Assembly (NCBI GenBank): GCA_030765065.1 | Contig: CM060980.1 | Span: 62,728,364-62,792,363 of the forward strand | Direction: 5' to 3' | DNA: 64,000 nt | DNA from: Deroplatys truncata | Taxonomy: Eukaryota > Arthropoda > Insecta > Mantodea > Mantidae | Shown here: positions 1 through 64,000 of the stretch, piece by piece | Layout of the letters: the number at the start of each line of letters is the position of its first letter | How positions within the stretch are numbered: position 1 is the stretch's first letter | The notes under the pieces: generated by a model | What the model saw: only the letters and a program-made list of their open reading frames with translations | Database searches by the model: none | What the model was told of the DNA's origin: nothing | Made by a program: the position numbers and the translations under genes

Positions 1-496
1 ACACAGCGTTTCAAGTTTAAGGCGGTGGCTACTTAATAGAAGTGAACGTTATACCAGAAGTGCACCCAAGATCTGTCTTCTGAGGGTGTTGTGGGCTATC
101 GCTAATAGACTCTGGATGGATTTTCTGACAGTTATTGTGATGGATGACGCAAAGTCGAAACGCCAGAAGTTGGAGAGGAAACACAAATTTCACACCTTCT
201 TGAAAAGATCTTGCATCTGCTCCTCGAAGACAATGGCAGCAGGGTTTGACTATCTGATGTATTGCTTTTCTTTTTACTGAATGCTTAATGTGGTGGCAGA
301 ACATAGGTAACAGATTATTGATTCCTGAAGACCATGTGCGAGTTTTTGCAGGGTATCTCTGGAAGAGCAATGGCTATAGAGGAGCGTACGCAGGAGCTGG
401 TCTCAGGAGGCTTAAGCTCCCCTCCTGGTATCCAAAACCGTAATACTTAAGCAATGCAGCCTCATTTTTGTTTTCTAAAATCATATACTTCCAATC
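1..496. other. No recognisable gene
   Basis: Open frames of up to 113 codons lie on both strands here, but none shows a domain I recognise. The composition is that of the surrounding repeat-rich DNA. It could be the edge of an older transposon, since the next 600 bp are a SINE. Confidence 0.4.
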
Positions 497-1110
497 GAGC
501 TGGGTGGCTCAGGTGGCAATGTCTGTGGCTCGCACTTGGGAGGTCCCGGGATCGATTCCCGGCGACCGCCCACTCTGGCCCATGGGTGTTTCGTGGTTTT
601 CCCGGGTCGACAGGCGAATGCTGGGATGGTTCCCTATTCTACCACGACTCTCCTCGCTCTCATTTCCTGTGCCCATCATCTTCTTTGTCATCTGTTTCAG
701 GGTTGTAGGACCTGGCGACGTTGTTCGGCGGGTTGAGACTGGACGTGGCTTGCGCTCTGGCGTCCCTGCGATACCACAGGTCTCTCCTCAGCGTGGGACT
801 CCGCTCCGGGGGACCCTGGAGGTTGGTGACTTGCGGGTAGGGACCGGGCAGCATCGGATGCGTTCTATCTAGAAACGTTAGGACCCCGCCCACGTTTACG
901 TCCATCAGCATCCCGATCTGGTTGTTCTTTGGGTCTCTACTCTCATCCCTCTCTTCCAGGGGTCACGTTGGAAGCAAAACGGGCCGTTACGACCTACTTG
1001 CGGTGCTCTACCCTGGTTCTGGGGGCCCCTCTGTGATACGTACCTACTTTTACCATATACTTCCAGGTTTAGTATACCACATTGCACCTGTAAATAAACA
1101 ATTAAATAAA
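497..1110 (+). repeat. tRNA-derived SINE, family A (long copy)
   Basis: The head resembles a tRNA gene: a GGTGGCTCAGGTGG stretch is followed by a pol III B-box-like GGATCGATTCC at 549-559. The body (TTTTCCCGGGTCGACAGGCG, then a C/T-rich stretch and ATCATCTTC..TCATCTGTTTCAGGGTTGTAGGA) recurs at 24.3 kb, 43.3 kb and, inverted, at 39.4-39.9 and 31.9-32.5 kb. The end is A-rich (AATAAACAATTAAATAAAA). The overlapping open frames of up to 134 codons are products of this GC-richer repeat and not genes. Confidence 0.8.
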
Positions 1111-1323
1111 AATATTATATGCATTAAAACAGTGGTAAATGTTAGGGGATGACATGAAACTTAGTCCTTCTTTGGAAAATTATCATCCCATATATTTTTG
1201 CAGCAGTGACTAAACGGCTCGCTCCGTTCATTTTACTATCCACATACCGCATACGTTTAGTCACAGGTAGTTAATACTAGATGGTTACAGAGCACCTCCT
1301 GTAGTTGCAGTGAGGTGTGTGGA

Positions 1324-1375
1324 TCTCCTCGTAGTCTAGTGGTTAACACACCTGACTGGCTGGGAGTTTGGTCTC
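1324..1375 (+). repeat. tRNA-like SINE head fragment
   Basis: TCCTCGTAGTCTAGTGGTTA resembles the 5' half of a tRNA-Asp/Glu-like sequence, including an A box (TAGTCTAGTGG). No B box or acceptor stem follows, so this is a truncated tRNA-derived repeat and not a tRNA gene. Confidence 0.5.
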
Positions 1376-2960
1376 TACGTACTTCTGCTTGCCTTTTGGT
1401 GCTGTAAATACTTAAAACGTTGTTTGTTCGTCACACTGACCCATTATTTAGTTAATATATCCTATTCAGTGATTCAGTTGATATCCCCCTCACTCGGATA
1501 AATCTCTAGAAGCACCACAGAATGAAGATATAACCGGCATTGTGAGTTTCAGGAATTGTTTCAGTGCCCAAAGCACATTCTTCAGCATCTCAGCAAATGC
1601 ATTCTCTGCGTACGCTCCTGGCGCTGTATCTTATAATCATAATTAATATAGTTTACTGTGCTTTCTATGCTTAGAGGAGTACCTTGAGCATGTTTGCAAT
1701 TGCGGTTACGTTATAAATTAATTGTTATTGTTTAAATATTCCGTAATTTTACCTTTATTTTATATTCATTTAATGTATAACTTGAAACTTCTAGATAGGA
1801 GTATCGAAGGAGAATTATTTAATTAGTGCCACCTTTATATAAAATATACTTCAGCAATTTGTGCTTTATTTTTCCTCATGACAATAACGTGTAACTGTGT
1901 TTGAGAGTGCATTGGAGAGCTTGCTAGCATGTTAAACTGGGAGTTCGCGTGATTTCGCTTTTAAAATTTAACATTATTGTAAATGTATGCATAGCATTAA
2001 ATTTCATCTACGTTTTTGGAAGGGGTTGACGGAAGTGGTTTTATACAGTGGAAACGTTTATTTCGGATAGTTTTGGAAATAACAGGGACATTTAAGTAGT
2101 TTAAGAGGCTTTTTACATAGACTATCCTTAATTTTTTGCATGTTTCAACCAAATGTAAAATGTAACAAATTCTTCACACTCACACTTCGCACACTCGTGA
2201 TCACACTTATCACAGGGCGGAAGGGATATACAAGTTACATTAAATGATATATTACAGTAACGTTTTTCCCTTGAGCGCTCAATTCGTCGTAAAAATTGAT
2301 TTGAGCACAACGTTTATCACGGCATGAGCCTTTTAGTATAGCTGCTTAAGCTTTGAACATTTCAAAGAAATTTAATAAATTTTTCCTATGCAATTCTTTT
2401 TTACATAACTAACACATTTTCACAATTCACCATTGAAGTTTCCTTAGAATCGTAATTTTGATGGTATACAGCATCTGAAAACGTTGAAGATAGTACTACC
2501 TAGTCGGCCACGATATGAATGCGCTTGGTGGAGGGCGCCACTGTGTATTGTTGACAATCAAAGCTTGGGATCAGAGGGGAGTGAGGGGTAAGGCGAAAGG
2601 CAAATGTACAGTTGCGCAATGAAAACAGTACTACATTTGCCTCAACCTCGCTAGTAAATGCAACTCGGAACTGCGGATGTTTTGTTTACCTGATTATCCC
2701 ATCCATTTGTTTCCTAACCGTTTAGTTCCTCTCCCCATCACACGCACCCATATATCCGACTAGTACAGAACGATTTTTTCGTCGTGACAGGCTTATCTGT
2801 ATCCGCATTAGCTAGTCAAGTCCATTATTTTGTGGGAGGGGTGTTGGTTTAGTTGTAGCAGAGCAGCAGGCGCATACATAACGGGAGATAAGATGACATC
2901 ACCACGGTTCCGAGTGTTTGTTCCAAGCAAGAGAATTACTTCCAGCCGTTCTCCCCCACC
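1376..2960. other. AT-rich intergenic stretch
   Basis: Nothing recognisable. A minus-strand 60-codon frame at 2128-2310 is Cys-rich (CDKCDHECAKCECEE) but short, isolated and without a recognisable family; I do not call it a gene. Confidence 0.4.
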
Positions 2961-2971
2961 CTAGACTACCT

Positions 2972-3001
2972 TCTCCTCCTCCTCCTCCTCCTCCTCCTCC
3001 T
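2972..3001 (+). repeat. (CTC)n microsatellite
   Basis: About ten uninterrupted CTC triplets. They create a proline run in the overlapping 66-codon frame, which I do not regard as coding. Confidence 0.9.
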
Positions 3002-3369
3002 CTGCGTTTCTACCTTTTCACCACGAAAAACTGGACCTGTACCTGTTATACGCGACTCATCCTGACTGCATCACAGCTTATGTTTAGAGTTCCAGTAGTT
3101 AAGAGTGCACTGAAGTGAAAAAGGTTAGAGCGCGGCGTAAAAATTTCAACTTCGAAACCTTCCCAACATAGGCAATACTTACATGCTATCTTGCAGAATT
3201 GAGATACAGCTAGAATTTATAAATTTAAGTTCTGTCCTCAATGATCTCTTCGTGCTGAACGTAGATACGGGAAATTTCAATCCTTACACCATAAGAGAGG
3301 ATCGCAAATAAGTACCAACCAAACATTCATAATGCAAAAATAGTTATTTATGATAATACAAGTGTTAAT

Positions 3370-3480
3370 ATACTAACCCCTAAATCCGGAGGTTCCGGGT
3401 TCGATTCCCGGCTGGAGGATGGGAATTTTTCTTTAGTAGGGATCATTCTCTATCCTCTCTAGAGAGTCTGGAAGTATGAA

Positions 3481-3520
<40 letters not shown>
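3370..3520 (+). repeat. SINE family C with (GT)n tail
   Basis: GGTTCGATTCCCGGCTGGAGG contains a perfect pol III B box. The body (GGGAATTTTTCTTTAG, then CTCTAGAGAGTCTGGAAGTATGAATG) matches the inverted copy near 22.3 kb. It ends in a (GT)n microsatellite at 3484-3520. Confidence 0.65.
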
Positions 3521-3528
<8 letters not shown>

Positions 3529-5429
3529 GTAATAACAAAAATACCAAACCAAAAGTCTCCACTCACTGTTAAGCTAGTGAACATCATAACATCATTGCCG
3601 ATGATCATTTGTTCGTGAGGTAATAAGCCGCCGATATTACATATAAATGCAAAAAAAAAAGAGAGAGGGAGAGGAGTTAAAAGTGGAATTTTATCTTGCG
3701 AGTAGGAATATTTGCGGAACGAGCCTGAAAGCCGAGTGTAGTAATCCTATGAGCAAAATAAAACCGCTTATAGCCAAGCAGAGGGGTTTTAGTAAGTAAA
3801 CAGAGCAATCTGTTACCACCGGACTATAGGTGACGTCAGGTACTACTGCGAAGGACACTGTCTTTTCCAACCCAACAGACGGTTTTGTTGCGACTCTTCC
3901 ATATATTCGATGCATATATTGTAGCCACTGGTGAACTGAGACAATATGCATATACTACAGAAGAGTTCATAGATAAAAAATATCAACACAATAAGCATCG
4001 TTTGTAGCGAAATTTGGAACACTTCAGCACAAATGGCGGAACCATCAGATGTAACATTAGTGCTCAAAAGGCGTTTAAAACATCATGTTAAACGAGTTGT
4101 AATTCAACGAAACACGTTCCTTATTGTTACATTATTATGTAATAATGAGGAAAGTGGATTTTCAACCTCCTCAGCTTCTAACTGGATCAGTATTTTTCGA
4201 GTGTCTGTGTCTTACGCAAATAAGAGGGGATATTGATTGTAAAAAAAAAAGGAAAAGAAAAAAAGGTACAGCGTTCGCTGCAAAAGAAAAGACAATGTAA
4301 CTAGATTTCTGTACATTAATGCCCTAATTAAATCATGAGGTATCTTTAATGCACACTATTTTTTCTTCTAATATTCCTTAATTCTGGACTACCTGCTACC
4401 GAAGTAGGGTGTACTGCATTCAAACTGTACATCATATTTGTTTACAGAGAACACTGCAGGGTCACAAGCGCTTCTAAATTCATAGTTTACATACTAAAAC
4501 CCCTCTGCCTGCTTATAACATGTGTTGTCATATATTATTTTTAGACAGCCCTGAATATTAAATTATAAAATATCCAGATGAAATTTGTGTGGAAGTAGCA
4601 GTATTCGGACATGCGTAATGATGAACTCTAGTCTGTTGTTGTTTAACTTTCATAGCACCAGTGCTGACAACATGGTCAGTTACACAATCATAACACTATA
4701 ATTTGTAAAAGACCGTGGAAAAAATAAATAAAATAATAAGTGTAGCAATGATTTTGATCATAGACATATAATTTAACTTTATTTATTACTGTTATTATTC
4801 CTTTGATATAATTGAGATGTTAATTGCACAGATGTTACAATTTTCAATATGTATTCCTTATGCAGAGGTAGTAGCAGAGGAAATTTCTTCTGGCTCTGCC
4901 GAGTCCATTTCCGAGTAATTCAAATAGTCGACGATACATGGCCTCCGCTTAATATAAATACAATTTCTATTGCGAGAAAAAAGGGTAGTAACAATATAGC
5001 ATTATAAACATTTTATTCCACTGAGCGCTATAATCTACAATTTCTAGTATGAGTGGCTTGTGTTAAAAGCTCTACTTTTAGTGCCAGCTGCCTAAAGATG
5101 TATTCTGATGCTGAGAGAGTAAACTCTGGAAACGAATAATAATTTGGATAGTTGTACTGAGTTGTTCTAGATGTGATACAAAACGTAATTTAACACTACG
5201 AATGTGCGCCATAGGATAGAGATTTTGAACAACTAAAACACCAGGACTGGAAATTCGCTCATAATATGGTAGGAGATGAAGCGTGATGTGCAAAATGTGG
5301 TGTTTACAATTTTTACAACAATCCTGTGTGCGCATACGAGAATACACATGTCTAAGGATAAGGGTAGTGCATATGGCTCTGAGTAGCTATAAGATAATAT
5401 AAAAACTGGGTTTAAATTGCTTAAATATG
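3521..5429. other. AT-rich stretch with a short inverted repeat
   Basis: No gene recognised. A ~33-bp inverted repeat has one arm at about 3766-3800 (AAGCAGAGGGGTTTTAGTA) and the other at about 4485-4520. It could bound a ~750-bp MITE, but I could not find a convincing target duplication. Confidence 0.4.
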
Positions 5430-5960
5430 CTCATAAGTTTGGTAGAGCAGAATTACGTTCAGCTCATCTGGGTGCCAGGTCACTGTGGCATTAAGGAAAA
5501 TGAAAAAGCTGATGAATTTGCATGACAAGGAGCAGCTTTCCAATTCATTGGACCACAGTCGGCTCTAGAAACTCAGAGCTTGGCAAGAGAGCCTATTAAG
5601 AACTGGCCCAGGATAAAGAAACATGAAATCTGGCTTAAAACTCCATATGTGACATATTATTTATTAAGAAACCAAGGAAGAAAAGAAATGAAAGCTTGCT
5701 CAAATACAACAGATTTCAACTGAAGTCATGCTCTTGTGAAAAAGCGTCTTAACCATGGGGCTGCTTCAGGGTAACATAGGTCGCAGATTTTATTAGAAAG
5801 GGACTGAAAAATTCCATCACATTTTACGCTCCTGTGAAGCTTTGGCTCACAGAATATACACTACTTTCAGGAACATTTTTTAGTAACAGAAGATTTTGAA
5901 TCGATATCTGTTATGGGACTGTATTCTTGAAGAGGCAAATTAAGTTGGTATTAAAACGAA
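5430..5960 (+). pseudogene. Non-LTR retrotransposon RNase H remnant
   Basis: The translation contains VQLIWVPGHCGIKENEKADE followed after a stop by QGAAF. WVPGH-GI--NE-AD-A is the C-terminal RNase H signature (with the catalytic D of NEKADE) of Jockey/R1/I-group LINEs. Downstream, ALETQSLAREPIKNWP resembles the linker before the terminal zinc knuckle. There are several in-frame stops, so this is a dead 3' fragment. Confidence 0.75.
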
Positions 5961-6082
5961 TACAGCTAACACAATAAGCCTAAGGCTGAAATGTGTCCGG
6001 AGTAATCGGCGGAAAAACTGTGTCCGAACAAACAAATCAAGACAAAAGCAAGGGCATTTTCAGAATGTTTGCCAACAAAGTA

Positions 6083-7389
6083 CAGTGTGTCCGTAAAGCC
6101 ACGGTGCAGTTTTGACCGTCACAGAAAAGCAACGAAACCTTCACCAAAATGAAAGGAAAACTCTCCATACCTGTTCAGTAGCGTTCGATGCGACTTCCAT
6201 TTGTTGCTCTACACCCATCTAAAGGATATTCTGGTTCATCCCATACACGTCTAAGGGTATCAGGGTAAGAGAGTGAATAATGTCTCTGACTCTCTATTTT
6301 AAATGATTAATGCCGTTGATACGAATGCTGTATTCACGTTGCTTCACATAGCCTCACAAGTAAAAATCTAAGGGCGTTAGGTCCGGGGATCGTGGTGACC
6401 ATGCCTTAAATTCACCCCTTCCTATCCACCGCTGGGAAAATGTTGTGTCCAGAAGCTCTCAAACAATGTTGGCATAGTGTGGAGGAGCGTCGTCTTGTTG
6501 AAAGACGGGATCTTCTGGAATTTGTAGCACTGCATACAATGTTGCAAAGGCAGTTGTTTGAACGTCACACTCTGTTCCGCAAAGAAATATGGGCCTATCA
6601 TTTTATCATGCATGAGGGCACACCATACGTTCAGCTTAGGGATGTTATGTTCATACTCAATATAGGCACATGGATGTTCGTAAGCCCATATCCTTACATT
6701 ATAATGACGAATATGTTCACACACACATGGAATGTAGCCTCATCGCTAAACACAGTCTTCTGTGGGAATTGTTCATCATTGTCGATCTCATTAAGCATCT
6801 GCATTGCATGATCAAATTGTTGGGTCTATCAGTTGTACAGATACTGCAGGTTGTAACCCGTAAGGCGGAGACGTTTCTTTAAAACTTTATGAACTGTAGT
6901 CTTTGTTAAACGTTCTCGAGCACACGTGTGCACCGATTTCTTGGGGCTCCTTTGGTAGCTAGCCCATATAGCTTCTACAGACTCGTCGCCTACCAGAACG
7001 TTTTTTGTCCAACAAATTGCCAGATTCCTTCAGCTGCTTATCCCACCGGTTAATGTTGTTTCTATTTGGGGCCCTTCGGTGTACATGCGACGATATTCAT
7101 TCTGAACACGCATCACGGTTTCAAATATAGCAAGCCACAGATAACATTGAACCTTTGCACCGTCCTCATCTTGTTTAAAATTGGTGATCCACTACACTGC
7201 AGCTACGCGATTTGTTTCATGTTGTGTTGTGTTGTGCTGCGTCATTACTTACTCGCGCACAACAATGAAAATCATGCTACATACCTGTTTGAGATAATCT
7301 TTAATGTTGTAGCGCATGTTTCATCCTTTGGTTTTGTTCGTTTAGCCATTATAAAAATTCATAACTGCCATGACTTTACGGATACACTG
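6083..7389 (-). mobile_element. IS630/Tc1/mariner-type element with both ends
   Basis: The left end reads CAGTGTGTCCGTAAAGCCAC and the right end, inverted, CAGTGTATCCGTAAAGTCAT. A TA lies immediately outside each end (6081-6082 and 7390-7391), the duplication made by this superfamily. The length of 1307 bp is normal for a single-gene element. The transposase it holds is on the minus strand and decayed. Confidence 0.85.
6150..7200 (-). pseudogene. Decayed mariner/IS630-type transposase
   Basis: Minus-strand fragments in order are: an N-terminal part (FETVMRVQNEYRRMYTEGP) matching the helix-turn-helix region of insect IS630-type transposases; KTVFSDEATFHV, carrying the first catalytic Asp; NVRIWAYEHPCAYIEYEHN and KLNVWCALMHDKMIGPYFF; then SPDLTPLDFYL with the third Asp, followed by GYVKQREY. 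Frameshifts and stops separate the pieces. The longest open piece is at 6422-6724. It cannot give an active enzyme. Confidence 0.8.
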
Positions 7390-7504
7390 TATGTCAAAAG
7401 TTTCATTTTGTTTTCCCGCGTAAAGTGCTGGTTAATAGCTAACTTGAACATTTGTTTCGCTTTAGATTGTAGGGTAGAACTTTTCTCAGCCATTCGTGAT
7501 TAAA

Positions 7505-8990
7505 TATCAGTGTAAATGAGTTTTAAAAGTAACACTTCATCCACGTTAACCCTTACTCCGAGCGAGAGCGGCGTTTTTATTTCATAGGATAGCTAAACTA
7601 TGTAGCATTTGCTTCGGTGGTGCTAGGTTGTCAAATATTACACTGCATATAATTTATTTTTAAGTTAAATCCTTGTAGATAGACCAAAGGCTATGAAGGC
7701 CCCTTTCAATGCCTTCTATTGGTAGTTTAAGGATGCCATGTATAGCCCTTCCACCCGATATATAAAAATGTCACTCCTTACCATACCCTGCATATAACAA
7801 TCTGTAATTTTGTACAAAATTCAATCAAGTTTGGAATAACGACACATTTTCTTTATACTCTTGAAATATCAAATTTTATCTCCGTACATGTACCTACTTG
7901 CATATAAATAGGTAAACTTTAGGGTGTCTGTATAAACGATACTTAATTTTGAGATTTTAATTAAGTTTGGATAGAAATGACAAATACTCTTCAAACGCCA
8001 ATACGTAACATCTCAATTCCGTATTTGCAGTGATTCACCCAAAATTCGTGAAGTTTCCAAATAACCTACCCTTAATTTTGTATCGATTTCAACAGAACTT
8101 GGCAAATGTAAACCAAGTTTCTTATAATTCTTCTACATAAAATTTTATCTTCGAACGTAAAGCGATGTGCCAGAAATAGTAGCATTTTGGTAGTCTCCCT
8201 ACACAAATTGCCCATAGTTTTACATTAATTTGAATCAAATTTGAAACGTATCGAGAAATATTGTTCAAACACTTAGATCGTGAGCTATTTCGTGCGTAAA
8301 AATGGACAAATGGACAAATCGATGTTAATAGGAATGAATACTCTTAAAAATTAAATTCCAACAATTGTAGCTGGGTGTAAATCGGTAGTGTATGCAGCCT
8401 ATATAGTAAATGATCATACTAAGTCAGTTAAAGCTTGTGATGTGTACTGCAACCCTGGCATTAGTTTCAAAATATACAGGGTATAATGTACATCTTTAAA
8501 CAACGAATAAAACTAGTCGAAAATAATAAAACAATCCTAAATAGCCTTGCCTAAAATGCAATGATTTTCATTGCAATATCTGACAATATGGATATAGATA
8601 CACGAGGATCATGCGATGTATCTCTGCCAAGAGGAAACTGTGGCAATGCAGACCAGTTACAAAGTAAACAGCTAGACTCTTAGGTAAAAGTTGGTAGTAT
8701 GTCAGCCATCTCTCCCGGTAGAACATGGAAGTTGTGTCAAACATGTGCAATGGGTAACAGGTAGAAGTACGGTCTCTCATTACTTTGTAATAGATTTTAC
8801 GGTATAATTTGAAATTTAATAACGAACAAATTAAGGGATAATTGCAAGCAAAGCATCGTGAGTAAGAAGAAAAACAAGTTTGGCTTGCTATGGATGAAAA
8901 CATTAAAAGGTGGATAAATACAACAATGGCTTGAAATTAAAGCCCTTTTCGCTGTTATCTTACATTATTTTTAATCCGTGCTAATATATC
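7505..8990. repeat. AT-rich, diverged tandem-like repeats
   Basis: No gene recognised. Between about 7795 and 8280 a phrase of the type 'ATTTTGTA..ATTT-AATcAAgTTTGGAAaaA-T-AC-AA' recurs at roughly 120-150-bp spacing (near 7810, 7950, 8080 and 8225), each followed by a TTTTATCTcCGTACgT-like stretch. This looks like an old tandem array. Confidence 0.4.
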
Positions 8991-8997
8991 CTAGGAA

Positions 8998-8999
<2 letters not shown>

Positions 9000-9033
<34 letters not shown>
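9000..9033 (+). repeat. (CA)n microsatellite
   Basis: About 16 CA units, followed by a short GT-rich stretch. Confidence 0.9.
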
Positions 9034-9038
<5 letters not shown>

Positions 9039-9289
9039 TGTGTATGTGTGTGTAGCGTAATCTCGGAAACCACTCAACTGATTTTGATCATTCGTTCACT
9101 ATTAGAACCCCCTGTTCTTCTCGAAGGACATGGGGTAGGTATAAGGTGATTTTAAATTCAACTTCTAAGCGACTAAACATTATTTACGATCCTGGATATT
9201 AGAATACGAACACGTTGGAGTCAATAAAAGAACTTGTTTACCAAGAATACTGAACATTTTTAGAATGCCATGTTTCTAAATACAAATGC

Positions 9290-9549
9290 ATTTTTACTTT
9301 CTCTACTACGTATAGTAAGTAGGGGAAGTATTGTATTCCACCCAAAAATTCGATCCCGAGATTTCACTGGAAATACATGTTTTGAGATCCCCTGAATCCA
9401 ATAAAAAAGCATTTTTGGAAACATGACCGTGTGTGTGTCTGTCTGTGAACAGCATAACTCAGAAACGAACTCAGGATAAACACCAAACTTGGTATTTAGG
9501 TTCAGTACCTTCCAAGGATGCGACACGAAGGTTTTCAAGAAAATACCCC
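9290..9549 (+). repeat. Dispersed repeat R1, 5' part (split by the 10.3-kb element)
   Basis: R1 begins ACTTTCTCTACTACG-TAGTAAGTAGGGGAAGTA, a snap-back hairpin, and runs through CATTCCACCCAAAAATTCGAT, GAACAGCATAACTCA, CTTGGTATTTAGGTTCAGTA and GATGCGACACGAAGGTTTTC to AAGAAAATACCCC. It stops at 9549, exactly where the inverted-repeat element begins. The rest of the copy resumes at 19823. Confidence 0.85.
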
Positions 9550-9769
9550 AGTAGTATAGATTTGCGGGTCCTGAAACACTTAATTTATGCATGGAATGTC
9601 TATTCATATGCAAATGAGCTCCCCACCCCCATTTACCCCCACCCCCAGCTCCTTGGTAGTTTTACTTGCACCTGAGGGCCATAAATCTTGTTGAGTACAA
9701 TGGAAGCTTGACAGTTAAGCAATTAAGGTTATCCTTCACCTGTCAAAACGAACCAAGGGGTCATAAATT

Positions 9770-10330
9770 TAAGGTTCTGTAACAAAGGCGAGATGTTTTT
9801 CCTACCCATTCCACATCACGCCACTTCTGCACCTGTTGCAGTTACCCACTCCACTCCTATTGTTTGTCGAACACGTGGCATACTCATTCCACTAGCTTTT
9901 AACAAAAGAACAATGCTTACCCTTCAGCTGTCAAAATGAACAAAGCCCATGATGAATTAGGGTGTGACAAAGAGAACCTAAGCCAGTTAACAGAGAAACA
10001 AGTTCTATTGTCCGGTGCAAGCCTTTATTTCTCATTCCACTGCCCTCCATAACAAAGCCGGTTCCCTTTCCATTGTGGAAGAGATTCTATTGTGTGTGCC
10101 TTTCTATTGTCCCGGGGCAAGCCTTCTTTAAAAAGACCATCTGGCATACTCATTCCACTGCTCCATAACAAAGCCGGTCCCTTTCCATTGTGTAAGAGAT
10201 TCTATTGTGTGCCTTTCTATTGTCCTGGGCAAGACTAGTTTAGAAAGACACCTGCGGCGTTTCCCATTCCACTGCTCCATAACAAAGCCTGACCCTTTCC
10301 ATTGTTTGACCACCTGGTAGCTTAACAAAA
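9770..10330 (+). repeat. Outer TIR array with ACAAWG and CATTCCAC motifs
   Basis: About three ~120-bp units (10020-10330) repeat CATTCCACTGCTCCATAACA, AAAGCCGG, CTTTCCATTGTG, AGATTCTATTGTGTG and CTATTGTCC. I count about sixteen ACAAWG/ACAATAG cores on either strand from 9781 to 10310 and five CATTCCAC. These equal the core sites of HMG-box (Sox) and TEA-domain factors, but a role is inference. Confidence 0.7.
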
Positions 10331-10601
10331 GAATTCGAGGGTTGCTTTATGCTCGTCCTATCCTTGTTAGCGTGAAAGAGAGAGAAGTCTGTTTACCAAC
10401 TCTGCGTAACAACGTCAGAGTCGGCCATCATGATTTTGCCTGAGGGACTGTTCTCTCCGATGTTTTACGACATCCTACGAATATACCCGAACATAGTTAA
10501 CAAGCATTCTGCTTGGCCCATTTCAGGCAGGGACTCTGAAAAAGCGCCTAATATACATTTCATTACATGCATTAAACCTCTGTGTGGATATCCATAGATC
10601 G

Positions 10602-11221
10602 GTGCTCGATTCTTACTGTAATCAAACGTTTATTGCTAATGCGAAATTAATGATTGATATTATTATATCATTCTTACTGTAATCAAAAGTTTATTGCTAA
10701 TGCGAAATTAATGATTGATATTATTATATCATTACCTTAATTAATAAAAGCGCGTTGAGAGGATTGTAGCTCGACTCTTACCAAGTGAAACACTAACGCG
10801 CAATAATTATTAAACTATGTACCACCGGATTAAAAAATGTATTTATCAAATATAATTTAATTTTTTATACATCATTACCCTGATTAATGAAAGACCGTTC
10901 AGAGGACCCTAGTTCGAATCTTATGCAGCGAAACTCTAATGCTTAATAAATATTAAACTATGTAAGGTCAGATTAAAATGCATTTAACAAATATAATTTA
11001 ATTTTTATATATCATTACAATAATTAATAAAAGGGTGTTCAGGGGGTCCTAGATCGAATCTGCGAATCTCTAATGCTTAATAAATATTAAACTATGTGAG
11101 TATTGGGCGGTCACATTAAAGCGTGTTTAACAAATATAATTTAATTTATACGACATTACAATGTTTAACGATCTGTATTCTTAGGAACCCAGAGGCTCCT
11201 AGTTCGAATCTTGCCCTGCGA
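10602..11221 (+). repeat. B-box-like array 1 of the left TIR
   Basis: Five tRNA-B-box-like motifs occur: GTGCTCGATTCT (10602), AGCTCGACTCT (10768), AGTTCGAATCT (10911), AGATCGAATCT (11051) and AGTTCGAATCT (11211). The spacing is 140-165 bp. Each sits in a diverged unit ending CTTAATAAATATTAAACTATG and a TATAATTTAATTTT run. A 61-bp exact-phase tandem duplication lies at 10610-10731. No A box, acceptor stem or terminator completes a tRNA. Confidence 0.75.
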
Positions 11222-11404
11222 AACGCTATAATAAATATTAAGTTATTGAAGCAGGGGGCGGTCGGATTAAAATTGCATTTAACAACTATCATTGTTTATA
11301 TTAAACCACCGTGTATACTTAGATATCACGATGCCTAGACACCATTCTTTCTTCTTCTCCTCTGTTTTTCTTTCTAACTATCTCTTTCTTTCTCCACGAC
11401 TTGT

Positions 11405-11825
11405 ACACATTCAGGCGTTCACATATACACGAGCACTTGTACACACATCAGCAAACATACACTGGTGCACGCATGCACACACACGCACACACGTACATGT
11501 AAGTACACACACGCACACACATACACGCAAGCACATACACACACGCACATACATACACCAACACACACATACATACACCAGTACACACACGCATTCACGC
11601 ACCTCATGGGTATACATACATACACCAGTGCTCTTACACTCACGTATACATATACATGGACACACACACATACACGCGCACACACTCCCGTACATACATA
11701 CATACACCGTTACACTTGCACATACGCACACGACCACACACACACACACGTGCAAGCACATATGCCTGTTCACTTACACCCAACAGCACCAACCCACACA
11801 CGCACACACCAACTCACGCGCATGT
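11405..11825 (+). repeat. (CA)-rich alternating purine-pyrimidine tract, left TIR
   Basis: Interrupted CA/TACA repeats over ~420 bp, kept in the mirror copy at about 17548-17968. They open a 180-codon His/Thr-rich frame here and a 215-codon one in the mirror. I judge both to be low-complexity, non-coding frames. Confidence 0.85.
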
Positions 11826-11923
11826 CCTGAATGAAAAGAGACAAAATGATGCAATAAAAACTAATTATAGCTCGGGATGCGACGCGTCATTTACGATTTG
11901 CTCGAAACCGGTCTGGATGCATG

Positions 11924-12619
11924 GGTTCGAATCCTAGGAGTGATTACAAATACATCTTCTAATAACTCCAAAACTAATTAAAATAAAAACAGTAAATAAG
12001 CTTTATTACTTTTATGCCATTAGCTCGTTTCTTGTGCATGTATATTAGAGTACCAGGTGTCCCGGGTTCGACCCCTAATTTTAAAATCTTAATTATCTCA
12101 GAAACTAACAGGGATAGAGGAACGGCCCAAAGCATGATTGTTAGTTCCTATGAAGGATAATTAATGCCTTATATAATTTCCAATCAGTTGTCCCTAGTTC
12201 GAACCTTGATTTTTCAGTGACTTCCTTAATTTTCCAGTGTACACTAGAATATATCACTTAGATCAATGTTGCAACTGCATACAGGTCTTTTAAACACATC
12301 AAACTAATATTATAAATAATTTTGTTTCTGTCGTTCTGAGTTCGAATACCGATTCAATGAAGTTTACTTATAAATTTAATAACAGTAAATAATTAAGACA
12401 AAGGTACTAAATAAACCTATTACGTTTATATCATCAGATAATATCTTGCGGGCGTATATTAGGGTACCTGACGTCCAGGGTTCGATCCTAAAGTTTAAAT
12501 CTCAATTATCGCAGAAACTAGCAGAGATAGAGCTGTAGACGAAAGCATGTTTGATAGCTCATACAATGAACAATTAATGCTGTATATAATTTTCAATCAG
12601 TTGCCCCTAGTTCGAATCC
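11924..12619 (+). repeat. B-box array 2 with a 414-bp higher-order repeat, left TIR
   Basis: Six motifs: GGTTCGAATCC (11924), GGTTCGACCCC (12065), AGTTCGAACCT (12196), AGTTCGAATAC (12339), GGTTCGATCCT (12479) and AGTTCGAATCC (12609). Spacings are 141, 131, 143, 140 and 130 bp. Units 1-3 and 4-6 correspond to each other 413-415 bp apart with long flanking similarity, such as TATTAGAGTACC/TATTAGGGTACC and CTTATATAATTTCCAATCAGTTG/CTGTATATAATTTTCAATCAGTTG. This is a three-part higher-order repeat in two copies. Confidence 0.8.
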
Positions 12620-12730
12620 CGAACTTTCAATGACTTCACTGATTTTCCTCTGTACTCTAGAATACATCACTTAGATTGATGCTTTAACTGTATGCAGCTT
12701 TGTGTAACAACATTATGGATGTACTCCGTG

Positions 12731-12780
12731 TGAGAGAGAGAGAGAGAGCGAGAGAGGAAGAGAGAGAGAGCGAGAGGAAG
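12731..12780 (+). repeat. (GA)n tract upstream of TIR promoter
   Basis: Interrupted GAGAGA repeat. In insects GA tracts can bind GAGA-type factors and open chromatin near promoters, and this one ends about 140 bp upstream of the TATA box. It is mirrored at about 16594-16642. Confidence 0.8.
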
Positions 12781-12810
12781 TGAAACAAGTAGGGATAGAA
12801 GTGCTGAGAG

Positions 12811-12935
12811 CCTCCGCGCATGCGCAGCAAGAGATGATGTCATTGGATGCAATAATCACGTGACGTGTAAGCATCACAGCCATGATGACGTGCCGGCATC
12901 GCCTGGAGGGGGTTTAGATCCCTATATAAACAGAT
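12811..12935 (+). promoter_or_regulatory. Inward promoter in the left TIR
   Basis: In order: the palindrome GCGCATGCGC (12816-12825; fits the NRF1 consensus), a CRE-like TGATGTCA (12835-12842), TCACGTGACGTG (12856-12867; E-box and CRE half overlapping), a second TGACGTG (12886-12892) and a TATA box TATATAAA (12923-12930). Transcription would run towards the core. The start base is not determined; it should lie about 25-30 bp past the TATA box. Confidence 0.75.
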
Positions 12936-12954
12936 ATCTGCCCATGTTAGAACT

Positions 12955-13060
12955 GTTGTGTACTTATTAACTTTACATTCAAGTTTTAAAGAGCATTAAA
13001 AGCAACGTGAGCTGCAGGCCGTCTACACATTCAGCACATATCAAAACGTGGCAATGCAAG
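12955..13060 (+). other. Leader exon with ATG and 5' splice site (left TIR)
   Basis: The region downstream of the TATA box has no ATG in a coding context until 13054 (GGCAATGC). Two codons and one base later comes a consensus donor, CAAG|GTGAGT, with the exon ending at 13060. An identical exon lies in the right TIR. A phase-1 start of this kind would let the TIR supply the start codon of whichever gene lies downstream. Confidence 0.6.
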
Positions 13061-13169
13061 GTGAGTTTTACATAACTATACAAAATCACTGTTGGCTTTT
13101 ACAATACATTTAATTTTGTTTAAACGTTACAGTACATGAAAGACGATTCGTTACAAGGAGCATCATATT

Positions 13170-13760
13170 TTCTAATCTGTGCTTTACATTCACATGGATT
13201 TCACTGCATACTCTTCTTCAGTTCACATGATTTGCGCCACACATTCTTCTTACATAAACATTCATACGATTTTTCCCCTCATTCTTTGTTTCACTATACA
13301 CTCACATGATTTCCTCTACTCATTTTTTGTTCCCCTACAGGTTCATGCTCTGTTAACATTCACATGACTTTCTCTGCACATTCTTTGCTTCCATTAACAT
13401 TCACATGATTTTCGCCACACATTCTTCTTACATAAACATTCATACGACTTTCCCCCTCATTCTTTGTTTCACTATACACTCACATGATTTCCTCTACTCA
13501 TTCTTTGTTCCCCCTGCAGGTTCATGCTCTGTTAACATTCACACGACTTTCTCTGCACATTCTTTGCTTCCATTAACATTCACACGATCTTCGCTACACA
13601 TTCTTCTTACATAAACATTCATACGATTTTCCCCCACTCATTCTTTGTTTCACTATACATTCGCACACGATTTGGTCTACTCATTCTTTGGTTCTCTGCT
13701 GGCTCATCTTCAATGAACATTCACATGATTTTCTGTACTTATTCTTTATTTCTCTACATA
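13170..13760 (+). repeat. Tandem repeats inside the leader intron (left)
   Basis: Units of about 35-40 bp of the type CATTCACATGATTT..ACACATTCTT are organised in a ~200-bp higher-order unit, including the good acceptor-like TTCCCCCTGCAG|G at about 13510. The array starts inside the TIR and overruns its inner edge (~13569) by about 190 bp, which the right side lacks. Confidence 0.75.
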
Positions 13761-13859
13761 TTCATAGGCTTACTTACAAAACACACACACCCTAGTTCTA
13801 ATATAAAGAAGTGTATAACTTGTTCTTCAGCTTGGATAATGTAGTGAAAATAATAATTC

Positions 13860-14234
13860 ATGACAATGTCTGTTAGAGATTGGTTAGCTGATAGACTTAA
13901 CAAGATGGTTGAAGAGTGTAGTTTCCTACCGACTCGTAGAGTTCAAGATCTCGAAATAGGCCTTAACTATGAGATAAAGTCCTTAAAGAGAGTTCAAACA
14001 AGATATGATACCAGGATCGTATCTTCGCTGGAGGATTGTCAAGTGTTCTTGCCAGAGCGCTATAATTCGTTAACCGATCAAGAGATTGCAGAAATACCTG
14101 GGAACTATACCTCCAGTATAATGGCATGGCAGAGACGGGGAAATTTAAGACATGTAAATTGTCTTTTTTACATGCAAAGAAGGTGCGTAGAAGTGGCAAA
14201 CTTAAGTATTGAATGTTCTCCTATTTCACAATGA
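13860..14234 (+). CDS. Small protein of the element core, possible OB-fold type
   Basis: 124 codons. Residues 1-30 are polar (DWLADRLNKMVEE) and likely helical. Residues 33-79 show alternating short strands with YEIKSLKRVQTRYDTRIV and a conserved-looking VFLPERYNSL (62-71). I associate this Y-I..KRVQTR(F/Y)..I.....VFLP.R(F/Y) pattern with small OB-fold-like proteins of virus-like elements in arthropod genomes, possibly binding single-stranded DNA. That is recollection plus inference and not a search result. Start: ATG at 13860 or 13866. Alternatively an acceptor at 13877-13878 (GTTAGAG|AT) joins the TIR leader exon in frame, replacing the first few residues. AATAAA follows at 14245-14250, 11 bases after the stop. 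This is the only apparently intact gene of the element. Confidence 0.6.
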   Translation: MTMSVRDWLADRLNKMVEECSFLPTRRVQDLEIGLNYEIKSLKRVQTRYDTRIVSSLEDCQVFLPERYNSLTDQEIAEIPGNYTSSIMAWQRRGNLRHVNCLFYMQRRCVEVANLSIECSPISQ

Positions 14235-14244
14235 AAAATTCATA

Positions 14245-14250
14245 AATAAA
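14245..14250 (+). terminator. Polyadenylation signal after the 124-codon ORF
   Basis: AATAAA lies 11 bases downstream of the TGA. It may serve a short first transcript; a second signal at 15085 could serve a longer one. Confidence 0.5.
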
Positions 14251-14408
14251 ACAACTGACTCATTGATATTACATATAAAGATACAAAAGATGCATATTAT
14301 AGAATTTTATAAAAAATTTACGAAATCACAATATCACATGCTCTGGGTTTAATTATATCTAGCGCATTGAAATAACTCTAAATATCCGAATGTTTATACA
14401 AATCTTTG

Positions 14409-14453
14409 TGCTTCATTTTACATGTATCATTTGCTTCATTTTATATGTATCAT
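14409..14453 (+). repeat. Short 22-bp tandem duplication
   Basis: TGCTTCATTTTACATGTATCAT is followed by a near copy (TGCTTCATTTTATATGTATCAT). It lies between the two plus-strand frames of the core, just upstream of a strong acceptor (TTCTTTTCAG at 14468-14477). Confidence 0.7.
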
Positions 14454-14477
14454 AACAAAAAATGTTATTCTTTTCAG

Positions 14478-15001
14478 GTTGTTTTAGGGTGTGCAATAAG
14501 AGGAAGAAGAAGAGGAATAGCCTGCTGCCATGCAAAGGATGCTGACGCTATTTGAGGGTGGAATAAGCACTATCGGCACCTACAAGAAACATTTCGGCAA
14601 GAAACGGGTGCTGAGACATCTACATCACCGAAACACATTAAGACAGGATCCTTATATAACATTACAGGGTATACGAAGAAAAAATACGGCCAATTTTGTA
14701 TACAATTCAATGCATAGCTGAGAGCTCGAACTAGTCTCCCTATATTCACTGAAATTAAGCATTGTGAGCAATAATTTAAGTGACTGTGAATATACTTTAA
14801 GTAATGGTGAAATTTGTATCCTAAAAGACTTGAGCCCTGTATACATTAACAGCATTAAGACTGTTTGCCACGCTGGAATACAAATTATGAAAATAAAAAG
14901 AGTTTCATTTAAATAATAAGGAAATTTGCATAACCTGCTGTTACAAGTGTAATGACATATACAGAAACAATGAGTCGGACGAGAAAGTGATGGAAATGTA
15001 A
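14478..15001 (+). pseudogene. Decayed second plus-strand gene of the core with Cys cluster
   Basis: Downstream of the acceptor TTATTCTTTTCAG, the frame starting ATG 14530 (good context GCTGCCATG) is open for 63 codons and very basic (GKKRVLRHLHHRNTLRQ). It is stopped by TGA at 14719 and then open in the same frame to 14916, with coding-like SNGEICILKDLSPVYI. A +1 shift near 14897 continues to a CITCCYKC cluster (14927-14950) and a stop at 14999-15001. One stop plus one frameshift suggest a recently broken gene of at least 150 residues ending in a possible zinc-binding motif. The family is not recognised. A different frame from the acceptor joins the leader exon for about 22 codons only. Confidence 0.45.
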
Positions 15002-15049
15002 GATAAATAATAACACTAAAAGAATTAAGGTATGCTTTTACATAGTGTT

Positions 15050-15090
15050 TTTATTCATTAAAAATCCTTGCATTCCTAATGAAAAATAAA
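15050..15090. terminator. Overlapping convergent polyadenylation signals
   Basis: A plus-strand AATAAA is at 15085-15090 and a minus-strand AATAAA at 15055-15050. Transcripts from the two TIR promoters would overlap by tens of bases at their 3' ends, the ambisense layout known from invertebrate densoviruses with TIR-borne promoters. Confidence 0.6.
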
Positions 15091-15224
15091 TCATTACAAT
15101 GATTAGTTTAAGTTATGTCACAATGATCAAAAAGAGAACCGTCTTTAGATGCATTACTCGATCTTAAGTTAGAGCACCAAAAATGACAAACACGGCTTCT
15201 CCATTTTAGATGTCGTGTCACTAT

Positions 15225-15541
15225 TCAGGTAAATTCCTGTAACACAGCAGGTTGAGTATGCAGATCCGTGGTCCTAAATGGGTGAAACAGAGTCTTATCC
15301 AGTTTAACAGTCTTGAGGATCTCAGCATCAGAAAGTCGAATCACAAGCCTTCTCCACTCGATGAGTACAGGTTTAACAACAGCATTCTCTTCACCCTGAG
15401 ACGGTGTAAAGTATATAAATGTTCAACTTGACAAGGGATTCTAAACTCGTTGTTAGAGTCCAGAGCTGATGCATTATATGGTGAAAACACATGTTTCTCT
15501 TCTTAGCGATCTTGTCCTCGAATCTCGGTGTCGGTAACATT
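15225..15541 (-). pseudogene. Broken minus-strand frame, possibly capsid-like
   Basis: On the minus strand, directly after the small basic protein and in the same frame, lies DIFNVTDTEIRGQDR, a TAA at 15505-15503, then VFSPYNASALDSNNEFRIP and VEHLYTL. A one-base shift near 15405 continues with SQGEENAVVKPVLIEWRR to a stop at 15227-15225. The SNNEFRIP..EHLYTL type of phrase reminds me of jelly-roll capsid-like proteins of insect virus-like elements. I cannot verify this, and only about 95 residues remain, so a structural protein is a guess. Two disruptions make it non-functional. Confidence 0.4.
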
Positions 15542-15556
15542 GAAGATGTCCCATGA

Positions 15557-15765
15557 TTATAGGATTCTGAAGCCCAATAACTGTAGGAACTGCTGATTGC
15601 GTGATGTTAACCTGATGGGCGTCAAGGGCAGAGCATGATGTGTGCGTCGAATCATTCCATTATTATATCCTCGACGTCGTTGACTTCTTCTAAAATCTAT
15701 AGGCATTATGCTTATATCCTTGTTTCTAAAGGCAATGATATTGCTGTTATGCTCCTCTGTTTGCT
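15557..15765 (-). CDS. Small basic protein of the element core, spliced to the TIR leader
   Basis: The minus-strand frame is open from 15802. The most telling start, though, is by splicing: leader exon ATG at 16320, donor at 16314/16313 (CAAG|GTGAGT), a 548-base intron, and acceptor TTCATAG|AG at 15767-15766, which keeps the frame and gives about 71 codons. The middle is strongly basic (DFRRSQRRRGYNNGMIRRTHH), as expected of a DNA- or RNA-binding protein. The end, LTSRNQQFLQLLGFRIL, looks like a conserved short motif. The stop is at 15559-15557. A virion core or packaging role is inference. It is followed at once by the broken frame at 15225-15541. Confidence 0.5.
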
Positions 15766-16313
15766 CTATGAAGCGGATGTTTATGAACAACAAAGAATGC
15801 AAACAAGCAAAGAATGTGCAGAGAAAGTCGTGTGAATGTTAACAGAGCATGAACCTGCAGGGGGAACAAAGAATGAGTAGAGGAAATCATGTGAGTGTAT
15901 AGTGAAACAAAGAATGAGGGGGAAAGTCGTATGAATGTTTATGTAAGAAGAATGTGTGGCGAAAATCATGTGAATGTTAATGGAAGCAAAGAATGTGCAG
16001 AGAAAGTCATGTGAATGTTAACAGAGCATGAACCTGTAGGGGAACAAAAAATGAGTAGAGGAAATCATGTGAGTGTATAGTGAAACAAAGAATGAGGGGA
16101 AAAATCGTATGAATATTTATGTAAGAAGAATGTGTGGCGCAAATCATGTGAACTGAAGAAGAGTATGCAGTGAAATCCATGTGAATGTAAAGCACAGATT
16201 AGAAAATATGATGCTCCTTGTAACGAATCGTCTTTCATGTACTGTAACGTTTAAACAAAATTAAATGTATTGTAAAAGCCAACAGTGATTTTGTATAGTT
16301 ATGTAAAACTCAC
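15766..16313 (-). other. Leader intron, right side (minus strand)
   Basis: The intron is bounded by GTGAGT at 16313 and TTCATAG at 15766. It is filled mostly by the CATTCACATGATTT tandem repeats. Alternative acceptors of the CCCCTGCAG|G type lie in the repeats; using one of those gives only a short frame. Confidence 0.45.
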
Positions 16314-16420
16314 CTTGCATTGCCACGTTTTGATATGTGCTGAATGTGTAGACGGCCTGCAGCTCACGTTGCTTTTAATGTTCTTTAAAACTTGAATGTA
16401 AAGTTAATAAGTACACAACA
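16314..16420 (-). other. Leader exon with ATG and 5' splice site (right TIR)
   Basis: Mirror of the left leader exon: ATG at 16320-16318, donor after 16314. The start codon and splice site are unchanged between the two TIRs. Confidence 0.6.
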
Positions 16421-16438
16421 GTTCTAACATGGGCAGAT

Positions 16439-16560
16439 ATCTGTTTATATAGGGATCTAAACCCCCTCCAGGCGATGCCGGCACGTCATCATGGCTGTGA
16501 TGCTTACACGTCACGTGATTATTGCATCCAATGACATCATCTCTTGCTGCGCATGCGCGG
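16439..16560 (-). promoter_or_regulatory. Inward promoter in the right TIR
   Basis: Mirror of the left promoter. TATATAAA is at 16451-16444 and the NRF1-like palindrome GCGCATGCGC at 16549-16558. The CRE-like and CACGTG sites are all retained. It drives leftward transcription into the core. Confidence 0.75.
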
Positions 16561-16753
16561 AGGCTCTCAGCACTTCTATCCCTACTTGTTTCACTTCCTC
16601 TCGCTCTCTCTCTCTTCCTCTCTCGCTCTCTCTCTCTCTCACACGGAGTACATCCATAATGTTGTTACACAAAGCTGCATACAGTTAAAGCATCAATCTA
16701 AGTGATGTATTCTAGAGTACAGAGGAAAATCAGTGAAGTCATTGAAAGTTCGG

Positions 16754-17449
16754 GATTCGAACTAGGAGCAACTGATTGAAAATTATATACAGCATTAATT
16801 GTTCATTGTATGAGCTATCAAACATGCTTTCGTCTACAGCTCTATCTCTGCTAGTTTCTGCGATAATTGAGATTTAAGCTTTAGGATCAAACCCTGGACG
16901 TCAGGTACCCTAATATACGCCCGCAAGATATTATCTGATGATATAAACGTAATAGGTTTATTTAGTACCTTTGTCTTAATTATTTACTGTTATTAAATTT
17001 ATAAGTAAACTTCATTGAATCGGTATTCGAACTCAGAACGACAGAAACAAAATTATTTATAATATTAGTTTGATGTGTTTAAAAGACCTGTATGCAGTTG
17101 CAACATTGATCTAAGTGATATATTCTAGTGTACACTGGAAAATTAAGGAAGTCACTGAAAAATCAAGGTTCGAACTAGGGACAACTGATTGGAAATTATA
17201 TAAGGCATTAATTACCCTTCATAGGAACTAACAATCATGCTTTGGGCCGTTCCTCTATCCCTGTTAGTTTCTGAGATAATTAAGATTTTAAAATTAGGGG
17301 TCGAACCCGGGACACCTGGTACTCTAATATACATGCACAAGAAACGAGCTAATGGCATAAAAGTAATAAAGCTTATTTACTGTTTTTATTTTAATTAGTT
17401 TTGGAGTTATTAGAAGATGTATTTGTAATCACTCCTAGGATTCGAACCC
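16754..17449 (-). repeat. B-box array 2, right TIR
   Basis: Six mirrored motifs near 16755, 16885, 17025, 17170, 17302 and 17440. The 17302 copy (GGGGTCGAACCCGGG) and the 17440 copy (GGATTCGAACCC) keep a near-perfect B box. One copy has changed (GGATCAAACCCTGG near 16884). Confidence 0.75.
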
Positions 17450-17547
17450 ATGCATCCAGACCGGTTTCGAGCAAATCGTAAATGACGCGTCGCATCCCGA
17501 GCTATAATTAGTTTTTATTGCATCATTTTGTCTCTTTTCATTCAGGA

Positions 17548-17968
17548 CATGCGCGTGAGTTGGTGTGTGCGTGTGTGGGTTGGTGCTGTTGGGTGTAAGT
17601 GAACAGGCATATGTGCTTGCACGTGTGTGTGTGTGTGTGGTCGTGTGCGTATGTGCAAGTGTAACGGTGTATGTATGTATGTACGGGAGTGTGTGCGCGT
17701 GTATGTGTGTGTGTCCATGTATATGTATACGTGAGTGTAAGAGCACTGGTGTATGTATGTATACCCATGAGGTGCGTGAATGCGTGTGTGTACTGGTGTA
17801 TGTATGTGTGTGTTGGTGTATGTATGTGCGTGTGTGTATGTGCTTGCGTGTATGTGTGTGCGTGTGTGTACTTACATGTACGTGTGTGCGTGTGTGTGCA
17901 TGCGTGCACCAGTGTATGTTTGCTGATGTGTGTACAAGTGCTCGTGTATATGTGAACGCCTGAATGTG
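17548..17968 (-). repeat. (CA)-rich tract, right TIR
   Basis: Mirror of 11405-11825, with slightly different repeat numbers. The long His/Thr frame on the minus strand is a by-product. Confidence 0.85.
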
Positions 17969-18151
17969 TACAAGTCGTGGAGAAAGAAAGAGATAGTTAG
18001 AAAGAAAAACAGAGGAGAAGAAGAAAGAATGGTGTCTAGGCATCGTGATATCTAAGTATACACGGTGGTTTAATATAAACAATGATAGTTGTTAAATGCA
18101 ATTTTAATCCGACCGCCCCCTGCTTCAATAACTTGATAGTTATTATAGCGT

Positions 18152-18775
18152 TTCGCAGGGCAAGATTCGAACTAGGAGCCTCTGGGTTCCTAAGAATACA
18201 GATCGTTAAACATTGTAATGTCGTATAAATTAAATTATATTTGTTAAACACGCTTTAATGTGACCGCCCAATACTCACATAGTTTAATATTTATTAAGCA
18301 TTAGAGATTCGCAGATTCGATCTAGGGCCCCCTGAACACCCTTTTATTAATTATTGTAATGATATATAAAAATTAAATTATATTTGTTAAATGCATTTTA
18401 ATCTGACCTTACATAGTTTAATATTTATTAAGCATTAGAGTTTCGCTGCGTAAGATTCGAACTAGGGTCCTCTGAACGGTCTTTCATTAATCAGGGTAAT
18501 GATGTATAAAAATTATATTATATTTGATAAATACATTTTTAATCCGGTGGTACATAGTTTAATACTTATTGCGGGTTAGATTTTCACTTGGTAAGAGTCG
18601 AGCTACAATCCTCTGAACGCGCTTTTATTAATTAAGGTAATGATATAATAATATCAATCATTAATTTCGCATTAGCAATAAACTTTTGATTACAGTAAGA
18701 ATGATATAATAATATCAATCATTAATTTCGCATTAGCAATAAACGTTTGATTACAGTAAGAATCGAGCACCGATC
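18152..18775 (-). repeat. B-box-like array 1, right TIR
   Basis: Mirrored motifs near 18165, 18315, 18455, 18600 and 18762, plus the 61-bp tandem duplication at about 18640-18762. Confidence 0.75.
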
Positions 18776-19039
18776 TATGGATATCCACACAGAGGTTTAA
18801 TGCATGTAATGAAATGTATATTAGGCGCTTTTTCAGAGTCCCTGCCTGAAATGGGCCAAGCAGAATGCTTGTTAACTATGTTCGGGTATATTCGTAGGAT
18901 GTCGTAAAACATCGGAGAGAACAGTCCCTCAGGCAAAATCATGATGGCCGACTCTGACGTTGTTACGCAGAGTTGTTAAACAGACTTCTCTCTCTTTCAC
19001 GCAAACAAGGACAGGACGAGCATAAAGCAACCCTCGAAT

Positions 19040-19600
19040 TCTTTTGTTAAGCTACCAGGTGGTCAAACAATGGAAAGGGTCAGGCTTTGTTATGGAGCAG
19101 TGGAATGGGAAACGCCGCAGGTGTCTTTCTAAACTAGTCTTGCCCAGGACAATAGAAAGGCACACAATAGAATCTCTTACACAATGGAAAGGGACCGGCT
19201 TTGTTATGGAGCAGTGGAATGAGTATGCCAGATGGTCTTTCTAAAGAAGGCTTGCCCCGGGACAATAGAAAGGCACACACAATAGAATCTCTTCCACAAT
19301 GGAAAGGGAACCGGCTTTGTTATGGAGGGCAGTGGAATGAGAAATAAAGGCTTGCACCGGACAATAGAACTTGTTTCTCTGTTAACTGGCTTAGGTTCTC
19401 TTTGTCACACCCTAATTCATCATGGGCTTTGTTCATTTTGACAGCTGAAGGGTAAGCATTGTTCTTTTGTTAAAAGCTAGTGGAATGAGTATGCCACGTG
19501 TTCGACAAACAATAGGAGTGGAGTGAGTAACTGCAACAGGTGCAGAAGTGGCGTGATGTGGAATGGGTAGGAAAAACATCTCGCCTTTGTTACAGAACCT
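19040..19600 (-). repeat. Outer TIR motif array, right
   Basis: Mirror of the ACAAWG/CATTCCAC array. The AACAAAG, ACAATGG, ACAATAG and GTGGAATG cores are retained unit by unit. Confidence 0.7.
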
Positions 19601-19822
19601 TAAATTTATGACCCCTTTGTTCGTTTTGACAGGTGAAGGATAACCTTAATTGCTTAACTGTCAAGCTTCCATTGTACTCAACAAGATTTATGGCCCTCAG
19701 GTGCAAGTAAAACTACCAAGGAGCTTGGGGTGGGGGTAAATGGAGGTGGGGAGCTCATTTGCATATGAATAAACATTCCATGCATAAATTAAGTGTTTCA
19801 GGACCCGCAAATCTATACTACT

Positions 19823-20475
19823 TCCCCCACCCCTAATTACCCTTTACATGGAAGATTTTTCGAAAATTTTAATTTTCTCAAAAACGGCTTTAACGATTTT
19901 GATTAAAATATCATATGTTTAAGATATTTTTATGAAAAATAAAATGTATATCTTGAATTTTCTGGGAATGTCTCCAAAAGTATTCTTCATTGTGAACGAC
20001 TTTTTCATAACTGGTAAACCATAAGAGATAGACAAAATGTTACTACAGGAAAAATGTAGATCGCGTTAAAATACACAATTTATGTTATATACATTTTTTT
20101 GTTGAGTGAACCATTTTCGAGATATTGCTTGTTACTCCCTTAAATTTTTCAATAATTTTCTCAAAGGGGAATTCGTTATTCATTTTTTTTGTCTTGGATA
20201 TGCAAAGAGTATTAATCTGTGGGAAAGGGAATGGTGCTGCACCTAGGAACCAGCTATTAAGAGATATGTATGTGCTTAAAGGCTACTGTATTTCCAAATT
20301 GCCCTTGTAAATATACATTCCCCTTACATCTACAAGAAAATTAGCAATAAGATAGAGTCTGTACATGTTTATCTCGATTAACATGAAGTAGATGGAGAAT
20401 AAGCGTTTGTAAAATAGTTTGTACAAGAGTAGAGAAAGTCATGTGAGTGTAACACATAAGATTTTTTTAGATATG
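19823..20475 (+). repeat. Dispersed repeat R1, 3' part (continuation across the insertion)
   Basis: It resumes with CCCCCACCCCTAATTACCCT, TTACATGGAAGATTTTTCG and AACGGCTTTAACGATTTTGA and ends with GTAGAGAAAGTCATGTGAGT, the normal R1 3' end. With 9290-9549 it makes one R1 copy of about 910 bp. Confidence 0.85.
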
Positions 20476-20649
20476 ACAGCTGATTTCTAATGTTTTTATA
20501 GTTGATTGCTGTATAGTATTTCGATTTGCGCTAATAGTTGGTTAATTATCATCATTTAAATATATTGTGTTCACCCAAAAATGAATTTGACTAGAGAACA
20601 TTTGCAGACTATGATTTTTTTATCATTTTAAATAATTATTAACACCTAA

Positions 20650-21640
20650 ATGATGTGAACATCGGTTTAGAAATATATTTGGCAAAGAAGCCTCATCTAA
20701 GGCAACAATTTATAATTGGTACAGCGAATTCAAAATAGATGGGCTTTTTCTTAGTGATGAATTTCGTAAAGGACGGCCAAGAACCGCTGTTCGAGCAATG
20801 CTTGAAGAAGATCAACGGACATTCTATGAATTTATTCGGGTGACATTGGGCATTGGTATGAGCCAAATCCAAAATGTTTTATATCAGAGGTTAGACGTGA
20901 GAAGACTTTGTTGTCGATTGATTCCACATAAATTGACTCCCGATCAAAACCAACAAGCGCATTGATTGGTGCTGAAAAACTCTGGAAAAATTCCAAGGCG
21001 GTACTTTAAATTTGGTTTGGAATATTCGTTATTCGTGATGAATCTTGGATTTATTGTTATGATCCTGAACAGAAAAGTCAATCGGTTCAATGGGTCTTTC
21101 GAAACAGAACCTAAGCTTAAAATAGTCCAACAAATTTGCAGGGCTGGTAAGAAGATGATTGCTAGCTTTTTTTTTTTTTATAAAACGGACCATATTGATA
21201 CTATAGCATTAGAAGATAGACGTACTGTTATTGCCAATTGGTACACAAACGTCGGTTTAAAGCAAAATTTTAAAAAGTTCGTGAAAAACGCCCAAAAGAA
21301 AAATAATGTTCATTATGACAACGCATTGTCGCTTACAGCAAAACTAACAACTGAGTATCTGGATGTCCTAAAGTTTGGCACTATGGACCCTCCGCCATAT
21401 AGCCCTAACGTAGTACTTTGCGATTTCGTTTTGGATTCAGCAATGGAAGATAAAATGCTAAGAATCACGTTTTCATCATCAGATGAAGCAGTGGAGCACT
21501 ATAAAAACCTGGTTTCTGAAGTGTCTTAGGAAGAGTGACATCATTGCTCTAAGGATTGGTTTCATCGAATGCAAAAATGTATTGATGTTGAAGGGAAATA
21601 TTTTTAAAAGCAATAGAATCATTTAAATTTATTAAAATTA
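20650..21640 (+). pseudogene. Decayed mariner transposase
   Basis: The N-terminal part ATIYNWYSEFKIDGLFL and FRKGRPRTA is the helix-turn-helix and linker of mariner transposases. RDESWIYCYDPEQ near 21040 carries the first catalytic Asp, in a different frame from the rest. HYDNALSLTAKLTTEYL and DPPPYSPNVVLCDFV carry Asp 2 and Asp 3 in the D34D arrangement. A poly-T run at 21170 and several stops and frameshifts kill it. The 187-codon frame at 20966-21529 covers only the C-terminal two thirds. Terminal repeats were not found. Confidence 0.8.
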
Positions 21641-22250
21641 ATCCTGGTTTGATTTTATATACATTTTCCGTCCTCGTAGTACCCACCGAAAATGCATGTA
21701 AAGTAAGACAAAAGCCGCGAATGTTTCATTCCAAGCATTAACATAGATCAGGATTTAGCAACTGAGGAAGAAAAAGACAGCAAAATAAAAGGCAATGGGA
21801 TCTACTTATAACGGTATGAAGTGTGTGTGATACTTATACCAAACCTTCCAATAACCCTTATGTAAGAAAGCTTTTATACATATCCTGTGAATGTAATCGA
21901 GTTCATTAGCACTGTATGCTATGTGTGATTCTATAAAGAGAAGGACTCTCACATCGCCTAGGGTAATATTACAAATGAATAAGGCTGACTGAAGTCTGAA
22001 TATCGCCAATCATACTCATTTGTTACTGGTGTTTGTGAAAGAAAATTACATACACTGTGTAGCAAAAGTCCGAAAACTTTCTTAGATTATAAGAACAAAA
22101 TTCCAAAAGTAAGATCACCATCTTTATTTTGTTCTTTTTTTATTACCCCGCCTTTAACTACATTGGTCTTATCGGCGGGCTTTCCTTTCGAACTTATTAC
22201 CTATTGGCACTGGTGTTAACTCGTATTCTCTTGTCGTTGGGTTTGTTGCA
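21641..22250. other. No recognisable gene
   Basis: AT-rich. TTACCCCGCCT..ATCGGCGGGCTT at 22143-22185 resembles a stretch at 51.2 kb, which hints at a shared old repeat. Confidence 0.4.
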
Positions 22251-22254
22251 CTTT

Positions 22255-22385
22255 TGGGTTTTTAATCATTAGATCGCACGCACATTCACACTTCCAGACT
22301 CTGGGGAGGATAAGGAATAATCTTGGCTGGAGAAAAATTTCCACCTCCCCAGCGGGATTGGAACCCGTATGTATAATTGTGTGCA
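22255..22385 (-). repeat. SINE family C, inverted copy
   Basis: On the minus strand, GGGTTCCAATCCCGCTGG (a B box with one change) is followed by GGAAATTTTTCTCCAGCCAA and CTCCCCAGAGTCTGGAAGTG, matching the copy at 3370. Confidence 0.65.
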
Positions 22386-22389
22386 TGAT

Positions 22390-23150
22390 ACTATAGTATG
22401 GAATGTTGCAAATTCAGATGGATAATTCTTTCAGCAATAAATATAATGATAAAGTGTCGATAAAATTCTGTATCTCAGTTATTTCTGTCACTGTTTAATT
22501 AGGTATCTAGATATCGGTGTTTACGATTCCTGATTTACATATTTTAAATATCAAAACACATCTGTGCAGCGCCGGGTTAGACAGCTAGTAATGAATAAAT
22601 TAACAAGGAAGTAAGAGAAAATAAATGTTCAAATTTGATACTAATGAACAATTCGCGCGGATAGCCGAAACGAAATATTTACGTAAGTTTTAGTTCGTCA
22701 TTCTTGATTGCATTCGCCTCTAAGTACGCGTATTTCCATCTCCCTACGTAAGATGCGAAAATCGAGGACACCACATTTCAAAACGCACTTCACCTGGCAC
22801 TAATATCTGACACATGACCACAGTGGACATTGAGTTTAAGTTAAAACCCCTATCATTGGAATAGTACACAGTTTGTAATGTTACATACAATGTTGGCATC
22901 AGATTTATGACATGTTCGTAAAATAACGCATTCGTAAGTTTCAAGCTATTTCTCTATTATTCGTTTCTAGCTGCAGAAAACATTTTTCTGCATTAAGAGT
23001 ATCTGATTGGTGTATGCTGTCGTCTGTACTGATGTAAACAAATAATTGTGTATGCATAAAACACCACCTAGAGACTTTCCCTAGAAAATTTAGCTTCATA
23101 AAAATCTAGCTACTTCTCCATCTCTGCATCACACAAATTAAATTAAATTA
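22390..23150. other. No recognisable gene
   Basis: AT-rich, short chance frames only. Confidence 0.4.
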
Positions 23151-23153
23151 AAC

Positions 23154-23432
23154 TAAGCTTTATTTATGGGTGCTCTTTAACTGCCATGGTCTCATTTTAT
23201 ATTGGGCGTGAAAGACCGGAAATTTTGCTCAGAGCCCTCTCTATCAGGCTTGAGGTTCTTTTACGTGCCGTAAATCTACGACGCCGGAACACCGGCTTTA
23301 CTTTCCTTCCGAAGGAAGCCATGCCAAGGATTTTACACCCGAAAAAATCCATCGCCCTCTGCCTGGTTTGAACCCACGACCTCGGGAACTAGAGGCTAGA
23401 GCATGGTAACCACTACACCACTCAGGACGACC
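23154..23432 (-). repeat. tRNA-derived SINE, family B, inverted copy
   Basis: Minus strand: GGTGTAGTGGTTACC (A box) and GGTTCAAACC (B box), then GGGCGATGGATTTTTTCGGG, CTTCCTTCGGAAGGAAAG, ACGGCACGTAAAAGAACCTC and CCGGTCTTTCACGCCCAATA. The family recurs at 28.3, 38.8 and 39.1 kb. Confidence 0.8.
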
Positions 23433-24295
23433 TCTGCATCAGACATTCTAGATATATTAACATAAATTAAGTACTACCGAAAGATTTTATAGTTGATTTA
23501 ATTTGCCACTGTGCTCCCTCAGCTAGTTTCCTCGGCGCAAAGTACTATTGCTGTTATCCACTGTAAACACGACCCCACCAATGCACAGGTCATGGTTGGG
23601 TTGGATGATGCAAAGTACTATTGTCACCACGAAAACTACAATTCTGTGAAAACTTCAATGGCAAATTGTGTTAAACGTTGGTTTTACAAAACGATGTAGA
23701 GGAAAAATCAGTTCACTTTCTCTAGTCCTAAGCTCACTTTTGTACTGAAACATAACGCAGGGTAATGACATGATAAATGTACCATACAAAGATGTATAAA
23801 AGAACATTACTATTATATTTCATTCAGTATACCACGTGGAATCACCCCTTAAGCTAAGGTTGTCCTGTACATGCAGAAAGCGTTATCCGCAACGATTCTT
23901 CCAGACTTAATCACTGCAGTTTATTCTATTTCGAGTGTATCCATTTTGCCTGTCTGTTATCACGTTCTCGTTAGACCTTATTTGCTTTATTCGCCCGTTT
24001 GCTTATTCAAGGCTAAGAGGATTTATTTGTGTCGTCTATTACTTGCATATTTCATCTGCACTTTGCAAGTTGAGCCATTTCGCTTAATGTTTTCCATCCC
24101 ATCCATTCCACTCTCTGTGCTTACCTGCTTTAATCTAGTCTTGTTTATTTCATATGCTATTTTCAACTTTCCCAATTACGCATGCGTGCTGTACTTGTAC
24201 TGTCCACTTCCAAACGAATCTGCGTATAATTCGGTCTGCAAAGGTTTTCGCCTGCAGCTTTCCCATTTATAATAACTGCTGTTAACCTTCCAAGT
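23433..24295. other. No recognisable gene
   Basis: A 133-codon hydrophobic frame (23871-24272) has no recognisable motif and no homologous context. I do not call it. Confidence 0.35.
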
Positions 24296-24299
24296 ACCA

Positions 24300-24760
24300 A
24301 ACGGGATGACTAAGGTGGCAACGTTTGTGACCCGCATTCAGGAGGTCCCGCGTTCGATCCCTGGCGACAGCCACTTTGGCCCATGGTTTTTCGTGGTTTC
24401 CCCGAGTCGACAGGCTCTGCTCTATTTTCCTGTACCCATCATCTTCCTTGTCATCTGTTTCAGGGTTGTAGGAGCAGGCGACGGTGTTCGTCCCTTGGGA
24501 ACGCTGGAGGTTGGTTGCTTTTGGGCAGGACCGGGCAGCATCGGATGCGTTCTACCTGGAAACGTTAGGGAACCTGTCCATGTTTGCACCCGCCGTCATC
24601 CGGATCTGGTCGCCCTACGGGTCTCTCCCCTCATCCCTCCTTCCAAGGGATCACGTTGGAAGTAAGAAAGGCCATTACGGCCTACTTGCGGTGCTCTGCA
24701 CCGTTTTCGGGGGCCTCTCTGTGATGTGTATCTTTACCTTTACCTTTAAACTTCCAGGTA
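24300..24760 (+). repeat. tRNA-derived SINE, family A
   Basis: Same head and body as the 497-1110 copy, with an internal deletion: GACTAAGGTGGCAACGTTTG, a B box CGTTCGATCCC, TTCGTGGTTTCCCCGAGTCG and CAGGGTTGTAGGAGCAGGCG. The overlapping open frames belong to the repeat. Confidence 0.8.
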
Positions 24761-24764
24761 TCCC

Positions 24765-27700
24765 CTTAAGAAATACTACCAGAATAGTCTATTATACCCT
24801 AGGAGCATATTTGCCGACTGGGGGTAGCAACGAACTTATGCTCATTGTGTGGTCTTTTATTTATTTACTTATTTGTCTTACTGTTTAACTCGCTTTAACA
24901 TCTTGTTCCCAACGTGACGGTGATTTGTAGAATCTTTGATACACATGCTGTGTGTGTGCGCGCCTTCATGTACCATCTGCATGAGTAATTTCCTGCCATA
25001 GGCCGCAGTTGCGCAGTCGGCTTCCTGTACTATATCTTTTATTTCTACTTCTTTTTGTCATTTGGGTTCATAGCCCTTTAATTCAGAAATAGATTTCAAT
25101 GAGTACATTGAAAAATTTATAAACATTTTGTCCTATCTTTCATAGATTTGGAGATAACTGTTATGTTACGCAGATACATGTGGCAGCAATGTAATTTCTT
25201 TTGCACGATGAAACCCATCTCGGTCCCATTTACTACTTTCGAATCCTAATTCGGTCCCGTCTTCCAAAATGTAAACAACCTAACTCGGTCACGTTTTGTA
25301 AAATGTAAACAATCCAACTCGTCCTGTAGGAAATTAATCTCGATCTAGTGCATTTTAAAAGACTTGGGAGTTTCAGCAGATCTATTGTGACTGCAAAACG
25401 ATATTGCAGTTTCATGTTTCACCAAAACCGATTTTAACTGCATTTGCTCTACTAAATGTATGTAACAATTTTGTAACTCCACACACAAAATCGTTGAAAA
25501 ATCTGTGTGTTATTAAAAAAATTCTAATTCTAATCAAATGAAAGATTTGAAAAAACGCCAAAATACGTAATCTGTAATAACGTTTGTTCTTTTGTGAAGA
25601 GCTACCAGCAATGTCGCCAAATTATTGCTGCATTACGGCAACGATGTAAATTTTGATAGTTGTGTTTAATTTGTAAGGCAGTTATTTCGTGCACTTTCAC
25701 GTTTAAGAAAGCAATTAAAACCGAAACACCTTGTTTAAGTTTAAATGGAAGAATAATAAAGGCAATAGTTTTAGTTTAAATGTTTCCTTATAATGTACTT
25801 ATTGCGATAAATAAATATATGATAAGTGTAGTTCTCCCTCCATCCGGTAAATGTACATTTAAATATATATTTAAATGCTTGCACTTAGTATAAAAACCAA
25901 ATAAGTATCTCTTCTTCTACCCGATAAATATATACGGGGTGGAAGTATATATCCTGAGATATTTCATTGATTCCAAGAACCCTAATAAGAGAATATTTAT
26001 AGTTTCATTCTCGTTTTCTCAAAAAAAAAGAAGAAGAAAGAAAGAAAACAAAGGAAAAGAAAAAAATCGACATTTCCCAGCCAATGCTACCCTTTACACT
26101 GAAAATTGTTTTTCTCAAAAAGGACCCCAACGATTTTGATTAAAGTAACATAAGTCTCATGTTATTTAAATTCTACCATAGTTCAGTGTTCTTAATAATG
26201 TATTTTTATGTATTCAAAATGTTCCAGGCGCATGACATACAATTTTCCATGCATATTCCTAAATGAGCAAACTAAAACTGTGCAGAGGGAGTTTTGTACA
26301 AAATAGATAAAATAAAACACCCAACAATTTAAAAAAAATACAGATAAAGTTAATAATTTTTCATGTATGTATTTCTGTAAACGTGCTTGTATTGGTGTGA
26401 TCTGTGTTTAAGAAGATTATCACATTTTCAGAAATCTATCTCATTATCTGGTATGCGAGGAAGTAATTAATACTACAATAATTTTGTACATAATTGATTA
26501 AAAATGTTAACAACTTAAAGGGTAACAATTCCACCAATTTCCAATTAAATTAAATTCTAATTGGCTGTGCAATGAAGCTTCCGTGAAAATTTGAAAATAT
26601 AGAATATTGGAATCTCTGTACTAATATTCGTTAAAGCCGCTGCACCAAAACCGCCTTTTCTCCTCAGCTGCTGTTCCATAAGTTACACCTTGGTGTGTTC
26701 AGAACAAACAGTTGGTTCATGTCAAACTACAGCACATCCTTCAAAATTGGGAGTTGATAGTTGATGCAACGAAGCATTTGCAAATTGCTAATTCTCCGTA
26801 CGGAGTCCCGAACTCTACTTTTGCTTAAATTTTCGGCACTTTGTTTTTTCTGATTCCTGTACATGGGAGATACGTATACACTTGTTTATCCCAGGAAGAC
26901 GCTAACGGGAAATTTTCTGGAAAATCAGCGGTATATTATTGCGTTTGTGACTTCCGTAAAGTAGTTTATACTTCCTTTTGCATTCGTAAATGATCACATA
27001 AATGCGATTTAAAGTTGAGTTTTATTCAGCGGGTACATTTACAAACAACTTCTGAGAAATAACAATTTCTCAAGGATTCAGTAAATCGTTTTGCGATTGA
27101 AATGGAAAAGCGCGCTCGTATGTATAGATGCTATAAAGGGAGAAAGTAGAGCATTGAAAATGAGAACAGCTACCCTAAAATGACAGTCATATAAAGAGTA
27201 TATTATACAACTCAGCTTTGAGAATTAGTAAAAGTAGCTCTCAGAAGCAAAGTATAACATAAGAATGCACGTAACACAAACAACTTTACTATAGTTGACG
27301 TCCAGTATTAGTTGTAGTCGTGATGGAACTTAAGTGTTTGGAATATCACAGCAACTCTTATTTATTTGTTGAATATTAGCTATTAATGTTTCTGTAGACT
27401 AGCACGCTAATTTTTAGAGTGACTTAATAATTACTGACAGTAGTATAAATGATTTGTGTTCACATAATGCCTTATGTATTAATAACAAGAAAATTATGAA
27501 GTTAGAATTTAGCCCGAATAGAAGGCATTCTGACTTAAACAGAACTAAATATTTTTGAGATGTTATTGAAGCAGGCTTAGGCAGCGCATATAGAAATCAT
27601 ATCCAAGAATATATCAACAATTACGTTAGTTTAAAATCCATAGTTGATAGGAGTGCACTTCTGTTTATTATGCTTAAATACAGTCATTTACCTTATCGTA

Positions 27701-27765
27701 TCGCATTGTTGGACAATCGTTCTATGTACATCTTGCAATATATTTAGCTACAAAAAACACAAGCA
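24765..27765. other. Long AT-rich stretch with an R1 remnant
   Basis: No gene recognised. Around 26080-26350 a strongly diverged R1 remnant is visible (CTACCCTTTACACTGAAAAT, CAACGATTTTGATTAAAGTA). An oligo-A/AAG run lies near 26020-26070. Confidence 0.4.
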
Positions 27766-27768
27766 GAA

Positions 27769-27915
27769 TTGGAAAGGTAGAATCAGCGAATTGAAAAATG
27801 CAATGCCATCGTCGGGATTTGAACCACGGATCTCTCGGTTTCCGTTCGGTTGCACTAACCGCTGAGCATTGGCGGTGGCATTGAACTTTTCAATCTTCTG
27901 ATTCTACCTTTCCAA
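27769..27915 (-). repeat. Foldback with a tRNA-like head in the loop
   Basis: Two 40-bp arms (27769-27808, TTGGAAAGGTAGAATCAGCG, and 27876-27915) are nearly perfect inverses. The loop on the minus strand reads GGTTAGTGCAACC and then GGTTCAAATCC, an A-box-like and a perfect B-box sequence. The transcript would be a long hairpin carrying a tRNA-like loop. Confidence 0.65.
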
Positions 27916-28310
27916 CCTTGTCTAACACACGGTTTGTGTGGAAGAACAATTAATTCATAAGCAGAATTATTTGTGGACGATTCTAGAGCCCATTGCAAGC
28001 TATTCATTGAACTTAATATGTTGACTTTGCCTTCTATGTATAAGTGACGATTCCTGTTTTATATGCAAAGAAAAATATTAATACAGTTAAATTCTATTGA
28101 GAGGTTCAGTCATACATCACAAGAAACATTAAGCCCAATTTTTATAAACCTATAGTCAACGAATAAGCTTATATAATATGCCATTACGTCTCTATCATAA
28201 CAGTTTATCCAAATTTGACAGAGGCGTTTAAAAACTGCTTATAAAATTATGTAAAGAAGCAGCAATAAGGATATTTAGGTCTGTCGGAAACAATACATAC
28301 CACCCTAGTA

Positions 28311-28590
28311 TGTCGTCCTCCGTGGTGTAGTGGTTACCATACTAGCTTCTAGTTCCCGAGGTCGCGGGTTCAAACCCGGCGAAGGGCGATGACATTTTTC
28401 GGGCGTAAAAATCCTTAGCATGGCTTCCTTTGGAAGGGAAGTAAATCCGATGGTCTCGTGTCGTTGATTTACGGCACATAAAAGAACCTCAAGCCTAATA
28501 AAGAGGCCTTTGAACAAACTTTCCGGTCTTTCGCGCCCAATATAGAATGGGACGCTAAGAACCATAGTTAAAGAGTGTCCATAAAAAAAC
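28311..28590 (+). repeat. tRNA-derived SINE, family B
   Basis: CCTCCGTGGTGTAGTGGTTA (A box) and GCGGGTTCAAACCCGGCG (B box with its stem), followed by the family body and the CGCCCAATATAGAATGGGAC end, then GTCCATAAAAAAAC. Confidence 0.85.
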
Positions 28591-28965
28591 CCTACTGTAC
28601 TTCACTAATGTTATCATATTTGTAATTATTTTAATTGTAATTTATTGTCATACATACGTTTTATCCCACGACAGTAAATAAATCCAAATACCACATCGAC
28701 TTTAAGTTACTAACAGTCAAGTTAAAGTAAAAAAAAACAAAAAAAAAAGAACAAAGTGGCTACATAGCAAAATAAAATGAACATTAAATAAAAAGCGCAC
28801 AAAAGCAAAATATTTAAAAGGCTATGAAACTTCAGCCGTCCTATTTTCATTTTATTCAAAAGAGACCTTGATAACAAAGAAAGACACAGAATGAATTGTA
28901 GTTAGAGAAATGACACTTCTTACATTGATGAAAGGTAGCAAAGAAGAAACTAAATTCAGAAACAT

Positions 28966-29003
<38 letters not shown>

Positions 29004-29660
29004 TGGGAAATACCTTAAAATATTGTTACATACTGGGGTGAGGGCCAAAAGGTTTCCAGAAAAGTATTGATTTTGAATTACCCCAACATGCATATGGAGG
29101 AGCGTAGCTACAGCAACTGCGAGAGGACCAGGACCTTGATGTTCACATTTCGTTGCAGACATGGGTTTTTTATAACAAAATACATAAATTCCATATCATT
29201 CACATTACTTGTGGTTTATTTAATAAAGTAAATGTTGTCCCTACATCACACACAAAGGAATAAGGAAACTGAGGGGAGATGCTTCACACACGACCTACAT
29301 CTACACTCTTTCACACAAAACTCTCAGACACGACTGACGACTCGCACACACAAAGAAAGTCACGCTAAACTATTCTCCCTCTCTCTCCACCTCTGTCTAA
29401 GCTCGCCAGCTAGAGGCGGCGAGTTGTCATGCCAGACGGAACTTCAAACACAAAGCCGAAAGAAATACTAAAATTACCATAACAACGCTGTCGCCAATGC
29501 GACGCAATAATGTGTCTGGCATGACAATACCTACTAATACCTACTAATATGCCACAATATTTGTTACTACATACTAACTAGACACATACAGGTAAAAATG
29601 GAAAGAACAAACAATTACTTGGAATGGATCAAGACAGATGCCGCAAACTAATTTTGCAAT
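28591..29660. other. No gene; CA/TA microsatellites
   Basis: (CA)n at 28965-28977 runs into (TA)n at 28979-29003. The rest is AT-rich or CA-rich without a recognisable feature. Confidence 0.5.
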
Positions 29661-29663
29661 ATA

Positions 29664-30010
29664 CCGAGTGAGGTGTCGCCGGGGTATAGTGTGCCACTCA
29701 TGTTCGGAAGGGTCCGGGGTTCAAACCCCCAGGGCCGACAAACCTGACCAAAGGTTTTTTTTTCGCGGTTTTTCTCGGTCGCTAGGCGAAAACTGGGTTA
29801 GATAATTTCATCGGCGAAATCATTCCTTTCCTATCATCCCTCTCATCTCTACATTTCAGTTCTTTCTTTATCACCGTCATACCGACATTGGGCTGAGCAC
29901 CCATCCTGGTTATGTTCTGATCCAGATTTTGCTTGCTTCTGGACAGGCATTGACTTGTAAGCCCTTGGGGGTGTAAGTCCTACAAAGAGAAGGGTAATCC
30001 GCTGAAGGAC
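29664..30010 (+). repeat. SINE related to family A
   Basis: CCGAGTGAGGTGTCGCCGGG, then GGTTCAAACCC (B box), then TTTCGCGGTTTTTCTCGGTC, CATCGGCGAAATCATTCC and a G/T-rich end. The organisation is like family A with a different head. Confidence 0.7.
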
Positions 30011-30084
30011 TAGTTATACAATATGTGTCTAAAGGACGAAGTACAATTTTATGACGTTATTTGCGTTGCTACTTGAAGTTGAGC

Positions 30085-30950
30085 GCTATGTCTACTTTTT
30101 CTCCTACGTACATAGTAGGCAAAGAAGGTATTGCATTCCACCTAAACATTCGATACCGAGATTTCAACGGAAATACATGTTTTGAGGCCCCCTGAATAAA
30201 AAAATAGAAAACGGTTCGTGTGTGTCTGTGAACAGCATAACTAAAAAACGTAAAGTAGGATACATATCAAACTTGGTATTTGGTTTCAGTATTTTTCAAA
30301 GATGCGACACAAAGATTTTCAAGAAAATCCTCCACATCCTAGACTACATTTACATGGACGATTTTTCGAAAATTTTTATTTTCTAATAAACGGCTTTAAC
30401 GATTTTGATTAAAATACCACATATTACATATTCACGCGGCAAATAAAATCTTATCTTGAATTTTCTGTTATTAGCCTGTAAAGTCCACTTCATTCGGAAG
30501 ACATTTTGTATAAACTTGCATAACTGGTAAACGTTCAGCGATAGATAAAAACTTAGTACATATAAAAAAAGTAGATTTCTTTAAAACATACAATTTATTT
30601 CAAATAACTTTTTTTGTGGCATCAGCCATTTCCGAGATATCTGTTACTAATGATTCGAATTCTTCATTACTTGGTCATTATTTAGTCTTTTCAACATTCA
30701 GTTGTTTCTTTAGATGACATGGAAACAGTATGAAATTTTAAGGTAGCGTATTGCGTCCAGCTCTTAAACATTTGACTATCGTTGTTCCCTATGTATCTAT
30801 GACGAAATGTGTAATGTAGCTATTTGGAAAGATTTATTTGGGTTAAAATGAAGTAGATAGAAAAATAAGCTTTAGTAAGAATAGTTTGTATACTCACTAA
30901 TAAGCGATAGTGGGTAGAGAAAGTCGTGTGAATGTAACACATCAATTTTT
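30085..30950 (+). repeat. Dispersed repeat R1, nearly full copy
   Basis: It begins CTACTTTTTCTCCTACGTACATAGTAGG and ends GGGTAGAGAAAGTCGTGTGA. It includes GAACAGCATAACT, the ACATTTACATGGACGATTTTTCG segment and TGGCATCAGCCATTTCCGAG. This is the best copy for seeing the uninterrupted insertion site of the 10.3-kb element (about 30325-30345). Confidence 0.85.
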
Positions 30951-31004
30951 TTAATAGAATCATTAGTTTGTAGCTGCATAGGAATGCTCGGAGCGATGAA
31001 ATTC

Positions 31005-31886
31005 TCTTTTTACTTTCTCTAATACGTATAGTAAGTAGGGGAAGTATTGTATTCCACCCAAAAAATCGATACCGAGATTTCACGGAGACATGTTTTGAAA
31101 CCCCTGAATCCCCCCCCCAAAAAAAAACATCTTTAGAAAAAGATCCGCGCGTACACGCTTGTGTGAACAGCATAACTCAAAAACGAAAAGTCGAATAAGT
31201 ATCAAATTTGGTATTTAGGTTTAGTACCTTCCAAAGATGGAACACAAAGACGTTCAAGAAACTTCCACCACAAACTACGCTTTACATGGAAGATTTTTCG
31301 AAACTTTTGATTTTATACAAATGGCTTTAATGATTCTGATTAAAATACCATATATTAAAAGGTATTTACATGACAAATAAGATGTATATTTTGAATTTTC
31401 TGGTAATAGCCTTTGAAGTCCTCTTGACTCGGAAATAATTTTCTATAATCTAGTATAACTGGTAAACGTTAAGCGATAGACCAAAACGTACTACACAAAA
31501 ATTTAGATCTCCTTAAAGCACAAAATTTATTTGAAATAACTTTTTTTGTGGCATCAGCCATTTTCTAGATATTCGTTATTAATGGTTCGAATTGTTCAAT
31601 GCTTGGTCATTTTTTTAAATTCCTGTCGATTTTCAATTGTTTCTCACGATGTCATGGAAAGCATTTGTAATTTTAAGGGCAGCGTATAACGCCCAGTTCT
31701 AAAACATTTGACTATCGATATTCTCTTTGTATCTATAACGAAACATGTAGTGCAGCTATTTCCGGAAAGGTTTATCTCAATTAACATTAACTAGATAGGA
31801 AAATAAAGTTTTGCAAGATTAATTTATATATCCAGTAATAAGCGATATAGGGTAGAGAAGGTCATTAAATGTAGAACATCAGATTT
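31005..31886 (+). repeat. Dispersed repeat R1, second copy in tandem
   Basis: Same layout as the preceding copy and separated from it by ~55 bp. It starts TTTTTACTTTCTCTAATACG and ends GGGTAGAGAAGGTCATTAAA. Confidence 0.85.
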
Positions 31887-32565
31887 TGACTTTCTCTACC
31901 GCGTACCTAGTAGATAAAGTGGAGGTAGAGGTAGAGATAATTCAATGGAGGGGCACACCTCGCCACTCCGACCAACTAGATCTATTATGACTACACCCCC
32001 CCTAGGAGACAGGGATGAAGTGAAGGACCCACAGGAAGTTGCAGGTTCGCAAGCACACAAGTCTACAGAGACGCACGGAAGTTCCTAATATTTCCAGTTT
32101 GAAACGCCTGCCTGCACCAGCAGAGGCAAAGAATCCCTTGAGAGGGTGACGAAGGTACCCTAGAAAGCGCCCTAACTTTTACGAGGAGAAATCCTTTACA
32201 AAGCGCATCTACCATGCCATCTGCTCGACATTAGCCGCACCACGGAACCCGAAGATACTTTCTGAAAGACGAAAGGGAGAGAGATGAAATGACAGGAAAC
32301 GAGAAATCGCGGTAGAATACACATCAACATTCCCTAGGCGAGTTGAGGAGAACCACGAAAAACTCCATGGTCAGAGTAGGCTACCATCGGGAATCGAACC
32401 CGGGACGTCCTGAATACGGGCAAGACGTTGCCGCCCGAACCATTCCGCTCGGTACCTATTAGCTAGAAAAGGTATTGCATTCCACCCAAACATACGATAT
32501 AGATCTTTCACCGGAAATACATATTTTGAGGCCCCCTGTCTTTAAGAAAACACTTTTAGAAAAAG

Positions 32566-32597
<32 letters not shown>

Positions 32598-33396
32598 CTG
32601 TGAGCAGCACAACAAAACGAAAAGTCGGATAAATACAAAACTTGGTATTTAAGTTCAGTATTTTCCAAAGATGCGACACGAAGAATTTGGAGAAAATCCC
32701 CTTCTCAAAAATGGTTCTAACGATTTTGATTAAAATATCTATCATATATTGAAGATATTTATATGACAAATAAAATGTATATCTTTAATTTTATGGAAAT
32801 AGCCACGAAGTCCTCTTCATTCGGAATTAATTTTATATAATCTTGTATGACTGGTATGTTAAGCGACAGACGAAAACGCACTGTACAAAAAATGTGAATT
32901 TCTTTTAAACACACAATTTATTTTAAATAATTGTTTGTGAATCAGTCATTTCCAAGACATCCGTTATTAATAGTTCGATTTGTTCAATACTTTATCTTTT
33001 TAAGTTCTGTCGATTATCAATTTAAAGATATCTACATTTTTGTATGGTACGTTTTCGTCTATCGCTTTACGTTTACAAGATTATGCAAAATTCCTTTCAA
33101 AAAAGAGAAATTCACAGGCTATCTCCAGAAAATTCAATATATATATATTTTATTTGTCAAGTCATCTTTAATATATGGTATTTTAATAAAAGTGGTTAGA
33201 GCAATTTTTTTGAAAAATAAAAATTTCCAAAAATGTTGCATGTAAAGGGTAGTTTGGGATAGGATAGGTTAGGATACGATAGGTTAGGATAGAATTTTCC
33301 TTGAACATCCCCCTATCGTATCGCTTATTTGGGAGGTACTGAGCTTAAATACCAAATTTGGTATTTATCCGACATTTCTTTTTGAATTATTCTGTT

Positions 33397-33428
<32 letters not shown>

Positions 33429-33640
33429 TACGCGTGGACCTTTTTCTAATTTTTTTTTTATTCAGAGACCTCAAACCATGTATTTCCTGTAAAATCTCAG
33501 CATTGAATTTTTCGGCGGAATGCAATTCCTTCTCTACCTACTATGTGCGTGGTAGAGAAAGTAATAAGTTCGTAAGGTAAGCTTTTATGCCCATTAAAAA
33601 TGATACAGGGTAGAGAAAGTCATGTAAATTAACGCATCTT
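31887..33640. repeat. Composite, partly inverted R1 copies
   Basis: R1 sequence in plus orientation begins at 31888, is interrupted by a SINE (31920-32455), resumes at about 32458 and runs to ~33020. It then turns back in minus orientation from ~33030 to 33562 (ending GTGCGTGGTAGAGAAAGT), and a plus-strand R1 3' end follows to ~33640. The middle forms an imperfect foldback of ~530-bp arms. A (GT)n at 32569-32597 faces a (CA)n at 33397-33424. Confidence 0.7.
31920..32455 (-). repeat. tRNA-derived SINE, family A, inside R1
   Basis: Minus strand head GTACCGAGCGGAATGGTTCG, then CCCGGGTTCGATTCCCGA (perfect B box) and TTTTTCGTGGTTCTCCTCAA. The R1 sequence on each side belongs to one copy. Confidence 0.75.
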
Positions 33641-34099
33641 ATTTTCTTTCTCAGGACATGGCTTGTAGAAAAGAATAACCTTGAATTTTTGTAAATAAAT
33701 ACATGATGTTTGTATTTTATTTAAGTGGTAGCATTTTGCACGTTAGTATTTATGGGTTTACAAAGAATTACAACTTATTAAATTATCTTTTGTAATAACG
33801 CTATTCGCGTATTAATATTTATATATCCTTTTTGTGGCGATCTTATAATGCTATTTTAAGTTAATTTTACATATAATATTTACTATCGTCCTTTGCATCT
33901 AAGTATTTAAAATTAATGGATGCCAAAATCCAATGAGGATGTCATATACTTGCTTCGATTCTCAAAGAAAATATCTTGTCTCCTCCACGCGTCTACTTGC
34001 ACGAAGCTTTCATAATATATATTTTTTGTTATTTTCGCAATTGTCAACCCTATTTTACATATAGATGTATAATAGGGTTATGTTTATAAAAATGAAAAC
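33641..34099. other. No recognisable gene
   Basis: AT-rich. Confidence 0.4.
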
Positions 34100-35480
34100 T
34101 AAATACCGAACAACAATAACTATACATTACAATTTGGCACGTATGTGTCGGATAAAACATAAGAGACTGTTACAATAACATTTCTTTTTAAATAAATGAT
34201 ACAGAGTTGTACAAAATTGATTATTACAGTACGATAAATGATTAATAAAGAAATATCTTTTAATTTCCAAAATCGGACAGTCAAATATATGTTTCATTGT
34301 CTGTTCATTGCCACAAAGACATTGGTAGGTATGCAACATTGACGTGGAACCTTTGGAAGTAATCTTGAAATTTGTCATGGCCTATCATGAACTGTGTACA
34401 TACAAAATTTGTATGGAAGTTTTTGCATTTAAAGCGAGTATTTAAGTTCGGAAAAAATAAAGTCTTAGTGATATGTTCTTTGGTGCTATTTATCGAATAC
34501 CTGTTCCAAGTGTCTATTAATTGCTTCTAATATTCTATTTTCACGTGTGGTGCTGGACATTTTGAGTGACTGAATTCTTTGTGACTGTTCGCAGCTGCCG
34601 TTGCTAATTCATCTGCTCTTTCATTGCCTACTAATCTTTCATGTCCCTTGAACCCATTACAAGGATATAAGTTTATTATAATTTGCTAAGAGTTTTCTGA
34701 TGTTTATGGTTATGTGATGTAGATGGAATTTATCTATATAGCGTTAATAGCAGACAGAGAATCGGTATTTACACGTGCAATATAGTCATTATTGATGACC
34801 CAGTTAACAGCCTGTTGAATGGCAAATAATTCATCTTGGAATATGAAGCATAACAGAGCCAACTTATATGCATCTGAATGCATTTCATTGTTGCTGGAGT
34901 ATACAACAAAAGAGCATTCTACCAAATCATCTACTTCTCTTGAAGTTCGGGAACCATCGGTATAGACGATGGAAACTTGTTAAATTTTGGAAAATAATGA
35001 GGGTGACTTATCTCTAGGAAGTTTACATTATTTTCTATTTGAAGATCTAGACATTGATTCAATACTTTAATTCCTTTCTTGACACAGGTGAACTCGGCTC
35101 GGGCTATAGCAGTCAAAGTAGGTATTCCGGCTATGATTAGGGCTGCATCATTTGAAATTGTGCGGTATCCTCGTATAATCAATAAGATTAGTCCCTTTTG
35201 AATCCACTATAGTTTTTGTTGAGTCCATTTTTTTAAAACTAGGATATGTCCGAATGCAGACATGTAATATAGTTCAAAGGCTCCCTGATAAATAATGCGT
35301 ATCGTCTCCGAATTAATACCCCAGGTAGGCCTAGTTACAGAGGTTAGAGCAGTCTGGAGCTAGCTAGCTTTTTTCCCTAACGTTTCGAGATATACTTAAA
35401 GGTCATTTTCTCATTTAAAATAACGCCAAGATTCTTAAGACGATTAGTCTTAAGTATTATTGTTTGGCCATTCATAAAAA
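34100..35480 (-). pseudogene. Non-LTR retrotransposon 3' half (RT end, RNase H, zinc knuckle)
   Basis: Minus strand, in order: RGYRTISNDAALIIAGIPTL (35182-34931), the conserved end of the R1/Jockey-group reverse transcriptase; VYSSNNEMHSDAYKLALLC..FQDELFAIQQAVNWVI and ARVNTDSLSAINAI (34925-34734), the RNase H domain with its catalytic Glu and Asp; and CLCGNEQTMKHIFDCPILEI (about 34320-34260), the terminal CCHC knuckle. Stops and frameshifts separate them. It is a dead copy, 5'-truncated. Confidence 0.8.
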
Positions 35481-35715
35481 TAGTTGGTACACCGCTATTC
35501 AAGTATAGTTTGAATTACAGTATTTGTCAAGGAGTTTGCATTATTTCCCTCTATCAGAATCAAAGCATCATTTGTCAAGATAAGCATTCTACAGTTTTGT
35601 GGCAGATGTTGTTTCAGAAGACGTTGTACAGTATGTTCCACAGTCCAGGACTGCAGGCTGAGCTCTGTGGACATCCTTTGGTTACAAGCTTTTTACTGTT
35701 GCTGGTCCAATTATA

Positions 35716-36989
35716 CGAGCCGTATTCCAAAACTAAGGTCTACCGACTCCTGAGGAACCTACCGCAGTTTTGGTGTGATACGGTAGGCGTTTGCCAGTCG
35801 ATGAGAGCAGATCGCAATGGCCGCGACAATCGTAGATCCCGCCAGTTGTGAAATGCGCGGTGTGATTAGATTTTTGTTGGCAAAAGGATCGTCAGCTGCG
35901 GACATCCATCGTGAGTTATGCCTCGTGTATGGACCGGACATAATGAGTGATAAACAGTTTCGACACTGGAGTCGAGAATTTTGAAATGGCCACACAAATG
36001 TGCACATGAATTGCGGAGTGGTAGTCCCAGTATTCGGACCAACGACATCGTTGAACAAGTGAATAAAAACTTCGAAGTGATCGGGGTTTGAAGATTAGTG
36101 GTCTGGCTGATGAATTCCCAAATGTTGCTCGAACCTCATCTTACAGGATTGTCACTGAACAGCTTGGATATCGGAAACTTTGTGCGAGGTGGGTGCCAAA
36201 ACTGCTCACCGGTCAGCACAAAAGTAACGAATTCGTAGTGCTCGGTAGTTTTTGGAGCGCTATAAACAAGATGGAGATGGTTTGTTTTCCAACCCATTGT
36301 TATGGACGACGAGATATGGATAGCGTACACCAACGCAGAATCAAAACAACAGACAATACAGTGACGCCGTTCCGGTTCACCCAAACCAAAAAAGTGTAAG
36401 CAATCGCCGTATATGAATCACAGAAGGATGTCTACCGTGTTTTGGAACGAAAAGGGCGACCTTTTGATTTATTTCATGGACCTTGGGTCAACAATTACAG
36501 CTGACGTGTACTGTGCAACGCTTACCCAACTGAGACGGGCTATCCAAAATCGACGCTGCGGGAAACTGTCGTCTGGCATATCCTGCTGCACGACAATGTA
36601 CATCCGGACACACTGTCAAAACCAAAGAGAAGATTCAAGAGTTTTGTTGGGAACTCTTTGACTACCCACCGTACAGTCCCGACCTGGCACCAAGCGACTT
36701 TTTCCTCTTTTTGCATTTGAAACGTGGGTGGACAACGATTTCAAACCGACGATGAACTCTACACGAGCGTTACCAACTGGTTCAAGTCCCAGGTGGCAGA
36801 CTTCTATGCCGAGGGGTTAAAGAAGCTGGTGCAGCGTTACAGCAAGTGTATAGATGTGAGCGGCGGTTATGTGGATAAGTAAAGTATATATATATATATA
36901 TAGGTACATATTACTGTCAATAAAAACCTTGTCTCATGAGCGATGTTGTTATTATGACCAAACGGACCTTAGTTTTGGAATACGCCTCT
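35716..36989 (+). mobile_element. Mariner element with both terminal repeats
   Basis: The ends share CGTATTCCAAAACTAAGGTC in inverted orientation, four bases in from each tip. TA flanks both sides (35714-35715 and 36990-36991). The 1274-bp length is that of a complete mariner. It holds one broken transposase gene. Confidence 0.9.
35817..36882 (+). pseudogene. Broken mariner transposase
   Basis: Pieces from ATG 35817: MRGVIRFLLAKGSSAADIHR and MSDKQFRHWSREF (first helix-turn-helix), then LADEFPNVARTSSYRIVTEQ and LGYRKLCARWVPKLLTGQHK (second), then VFWNEKGDLLIYFMDLGSTI and LRRAIQNRRCGKL, then HPPYS..DLAPSDFF-type sequence near 36665 with the third Asp, and SQVADFYAEGLKKLVQRYSK at the end. Frameshifts occur at least four times and the first Asp region (about 36300) is scrambled. 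The C-terminus is normal, stop 36880-36882. Confidence 0.85.
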
Positions 36990-36991
36990 TA

Positions 36992-38815
36992 ATGTAATAA
37001 TATTACTTATAATATTAAAAGAGTACATTTTTCTTGCTGTACTCGGACAACAATACATACACTAAGTGATATGATTGATTAAAAGTGGTTTTAGCCTAAA
37101 TATTTTATATATGGAATTTGCTGTTGGTTAATGATGGCTGCTATGATAATTTCGATGATTGTTCTATTTAAATGACTTTTAATTGTACAATATTTACATA
37201 GCTAAATGATCATGATATTGCGGTTATAAACTGTTGTGAAACATTCTTGTCTAAGTACGCATGCACTTAATATTTAACGTTCTATGATACACAAAAAATA
37301 AATCACAATGAACCTATAGCAAATAAATAATAAATTTCGTGCTCTTGAATACTCGTATACCAATTACATACTTTTTAAAGACCATTATAACTACTCATTC
37401 ACCCATTATTTATAACATTTGAAATTATTTTTAACAACATTTCTATGCTCTTGCTATATACAACATGAAATTATTGTTTCAAGGGATGGGAGATGTGGTA
37501 AGGTCTAAGGAAAGAGGAAGATGCTGAAACTATAGCAGGTCTTGTACCTAAGCTATGAACAAACACAGTGTGATGTTGGGGATGGTTTTTGTAAGAGAAG
37601 ATGACATATGTATTATTAACGTAGTTAATGATACCTATAGTTTCAATTGTATATGTACGAATGTTTACATTATTGCATTTTTCATCACATTTATTTTTGA
37701 TATTATTAGAATAATACATAAAACGGGTCTGTGATTTTGTAATTATTAAAAGGAATATTTTTATGCTAATTATAGCCTAATTATGACTTCTATTGCATTC
37801 TGTACGCCTTAAGATACAAGTTGCATTCAATAAGTATTGCGAACAAAACAATAAATTTCTATACTATTATTCGGTCTTTTCATATTATTAATTACTCTAA
37901 GTAGGACAAAACGTACCAACTATATATTCATACGTGTTTTAAAACTCAAGTGCGTAACACTACAGCAGAAATAATTGACAGAAGTGGTATTCGGTACTGT
38001 TAATATATTTAACACGCTGGAAGCACATATTCTAACAAATGTGGGTATCAGAAATATTTTTCTTTTCTGTAAAATTGGGTATTTATGATTTGGTACTTTT
38101 TGGAAGCAAGGTCCATGCACGTAAACAATAGATAGGCGGAAGTTGACCTCTTTAGCTGTGCATTAAAATCAATCTGGTCATCTTCTTACAGTAACCAGCT
38201 TAATATCGTTTGACCAGTCTGATATTAGTTGCCTATTATAGCCTCACCTGATAGAGTCGCCCTTTGAATGCCTGACTTCTAAAAGTTATCTCTAGGAAGA
38301 TAGGTAGCATAAACAATTGGCGATAAGAAAGATATCTATTTTTTTTACTTTATTAGATTGTTTTATTTGCTAACCTTATTACTGAAGTACGCTATGCTGT
38401 TACAATATTTACTGCTGAGCCTCGGGTTTTAATCAAGCAATACGGAAATGCGATTGTAGCAGTTATAATATCGCCTCCTTCCGTTTATAGTGCTATTTAT
38501 TTGATAAGTTTTAACAAAGATATGATGAAGTCATCTGTGAGCAATTCATTGGGTACCGATTTAACTTTTGGCATTTTATGAACAAGAATTGTGGATGTTA
38601 GTAGTCTACATCTTCTTAAAGGGTATACGGATTGCTTTTTGTTTTGTGCCGAACCCACTTCTGCATTTGCGTTACGCTTTGATGATGAAATCCTCTTCCT
38701 TCCCTCTCCCTCTCTCTCACTCATGTTCTTATGGATTTCAAGAATTAATAATGGCATTTTTTTCTGGATTATTCTTATATTCTTATCTTCCTGAAGGGAA
38801 GGAACTCAGCACTGA
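36992..38815. other. No recognisable gene
   Basis: AT-rich with chance frames up to ~90 codons on both strands. None shows a motif. Confidence 0.4.
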
Positions 38816-38816
38816 T

Positions 38817-39080
38817 GTCCTCCGTGGTGTAGTGGTTACCATGGCAACCTAGTTCCCGAGGTCGTGGGTTCAAACCCGAGGAGGACGGTGGGTTTTTTTC
38901 GGGCGTAAAAATCCTTAGCAGGCTTCCTTCGGAACGGAAGTAAAGCCAGTGGCAATTAAAAAGAACCTCAAGACTGATAAAAAGGCCTCTGAGCAAAATT
39001 ACCAGTCTTTCACGCCCAATTTAGAATGGGACGCTAAGCACCACAGCAGTTAAAGAGCGTCCATAAAATAAAACTCAATG
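38817..39080 (+). repeat. tRNA-derived SINE, family B
   Basis: TCCTCCGTGGTGTAGTGGTT head, GGGTTCAAACCCGAGG B box, CGCCCAATTTAGAATGGGAC end. It has a small internal deletion compared with the 28.3-kb copy. Confidence 0.85.
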
Positions 39081-39139
39081 TAATTTTAATTTCGGTACTG
39101 ATTCTTAGGGGATGTTGTACCTACGCTCTACGCTCCACG

Positions 39140-39437
39140 AGGTGGTCGTTCTTCGTGGTATAGTGGTTACCATACTAGCTTCCAGTTCCCAAGGTCGCGG
39201 GGTCAGACCCGGCGGAGGGCGATGGATGTTTTCGGGCGTAAAAATGCTTAGCATGGCTTCTTTCAGAAGGGAAGTAAAGCCAGTGGTCCCGTGTCGTAGA
39301 TTTACGGCACGTAAAAAAACCTTAAACTTGATAAAGAGACCTCTCAGCAAAATTATCGATCTTTCACGCCCAATATAGAATGAGACCCTAAGGACCACAG
39401 CAGTTAAAGAGCGTCCATAAATAAAACTCAGTTTAAT
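39140..39437 (+). repeat. tRNA-derived SINE, family B, second copy in tandem
   Basis: GTTCTTCGTGGTATAGTGGT head; the B box is changed to GGGGTCAGACCCGGCGG. The full body follows, ending ATAAAACTCAGTTTAATTTA. It lies ~60 bp from the preceding copy in the same orientation. Confidence 0.85.
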
Positions 39438-39439
39438 TT

Positions 39440-39945
39440 AATTTCCCACGAGATGGCGTTCCCAGGAGGAAGGATGAGGCGAGAGGAGACACCGGGTGAC
39501 CGGATCCAAAGCAACGGTGCAGCAATGACAGGGTCCCTAAGTTTCCAGTAGTAGACACCCGGCAGATAAACAGGCAGACCGGGGACCCCGCCCCACACAG
39601 AGGGGGTTCGGATAGCCCGGCAGTTTGGCGAAAGCTAAGGGATGGAGAGAGGTACAGAGAACTCATTTTCCTGCCGCGTTGCACCGAAACACCATCACCG
39701 ACATTTCCGGCCCTGAGAGAGACCAACGGGATGAAGGATGAATGAAATATGATTAGAACGAAATGGAGGAACAGGAAATTCGAGGGCTGATAGAAACCAC
39801 TCTGGTAGTCACCTGGCGATCCGGGAAAACCCCCGAAAAAACCCATTGGTCAGAGTGGGAGGTCACCGGAGATCGAACTCGGGACCTTCCGAATGCGGGC
39901 CACAGACCTTTCCGCCTGATCCATCCTGATCGGCGGATTATCCTT
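39440..39945 (-). repeat. tRNA-derived SINE, family A, inverted
   Basis: Minus strand: GATCAGGATGGATCAGGCGG head, GAGTTCGATCTCCGG B box, TTTTTTCGGGGGTTTTCCCG and an R-rich body. The 137-codon minus-strand frame belongs to the repeat. Confidence 0.75.
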
Positions 39946-39949
39946 ATAC

Positions 39950-41025
39950 CATTTATGCTTTCGTCACTACATTGTCTTATGGTAAACAGATAACAAAGGA
40001 ACATCTACAATAATTATAATACACTCTTATCAAACTATTTATGTACATAATAACCAGACAGAAAAAATATGAAGACAAATTTGCCAAATTATGAAAATAT
40101 GAGTAAAATCCCAAAATATAGTGAAATATGTATTTTAAAGCCGAAACTTATACTTTAAGGATTTGGAGGAGGTTCACTTCACTAGTGTAAGAAAACAAGC
40201 CTCGTAGAGTTTTGTCCATATTTAATAGTTGAAATTAAAATATATTAAATTATTTGTAGTTTATACATTTTAATAACTGTAAAATCCGTAAACTTAAAAA
40301 AATAAAAAGAGATTACTGGTTGTTTTATCTTTGCTTAACACTAATTACAATATGCTACTAAAACATCGGTTCGCGGATGTACTCTTCAAGAATAGAGAGC
40401 GTTTAATTTCGCGCGTGACGTCACATAGAGTAAATCTTATATTTTCTCAACTATACCTGACTTGTTGGAAAGTGTGGCTTGGTTTTCTAAATGTGTTTCA
40501 CAGAAAACTGCCCGAATAGAATACAGAAATTATTTCAAAAGTGAAAACCTTACAACATATGAAGAAATGTGAAAACTTTCATAAAATATGAAGATTTTAC
40601 CACAATATTATGAAATATAAATTTTTTCACATGTATTGAATTCTACACATTACCAAACGTAAAACTAATTGTTCCCATAATGATAGCAAGCATGGTGAGA
40701 ATTTCAAATTTAATATTTTGGCTTTCTCTAATAATAAAGGAATGGGTTAGATCTCTTAAATATACATCACACTGAATATTTGCTAAATAAAAAAACTTAT
40801 TATCAAAATCATCTTTGTTCTGCATTCTGTAGGTCATACGTAACAATAAAGAGCGAAGTTGAACAAGTGCTCATAACTATTAAGGTATGCATTTTAGAGC
40901 CCATGTTTACTGGGCATTTGTTTCTTGTTTTGGTCCATACTACCACCTCTCAAAATATAGAATACTTTTTTAACATTCTGTATATTATGTAACTTCTTTC
41001 TTTGCAATGGGTTCGCTCGTTTTTA
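39950..41025. other. No recognisable gene
   Basis: AT-rich; short chance frames only. Confidence 0.4.
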
Positions 41026-41026
41026 C

Positions 41027-42815
41027 TTTCTCTACCACGCACGTAGTAGGTAAAGAAAGTAATTGCATTCCACCCAAAAATTCGATACCGGGATTTCCCC
41101 GGAAATACATGAATCCAAAAAAGGCATTTTTAGAAAAGGCTGGAAAAGGTTTGTTGTTGCTACGTATGGAAAGTCAGTTTGAAGATGTATTATATTTCGA
41201 CTATTGGGGAGCCTAACTTGAAGTAGTTGCAACCATACGTATGGTAAAACGTTTCCAGTAGCCTTCGTCCCAAGTTTAAAAATATTAAATTTTGTAATTT
41301 GACTGTTTCTTTAAGTATTATATATTTTATGTTTGCCTCGGCTGCGTCAGTATTTTTGTTAGAGACATGGATGTCTTAGCAGGGAGTGGTGCGACTGAAG
41401 AATGTAGGCTTACACAGATTTTAAGTTTTTCTTCACTCCATTTATTAATGCTTGACACGATTTAAATAACACTTCACTGATATAGAGAGCTGTGAGATTC
41501 TTTTCTTAATTACTTGCACTTTTTAACACGTAAACGATTTTTGTCTCACACTGAATACGTATTAAACTTCTCGAGGACGCCTTTCGGTCTGGTTAGTAAC
41601 GCTGTCTGCTAGCAACTGAACTCTAAATTTGTAAATTTTGCTTCATTTTAGTTTCTGATTGGCTAATCCTAGTCCAAATGGAATACCTTCATTTAACTAA
41701 AGCTTTTTCTGGTTGTTGATTGACTATTTTATAAACTGTCACTAAAATTACATTATTGCTTCCAAGAATTACAAGTAGGATTAAACTTTCAAATTCATTA
41801 TTGCCTCAAGGTTACCTCATTGTTAGCAACTTTTGACCTATTTCTCACAGCTCCTACATTATTAAACTACGTAATACATTCACATAACATTATTCCACAT
41901 GTATATAATAATATAAACATATACAAGACTGTAATATACACTTGTTATATATTGTTACATACACATATTGCTTTAAGGCGGGCTGCTAATATATTTTATA
42001 TTACATAATTTGACTGAAATCATTTAAGTGTTAAAAAATACTATCTCAAGGCCCGTGTGTGTGACTGTGAACAGCATAACTCAAAAACCAAATATCGGAT
42101 AAATATAAGACTTGGTATTTAGGTTCAATACCTTCCAAAGATGCAACATGAAGATTTGAAAGAAAATCCCCTGTCCGAAACAACCCTTTACATGGGACAT
42201 TTTTGGAAATCTTGTTTTTCCTAAAAATGGTCTAACGATTTTGACTAATATCCATGTATTGAAGATATTTACAGGACAAATAAAATGTCTATTTTTAATT
42301 TTCTGGGAATAATATGTGAAGTCCTCTTTTTTCGGAAGGAATTTTGTTAAACGTTAAGCGTTAGACGAAAACGTGGTACACATAAAATGTAGAGCTCCTT
42401 AAAGAACACAATTTATTTCAAATATTTTTTGTGGCATCAGCCATTTCAAAGATATTCGTTATTAATGGTTCGATTTGCTGAATATTTTGTTATTTTTTTA
42501 GGTGCCATCGATTTTCAGTTGTTTTTGGCGATTCCATGAAAATACTATGGGATTTTAAGGCAGAATGTAGCGTCCAATTCTTAAACATTTAACTATCGCT
42601 GTTCTCTTTGAATCTATAAGTGAATGTGTAATGTAAGCTATTCCTACAAACGTTTATCTGCATTAAATGACGCAGATAGAAAAATAAACTTTCCTAAGTA
42701 TAGGAAAGGTAGAATCAGATGACTGAAGTATAAGTATAAGTATAATTTATATACCAATTAATAAACAATAGAGGGTAGAAAAGGCTATGCGAATGTAATA
42801 CATACGATTTCTTAC
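41027..42815 (+). repeat. R1 copy split by an LTR-element insertion
   Basis: The R1 5' end (ACTTTCTCTACCACGCACGT with its hairpin) runs from 41027 to ~41140. R1 resumes at 42053 with CGTGTGTGTGACTGTGAACA and continues to the GGGTAGAAAAGGCTATGCGA end at ~42815. The interruption is the LTR fragment at 41141-42048. Confidence 0.8.
41141..42048 (-). mobile_element. LTR plus leader fragment, minus strand
   Basis: The minus-strand LTR runs from 42048 (TGAGATAGTATTTTTTAACA) to 41357 (ending CTAACA). Next comes a primer-binding-like TGACGCAGCCGAGGC and ~215 bp of leader. AGGC lies on both sides of the fragment (41137-41140 and 42049-42052), possibly a 4-bp duplication. The 3' LTR and all coding sequence are missing. 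It is the inverted partner of 45043-46010. Confidence 0.65.
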
Positions 42816-43255
42816 TTAAAAGTCATGATCATGGTAGTAAGCAATGAATGTGAAAGGTTTTTCATTTTACAGTTAAACGTGCACGCAACTTTCTGAATGA
42901 TGTTTCATCGACATATTAAAATTTTGAGAGGAGAGTTTTCCTTGCCTTTTCATTAATCGCGTGTGGCAATTTTACAACTAGAGTGTCCCAGTAGACAGCA
43001 ACTGGGACACTGTACTGACAAGATTGATTGGTTTAACCGCTGAAAGATTGAGGACCGAAGTGAGGGCACTGTAGCACTTTAGGTGCCTGTTATCATCCCT
43101 ATTTCAAGGTATTATGTGCGTAAGATTTGTTGGCATTTGCTTTGCCAGGACAAGTGAACAGAGAGGGAGGTGTGTTCCTAGCTCCACATGCATAGGTATT
43201 ATGAAGTTCACGATCTAGACAGAGAAGACTCTGCTACGTATAATGTGTGTCTCTC
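42816..43255. other. No recognisable gene
   Basis: Nothing recognised; GTGTCCCAGT..ACTGGGACAC near 42985-43012 is a short imperfect palindrome. Confidence 0.4.
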
Positions 43256-43261
43256 TTTGAC

Positions 43262-43490
43262 CTTGCATTTTTGTGGTTTCCCCGGGTCGGTAGGAATTTT
43301 TGGGATGGATCTCATTCTACCACGAATTTCCTGTCCATTATTTCCTTTCGTCTGCTTCACCTCATCTGTTTCAGGATTGTACCACCAGGCGACGGCGGTT
43401 AGTGTATTGTGGCAGGACTGTGGAATTTGCGCTATGGAAAGATTTCTCCCTGGGATTTGGCGGAATTAAAGGTAAAGATATTGACAAAAC
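43262..43490 (+). repeat. SINE family A, partial
   Basis: TGTGGTTTCCCCGGGTCGGT, GGATGGATCTCATTCTACCA and TTTCAGGATTGTACCACCAG correspond to the SINE A body without its head. Confidence 0.65.
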
Positions 43491-45042
43491 CGGGGCAGAG
43501 CATTGCACACAGGTAATCCGGCCTCTTGTGCTTCTATCGTGACCCCTGGTGGAAGGGGTGATGACCAGTTGGACCAGTTCAATATAGGGTTGAAACAGTG
43601 GTTCAATTTACGAGCCACACCATTTTGGAAGCTTTAGCATCTATGTGACAAGGAGAGACGCTGCATGAAAAAATGTATGCATGAATATTGTTGCTAAATA
43701 AACACTTCATAACATGTAATATATATAGATCATCTCAAACTTACCTGATTGGTCGTATAAACTTAGGTAGATGAGCCAAATATTACTTCTGAAGCACCAA
43801 AAGCACACAACACTTCTGAAACACAACTGAAACCACAGCTCAGAATGCAAAGTCAATAACTCCAAGCATTCATAGCTGTACACGCCACGTTTCTGCTAGG
43901 ATTATGGTGACATCTGTCGAACAGTTTGGAAAATATCGGAGCGGTTCAATTTAAGAGGCAGTTCAAATTAGGGACCTTTCCCCTACATACATTTTTAACT
44001 TGATTAAAATGTATAAACTGGTAAATTCAATCCCAGAGTCCCTTAAATTCGTTTCGAGATAGTTGTTAAAGAAAGAATGAAAAAAAAAAAAAAAAAAAAA
44101 CCTAGTCCTAGGGGTGCAATGGGTGAGCGAATATAATTAAGAGATAGCTGCACTATTTAATATTCCAGTGTGTAAGATTACAATTTCTAGAGTCGATTAT
44201 AAGAAAGTTGTCAAATTGTTTGTTTAGTGCACCCGCTTCGGCTAAAAGTTAGAGTGCATTTGTTACAATGTAGGGAACAAGCGCTCCTCTCTTGGGAAAA
44301 CCGATGCTATGTTGTTCGGCAGCTTCGCGCATTACTATGGAACTCCCGATAAGAACAGCCATATTCACAAACAGCGATTTAAAAGAGTCAGCAGCAGGCT
44401 TATTTATTGGAAACAAGGAGAAAACGGCTCTTGAGAGCCCTTCCCCTCAAAGCCCGAGTTACTTCTCTCCATAGACCATTAACTTCTCCTTTTGCTCAGT
44501 AGTGGGTCTCACAACGCCATCCTCGGGGTACCAGTTTCATGATGAGTAGTAGAATGGGATTTTTGTTTATAACATTCCAAAGTTTTCGGTAATTGAATGC
44601 AACAGCGTGCTTTATATAAACAAAGCATGTAAAGATTTGGGGGACGACACGAAAGAAGTAACATTTACATAGAAACATTAGCATTAACGTGAGGACATAA
44701 ACACAGATTCGACTTACCATTCACAATGCCAACAAAACGTTAGCGTCAAAATAAGATAACTGAAGTGTGAAAGCGATTAAACCTCAAAGTCAAAAGAGTG
44801 GAGGTCATCACTTCTATGATTAACGACGATGCAGCAGTGCATTTGATGTTGCTACTCGTACAAACTGCAATAACTGCGTTTGTGTTTATACCTTCCATAC
44901 ATCAACGAAAATACAATAGTTAATAACCTATAAATTTCACACAACGTTGAAAGACACCATAGTAAAAATAATTAAAACCTATTCAATACATTTGCAATCT
45001 GTTTCCAAATATTTTGATTTAACAATTATCTTTGTAAAAGTT
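43491..45042. other. No recognisable gene
   Basis: AT-rich; poly-A run at about 44080-44101. A 60-codon frame at 44292-44474 has no recognisable motif. Confidence 0.4.
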
Positions 45043-46010
45043 TGAGGCAGTATTTTTAACACTTAAATGATTTCAGTCAAATTATATAATATGTAAATTC
45101 AATAACAGCCCGCCTTAAAGCAATATGTGTATGTAACAATATATATAAATAAAAGTGTATATTACGTAATTGTAAATGTTTATATTGTTGTATATAATTG
45201 TATACATGTTCAATAATGTCATATGAATGTATTACGTAATTTAATAATGTAGGAGCTGTGAGAATAATAGGTTAAACGTTGCTAATAATGAGGTAACAAT
45301 GAGGTAATCTTAAGGCAATAATGAGTTTGAGAGTTTAATAATACTACTTCTGATTCTTGGAAGCAATAATGTAATTTTAGTGATAGTTTATAAAATAGTC
45401 AATCAACAACCAGAAAAAGCTTTAGTTAAATGAAGGTATTCTATTGGAGTAGGATTAGCCAATCAGAAACTGAAAAGGAGAACATTTTACAAATTTAGAG
45501 TTCAGTTGGTTGCAGACAGCGTTACTAGCCAGACGCAAAAAGTGTCGTCAAGAAATATAATACGTATTCGTCTGAGACGAACAATAAGTTTACGTGTTAA
45601 AAAGTGTAATTAATTAATAAAAAAATCTCACAGCTCTCTATATCAGTGAAGTGTTATTTAAATCGTATCAAGGATTAATAAAAGGAGTGAAGTAAAATTA
45701 TAATCTGTGTAAGCTTACATTCTTATCTTCTGCTAAGAGAAACGTGTCTCTAACAAATACTGGCGCAGCCGAGGCAAACATAAATATATAATATTTAAAG
45801 AAACAGTCAAATTACAAAGTTAATATTTTTTAAACTTGGGGCAAAGGCCACCTGAAGTTACATTTGGGGCGAAGGCTACCGGAAACTGCTTACCATACGT
45901 GCGGTTGCAACTACTACAAGTTCGGCTCCCCAACAGTTGAAATATAATACAACTCCATCAATACAAACTACTTCAAATTGACGCCCAAAGCGTGGGGCAA
46001 ACAACGTAAA
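45043..46010 (+). mobile_element. Gypsy-type LTR and leader
   Basis: The LTR runs 45043-45755 (TGAGGCAGTATTTTTAACAC to TCTCTAACA). TGGCGCAGCCGAGGC, a tRNA-primer-site-like sequence, begins five bases later at 45761. The leader contains two copies of TTGGGGC(A/G)AAGGC(C/T)ACC and a further GACGCCCAAAGCGTGGGGC near 45980. No gag or pol is seen before the next LTR. It pairs with the inverted copy at 41141-42048. Confidence 0.65.
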
Positions 46011-46618
46011 GACAATATACTTTCTCAAGTTATGCTTTTTGTCATAAAGACAACGATGATTTTCAAATAAAATGACTAACGTCTCATCAAATGACTCCAT
46101 TTCTCCTCTTTTTTGTTTCTATGCAGTGCAATAATGTTTTTCTCTCGAATCCCGTTAACACGAACATGAAACTTTGGTGATTTCGGTTTGAATTAGCGTC
46201 TAGCGATAGTGTTCATGTTAACGAAAACCATTGTGAATGGCCCCATTTATTAACCTGGCCACAAACCTTTGTGTCCGTGTTGCATTTTCGTTAACTTTTT
46301 TATGTGAAAGTCGTTTAGAGCGTGTAAAACTCACCATTGAGTTGGCTACCGAGATAAAACCATTATGTTAGCCTAGTTTTCCTGTTGACGACAGAAGTGG
46401 GTATGTCGATATTTCACATATGGTATTTCTTGTAGTTTAGTTTTATCAGTGGTTATGCTTGTATCTATGTCCGTAATATATGCAGCTTAAATTAGATTTT
46501 TCTATGCAGACCATACTAAACAGTGGCCAAATTTAAAGGCGTAGTGAGTTTCCTTGATTGATCTTCTCTGTATTAGCTACAGCTTCATTGCTGTTATCCC
46601 ATGAACCAGGAAACACTT
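46011..46618. other. No recognisable gene
   Basis: Nothing recognisable. Confidence 0.35.
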
Positions 46619-47600
46619 TGTGGCAGTAATTTGTATCACAATAATGTAAATGCCAGAATGATTGTAGTGTAAATAAGCATTATTGTATGATATTGATTTG
46701 AGATGTTTGTTAATTATAAGCATTGTTAGGAAATAAGTTTACACGGCCTCACTGAAACTGACAATAAGAGCGGGTAACAATGAGCGAGGGGGTGAATTGT
46801 TTATCAATTATAAGAGACAAACAAATGACGTCAGATTGGCGCGTTTTTCTTAGAAATGGCGGGAATATTTTCCCTAGAGCATATGTGTTCATAAATTTGA
46901 TTGGATATAAAAATAGACGCTAATGTTGGCACGCTTTATTAACCAATAGGAGTTCTGTTATAATCTTTAGGCATATCGGGGTGTGGGAGTATAAAAAGCT
47001 AAAGCCAGAGGCAAGTATTGCCCAGTCCAACAGAAACATTTGTGCATTACACGTCGCTCAGTCCAGAAGAATCATTCGCGTGTAATACGTCGCTTAGTTC
47101 ATCAGAATCGTTCGCGGGTTACACGTCGCACAGTTCTACAAAATCTCTCGTCGTAAAGTTAGTTACAAAAAAGTTGAAGTACGCGAATTAATAATGTGCA
47201 GTAAATAAGTTATTATAGTAACAGAAAATATAACAGTTTCAGTCGGGCGTGTATCAAGAGTCAATATGTGAAATTAAAGAAGTGTGACAGCAATAAAAGT
47301 GTAAAAATAAATTCTTTTATCAGTGTTATCTTTGAGTAACAACTCCTTTCCGTTTACACACCCTGTTCAAGAGAGGTGCTCGATCGAGAAACAATAGCTA
47401 GCCGGAGGACAATGAACCCAACATTCAAAGTAGTAAAACAATAACAGGCGCTCAGAAATAAGATAACACGAAGTGACCGCGACAAATTGGCTCCCATACG
47501 TGGTGCATATAAACATGAAGCATCTTCCAACTACCAAAAAAATATTCCACTTCAAATTGGCGCCCAAACGTGGGGCTAACAAATATCTGCTTCAACTTTC
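46619..47600 (+). mobile_element. LTR with primer-site-like repeats (copy A)
   Basis: LTR 46619-47484, same family as the solo LTR at 48575. It contains GTATAAAAAGC (TATA, about 46990), three ~38-bp repeats ending ..ATTCGCGNG, and AATAAAAGTGTAAAAATAAATTC. It ends CCGCGACA, followed after 3 bases by TGGCTCCCATACGTGGTGC and again at ~47553 by TGGCGCCCAAACGTGGGGC, which fits a lysine-tRNA primer site. No coding region follows. Confidence 0.7.
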
Positions 47601-47639
47601 CTACCAGAATGATTGTCTATATTTGCTTTCCAAATATAT

Positions 47640-48062
47640 ATTTTATCTTCTTCTTCCAAGGTAAATCGAACTGTTCCGTCCTTAATTAAACATATTATTC
47701 CATCTGGTTCTTGGTCTTCCTACTTAGTGGTATTCTCTAGGTATATAATTTAATAACGGGCTTGGCATTCGTTTCTCTTTTATCCTCAATATAGGCTGGT
47801 ACCAGTTATTTTTATTTTCGTTGTTTTTTCAATAAGTTGTATATATATTAAATTCTTTGTGAATTTCTTGTTTGTCTAAAAGGGTAAATCCTGCTGCTGC
47901 TCTTATAAATCTAATCTCTGCTGTTTTTATTCTTTTCTTGTCTGTCCTATTCATTATCCAATTATCACCTATCTAATATAGTTGCCAATGATACTGCCAT
48001 TACTTTATGGAGTTTTGCTTGGTTTATATAATTATTTATATTCATTACTAATAGTTTAGTTT
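47640..48062 (-). pseudogene. LINE C-terminal fragment, minus strand
   Basis: The minus-strand reading, with frameshifts, gives DRTDKKRIKTAEIRFIRAAA-like, then TLLDKQEIHKEFNIY-like and IPLSRKTKNQ-like pieces. This is the widespread region after the reverse transcriptase in insect LINEs. It abuts an (ATT)n run at 48069-48113. Confidence 0.55.
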
Positions 48063-48067
48063 TATTA

Positions 48068-48068
<1 letters not shown>

Positions 48069-48113
<45 letters not shown>
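48069..48113 (+). repeat. (ATT)n microsatellite
   Basis: About 15 ATT units between a LINE fragment and a GC-richer stretch. Confidence 0.9.
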
Positions 48114-48114
<1 letters not shown>

Positions 48115-48404
48115 GTGTGGAATTGCTAGTCTCTCATCGGACACCTCCCCTGGTGACGGATAAGGGGAACGCTCACCAGATATGGCGGGTACCGGGGAAG
48201 TAAAATACTCGGGGCGGACCAAAACTAGCATCTACTGCCTTGTAGAGAGAGAGAGAGAGAGACAGAGAGAGAGATATTGGATTATCAAAGGCTAAAGAAA
48301 GAAAAGCTTGATTAAAAATCATCTGGTCCTTCAAGTTGAGGTTGATGCGAGGGATCAGCTCCCGGAAAAAAGAAAAAAAAACGTTTAAAACCCCAAGAAA
48401 TTAC
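48114..48404. other. Unassigned stretch with (GA)n
   Basis: TCGGACACCTCCCCTGGTGA and GGCGGGTACCGGGGAAGTAA are moderately GC-rich and may be an element 5' region. A (GA)n run lies at about 48247-48276. Confidence 0.35.
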
Positions 48405-50330
48405 AGCCGGACATAGAAAAAGCCTATGATAATGTGTCATTATCACAATTATTGTTAGCTTTAAAATTGACGGAAGTTAGACCTATTTTGATAAGAGCAA
48501 TTCAAAATGTATACAAAAATGCATATGTAAGAATAAAAATGGGAAAATATTTGCCAAGCGAATTTCATATTAATTGAGGCAGTGTTTTATATCACAACAC
48601 TGTGAAATGCCAAAGTGATTGTAGTGTAAACCAACATTATTGTATGACAATGATTTTAGATGTTTGTTAGCCATAAGCATTGTTAGGAAATAAGTTTACA
48701 CGACCTCACTGACAATAGAGTGGGTAACAATGAAGCGAGGGGGTGAGTTGTTTATCACTGAGAAGAGACAAACAAATGACGTCAGGGTAGCGTGCCTTTC
48801 TTTAGAAATAGAGGGAATATCTTCCCTAGAGCATATGTGTTAGTAATTATGATTGGATGACAAAACAGACGCTAATGTTGGCGCGATTTAGTAACCAATA
48901 GCAGCTCTATTATAATGTTTAGGCATTTCGAGGTGAAGGAGTATATATTCTCGAGCCATAAGCATGTTTCACGCAGTTCTACAGAATCATTCACGAGGTA
49001 CACGTCACGTAGTTCTCAGCAATCTCTCGCGAGGTACACATCACGCAGTTCCAAAGAATCATTCACGAGATATACGTCGCGCAGTCTTGAGGAATCTCTC
49101 GTGAGGTGAATGTCATGCAGTTTGAATGAATCTCTCGCGTTGTAAAGTTAGTTTCAAGATGTGGAGTACGCAGCAACTAATACGACAGTAATTACATTCG
49201 GAAATATAACAGTTACAGTCAAGCGTGTATCAAGATTAAAAATGTGAAATTAATTATGTGTGACGGCAATAAAAGTGTAAAAACAAATTCTTTTATCAGT
49301 GTTATCTTTTAGTAACAACTCCTTTCCGTTTACACGCCTTGCTCAGAGATATTTGCTCGACTGAGTAATAATAGCTAGCCGGAGGACAAAGAACCCAAAT
49401 TAAAAAAAAAACAATAACAGGCGCTCAGCAAATAAGATAACACGAGCAGATTACTGCGACATAATAAAGTGTTACTACAAGGATGTTGAGTATCTCTTAC
49501 ATTATATAGAATTTACATAGAAAAAGCGATAGAAGGTTGGAAAAACAAGTGTAAAACATGGGAATTCCAACAGATGATGACTCAAAAGTATCCTTCCTGC
49601 ACTTTGCGGATGACAGTTAATTTTGGGCCAAGAATATGAAGACGCAGAATATCTTACAAGAAAATTGATCCAGGAGTACAACAAATGGGACCTAAAAGTA
49701 AATATGGAGAAATCCAAATATATGGCTATTGGAGATGTTCATCAGGATTTGGTACTGGAAGACGAATGAGGATAATTAAAATCACATGGGAATATAAATA
49801 CCTGAGGGTAAAGGTTACACAAGATGGAAAGCAAGAAAAGGGAATAAGAGCATAGATAAACTCAGGAAAATATACTATATCTACTTTGAATGGTGTAATT
49901 TGGGATACTCAGGTTCCAAAAGAAACTAAAACTACAATTTTTAAAACAATAGTTAGAAGTATTATAACCTGTGACTCCGACGTGTGGACTCTGAACTATA
50001 AGTTGAAAAGAAAATTATTGGTAATGGATTATTGGAGATCTGCTTGTATATTTAAAAGAGAAAAATATTAGAAATGAGATTATAAACGACAATATGAATG
50101 TTCAAAGTTAAGTTTTAGATTTTATTCAACAGAAACAATTAGGATGATGTGGGCATACTAAAATAATGGAAGCAGACACCACCAGGAAGGAGGAGAAAAG
50201 GAAGACCGCATTGCACGTGACTTCAAGGAATTAGTGGGGCAATGATGGATTGGAAATTGAGGAAAATTTATGGTCCAATAGCCAAGGATGGAGAAAAGTG
50301 AAGGTGTTAAAAACTGTAGTCTTGGGTGCC
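48405..50330 (+). pseudogene. LINE reverse transcriptase, split by a solo LTR
   Basis: 5' piece 48405-48574: PDIEKAYDNVSLSQLLLALK contains the first catalytic Asp motif (D-EKAYD) of a non-LTR reverse transcriptase and ends KYLPSEFHIN. The coding sequence resumes after the LTR at 49466 with KVLLQGC and YRIYIEKAIEGW. It continues with FLHFADDS (the catalytic FADD, about 49593-49615) and, after many frameshifts, PPGRRRKGRPHC (about 50178-50212) near the C-terminus. It ends at an (ATT)n tail (50367-50400). It was dead or died after the insertion. Confidence 0.8.
48575..49461 (+). mobile_element. Solo LTR (copy B) inside the LINE
   Basis: 887 bp from TGAGGCAGTGTTTTATATCA to ..ACTGCGACA, flanked by TAAT on both sides (48571-48574 and 49462-49465). 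The inside is about 80-85% similar by eye to the 46619-47484 LTR. Near 48948 there is GTATATATTCTCGAG, followed by five ~38-bp repeats of the type CACGCAGTTC..AGAATC(A/T)(T/C)TC. One LTR remains after recombination. Confidence 0.85.
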
Positions 50331-50366
50331 GGAAAAGTGTTTGTGCATTGTAAAACCGGAAAATGA

Positions 50367-50400
<34 letters not shown>
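50367..50400 (+). repeat. (ATT)n tail of the LINE
   Basis: Uninterrupted ATT units at the 3' end of the LINE fragment, consistent with a microsatellite-tailed LINE. Confidence 0.8.
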
Positions 50401-50402
<2 letters not shown>

Positions 50403-51045
50403 AGAGAGGACAGAGAGAGAGAGCATGTCGGTTTTAACTTTTGAAGTTATTGTCACTTTAGCATTTTGCCGATGTGAGTGTAAATTTATGTATTATAGAA
50501 TTTTAATTTCTGGCCATACGGACTTCTACCCTTTAAAATAAGCGTGAAGTCTAATCTCTTCCGTTGTGTATACGAGAAAATGAATTGAAAGTTACGACGT
50601 TAGGCTTTAGGATAATCGTATGGGTTACAATCTTATTATATGCATACATAGAATGCTTCCAGAAAATATTTGTATCCACTTTAAATAAATCTAGCAGATA
50701 AATTAGCAAAAAGGAAAAACTAAATCATAATATGCAGAAAAAGCAAATTATATTAAAGTTTCTTATTATGGATTTTTCAGTTTAACAGTTTTATAATTTG
50801 TTGAAAATTGCGCTGGGTTTTCAACTTTTTCGTGTGGATGTTTAATAAATCATGTATTTTATATGCATTTAGTAGGGCAAATTTTTAGGTATAATATCTG
50901 AAACTGTAGTGAAAATAGCTTTATTTGACAGAGGAAAACATTTATCAAAGTCATGAATTATCAACCTTCTCACTAAACTTCCTCATTGATTTACGATTTC
51001 ACACATTTATTTATCCGTCAGTTTAAATCACATGTTAATAATAGT
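50401..51045. other. No recognisable gene
   Basis: AT-rich. Confidence 0.4.
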
Positions 51046-51440
51046 GACACAACTCTGTGAGCAGAGCTTGTCGCGTGCATTGTGTTGTCCTTCAGCGCCA
51101 TCAACTGGCTAGTTGGAGAGATAAAGAGGGCGACGCTCTCGCACAAAGTATATGCCGAAGCGCTATTGAGAGATAGCGATATCTTTCTGGATGTTTCTTA
51201 CCCCGCCTCCCGCTAACTCTTTCGTAGCTTATGCGACTATACATCGGCGGGCTTGCTCGCGACAGTGAGCGAGTGAGTTGGTTGTTGTGACGTACAGCGA
51301 GTGGTGCTCAGTGTACGAGAAAAGCGAAGCCCGGTGTTCGACACTCCAGCGAGGGAAGAGGACTCTGCTTTGCACGTGATTAATTACACTACTACGTGTA
51401 AAGAAAAGAATATTGAAGTGACAGTGAAACTGAAATAAGG
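51046..51440 (+). repeat. Leader-like region related to the hAT leader at 60.3 kb
   Basis: GC-richer than its surroundings. GACAGTGAGCGAGTGAGTTG, TGTGACGTACAGCGAGTGGT and GAAGTGACAGTGAAACTGAA each have a diverged counterpart in the same order at about 60370-60610. No transposase follows here. Confidence 0.4.
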
Positions 51441-52890
51441 CACTTCATTATTATAACAAAAGCTTGCTCTACTAAATGCATATAAAATAATTGTGTAAAC
51501 ACAACACATGAAAAAGTGAAATACTGGCGCAATTTTAAAAAAAAACCCAAAAACATAAAACTATTAAAATAAAAATTCTGGATAAACGTCCGAATACGTT
51601 AAATGCAACATCATTTGTTTTTCCTACATATTAAAAACAAATATTTTCTCGGTTTATTTGGCAGCAAGAATTTTTAAATAATCAATACTTCTTAGGCACT
51701 GTAGTATTTGAGAGAGGCACTGAGAGTAAGGAGAGGATTTCAGAACAAAGGGGTGAGTATTATAAATTAATTTATCTTACTTTGTGTAGCCCACCACGTC
51801 CACACAAGGGTAACATTACTCTGGAGAGAATTGTGGTCTGGTGTAGCAATGGGCTTCCTTTGGCTTAACAGTGTCTCCACTACTCCCACTGGGCTGTCAC
51901 AGGCTGCCCTAATTCCAACTTCTGCTAACGCTGGCCTCTACGCTTTCATATTCATAGCTGATAAAGGAAAGGGACTAATATCAGACTAGTTGCTAACCTT
52001 CCTTATAATTTCGGTACGTTATACCATGTAGCTCTTAATTTCTTTTGCAATTCATGCCTCTTACTTAGAAATATTCCATATGCTATCTTTTCGTGAGATT
52101 TAAGCATCTACCTACATATGGCGGTAATTAAATGCTCGTCATAATATTAGGTATGAAATATTCTTTATGCAATCCTACCACTATAAACAGGCTTTCACGG
52201 TATTCAATATCGTGCACAATTGACTCATTATGACACGCTTGCCAATAATAGCAATAATGTATTTCATACAGCGATCATATAATACCAGTATTCCAAGTTT
52301 CCGTGAGTTATAGAGAGAAGATGAAACCGTTTTGTGATATTCTTTCCTCTGAACAACGGAGTTATTTGAGAACAACGTATATTTACATTAGTAAATATAC
52401 AATAATTAACATCTAAATTTATAGTTTGCTTATCATGCTGTGCTGATAATAGACTACATTACAGTCCATATTACCTACTCTCTTCTCTCCCAGAGAGGAA
52501 TGCATATAAGTGGCTTATCGGTTCAACACGCCAGGTAATAAAAATGAAATGCAGGGGGAGACGCTCTCATTTATGTCAACTATGGATGCCGAAATATTTC
52601 ATGTTATATTTTTACAATATATAACGCTAAGATTGCATAACGTGTATCCAACTGGTGGATGATCTTTGTACGACGCTCGTGAAAATAGTCTCACTCGTCT
52701 GTAACCATCAGATTATCAAATAAGTGCATTACCAAACACAAACTACATTTATTCTATACCATAAGGATCGAAATACTTTAAGTTAATCGAATATATGGAG
52801 ACTGTGATATGAGAAATCAGGGGGTTAGTTTAGTAAATATTAATTTCATTGTTTCTAATGTAGTATTTCAAGAAACTGAATGCATAAAAG
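51441..52890. other. No recognisable gene
   Basis: AT-rich. Confidence 0.4.
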
Positions 52891-52892
52891 TT

Positions 52893-53510
52893 TTATTTCC
52901 TCTCCCACTTACCTATGGTAGATAGACATTTTCACAAAAGAATTCTATGTAAAGATTTCAACAGAATACATGTTTTGAAGTCGCCTTGAAAATGTTTTAG
53001 AAGAAACGTTTGGTGTGTATATGTATGTGTTTCAGTTTTTTGTTATGAAATGTTTTTTGTTCTTAATTTAAGAATTAAATTACCAAATGTTGAATAAACG
53101 CCAATCTTGGTATTTAAATTAAGCATCTTCCAAGGATGCGACATGAAGATTTTCAGGAAAACCTCCATCCCCAAACTACTTTTTATATGCAAAAGATTGA
53201 AGATAGGATTTTTATTTAGCATGCAAATACATGAAACATATTTCATTTTAACAAAAATCGTCAGAGACATTTTATAGAAAATTAAATATAACGAAACATT
53301 TTCAGTGTGAAGGACAGTTTGAGGTGAAGGGAGTTTCCTGAAAATAATGTCAAATCTTTAGAAAATTCTGAACTTAAATACCGAAATTTCATTTTTGAAT
53401 TGCCAGGTACATTAAAACATGTACTGCTGACGAAATTTCGATATAGAATTTTTGGGTAGAATACAATACTTCCTCTACCAACTGTAGGTAAGTGGTAGAG
53501 AAAGTAAAAA
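52893..53510. repeat. R1 foldback copy
   Basis: Plus-orientation R1 5' sequence (CTCTCCCACTTACCTATGGT, then TTTTCAGGAAAACCTCCATC) is followed by minus-orientation R1 ending CTGTAGGTAAGTGGTAGAGA at ~53500. The two halves are imperfect inverses. Confidence 0.65.
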
Positions 53511-55878
53511 TACAAATGATAGAACGTATTGTTTCACGCATACTAGAATATATTGCGCTTTCTAAATCATAGCACAAGAAAGGCTTTTATGTTTGAAACG
53601 GAATTTGAGATCATGAGATAAGCAGGCTCAGTCCTAGAACAAAACCGCTTCATTTCGTTATGAAAGTTTGAATTCTGGATACGAAAAGTAATTAAGCAGC
53701 GGAAAATGTTTGATTATTTAAGATAGGTGTGTTTGAGTAATTTAGCAATTTGTTAAAAACGTTTGCAGTGGTTAACTTAGATACTAAGGGTTTTTAATGT
53801 TATACACACTCCTATAAACAACATTCGGGTAAAATGCTAGCTATTTTTTAAAAAAGCGTAGCTTTTATCGCATAAGCGTGTTTTAAAGGGAGGAATAGAC
53901 ATTGCCGAAAAGATGCTTTTCTGTGTGCCTCGTAAACGCAGATAATTAGGGTCACGTTTTCTTGCCTCCTCATAACTCCACCCTCCAAACTTCCGTAGAG
54001 CCACCTTATCTCTAGAATTTTTTATGATGACACATTTTATGAGAGGTTTCGGGAGGGCAAGAGAAAAAGTGGTGCTGAACTAAAGGCACCTGTACATTGG
54101 TGATCACCAGTAATGCACCTTAGTGCTTGTTTGTGTCTCTTACATTGTATCCCTTGCTAAGGAAGGATAATTAGTTAATTATTTATAAAAAGCAGTATTA
54201 ACTCATTAGTGAAACCCTTTTATAGTATTTTAACACACATTCGCTGTTTTAATACGAAAGAATAAACTATATCATGCTTAATGCCCTGTATTCGTAGAAA
54301 ATACAAAAATAGTTATTTATGGCGCATTAGTTTGCTATTGCATATTTATTTTTCAGATACGAAATATGTTACAGAATTACTAATATCCTCTAGGACCTTT
54401 ATGATGTTTGACGCCCTTGCGGGCATAAAGTATTTACCATAATAACGCAACAAAAACGGACTAGCATTTAATATATTTAATTTATGTAATTTTATATTAT
54501 GGTATAAAAATAAACCACTATTACTCTAAAAATTAATTGATATCATCGTCCTCAGTATAAACGTCTTCAGTAAACCCTTGGCACATGAATATAATTAATT
54601 ACAACGAGATAGAAATTTTAATGAGAAAACGAACTCCTAATGGTGATGTTGCCCGTAGTAAACCCTGGTTCATGTACTTCATTTACACCTTCAAATGATT
54701 CCTTACTGATAGAGGTTGTTGCTAAAGGAATTCCAGTTAATATCCTGGAAATGCAATTTCAACGTCATGCTGTCCTCTAAATATTGAAGTGGGATTATAT
54801 GGAGTTGGAGTCCAAATTGAAGTGCGATAAGTGTGTAGTGTGGGATGATGAGGTCTAGCTGTCACCTCTGGATCCTAGTGGATGCTCTCAAAGCTCTGGT
54901 AGATTCAGATGCCGTGAACTTTGAAATGTTCAGTTTGTATTTACCGCGCCTGTCACACAGTTGGTATTGCAAGATTGTACCTAGTGTGGCAGAGTTGATT
55001 TTTACACGGAACAAATTTTATTCCGTAATTATTGTTGATTCTAGCTTGTGTACATAGTATAATTATTTAAATGTTCGATTTTGTCCGTTGTATTTTAAGA
55101 TATTCTTTAAAACTCTGCTAGCTCTAATCAGGTTGGTCGTGTTTGGGAAGGTAAGATATCTGCTATATAAATAATAAATCCAATAAATATATTTTCACTG
55201 TAATGCGTTTTCCTTTATTTGTTCCAAATGCTTTGTGACGAACAAAATATGATACTTGAATCAAATATTTACTTACATTTAAGCTTTACTTTCTTGTAGA
55301 CTTTCTGTATGTATTACTATAATAGTTTCTTTAATATTAATAATTGATAATGTTTTATAATTCGTGTAACGAATTATTTAGGGTCTTTCGCTTTTGCTGT
55401 AAGCGTCTTCTTCCTTAGTGAAAAATTTTAACAATCCTTACAGTTAAACATTGTTTTTTTTAAGCTAGCCTGGTTACTGTCGATCGTAAAACAAAGTTTA
55501 TGTATTTTAAAATTATTGAGGAATAAACGACAGATTCATAATAATAACATATTTGCAGTCATATTATAATTAAAACATTATTTATACTTGAATTTTCCAT
55601 TTTGTCATAAATTTTATATTTTTAATATATTTATTTTGTTGTGAAGTCAACTTTTTTCGTACTTTGTTTAACGTATTTTCAAGGTTATTAGATTTTTTAA
55701 AAATCTCTTTTGGTATATCAATAAATACAATTGAAATTAAATTTAAAATCTATAAATGTTCAAGACAAGTTTTAGCACACATAATATAATAATAATTATG
55801 ATGTAAAATCCATACTTAAATATACAACACATGGAAGTCCTTATCAGATCCATTGGATTTCCGTTTTAGCATCCCTTA
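53511..55878. other. No recognisable gene
   Basis: Long AT-rich stretch; a 70-codon frame at 54845 has no motif. Confidence 0.4.
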
Positions 55879-56028
55879 ATTCAAGAGATGGCCTCGGGAA
55901 TTTTCAAAAACTAAAATATCTGCAGAGCAGCAGAAAAAGACGAAGGAGGAAATGAGTATCCACTAAACGCTTTTTAAATGGCATAAAGTCAGAAAGTGTT
56001 ATCTTAGCGTTAACATTTTTAAACTTTT
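55879..56028 (+). repeat. 150-bp direct repeat, copy 1
   Basis: ATTCAAGAGATGGCCTCGGG to ..TAACATTTTTAAACTTTT. It is almost identical to 56476-56625, with about three differences. Confidence 0.9.
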
Positions 56029-56475
56029 TAGAAACTATTTTAGATCGTTTTACTAATATCTGCTTCAATATCCTTCAGCAACAAATGTATTCTTCCATAT
56101 TAGCTGCTGAACAGTTCCATTTATAACAGACTGACATCTAGAGTATCTTTTTACGGACATGCGTACCAGGTTTTGACATAAGATTTTTGACCACAGCACC
56201 CAATAGAGAAAACCCAGGGGTGTAAAATGATCACAAAAATACGATTTAAGGATACCCATGTGTGCAAAATACAAAAAATTGCCAAGATTCATAAATTATG
56301 GATTTTAGTGTTATTAAACACTGTAAACCGTCTCTTTTACTTCTGTGTGGTTTTTATAGCTATAAAATATTTTAAAGCATTTCATATGGCGATTTAAATG
56401 TTTAGCTATAAGCCTAGATTCTTATAAAATTGTAGTAAAAACGATAAGTTTTGCCAACATTAAAGTGAATAAGCC

Positions 56476-56625
56476 ATTCAAGAGATGGCCTCGGGAATTT
56501 TCAAACACTAAAATATCTGCAGAGCAGCAGAAAAAGACGAAGGAGGAAATGAGTATCCACTAAGCGCTTTTTAAATGGCATAAAGTCAAAAAGTGTTATC
56601 TTAGCGTTAACATTTTTAAACTTTT
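56476..56625 (+). repeat. 150-bp direct repeat, copy 2
   Basis: Second copy, 597 bp downstream of the first in the same orientation. The sequence between is AT-rich without a gene. Confidence 0.9.
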
Positions 56626-56629
56626 CTCG

Positions 56630-57415
56630 GGTTTTCATTTGTCGGCACATTGTAATTTTCAAATTGTTCCACACGATGTACTTTTCAGTGTAAATCAATC
56701 AATTTTATATACCTTATTAACCTATGGCTGTTAATCGGATAAAGAAAAGTTGAGATGAATTTTTGTTAACATGCTTAGATGCGACGTTATTTAAACAATA
56801 ATATTAATGTTTTGTATATTTTTAAGCAATATTTGAAGTACTTTATTTTCTCCCAAACTGCTAGGTAATTAAAAATCCATCTCTGCAATCTATTGATATG
56901 ATGCTAAAAAGTTTAATTGTAAAATGTAGGTGCTTGAAAAAAAAGCTTCTTCGTATGGAGCAATTTTTAAAAAGAGTAAAAAATAACAAAAAATTAGTAT
57001 CTCTAATTTAAAAATATGTATGAAATTTGTTTTATATATTATACTTTAAACCTGATTGCTGTATTAAAATTTCAAATGAATCGAACTGAAATTGTAGATT
57101 TTTAAAAGTACTTAAGAAGAGAAGTAATATAAGATATTTATTAATGAAAATTTCAAAATAGACTGACATTTTTGTCAACTATCTTTATAGGTCAAGTTTG
57201 TTTTTTTATTAAGTTCTCTAAACTATTTATTAAGAAATATGTGTTATCTCATAAGCTGTTCGTTTTTCGTTGCGTTTCAATCACTAAGAACGCCTGGGAA
57301 CACACCTCAACCGCAGCTCAGCTATGACAGAGTAGTTGCCGCACTTTCTGTTTACAAACTTTAAACACAAGGTGGTTAAAAAATAAATAACTACGGCAGT
57401 TAGGTTTCGTAAACA
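56630..57415. other. No recognisable gene
   Basis: AT-rich. Confidence 0.4.
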
Positions 57416-57417
57416 AA

Positions 57418-58437
57418 CTATTTTCTGTAGTATACACCATTATTGTCGACAATATATTGCCATTTCTCTGAAAGCTTATAAATTCCATTTCTCCAAAATG
57501 TGGGGGTTTTGTGGTTGATGAACTCTTGGAGGTTCAGTCTGCAGTCCTCCAAGAAAGTGAGGCATTTGTCATTCAGGAAATTCTGCAGGGAACAGAATAG
57601 ATGAAAGTCGGATGGGGCAATGTCTGAAGAATAAGGCGGTTGGGGCAACACATCCTATTCAAAATTACGCAACGTCTGACGGATGACCATAGAGGTATGT
57701 GGTCTGGCGTTGTCGTGGTGAAAGAAGACATCGTTTCCAAATTCCGGTTTTTCTCTTCAATGGCTGCCTTGAGACGATCTAACTAAGAACAGCATTTCTC
57801 GGAATTGATAGTCTCATTATTCGGAAGAAGTTCGTAATACAAGATTCCTTTGCAATCTCACCAAATGCATAGCATAACCTTTCCTGGATGCAACCCTGGT
57901 TTAGGAACCGATAGTGATGGCTGTCCTTTCTTGCGACATGATTTACTCTTTCGGGCGCTGTTGTACACAATCCACTTCTCATCTCCAGTTACCAGCCGTT
58001 CCAGAAAAGGATCATTCTGATTGCGTCTCAGTAAGGAGCCACAGATGGAAACTCGCTGAATCAAATTCGCTTCACCCAGTTCGTAAGGAACCCATACATG
58101 GCGAATATTTATTTTCAAGTAACTTAATTTTTTCAAGTTCCTGGCTACAGTAGCGCGAACTAAATTGAGCTTCAATGCCAACACCCGAGTTGTCATTCGT
58201 GGATTAACATTTCATGAATTCTTTCCACTCCGTAATCATTGGCCATCCAGATCGAGGTTTGTCTTTTAGGGAGAAATTCACTGATCGAAATCAGCTAAAC
58301 CACTTTTGACATGCTCGATTCGTTACTGCATCTTCCCCTTAGACAGCACAAATTTTCTGCCGGCATTGTGAGGCGGTTTTACCCTTACGATAATAAAACA
58401 ACATAAGGTTTCGGAAATGTTCCTTTTTGCTTTCCAT
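57418..58437 (-). pseudogene. Decayed mariner transposase, minus strand
   Basis: From ATG 58437: MESKKEHFRNLMLFYYRKGK with SQCRQKICAV (helix-turn-helix), ACQKWF, LALKLNLVRATVARNLKKL, then LERLVTGDEKWIVYNSARK with the first catalytic Asp. FHHDNARPHTS near 57710 has the second Asp and PPYSSDIAPSDFHLF the third, in a D34D spacing. The end is WQYIVDNNGVYYRK with stop 57420-57418. Frameshifts and stops occur in the middle, including one between Asp 2 and Asp 3. No terminal repeats were identified. Confidence 0.85.
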
Positions 58438-58440
58438 AGT

Positions 58441-58805
58441 TTTTAAACACAAATTCACGCTGTTCCATCCAACGTCAATCACAAACACACTGACATATCC
58501 AATAGCGAGAGGCTGGTTGTTGATCTCTAAGTCGAAGGGGTGGTTAGGCAACTATGATAACTTGAGTGTACAGAAGGTTCAGGGTTTTCAGGCGCTATAG
58601 ATGGAATTTGCGAGCAAAGCGAACAAGTTATGAGACGACCCAATAGTTTCCAAAAAATACATTTATAGATGCGAATTTCAGCTTTATTGGACAATTTATT
58701 TCTATAGTATATCACAAAATTAAGCATATATTAGACAGTTTGTAAGAGAATTCGATATATTAAAGTAATTATAACGAACACACTATAATGTAGGCGAATT
58801 TTTGT
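58441..58805. other. No recognisable gene
   Basis: Nothing recognisable. Confidence 0.35.
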
Positions 58806-58811
58806 CTAGAG

Positions 58812-59715
58812 AATGATGAACAAACAATATTAAAAAATCTGATGTGATACATTTACATGGCATTCTCTACCCTATATCTTTATTAGTGAGTATACAATCA
58901 CTTCTTACTAAAGTCTGTATTTCTGTCTACTTTATTTTAATCATCCAAATAAACCTTTGTAGAAATAGCTACACTACACATTTCGTTATAGATACAAAGG
59001 GAACAGCGATAGTCAAATGTTTAAGAACTGGACGCTATACGCTAGCCTTAAAATTCCATACTGTTTCCATGCAATCGCGAGAAACAGCTGAATGTTAAAA
59101 GGACTTTAAAGAATGACCAAATAATGAACAATTCGAACCATTAGTAACGGATATCTCGGAAATGGCTGATTCCAACATAAAAGGTTATTTCGAGTAAATT
59201 GTGTGTTTTAAAGAGATCTACATTGTTTGTGAAGTACGTTTTCGTATATCCCTTAGCGTTTGTTATACAAGATTATACAGAATTCCTTCCGAATAAAGAG
59301 GACCTTAGAAGCTATTCCCAGAAAATTCAATATATATAGTTTATTTGTCATGTAAATATCTTTAATATATGGTATTTTAATCAAAATTGTTAGAGCCATT
59401 TTTATAAAATAAAAAATTTCAAAAAATGTTCCGTGTAAAGAGTAGTTTGTGGTCGGGGAATTTTCTTGAAAGTTTTCTTGTTGCATCTTTAGAAGGTACT
59501 GAACCTAAATATTTACCAGGTTTGGTGTTTATCCGACTTTTAGTTTTTTAGTTATGCTGTTCACACATTCATACACGGACCTTTTCCTAAAAATTATTTT
59601 TTTTTGGATTCAGGGGTCTTCAAAACACATATTTCCGGTGAAATATCGGTACTGAGTTTATGAGTGAAATGCAATACCTTACCTACTATGTGCATGGTGA
59701 AGAAAGTAAAAAAGA
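58812..59715 (-). repeat. Dispersed repeat R1, full copy, inverted
   Basis: It starts (plus strand) ATGTGATACATTTACATGGC and CTCTACCCTATATC and ends ACTATGTGCATGGTGAAGAA. All R1 landmarks are present in reverse order. Confidence 0.8.
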
Positions 59716-60017
59716 TATTCCTATGATCATAAATCAAAAGAAATATTAAATTCAAAAAACAGCAATTATAGTAAATGTCATTAGCATTATGAGTCAGCAC
59801 AGTAATTAATTTTTTTGTTTTCATTCAGGAACATATAACGTTGTTCCATTTATGTGCCACCTTTAATATTTTAGGTCACATAAGTGGCTTAGTCTTCGGA
59901 AACCTTGCCCATCTTCAGTGTTGTTCACTGGCTTACATTTAACTATCGTTGCGGTTTATTAGGTATCGCAGGTTTTTTCAACAAAGCTTTAAATCTTCCC
60001 GCTTCCTATTTCACCTT

Positions 60018-60055
60018 CCTCTCTCTCTCACTCTCTCTATCTCTCTCTCTCTCAT
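60018..60055 (+). repeat. (CT)n microsatellite
   Basis: Interrupted CTCTCT run. Confidence 0.85.
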
Positions 60056-60329
60056 ATACTTACCGTTTCGGACGCTGGTAAGGATAGGGGCTAATCATAG
60101 TTATAAAAAAGGAAAAGAGTATGTATTGTGACGCAGCGGCTATTGCCCAAGGTTATCGGGAGGTCGCGGTCGGCGCCAAGCAGTTGGAGATAAACAAAGA
60201 TAAGTCACGTTCTCGTCCGGCGTACACAGCTAAAGCGCTGTCAATAGATAACCAAGACTTTCAGAATGTTTCTTTACCCGTCTCCAGAAGCGTATCCAGA
60301 TAATTCTAGATGATCTGTGGAGGTTTCCA

Positions 60330-60720
60330 TTGGCTATATAAGCGAGCGTTCTCGTCGGTCGGTTGAGTCAGTTAGTGAGCGAGTGCGTTTTCGGTGCGAC
60401 AAAAAGTGCTGTACTCCGAGCGAGTTTGTGATGACTGCTGTGACGTGCAGCAAGTGCTACTGCGGAGCGAGAGATTGTAGAAATCTTGTGCTCGACTCCC
60501 CAGAAATGAACCGTCCAGAAGAACAGACTACGTCACGAAGGAAGTGAAGTGACGAGGAATTGAACTAGTTCACATTAGTGAAGTGACAGTGTGAACTAAG
60601 TGAGGTGTCAGTAAAAGCTGAATTAGATAAAAGCAGTGAAAGTGATATTGAGAACTTAGAGAAGTGATAGTTGAAAACTGGACAAACTCACAGTATCCGT
60701 ATATATACACTAACGAATGA
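60330..60720 (+). promoter_or_regulatory. Putative promoter and leader of the hAT element
   Basis: TATATAAG (60335-60342) is followed about 20-30 bp later by TTGAGTCAGTTAGTG, which contains an arthropod-type initiator (TCAGT). The region to 60720 is GC-richer and leads into the transposase remnant. Confidence 0.5.
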
Positions 60721-60769
60721 GAACACCATTTGCTGCCAAACACACTTTATTTGTCACTTAGTTACAACC

Positions 60770-62250
60770 GACCAAATACAAGCTGGACATGCCCTGGAGT
60801 GTCAGATTCAAGTCACCTAACACAGAAAGTTAAGAAGCACGAGGAATCTATTGCACATAAGAATGCTTATTTAGATATATCAGTCCTTGAAAAGCAGAAA
60901 TTAGGCAACAGCTTAGCTCAGCTTTCAGACAGAATACAGAAAGATACAATGACAACGTAAGGAAAAATCGTTACGTTCTTTCCAAAATAATTGTGTATTA
61001 AGTTCTGCGGTGAGTTTGAACTTCCTTACGTGAATATAACGAAACAGCGGAATCTAACAATCCTGGAATATTCAGAGGGCTACTAAATTTCACGTCAGCT
61101 TTAGATGCAGTTGTTTTCACATGAACATGAATTGTTAGGTCATGAACAATGCTACAGTCTTTAAGGGTACATCCAAGTATATACAAAATGATTTACTAGC
61201 GTATATGTTACATGTGTATCATGAGAAAATTAATGCTGAAATAGCTAAGGCAGATTTTGTGTCTGTGATAGCAGATGAAACTTCTGATGTATCTTCTAAA
61301 TTTCGGTTGATTGTAGTATTTCGTTACCTATTATCTACTTGAGAGCCTGTTGAATGATTTTGGACATTTTTAAATCCACCTGGTAAAGACGCTTGCTCCC
61401 TAGCAGCTTGCATTAAAAATGTTCTCACTATGTCTAAGAACAGAAAGAAAAAGTAATATCTCAAAATTATGATGGTGCTAGTGTCATGCGTGGCCAACAT
61501 GTAGGGGTCCAAACAATTGTAAGAGAAGAGTATCATTTTGCGCATTATGTGCATTGTTACAACTGAAGTTAATTGTTGCCCAAGCTGCAAGTCAAAATAA
61601 ACTAGTAAAGCTGTTTTACAGTACCACTACAGAGGTACAATATTATTCTCTCTTTCACCTCAAAGAGTGGCTATTCTAGATGCAATTGTGAAACGAGGAG
61701 TCCCTCAGGGGTCAGCCACAAGATGGAACTTTAAATCGAGAACAGTTCTTACAGTTAATGAGACTAAAGAGGCCATTCTAGAATGTTTCCAACAAATAGA
61801 GGATACCAGCAATCAGGCAACAAGTCTGAATCAGGCATATGGTCTAAAGTTGAAACTGCAACAGCCAAAATTTTCCTTGTTCTCCCGTTCACCTCAGCGT
61901 GAGCGTGATGCATTCAATGGATCATAAACGCTAGTGGCAGTAACAAGAGCCCGGACTACGATAGGCAATTTAGAGCTTGATTTCCACTCGAAATTGGAAA
62001 TATTTTCTAACATTTCATCTAACGTAAAGGTGAACAAAGAACCTAGATTACTTGATTGAAGGCCCAACTTTGTCTTGCTATTGAAAAATACGGTTTCTAT
62101 ATGCTCTTCTTCAGGTGATTGAATGATGTACATATGTGATCTCGTAGAGCAGTTGATTTTGAATCCTGGTCTATTTCACCTTAGCAAAGAACTGTCTATT
62201 TCAATACAAGAGCTCTGCATTCCTGCCAAAATTGACTGGGGTCAGCTATT
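60770..62250 (+). pseudogene. Decayed hAT transposase (ZMYM1/DUF4371-like)
   Basis: SDSSHLTQKVKKHEESIAHK and QLSDRIQKDTM resemble the linker after a TTF-type zinc finger. AEIAKADFVSVIADETSDVS with LIVVFRY (61142-61342) is the hAT catalytic-domain start, where the Asp of ADETSD is expected to be catalytic. RGVPQGSATRWNFKSRTVLT (61667-61927; the TRW motif is typical) and LKLQQPKFSLFSRS follow. Frameshifts and stops lie between. The C-terminal dimerisation segment is barely visible. Confidence 0.75.
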
Positions 62251-62254
62251 TCTA

Positions 62255-63140
62255 GAACTTTCTCGATTTTACTATTGAAAAGGAGTCGTTAGAACGCCGA
62301 TTCAATAACTTTACACTCTAGCTGTTTATGGCTAACCTTTAGCTTATTTTTGTTGTCGTCATTGTTGCTGTCAACCGACTCTCGGTGGTGTTGCCCGACG
62401 CCTGATGGTTCTGCAATGGAAGATGACCGTGCTTGGGCCATTGAGCTTGAGGGTCGTGGACGAGTGAGAGGGACCATCCCTTGACCTTACTCCTCTTCTA
62501 CTTCGCCATACGTCTTGGAACGCGGAGCAATACTTGGTTGTTTTCAGTCTCCGGGTTCGTGCCCATTGCCACAGGTGCTGTAGCAATAGAAAGAAAACGG
62601 AATTAACCGAATTAAAGTTGTATTCCTCAAAGTTGCGATGAATGTAGGGTAAATATAATAGAACAAGTTTAATGTAAACATGTTATAAATGCATATTTCG
62701 GGTTATGTTATTCTAAAAAAAGTTGCATGCTTCGACAATGATTAAGGATAATAAATAGAATCACCGTTCAATTCACTAAGCAGCTGCAATAACGCGGTCT
62801 TGTAGGTACAGTTATTGCACCTGCAAAGCCCCTCAGCGACAATGTCCATACTAAGATCCCCAACAGGAGACGGGGTGGTATCCTCAAAGCCAAGTGGTGT
62901 GCTGTAATATAATTAACCCCCCCAAATAAAATGGGCGACGGCGGGGGGGGGGGCTGGTTACACTGATAATCGTCTCTGTGGTTCCTCGGTTGCTCATGAT
63001 GGGTGCAATCATTGAGGGACCTGCCAGGAGGGGTCCTGTTGCAATGCAGCCTGCTGCGCCCTGCACAGTTGAGGTTCTCTACGCTGATGATTGGCCAGGC
63101 TGAGTTGGGAGCCTCCACCTCTAGTGAATGTGACCTTAAT
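62255..63140. other. No recognisable gene; poly-G run
   Basis: Moderately GC-rich. Minus-strand frames of 60-116 codons show no family. A run of about eleven Gs is at ~62942-62952. Confidence 0.35.
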
Positions 63141-63141
63141 A

Positions 63142-63495
63142 TGTAGTAATTTAATCAAAATTGTTATAGCCATGTTTCAGAAAATCCAAAATTTCGAAAG
63201 GTGTTCCATGTAAAGTGTAGTTAGGGGTGGAGATTTTCTTGAAAATCTTCGTGTCGCATCTTTGGAAGGTACTGGACTTAAATACCAAGTTTGCTATTTA
63301 TCCATATTTCGTTTTCGAGTTATGCTGTTCACACACACATACACAAGCACACACAAACATGCACACGGACCTTTTTTAAAATGCTTTTTGCTGGGTTCAA
63401 AATATATATTTCCAGTGAAGTATCGAAATTTAATTTTTGGGTGGAATACAATACTTCCATTACTTACTATACGTAGCAGAGAGAGCAAAAATAAT
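63142..63495 (-). repeat. Dispersed repeat R1, partial, inverted
   Basis: R1 5' half: CATGTAAAGTGTAGTTAGGG, CTTCGTGTCGCATCTTTGGA, AGTTATGCTGTTCACACACA, ending TTACTTACTATACGTAGCAG. Confidence 0.8.
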
Positions 63496-64000
63496 AGAGA
63501 ATTTGTGGACTGAAGGAATAAGAAATCACCTAAATCGGAAATTCTCCACTCATTTCAAAGGCTTATCTTAAGAGAATGCTGCTAGAAGAACGGGCCAAAA
63601 CTGAACAAGTATATACTAGGAAAATAATTTCAAAATGAAATCACGCCCCTTAGAGCAATCAGGTGTAAACGATATCCTACAAAGTATTAAATTCAACGAC
63701 CGTAAGGGGTATATGCACACCGTTTCTATTTTCGGAATATTTAAATGAATGTGGTACAAAAATCAGTACAGAATTAAGAGTAGTTTGTATGCAAGACGTG
63801 TTTAAAACACACTTTTTAACCGCATGCTGACGTACAGGGTTGAAATTGTATATAAAATGGTTTAAGGAGGTTTCGTTGACACTTTTTATTTGGTTGAAAT
63901 CCACATAAGTTAAAAGTACCTTTTACAATTTCTAGATTATCTTCTCAAAATATCTATTACAATGCATATTATCAAATTTACTGTGCCCAAAATGAATGCG
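63496..64000. other. No recognisable gene
   Basis: AT-rich. Confidence 0.4.

What the first reader, a model, noticed from the sequence alone, without database searches (positions are those of the whole stretch)
9550..19822. A 10.27-kb ambisense virus-like element with 4-kb inverted repeats and Polinton-type ends
It has exact inverse tips beginning AGTAGTATAG, ~4.0-kb TIRs that make up nearly 80% of the element, a near-perfect 6-bp duplication (TACCCC/TCCCCC), and an R1 repeat that heals when the element is removed. No Polinton polymerase, integrase or ATPase is present, and the core codes only for small proteins. Polinton ends, parvovirus-like ambisense logic and giant TIRs are not a combination I know as a described family.
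Basis: partly seen in the sequence, partly recalled or inferred. Interest (0 to 1): 0.9.

Follow-up and report, generated by a model that had tools for sequence, protein, structure and literature searches.

The report
Palindromic satellite of a Maverick virus-transposon
A 10-kb stretch of this animal's genome is a mirror-image, gene-poor derivative of a virus-like jumping element called a Maverick; it has lost the copying and integrating genes, yet its family has spread to many places, apparently by borrowing another element's machinery.

Summary
9550-19822 is a discrete insertion with 4.02-kb inverted arms (25 substitutions in 4,022 columns), tips AGTAGT...ACTACT, a 5/6 six-base duplication, and a host repeat that is uninterrupted in neighbouring copies. 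It is a Maverick (Polinton) derivative, not a new kind of virus and not parvovirus-like. The same arms bound gene-bearing Mavericks in this genome (double-jelly-roll capsid, phospholipase-like protein, ATPase, integrase, polymerase). Its core carries a broken major-capsid gene with an internal deletion, and in 15-16-kb relatives most of this core lies inside still longer inverted arms (about 5.6-6.9 kb). So the capsid-side end stands at both ends, polymerase and integrase are gone, and our copy has also lost its middle. The same capsid deletion is at 26 or more loci at 98% or better (40 scored of 2,490 candidates). The two arms of a copy group together in 13 of 13 pairs; 13 of 14 pairs have 5/6 or 6/6 duplications. 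Best reading: a palindromic satellite family resembling defective-interfering genomes, copied in trans by Maverick machinery that re-matches the arms. Trans-mobilisation is strongly implied; interference and packaging are untested. New variant of a known kind.

The parts
9544..9549 (.). left target-site duplication (TACCCC)
   Evidence: 5/6 match to the right copy; of 14 pairs 11 have 6/6, 2 have 5/6, 1 has none
9550..13569 (+). left inverted arm (4.02 kb)
   Evidence: 25 substitutions in 4,022 columns against the right arm
9550..9559 (+). left tip AGTAGTATAG, (AGT)2 Maverick end motif
   Evidence: motif from PMC8097293 passages
10028..10305 (+). 114-bp subterminal tandem repeats (mirror at 19067-19344)
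12789..13075 (+). inward promoter-like module and splice donor: NRF1-like palindrome 12816, TATA 12923, AAG|GTGAGT 13058 (mirror about 16300-16585, minus strand); motif names recalled, transcription not tested
   Evidence: 97-99% in palindromic arms fetched over it, 78-81% in gene-bearing copies
13222..13734 (+). 178-bp repeats with acceptor-like ends (mirror 15805-16152)
13860..14234 (+). 124-aa ORF A; frame departs from the family form after about codon 82; intact 117-aa forms exist in other copies
   Evidence: no homologue found
14382..14721 (+). ORF B remnant (open stop-to-stop for 125-130 aa in other copies; shortened and interrupted here)
   Evidence: relative beside the capsid-side arm of C16a (L032:3203-3464)
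15111..15742 (-). remnant of the Maverick double-jelly-roll major capsid gene with an internal deletion (about aa 55-189 missing)
   Evidence: same junction in other copies
15707..15793 (-). short remnant of the next Maverick gene (L012:1170-1934), 48% over 33 aa, weak on its own (E 0.001), supported by 104-141 aa matches in relatives
9550..15792 (+). stretch that is inverted arm in the 15-16-kb relatives; our copy = this 6.2-kb arm plus a 4.0-kb arm
15793..15804 (.). junction where the centre of the palindrome was lost in this copy
15805..19822 (-). right inverted arm (4.02 kb)
19813..19822 (-). right tip CTATACTACT
19823..19828 (.). right target-site duplication (TCCCCC)

Best explanation
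A non-autonomous satellite of a Maverick (Polinton) lineage. SHOWN: it has Maverick ends; its relatives carry the capsid-side end, headed by the promoter block that lies on the polymerase side of gene-bearing copies, at both ends as a 15-16-kb palindrome without polymerase or integrase; one capsid deletion is shared by many loci; six copies that carry it sit at unrelated sites with 5/6 or 6/6 duplications; our copy additionally lost its middle, leaving one 6.2-kb and one 4.0-kb arm. INFERRED: one founder; its linear DNA is replicated from the AGTAGT tips by a protein-primed Maverick polymerase supplied in trans and inserted by a Maverick integrase supplied in trans. Each round re-matches the two arms, for example by copying a displaced strand that folds back on itself. 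Such fold-back or template switching also explains how an end gets copied onto the other side. Keeping one end twice and little else parallels defective-interfering genomes (recalled parallel).
For: Arms: 40 scored matches of 3,574 first-look candidates, giving 13 further inverted pairs 5.3-36.7 kb long. Ends: of 14 pairs, 11 have 6/6 duplications, 2 have 5/6; all tips begin AGTAG, 12 of 14 pairs AGTAGT at both ends. The 19.3-kb pair C16a (pieces L012/L013): double-jelly-roll capsid E 1e-86, phospholipase A2-like 1e-14, Pox_A32 ATPase 1e-6, integrase 1e-9; polymerase motifs YMDTDSF and KKMNNSVYG (motif names recalled). The window's minus-strand pieces match that capsid protein at 70-89% aa identity over three stretches. 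The deletion junction is 97-100% identical in both arms of L016, L018, L019 and one arm of L010, L011, L021; 40 of 40 scored matches to a 401-bp query across it are at 98% or better = 26 loci, ours included, 14 of them inverted pairs in one order. The six junction-bearing copies with duplications (ours, C8, C9, C16b, C16d, C16e) have flanks unlike each other. Gene order inward from the arm in L010 and L019 follows C16a: capsid, next ORF, protease-like, phospholipase-like, ATPase start. Centres of five copies share about 93-94%. Arms of one copy are sisters in 13 of 13 pairs, support 0.94-1.0. C11: one 3.57-kb polymerase-type arm directly follows the phospholipase-like gene, and capsid, next ORF and protease give no match there, so end-copying happened more than once. 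Role of terminal repeats in protein priming: PMC8097293 and PMC3480470 passages.
Against: No transposition, transcript or particle was observed. No complete helper of this lineage was shown: C11 lacks capsid genes and its polymerase frame is interrupted; C16a was not tested for completeness, and its 918-codon polymerase frame has no DNA_pol_B_2 match even at E 10, the C11 counterpart only a sub-threshold one, so the polymerase call rests on motifs and that weak match. The long polymerase frames sampled elsewhere (L022-L025) have no blastp match to C16a/C11 ORFs at 1e-5. Arm similarity could partly come from gene conversion after insertion. Two pairs show low within-copy identity over the first 1,500 bp (C16a 93.1%, C3 76.1%), which I put down to an indel and a short arm. 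C12 holds a polymerase-like fragment (31%) and L014/L016 a 43-51 aa piece of a gene from the other half (41-44%), and L014 matches only half of the deletion junction, so one simple founder does not explain every copy. The promoter block sits on the polymerase side in C16a but on the capsid side in the palindromes, which needs an extra step. The duplication here is 5/6, not 6/6.
Confidence: 0.86

Rival explanations
1. An ordinary decaying Maverick: an old integrated copy that lost its genes in place, whose arms merely happen to be long.
For: The capsid gene is broken; most Mavericks in vertebrates are degraded (PMC8097293 passages).
Against: The same broken capsid junction is at 26 loci among 40 scored matches, and six such copies have unrelated flanks and their own duplications. 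The damage came before the spreading.
Confidence: 0.05
2. A cut-and-paste fold-back transposon (Galileo or Foldback-like) with long repetitive arms, moved by a non-Maverick transposase.
For: Long, internally repetitive arms whose longest forms lack a transposase are typical of Galileo (PMC3573991 passages).
Against: Six-base duplications and (AGT)2 ends; Galileo gives 7 bp. The same arms bound Maverick gene sets. Arms re-match in each copy, which cut-and-paste does not predict.
Confidence: 0.03
3. A parvovirus/bidnavirus-like virus with ambisense genes.
For: Inward promoter-like modules at both ends; bidnaviruses took polymerase and repeats from Polintons (PMC4061559 passages).
Against: No parvovirus gene found, no terminal hairpin; the recognisable gene is a Maverick capsid remnant; the bidnavirus tip quoted is GTGTGTGT.
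Confidence: 0.02
4. The palindromic copies are kept by the host: fold-back transcripts carrying capsid sequence make small RNAs against Mavericks, so spread or retention is partly selected.
For: Inward promoter-like modules and long complementary arms that include capsid sequence; inference only.
Against: No RNA data; mobility alone explains the copy number.
Confidence: 0.1

Closest known systems
Maverick/Polinton (polintovirus)
   Same: (AGT)2//(ACT)2 ends, 6-bp duplication, arms shared with copies bearing capsid, ATPase, integrase and polymerase-motif genes
   Different: arms of about 4.0-6.9 kb against 46-1,447 bp in intact vertebrate Mavericks; no complete core gene; capsid-side end present twice
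Adintoviruses (Eupolintoviridae)
   Same: C16a holds capsid, protease-like, ATPase, integrase and polymerase-motif genes, the kinds PMC8363768 lists (passages)
   Different: the OTU-like domain of the polymerase and integrase chromodomain used to define the group (PMC11071296 passages) gave no Pfam match in C16a; membership not shown
Adenovirus defective genomes with duplicated ends (recalled; the reviews searched mention only left-end fragments in incomplete particles)
   Same: linear, protein-primed kind of genome; one end kept, the rest lost
   Different: here integrated in a host genome and multiplied there; packaging not shown
Galileo / Foldback elements
   Same: very long arms with internal tandem repeats; longest in non-autonomous copies
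   Different: 7-bp duplication, P-type transposase, arms up to about 1.26 kb
Bidnavirus segments
   Same: linear DNA with Polinton-derived ends; in BmBDV the polymerase is ascribed to the main segment, VD2 to other genes
   Different: GTGTGTGT tips, capsid of parvovirus type, free virus

Membership tests
Maverick/Polinton | 6-bp target-site duplication | tested here: met
   5/6 in this copy; of 14 pairs 11 have 6/6, 2 have 5/6, 1 has none (C16f, inverted flanks)
Maverick/Polinton | (AGT)2//(ACT)2 or similar end motif | tested here: met
Maverick/Polinton | protein-primed polymerase B and rve integrase in the element | tested here: not met
   absent from this copy; in C16a the integrase passes its Pfam cut-off and the polymerase shows motifs only. 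So this copy is a Maverick derivative, not a complete Maverick
Maverick/Polinton | double-jelly-roll major capsid gene | tested here: inconclusive
   present as a broken remnant
Maverick/Polinton | inverted arms of tens of bases to about 1.5 kb | tested here: not met
   4.02 kb here; the range is for vertebrates only
Adintovirus | polymerase with OTU-like domain, integrase with chromodomain | tested here: inconclusive
   no Pfam match for either in the C16a frames; no fold comparison made
Parvoviridae | hairpin telomeres and parvovirus genes | tested here: not met
Bidnaviridae | polymerase B with parvovirus-type helicase and capsid | tested here: not met
   no such match in ORFs scanned
Galileo/Foldback (P superfamily) | 7-bp duplication and P-type transposase | tested here: not met
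   6-bp duplications; no transposase in the ORFs scanned
Trans-mobilised satellite | amplified after loss of its own replication genes | tested here: met
   shared deletion junction at 26 loci; no polymerase or integrase match in the palindromic pieces fetched except a 31% polymerase-like fragment in C12
Defective-interfering genome | interferes with the helper or is packaged by it | not testable with these tools
   no expression, particle or infection data

The most novel reading that the evidence does not exclude
Mavericks generate palindromic defective-interfering genomes by copying one end onto the other, and in this lineage such genomes became heritable, self-sustaining satellites. They are copied and inserted by helper Mavericks, repair their arms at every replication, and may dampen the helper by competition or by fold-back RNA carrying capsid sequence. 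That would account for the amplified defective Maverick copies called perplexing in axolotl and tuatara.
Probability: 0.4. Interest if true: 0.88.

Novelty: new variant of a known kind. Interest (0 to 1): 0.78.

Why it matters
Mavericks are thought to be viruses that live as transposons, yet how broken copies multiply is open: PMC8097293 calls hundreds of defective copies in two vertebrates (A. mexicanum, S. punctatus) perplexing (passages). Here is a family whose layout suggests a mechanism: one end standing at both ends, core genes lost before spreading, arms re-matched in every copy. It offers sequence evidence for replicative, fold-back copying in Mavericks, and a parasite-of-a-parasite in an animal genome that can be counted and dated from existing assemblies. 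A search for the phrases 'non-autonomous/nonautonomous Polinton/Maverick' found none of them in any held paper, and no title listed or 116 (the top 10-20 of 17-175 papers) describes such palindromes. The library lacks most subscription papers, so priority is not established.

Tried and rejected
Parvovirus telomere: near the tip only four short imperfect inverted pairs (11-15 nt) and no unusual fold. Homologues of ORF A: none above cut-off in Pfam, none in PHROGs below E 0.08, none in PDB, the protein collection or viral contigs; the weak Cas3_C and MerR hits were ignored. AlphaFold2 of ORF A from one sequence: mean pLDDT 43.9, not interpretable, no fold search made. Other core ORF pieces: no Pfam hit above cut-off, no confirmed relative in viral contigs or proteins (one 65-aa piece). 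The C16a capsid ORF has no confirmed relative in viral contigs and none in PDB. Tip 19-mer absent from viral contigs. Selection on ORF A: dN/dS 0.44 in frame but 0.46 in a wrong frame (10 rows); variable columns by codon position 12/18/16; ORF B region 0.72/0.41/0.80 by frame, 8 rows, its own frame 0.80: no evidence of constraint. Long overlapping ORFs in the centres of 15-16-kb copies were first taken for genes; L016:3376-4516 is a 21-bp minisatellite of 54 units. Motif enrichments (ACAAAG/ACAATG in the outer 800 bp, GTTCGANNC in the arm) were chosen after looking and lie partly in tandem repeats, so are not used as evidence. C12's right end was first mis-set by me (false tip), corrected. Assembly artefact: rejected because arms differ and the layout recurs at independent sites.
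Full report
OBSERVATION. The element is as described. The arms 9550-13569 and 15805-19822 differ at 25 of 4,022 aligned columns plus 6 gap columns, which speaks against a mirrored assembly error. The tips read AGTAGTATAG inward from both ends, the only two such sites in the window. The host repeat R1 has several copies in the window; the two flanks joined on one duplication copy align across the join with seven of them over 347-576 columns at 68-80% identity (alignment). The duplication is TACCCC/TCCCCC.

ENDS. In intact vertebrate Mavericks the commonest termini are (AGT)2//(ACT)2 with a 6-bp duplication, and inverted repeats measure 46-1,447 bp (PMC8097293, passages). The tips here match; the arms are nearly three times that maximum. 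Short terminal reiterations serve protein-primed replication in adenovirus and related systems and are expected to do so in Mavericks (PMC3480470 and PMC8097293, passages).

OWN GENOME. The window lies in a 4.29-Gb assembly of 818 contigs. Window 9500-10500 found 3,574 first-look candidates, of which 40 were scored, at 91-100% identity. Besides ours they include 13 further inverted pairs, 5.3-36.7 kb long. I fetched arm ends of all 14. Six-base duplications are exact in 11 of 14 (C12 after correcting a mis-set end), 5/6 in 2 of 14 (ours and C16d) and absent in 1 of 14 (C16f, whose flanks are an inverted duplication). All tips begin AGTAG, and 12 of 14 pairs read AGTAGT at both ends.

GENE-BEARING RELATIVES. 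The 19.3-kb pair C16a (pieces L012, L013) encodes a double-jelly-roll capsid protein (PF21738, E 1.1e-86), a phospholipase A2-like protein (PF08398, 1.2e-14, with a sub-threshold adenovirus protein X match), a Pox_A32-type ATPase (1e-6), an rve integrase (1.4e-9) and a sub-threshold adenovirus-protease-like ORF. A 918-codon frame has the polymerase motifs YMDTDSF and KKMNNSVYG. It has no DNA_pol_B_2 match even at E 10, but its counterpart in C11, 94-96% identical, has a sub-threshold one (E 2.7e-4). Capsid, protease, FtsK-type ATPase, integrase and polymerase are what PMC8363768 lists for adintoviruses (passages), but defining adintovirus domains were not found, so I file it only as Maverick/Polinton. 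The 15.5-kb pair C11 (L009) shares polymerase, integrase and neighbouring ORFs at 88-99%; its polymerase frame is interrupted. Neither is claimed to be active.

WHAT THE CORE IS. Minus-strand pieces of 15111-15742 match the capsid ORF at aa 23-54, 190-246 and 273-291, at 70-89% identity (DNA 81-85%). Residues of about 55-189 are missing. Thus the core is not free of Maverick genes. In the 15-16-kb copies C8, C16b, C16d and C16e most of our core matches both sides in inverted order, and their fetched inner pieces are palindromic for another 1.6-2.9 kb. With 4.0 kb of arm outside, that makes arms of about 5.6-6.9 kb; the stretch from about 1.7 to 4.0 kb was not fetched in these four. C2 is a near-perfect palindrome with a 105-bp centre. 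Our element is therefore one 6.2-kb arm plus one 4.0-kb arm, the centre being lost at 15793-15804.

GENE ORDER. Going inward from an arm, L010 and L019 have capsid remnant, next ORF (44-50% identity across copies), protease-like piece (31 aa, 87-90%), phospholipase-like ORF (62-72%) and the start of the ATPase (57-61%), in the order and strands of the capsid side of C16a; L016, L018 and L021 show the same with one or more pieces undetected. No integrase match was found in the palindromic pieces fetched, and no polymerase match except a 31% fragment in C12; L014 and L016 hold a 43-51 aa piece (41-44%) of a gene from the other half. So the capsid-side end stands at both ends. In C11 the other end was copied: its second 3.57-kb arm begins right after the phospholipase-like gene (aa 1-212 of 220 matched in L009:7343-7543 and L027:2-427; arm edge about L027:429), while capsid, next ORF and protease give no match at 1e-3. 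End-copying is therefore recurrent in this lineage.

PROMOTER. A module of NRF1-like palindrome, TATA box and, 132-135 bases further, a consensus splice donor is conserved at 97-99% in the palindromic arms fetched over this stretch (both arms of C7 and C2, one arm of C9 and C12; the other C9 arm, L058, lacks it; C3 matches in part), at 78-81% in both arms of C11 and, in C16a, only in the polymerase-side arm. Transcription itself is inferred.

SPREAD AFTER THE LOSS. The capsid deletion junction is 97-100% identical in both arms of L016, L018 and L019 and in one arm of L010, L011 and L021; L014 and the undeleted L012 match only one half. A 401-bp query across it gave 2,490 first-look candidates; the 40 scored are all 98% or better over at least 399 of 401 bases, at 26 loci (ours included), 14 of them inverted pairs in the same orientation. 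Flanks were examined only for the 14 pairs. Six of these carry the junction and a duplication (ours, C8, C9, C16b, C16d, C16e), and their flanks are unlike each other; the only flank similarity between copies is R1 sequence shared by ours and C7 at 84-86%. The centres of five copies share about 93-94% (its printed output was cut). The simplest account is one founder, already without polymerase, integrase and a working capsid gene; hence mobilisation in trans.

ARMS ARE RE-MATCHED. In a tree of the first 1.5 kb of 27 arms, the two arms of a copy are sisters in 13 of 13 complete pairs (support 0.94-1.0; one of these, C16f, is an inverted duplication). Within-copy identity is 98.2-99.9% in 11 of 13 (C16a 93.1% and C3 76.1%, where an indel and a short arm disturb the comparison); between copies the mean is 90.9% and the best 96.8%. 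Either every replication round makes both arms from one template, as protein-primed replication with fold-back of a displaced strand would, or conversion is frequent. Cut-and-paste does not predict this. The window's copy diverges by 0.62% between arms, so it is probably young, but no rate is known for the unnamed host.

SMALL ORFS. ORF A (124 aa here) is 117 aa in other copies, from which our frame departs after about codon 82. It has no detected homologue, and neither dN/dS (0.44 in frame, 0.46 in one wrong frame) nor codon-position counts (12/18/16) show constraint. ORF B has a relative next to the capsid-side arm of C16a. I do not argue that the satellite needs a protein of its own.

HELPERS. 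Polymerase matches (PF03175) number 152 from 76 scored of 11,882 candidates, with frames of up to 1,350 codons among those listed. The four sampled (L022-L025) have no blastp match to C16a or C11 ORFs at 1e-5, so they look like other Maverick lineages; which, if any, serves as helper is unknown.

MECHANISM AND VERDICT. Likely, in order: a Maverick arm with the polymerase-side promoter block was copied onto the capsid side; that capsid-side end was copied onto the other end, giving a palindrome without polymerase and integrase; the palindrome kept tips and duplications of the Maverick type and multiplied using machinery in trans; our copy lost its centre. It works like a defective-interfering genome that is inherited; whether it interferes or is packaged is not shown. 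It is a Maverick derivative, not a complete Maverick, and not a parvovirus relative.

Noticed in passing
G000 whole genome; L024, L025: Very many Maverick polymerase genes with long open frames; two sampled loci on contig C3 are 99.97% identical over 3,549 bases, pointing to recent activity of other Maverick lineages.
   Followed up: partly
C16:58861869-58898855 (L040, L061-L065, L041): A 36.7-kb copy with an exact duplication and 99.9% identical arm ends holds a nested inverted structure of about 17.6 kb whose longest arm matches are 99.8-100% identical.
   Followed up: no
C16:629496111-629523380 (L050-L052, L055, L056): Three arms in one place, and host flanks of one pair that are exact inverted copies of each other (124 of 124 bases): perhaps an inverted duplication involving a satellite copy.
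   Followed up: no
window 9250-9549 and 19829-20128, with copies near 30093, 31007, 32472, 33567, 42055, 53094, 59712, 63492: The R1 host repeat recurs many times in this 64-kb window (nine alignments across the joined flanks at 68-80%); copy C7 also sits in an R1 repeat.
   Followed up: partly
L016:3376-4516 and the centres of L010, L018, L019, L021: A 21-bp minisatellite (54 units in L016; similar offsets in the others) lies in the centre of the long palindromes and makes long meaningless ORFs in several frames.
   Followed up: partly
window 9550-10350 and 10700-12700: ACAAAG/ACAATG motifs crowd the outer 800 bp (11 against 1.6 in shuffles), and GTTCGANNC, like a tRNA B box (recalled), recurs in the arm (7 against 0.2); both sit partly in tandem repeats.
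   Followed up: partly
window 57858-58211 (-): An ORF fragment that resembles a mariner transposase (recalled, not tested).
   Followed up: no
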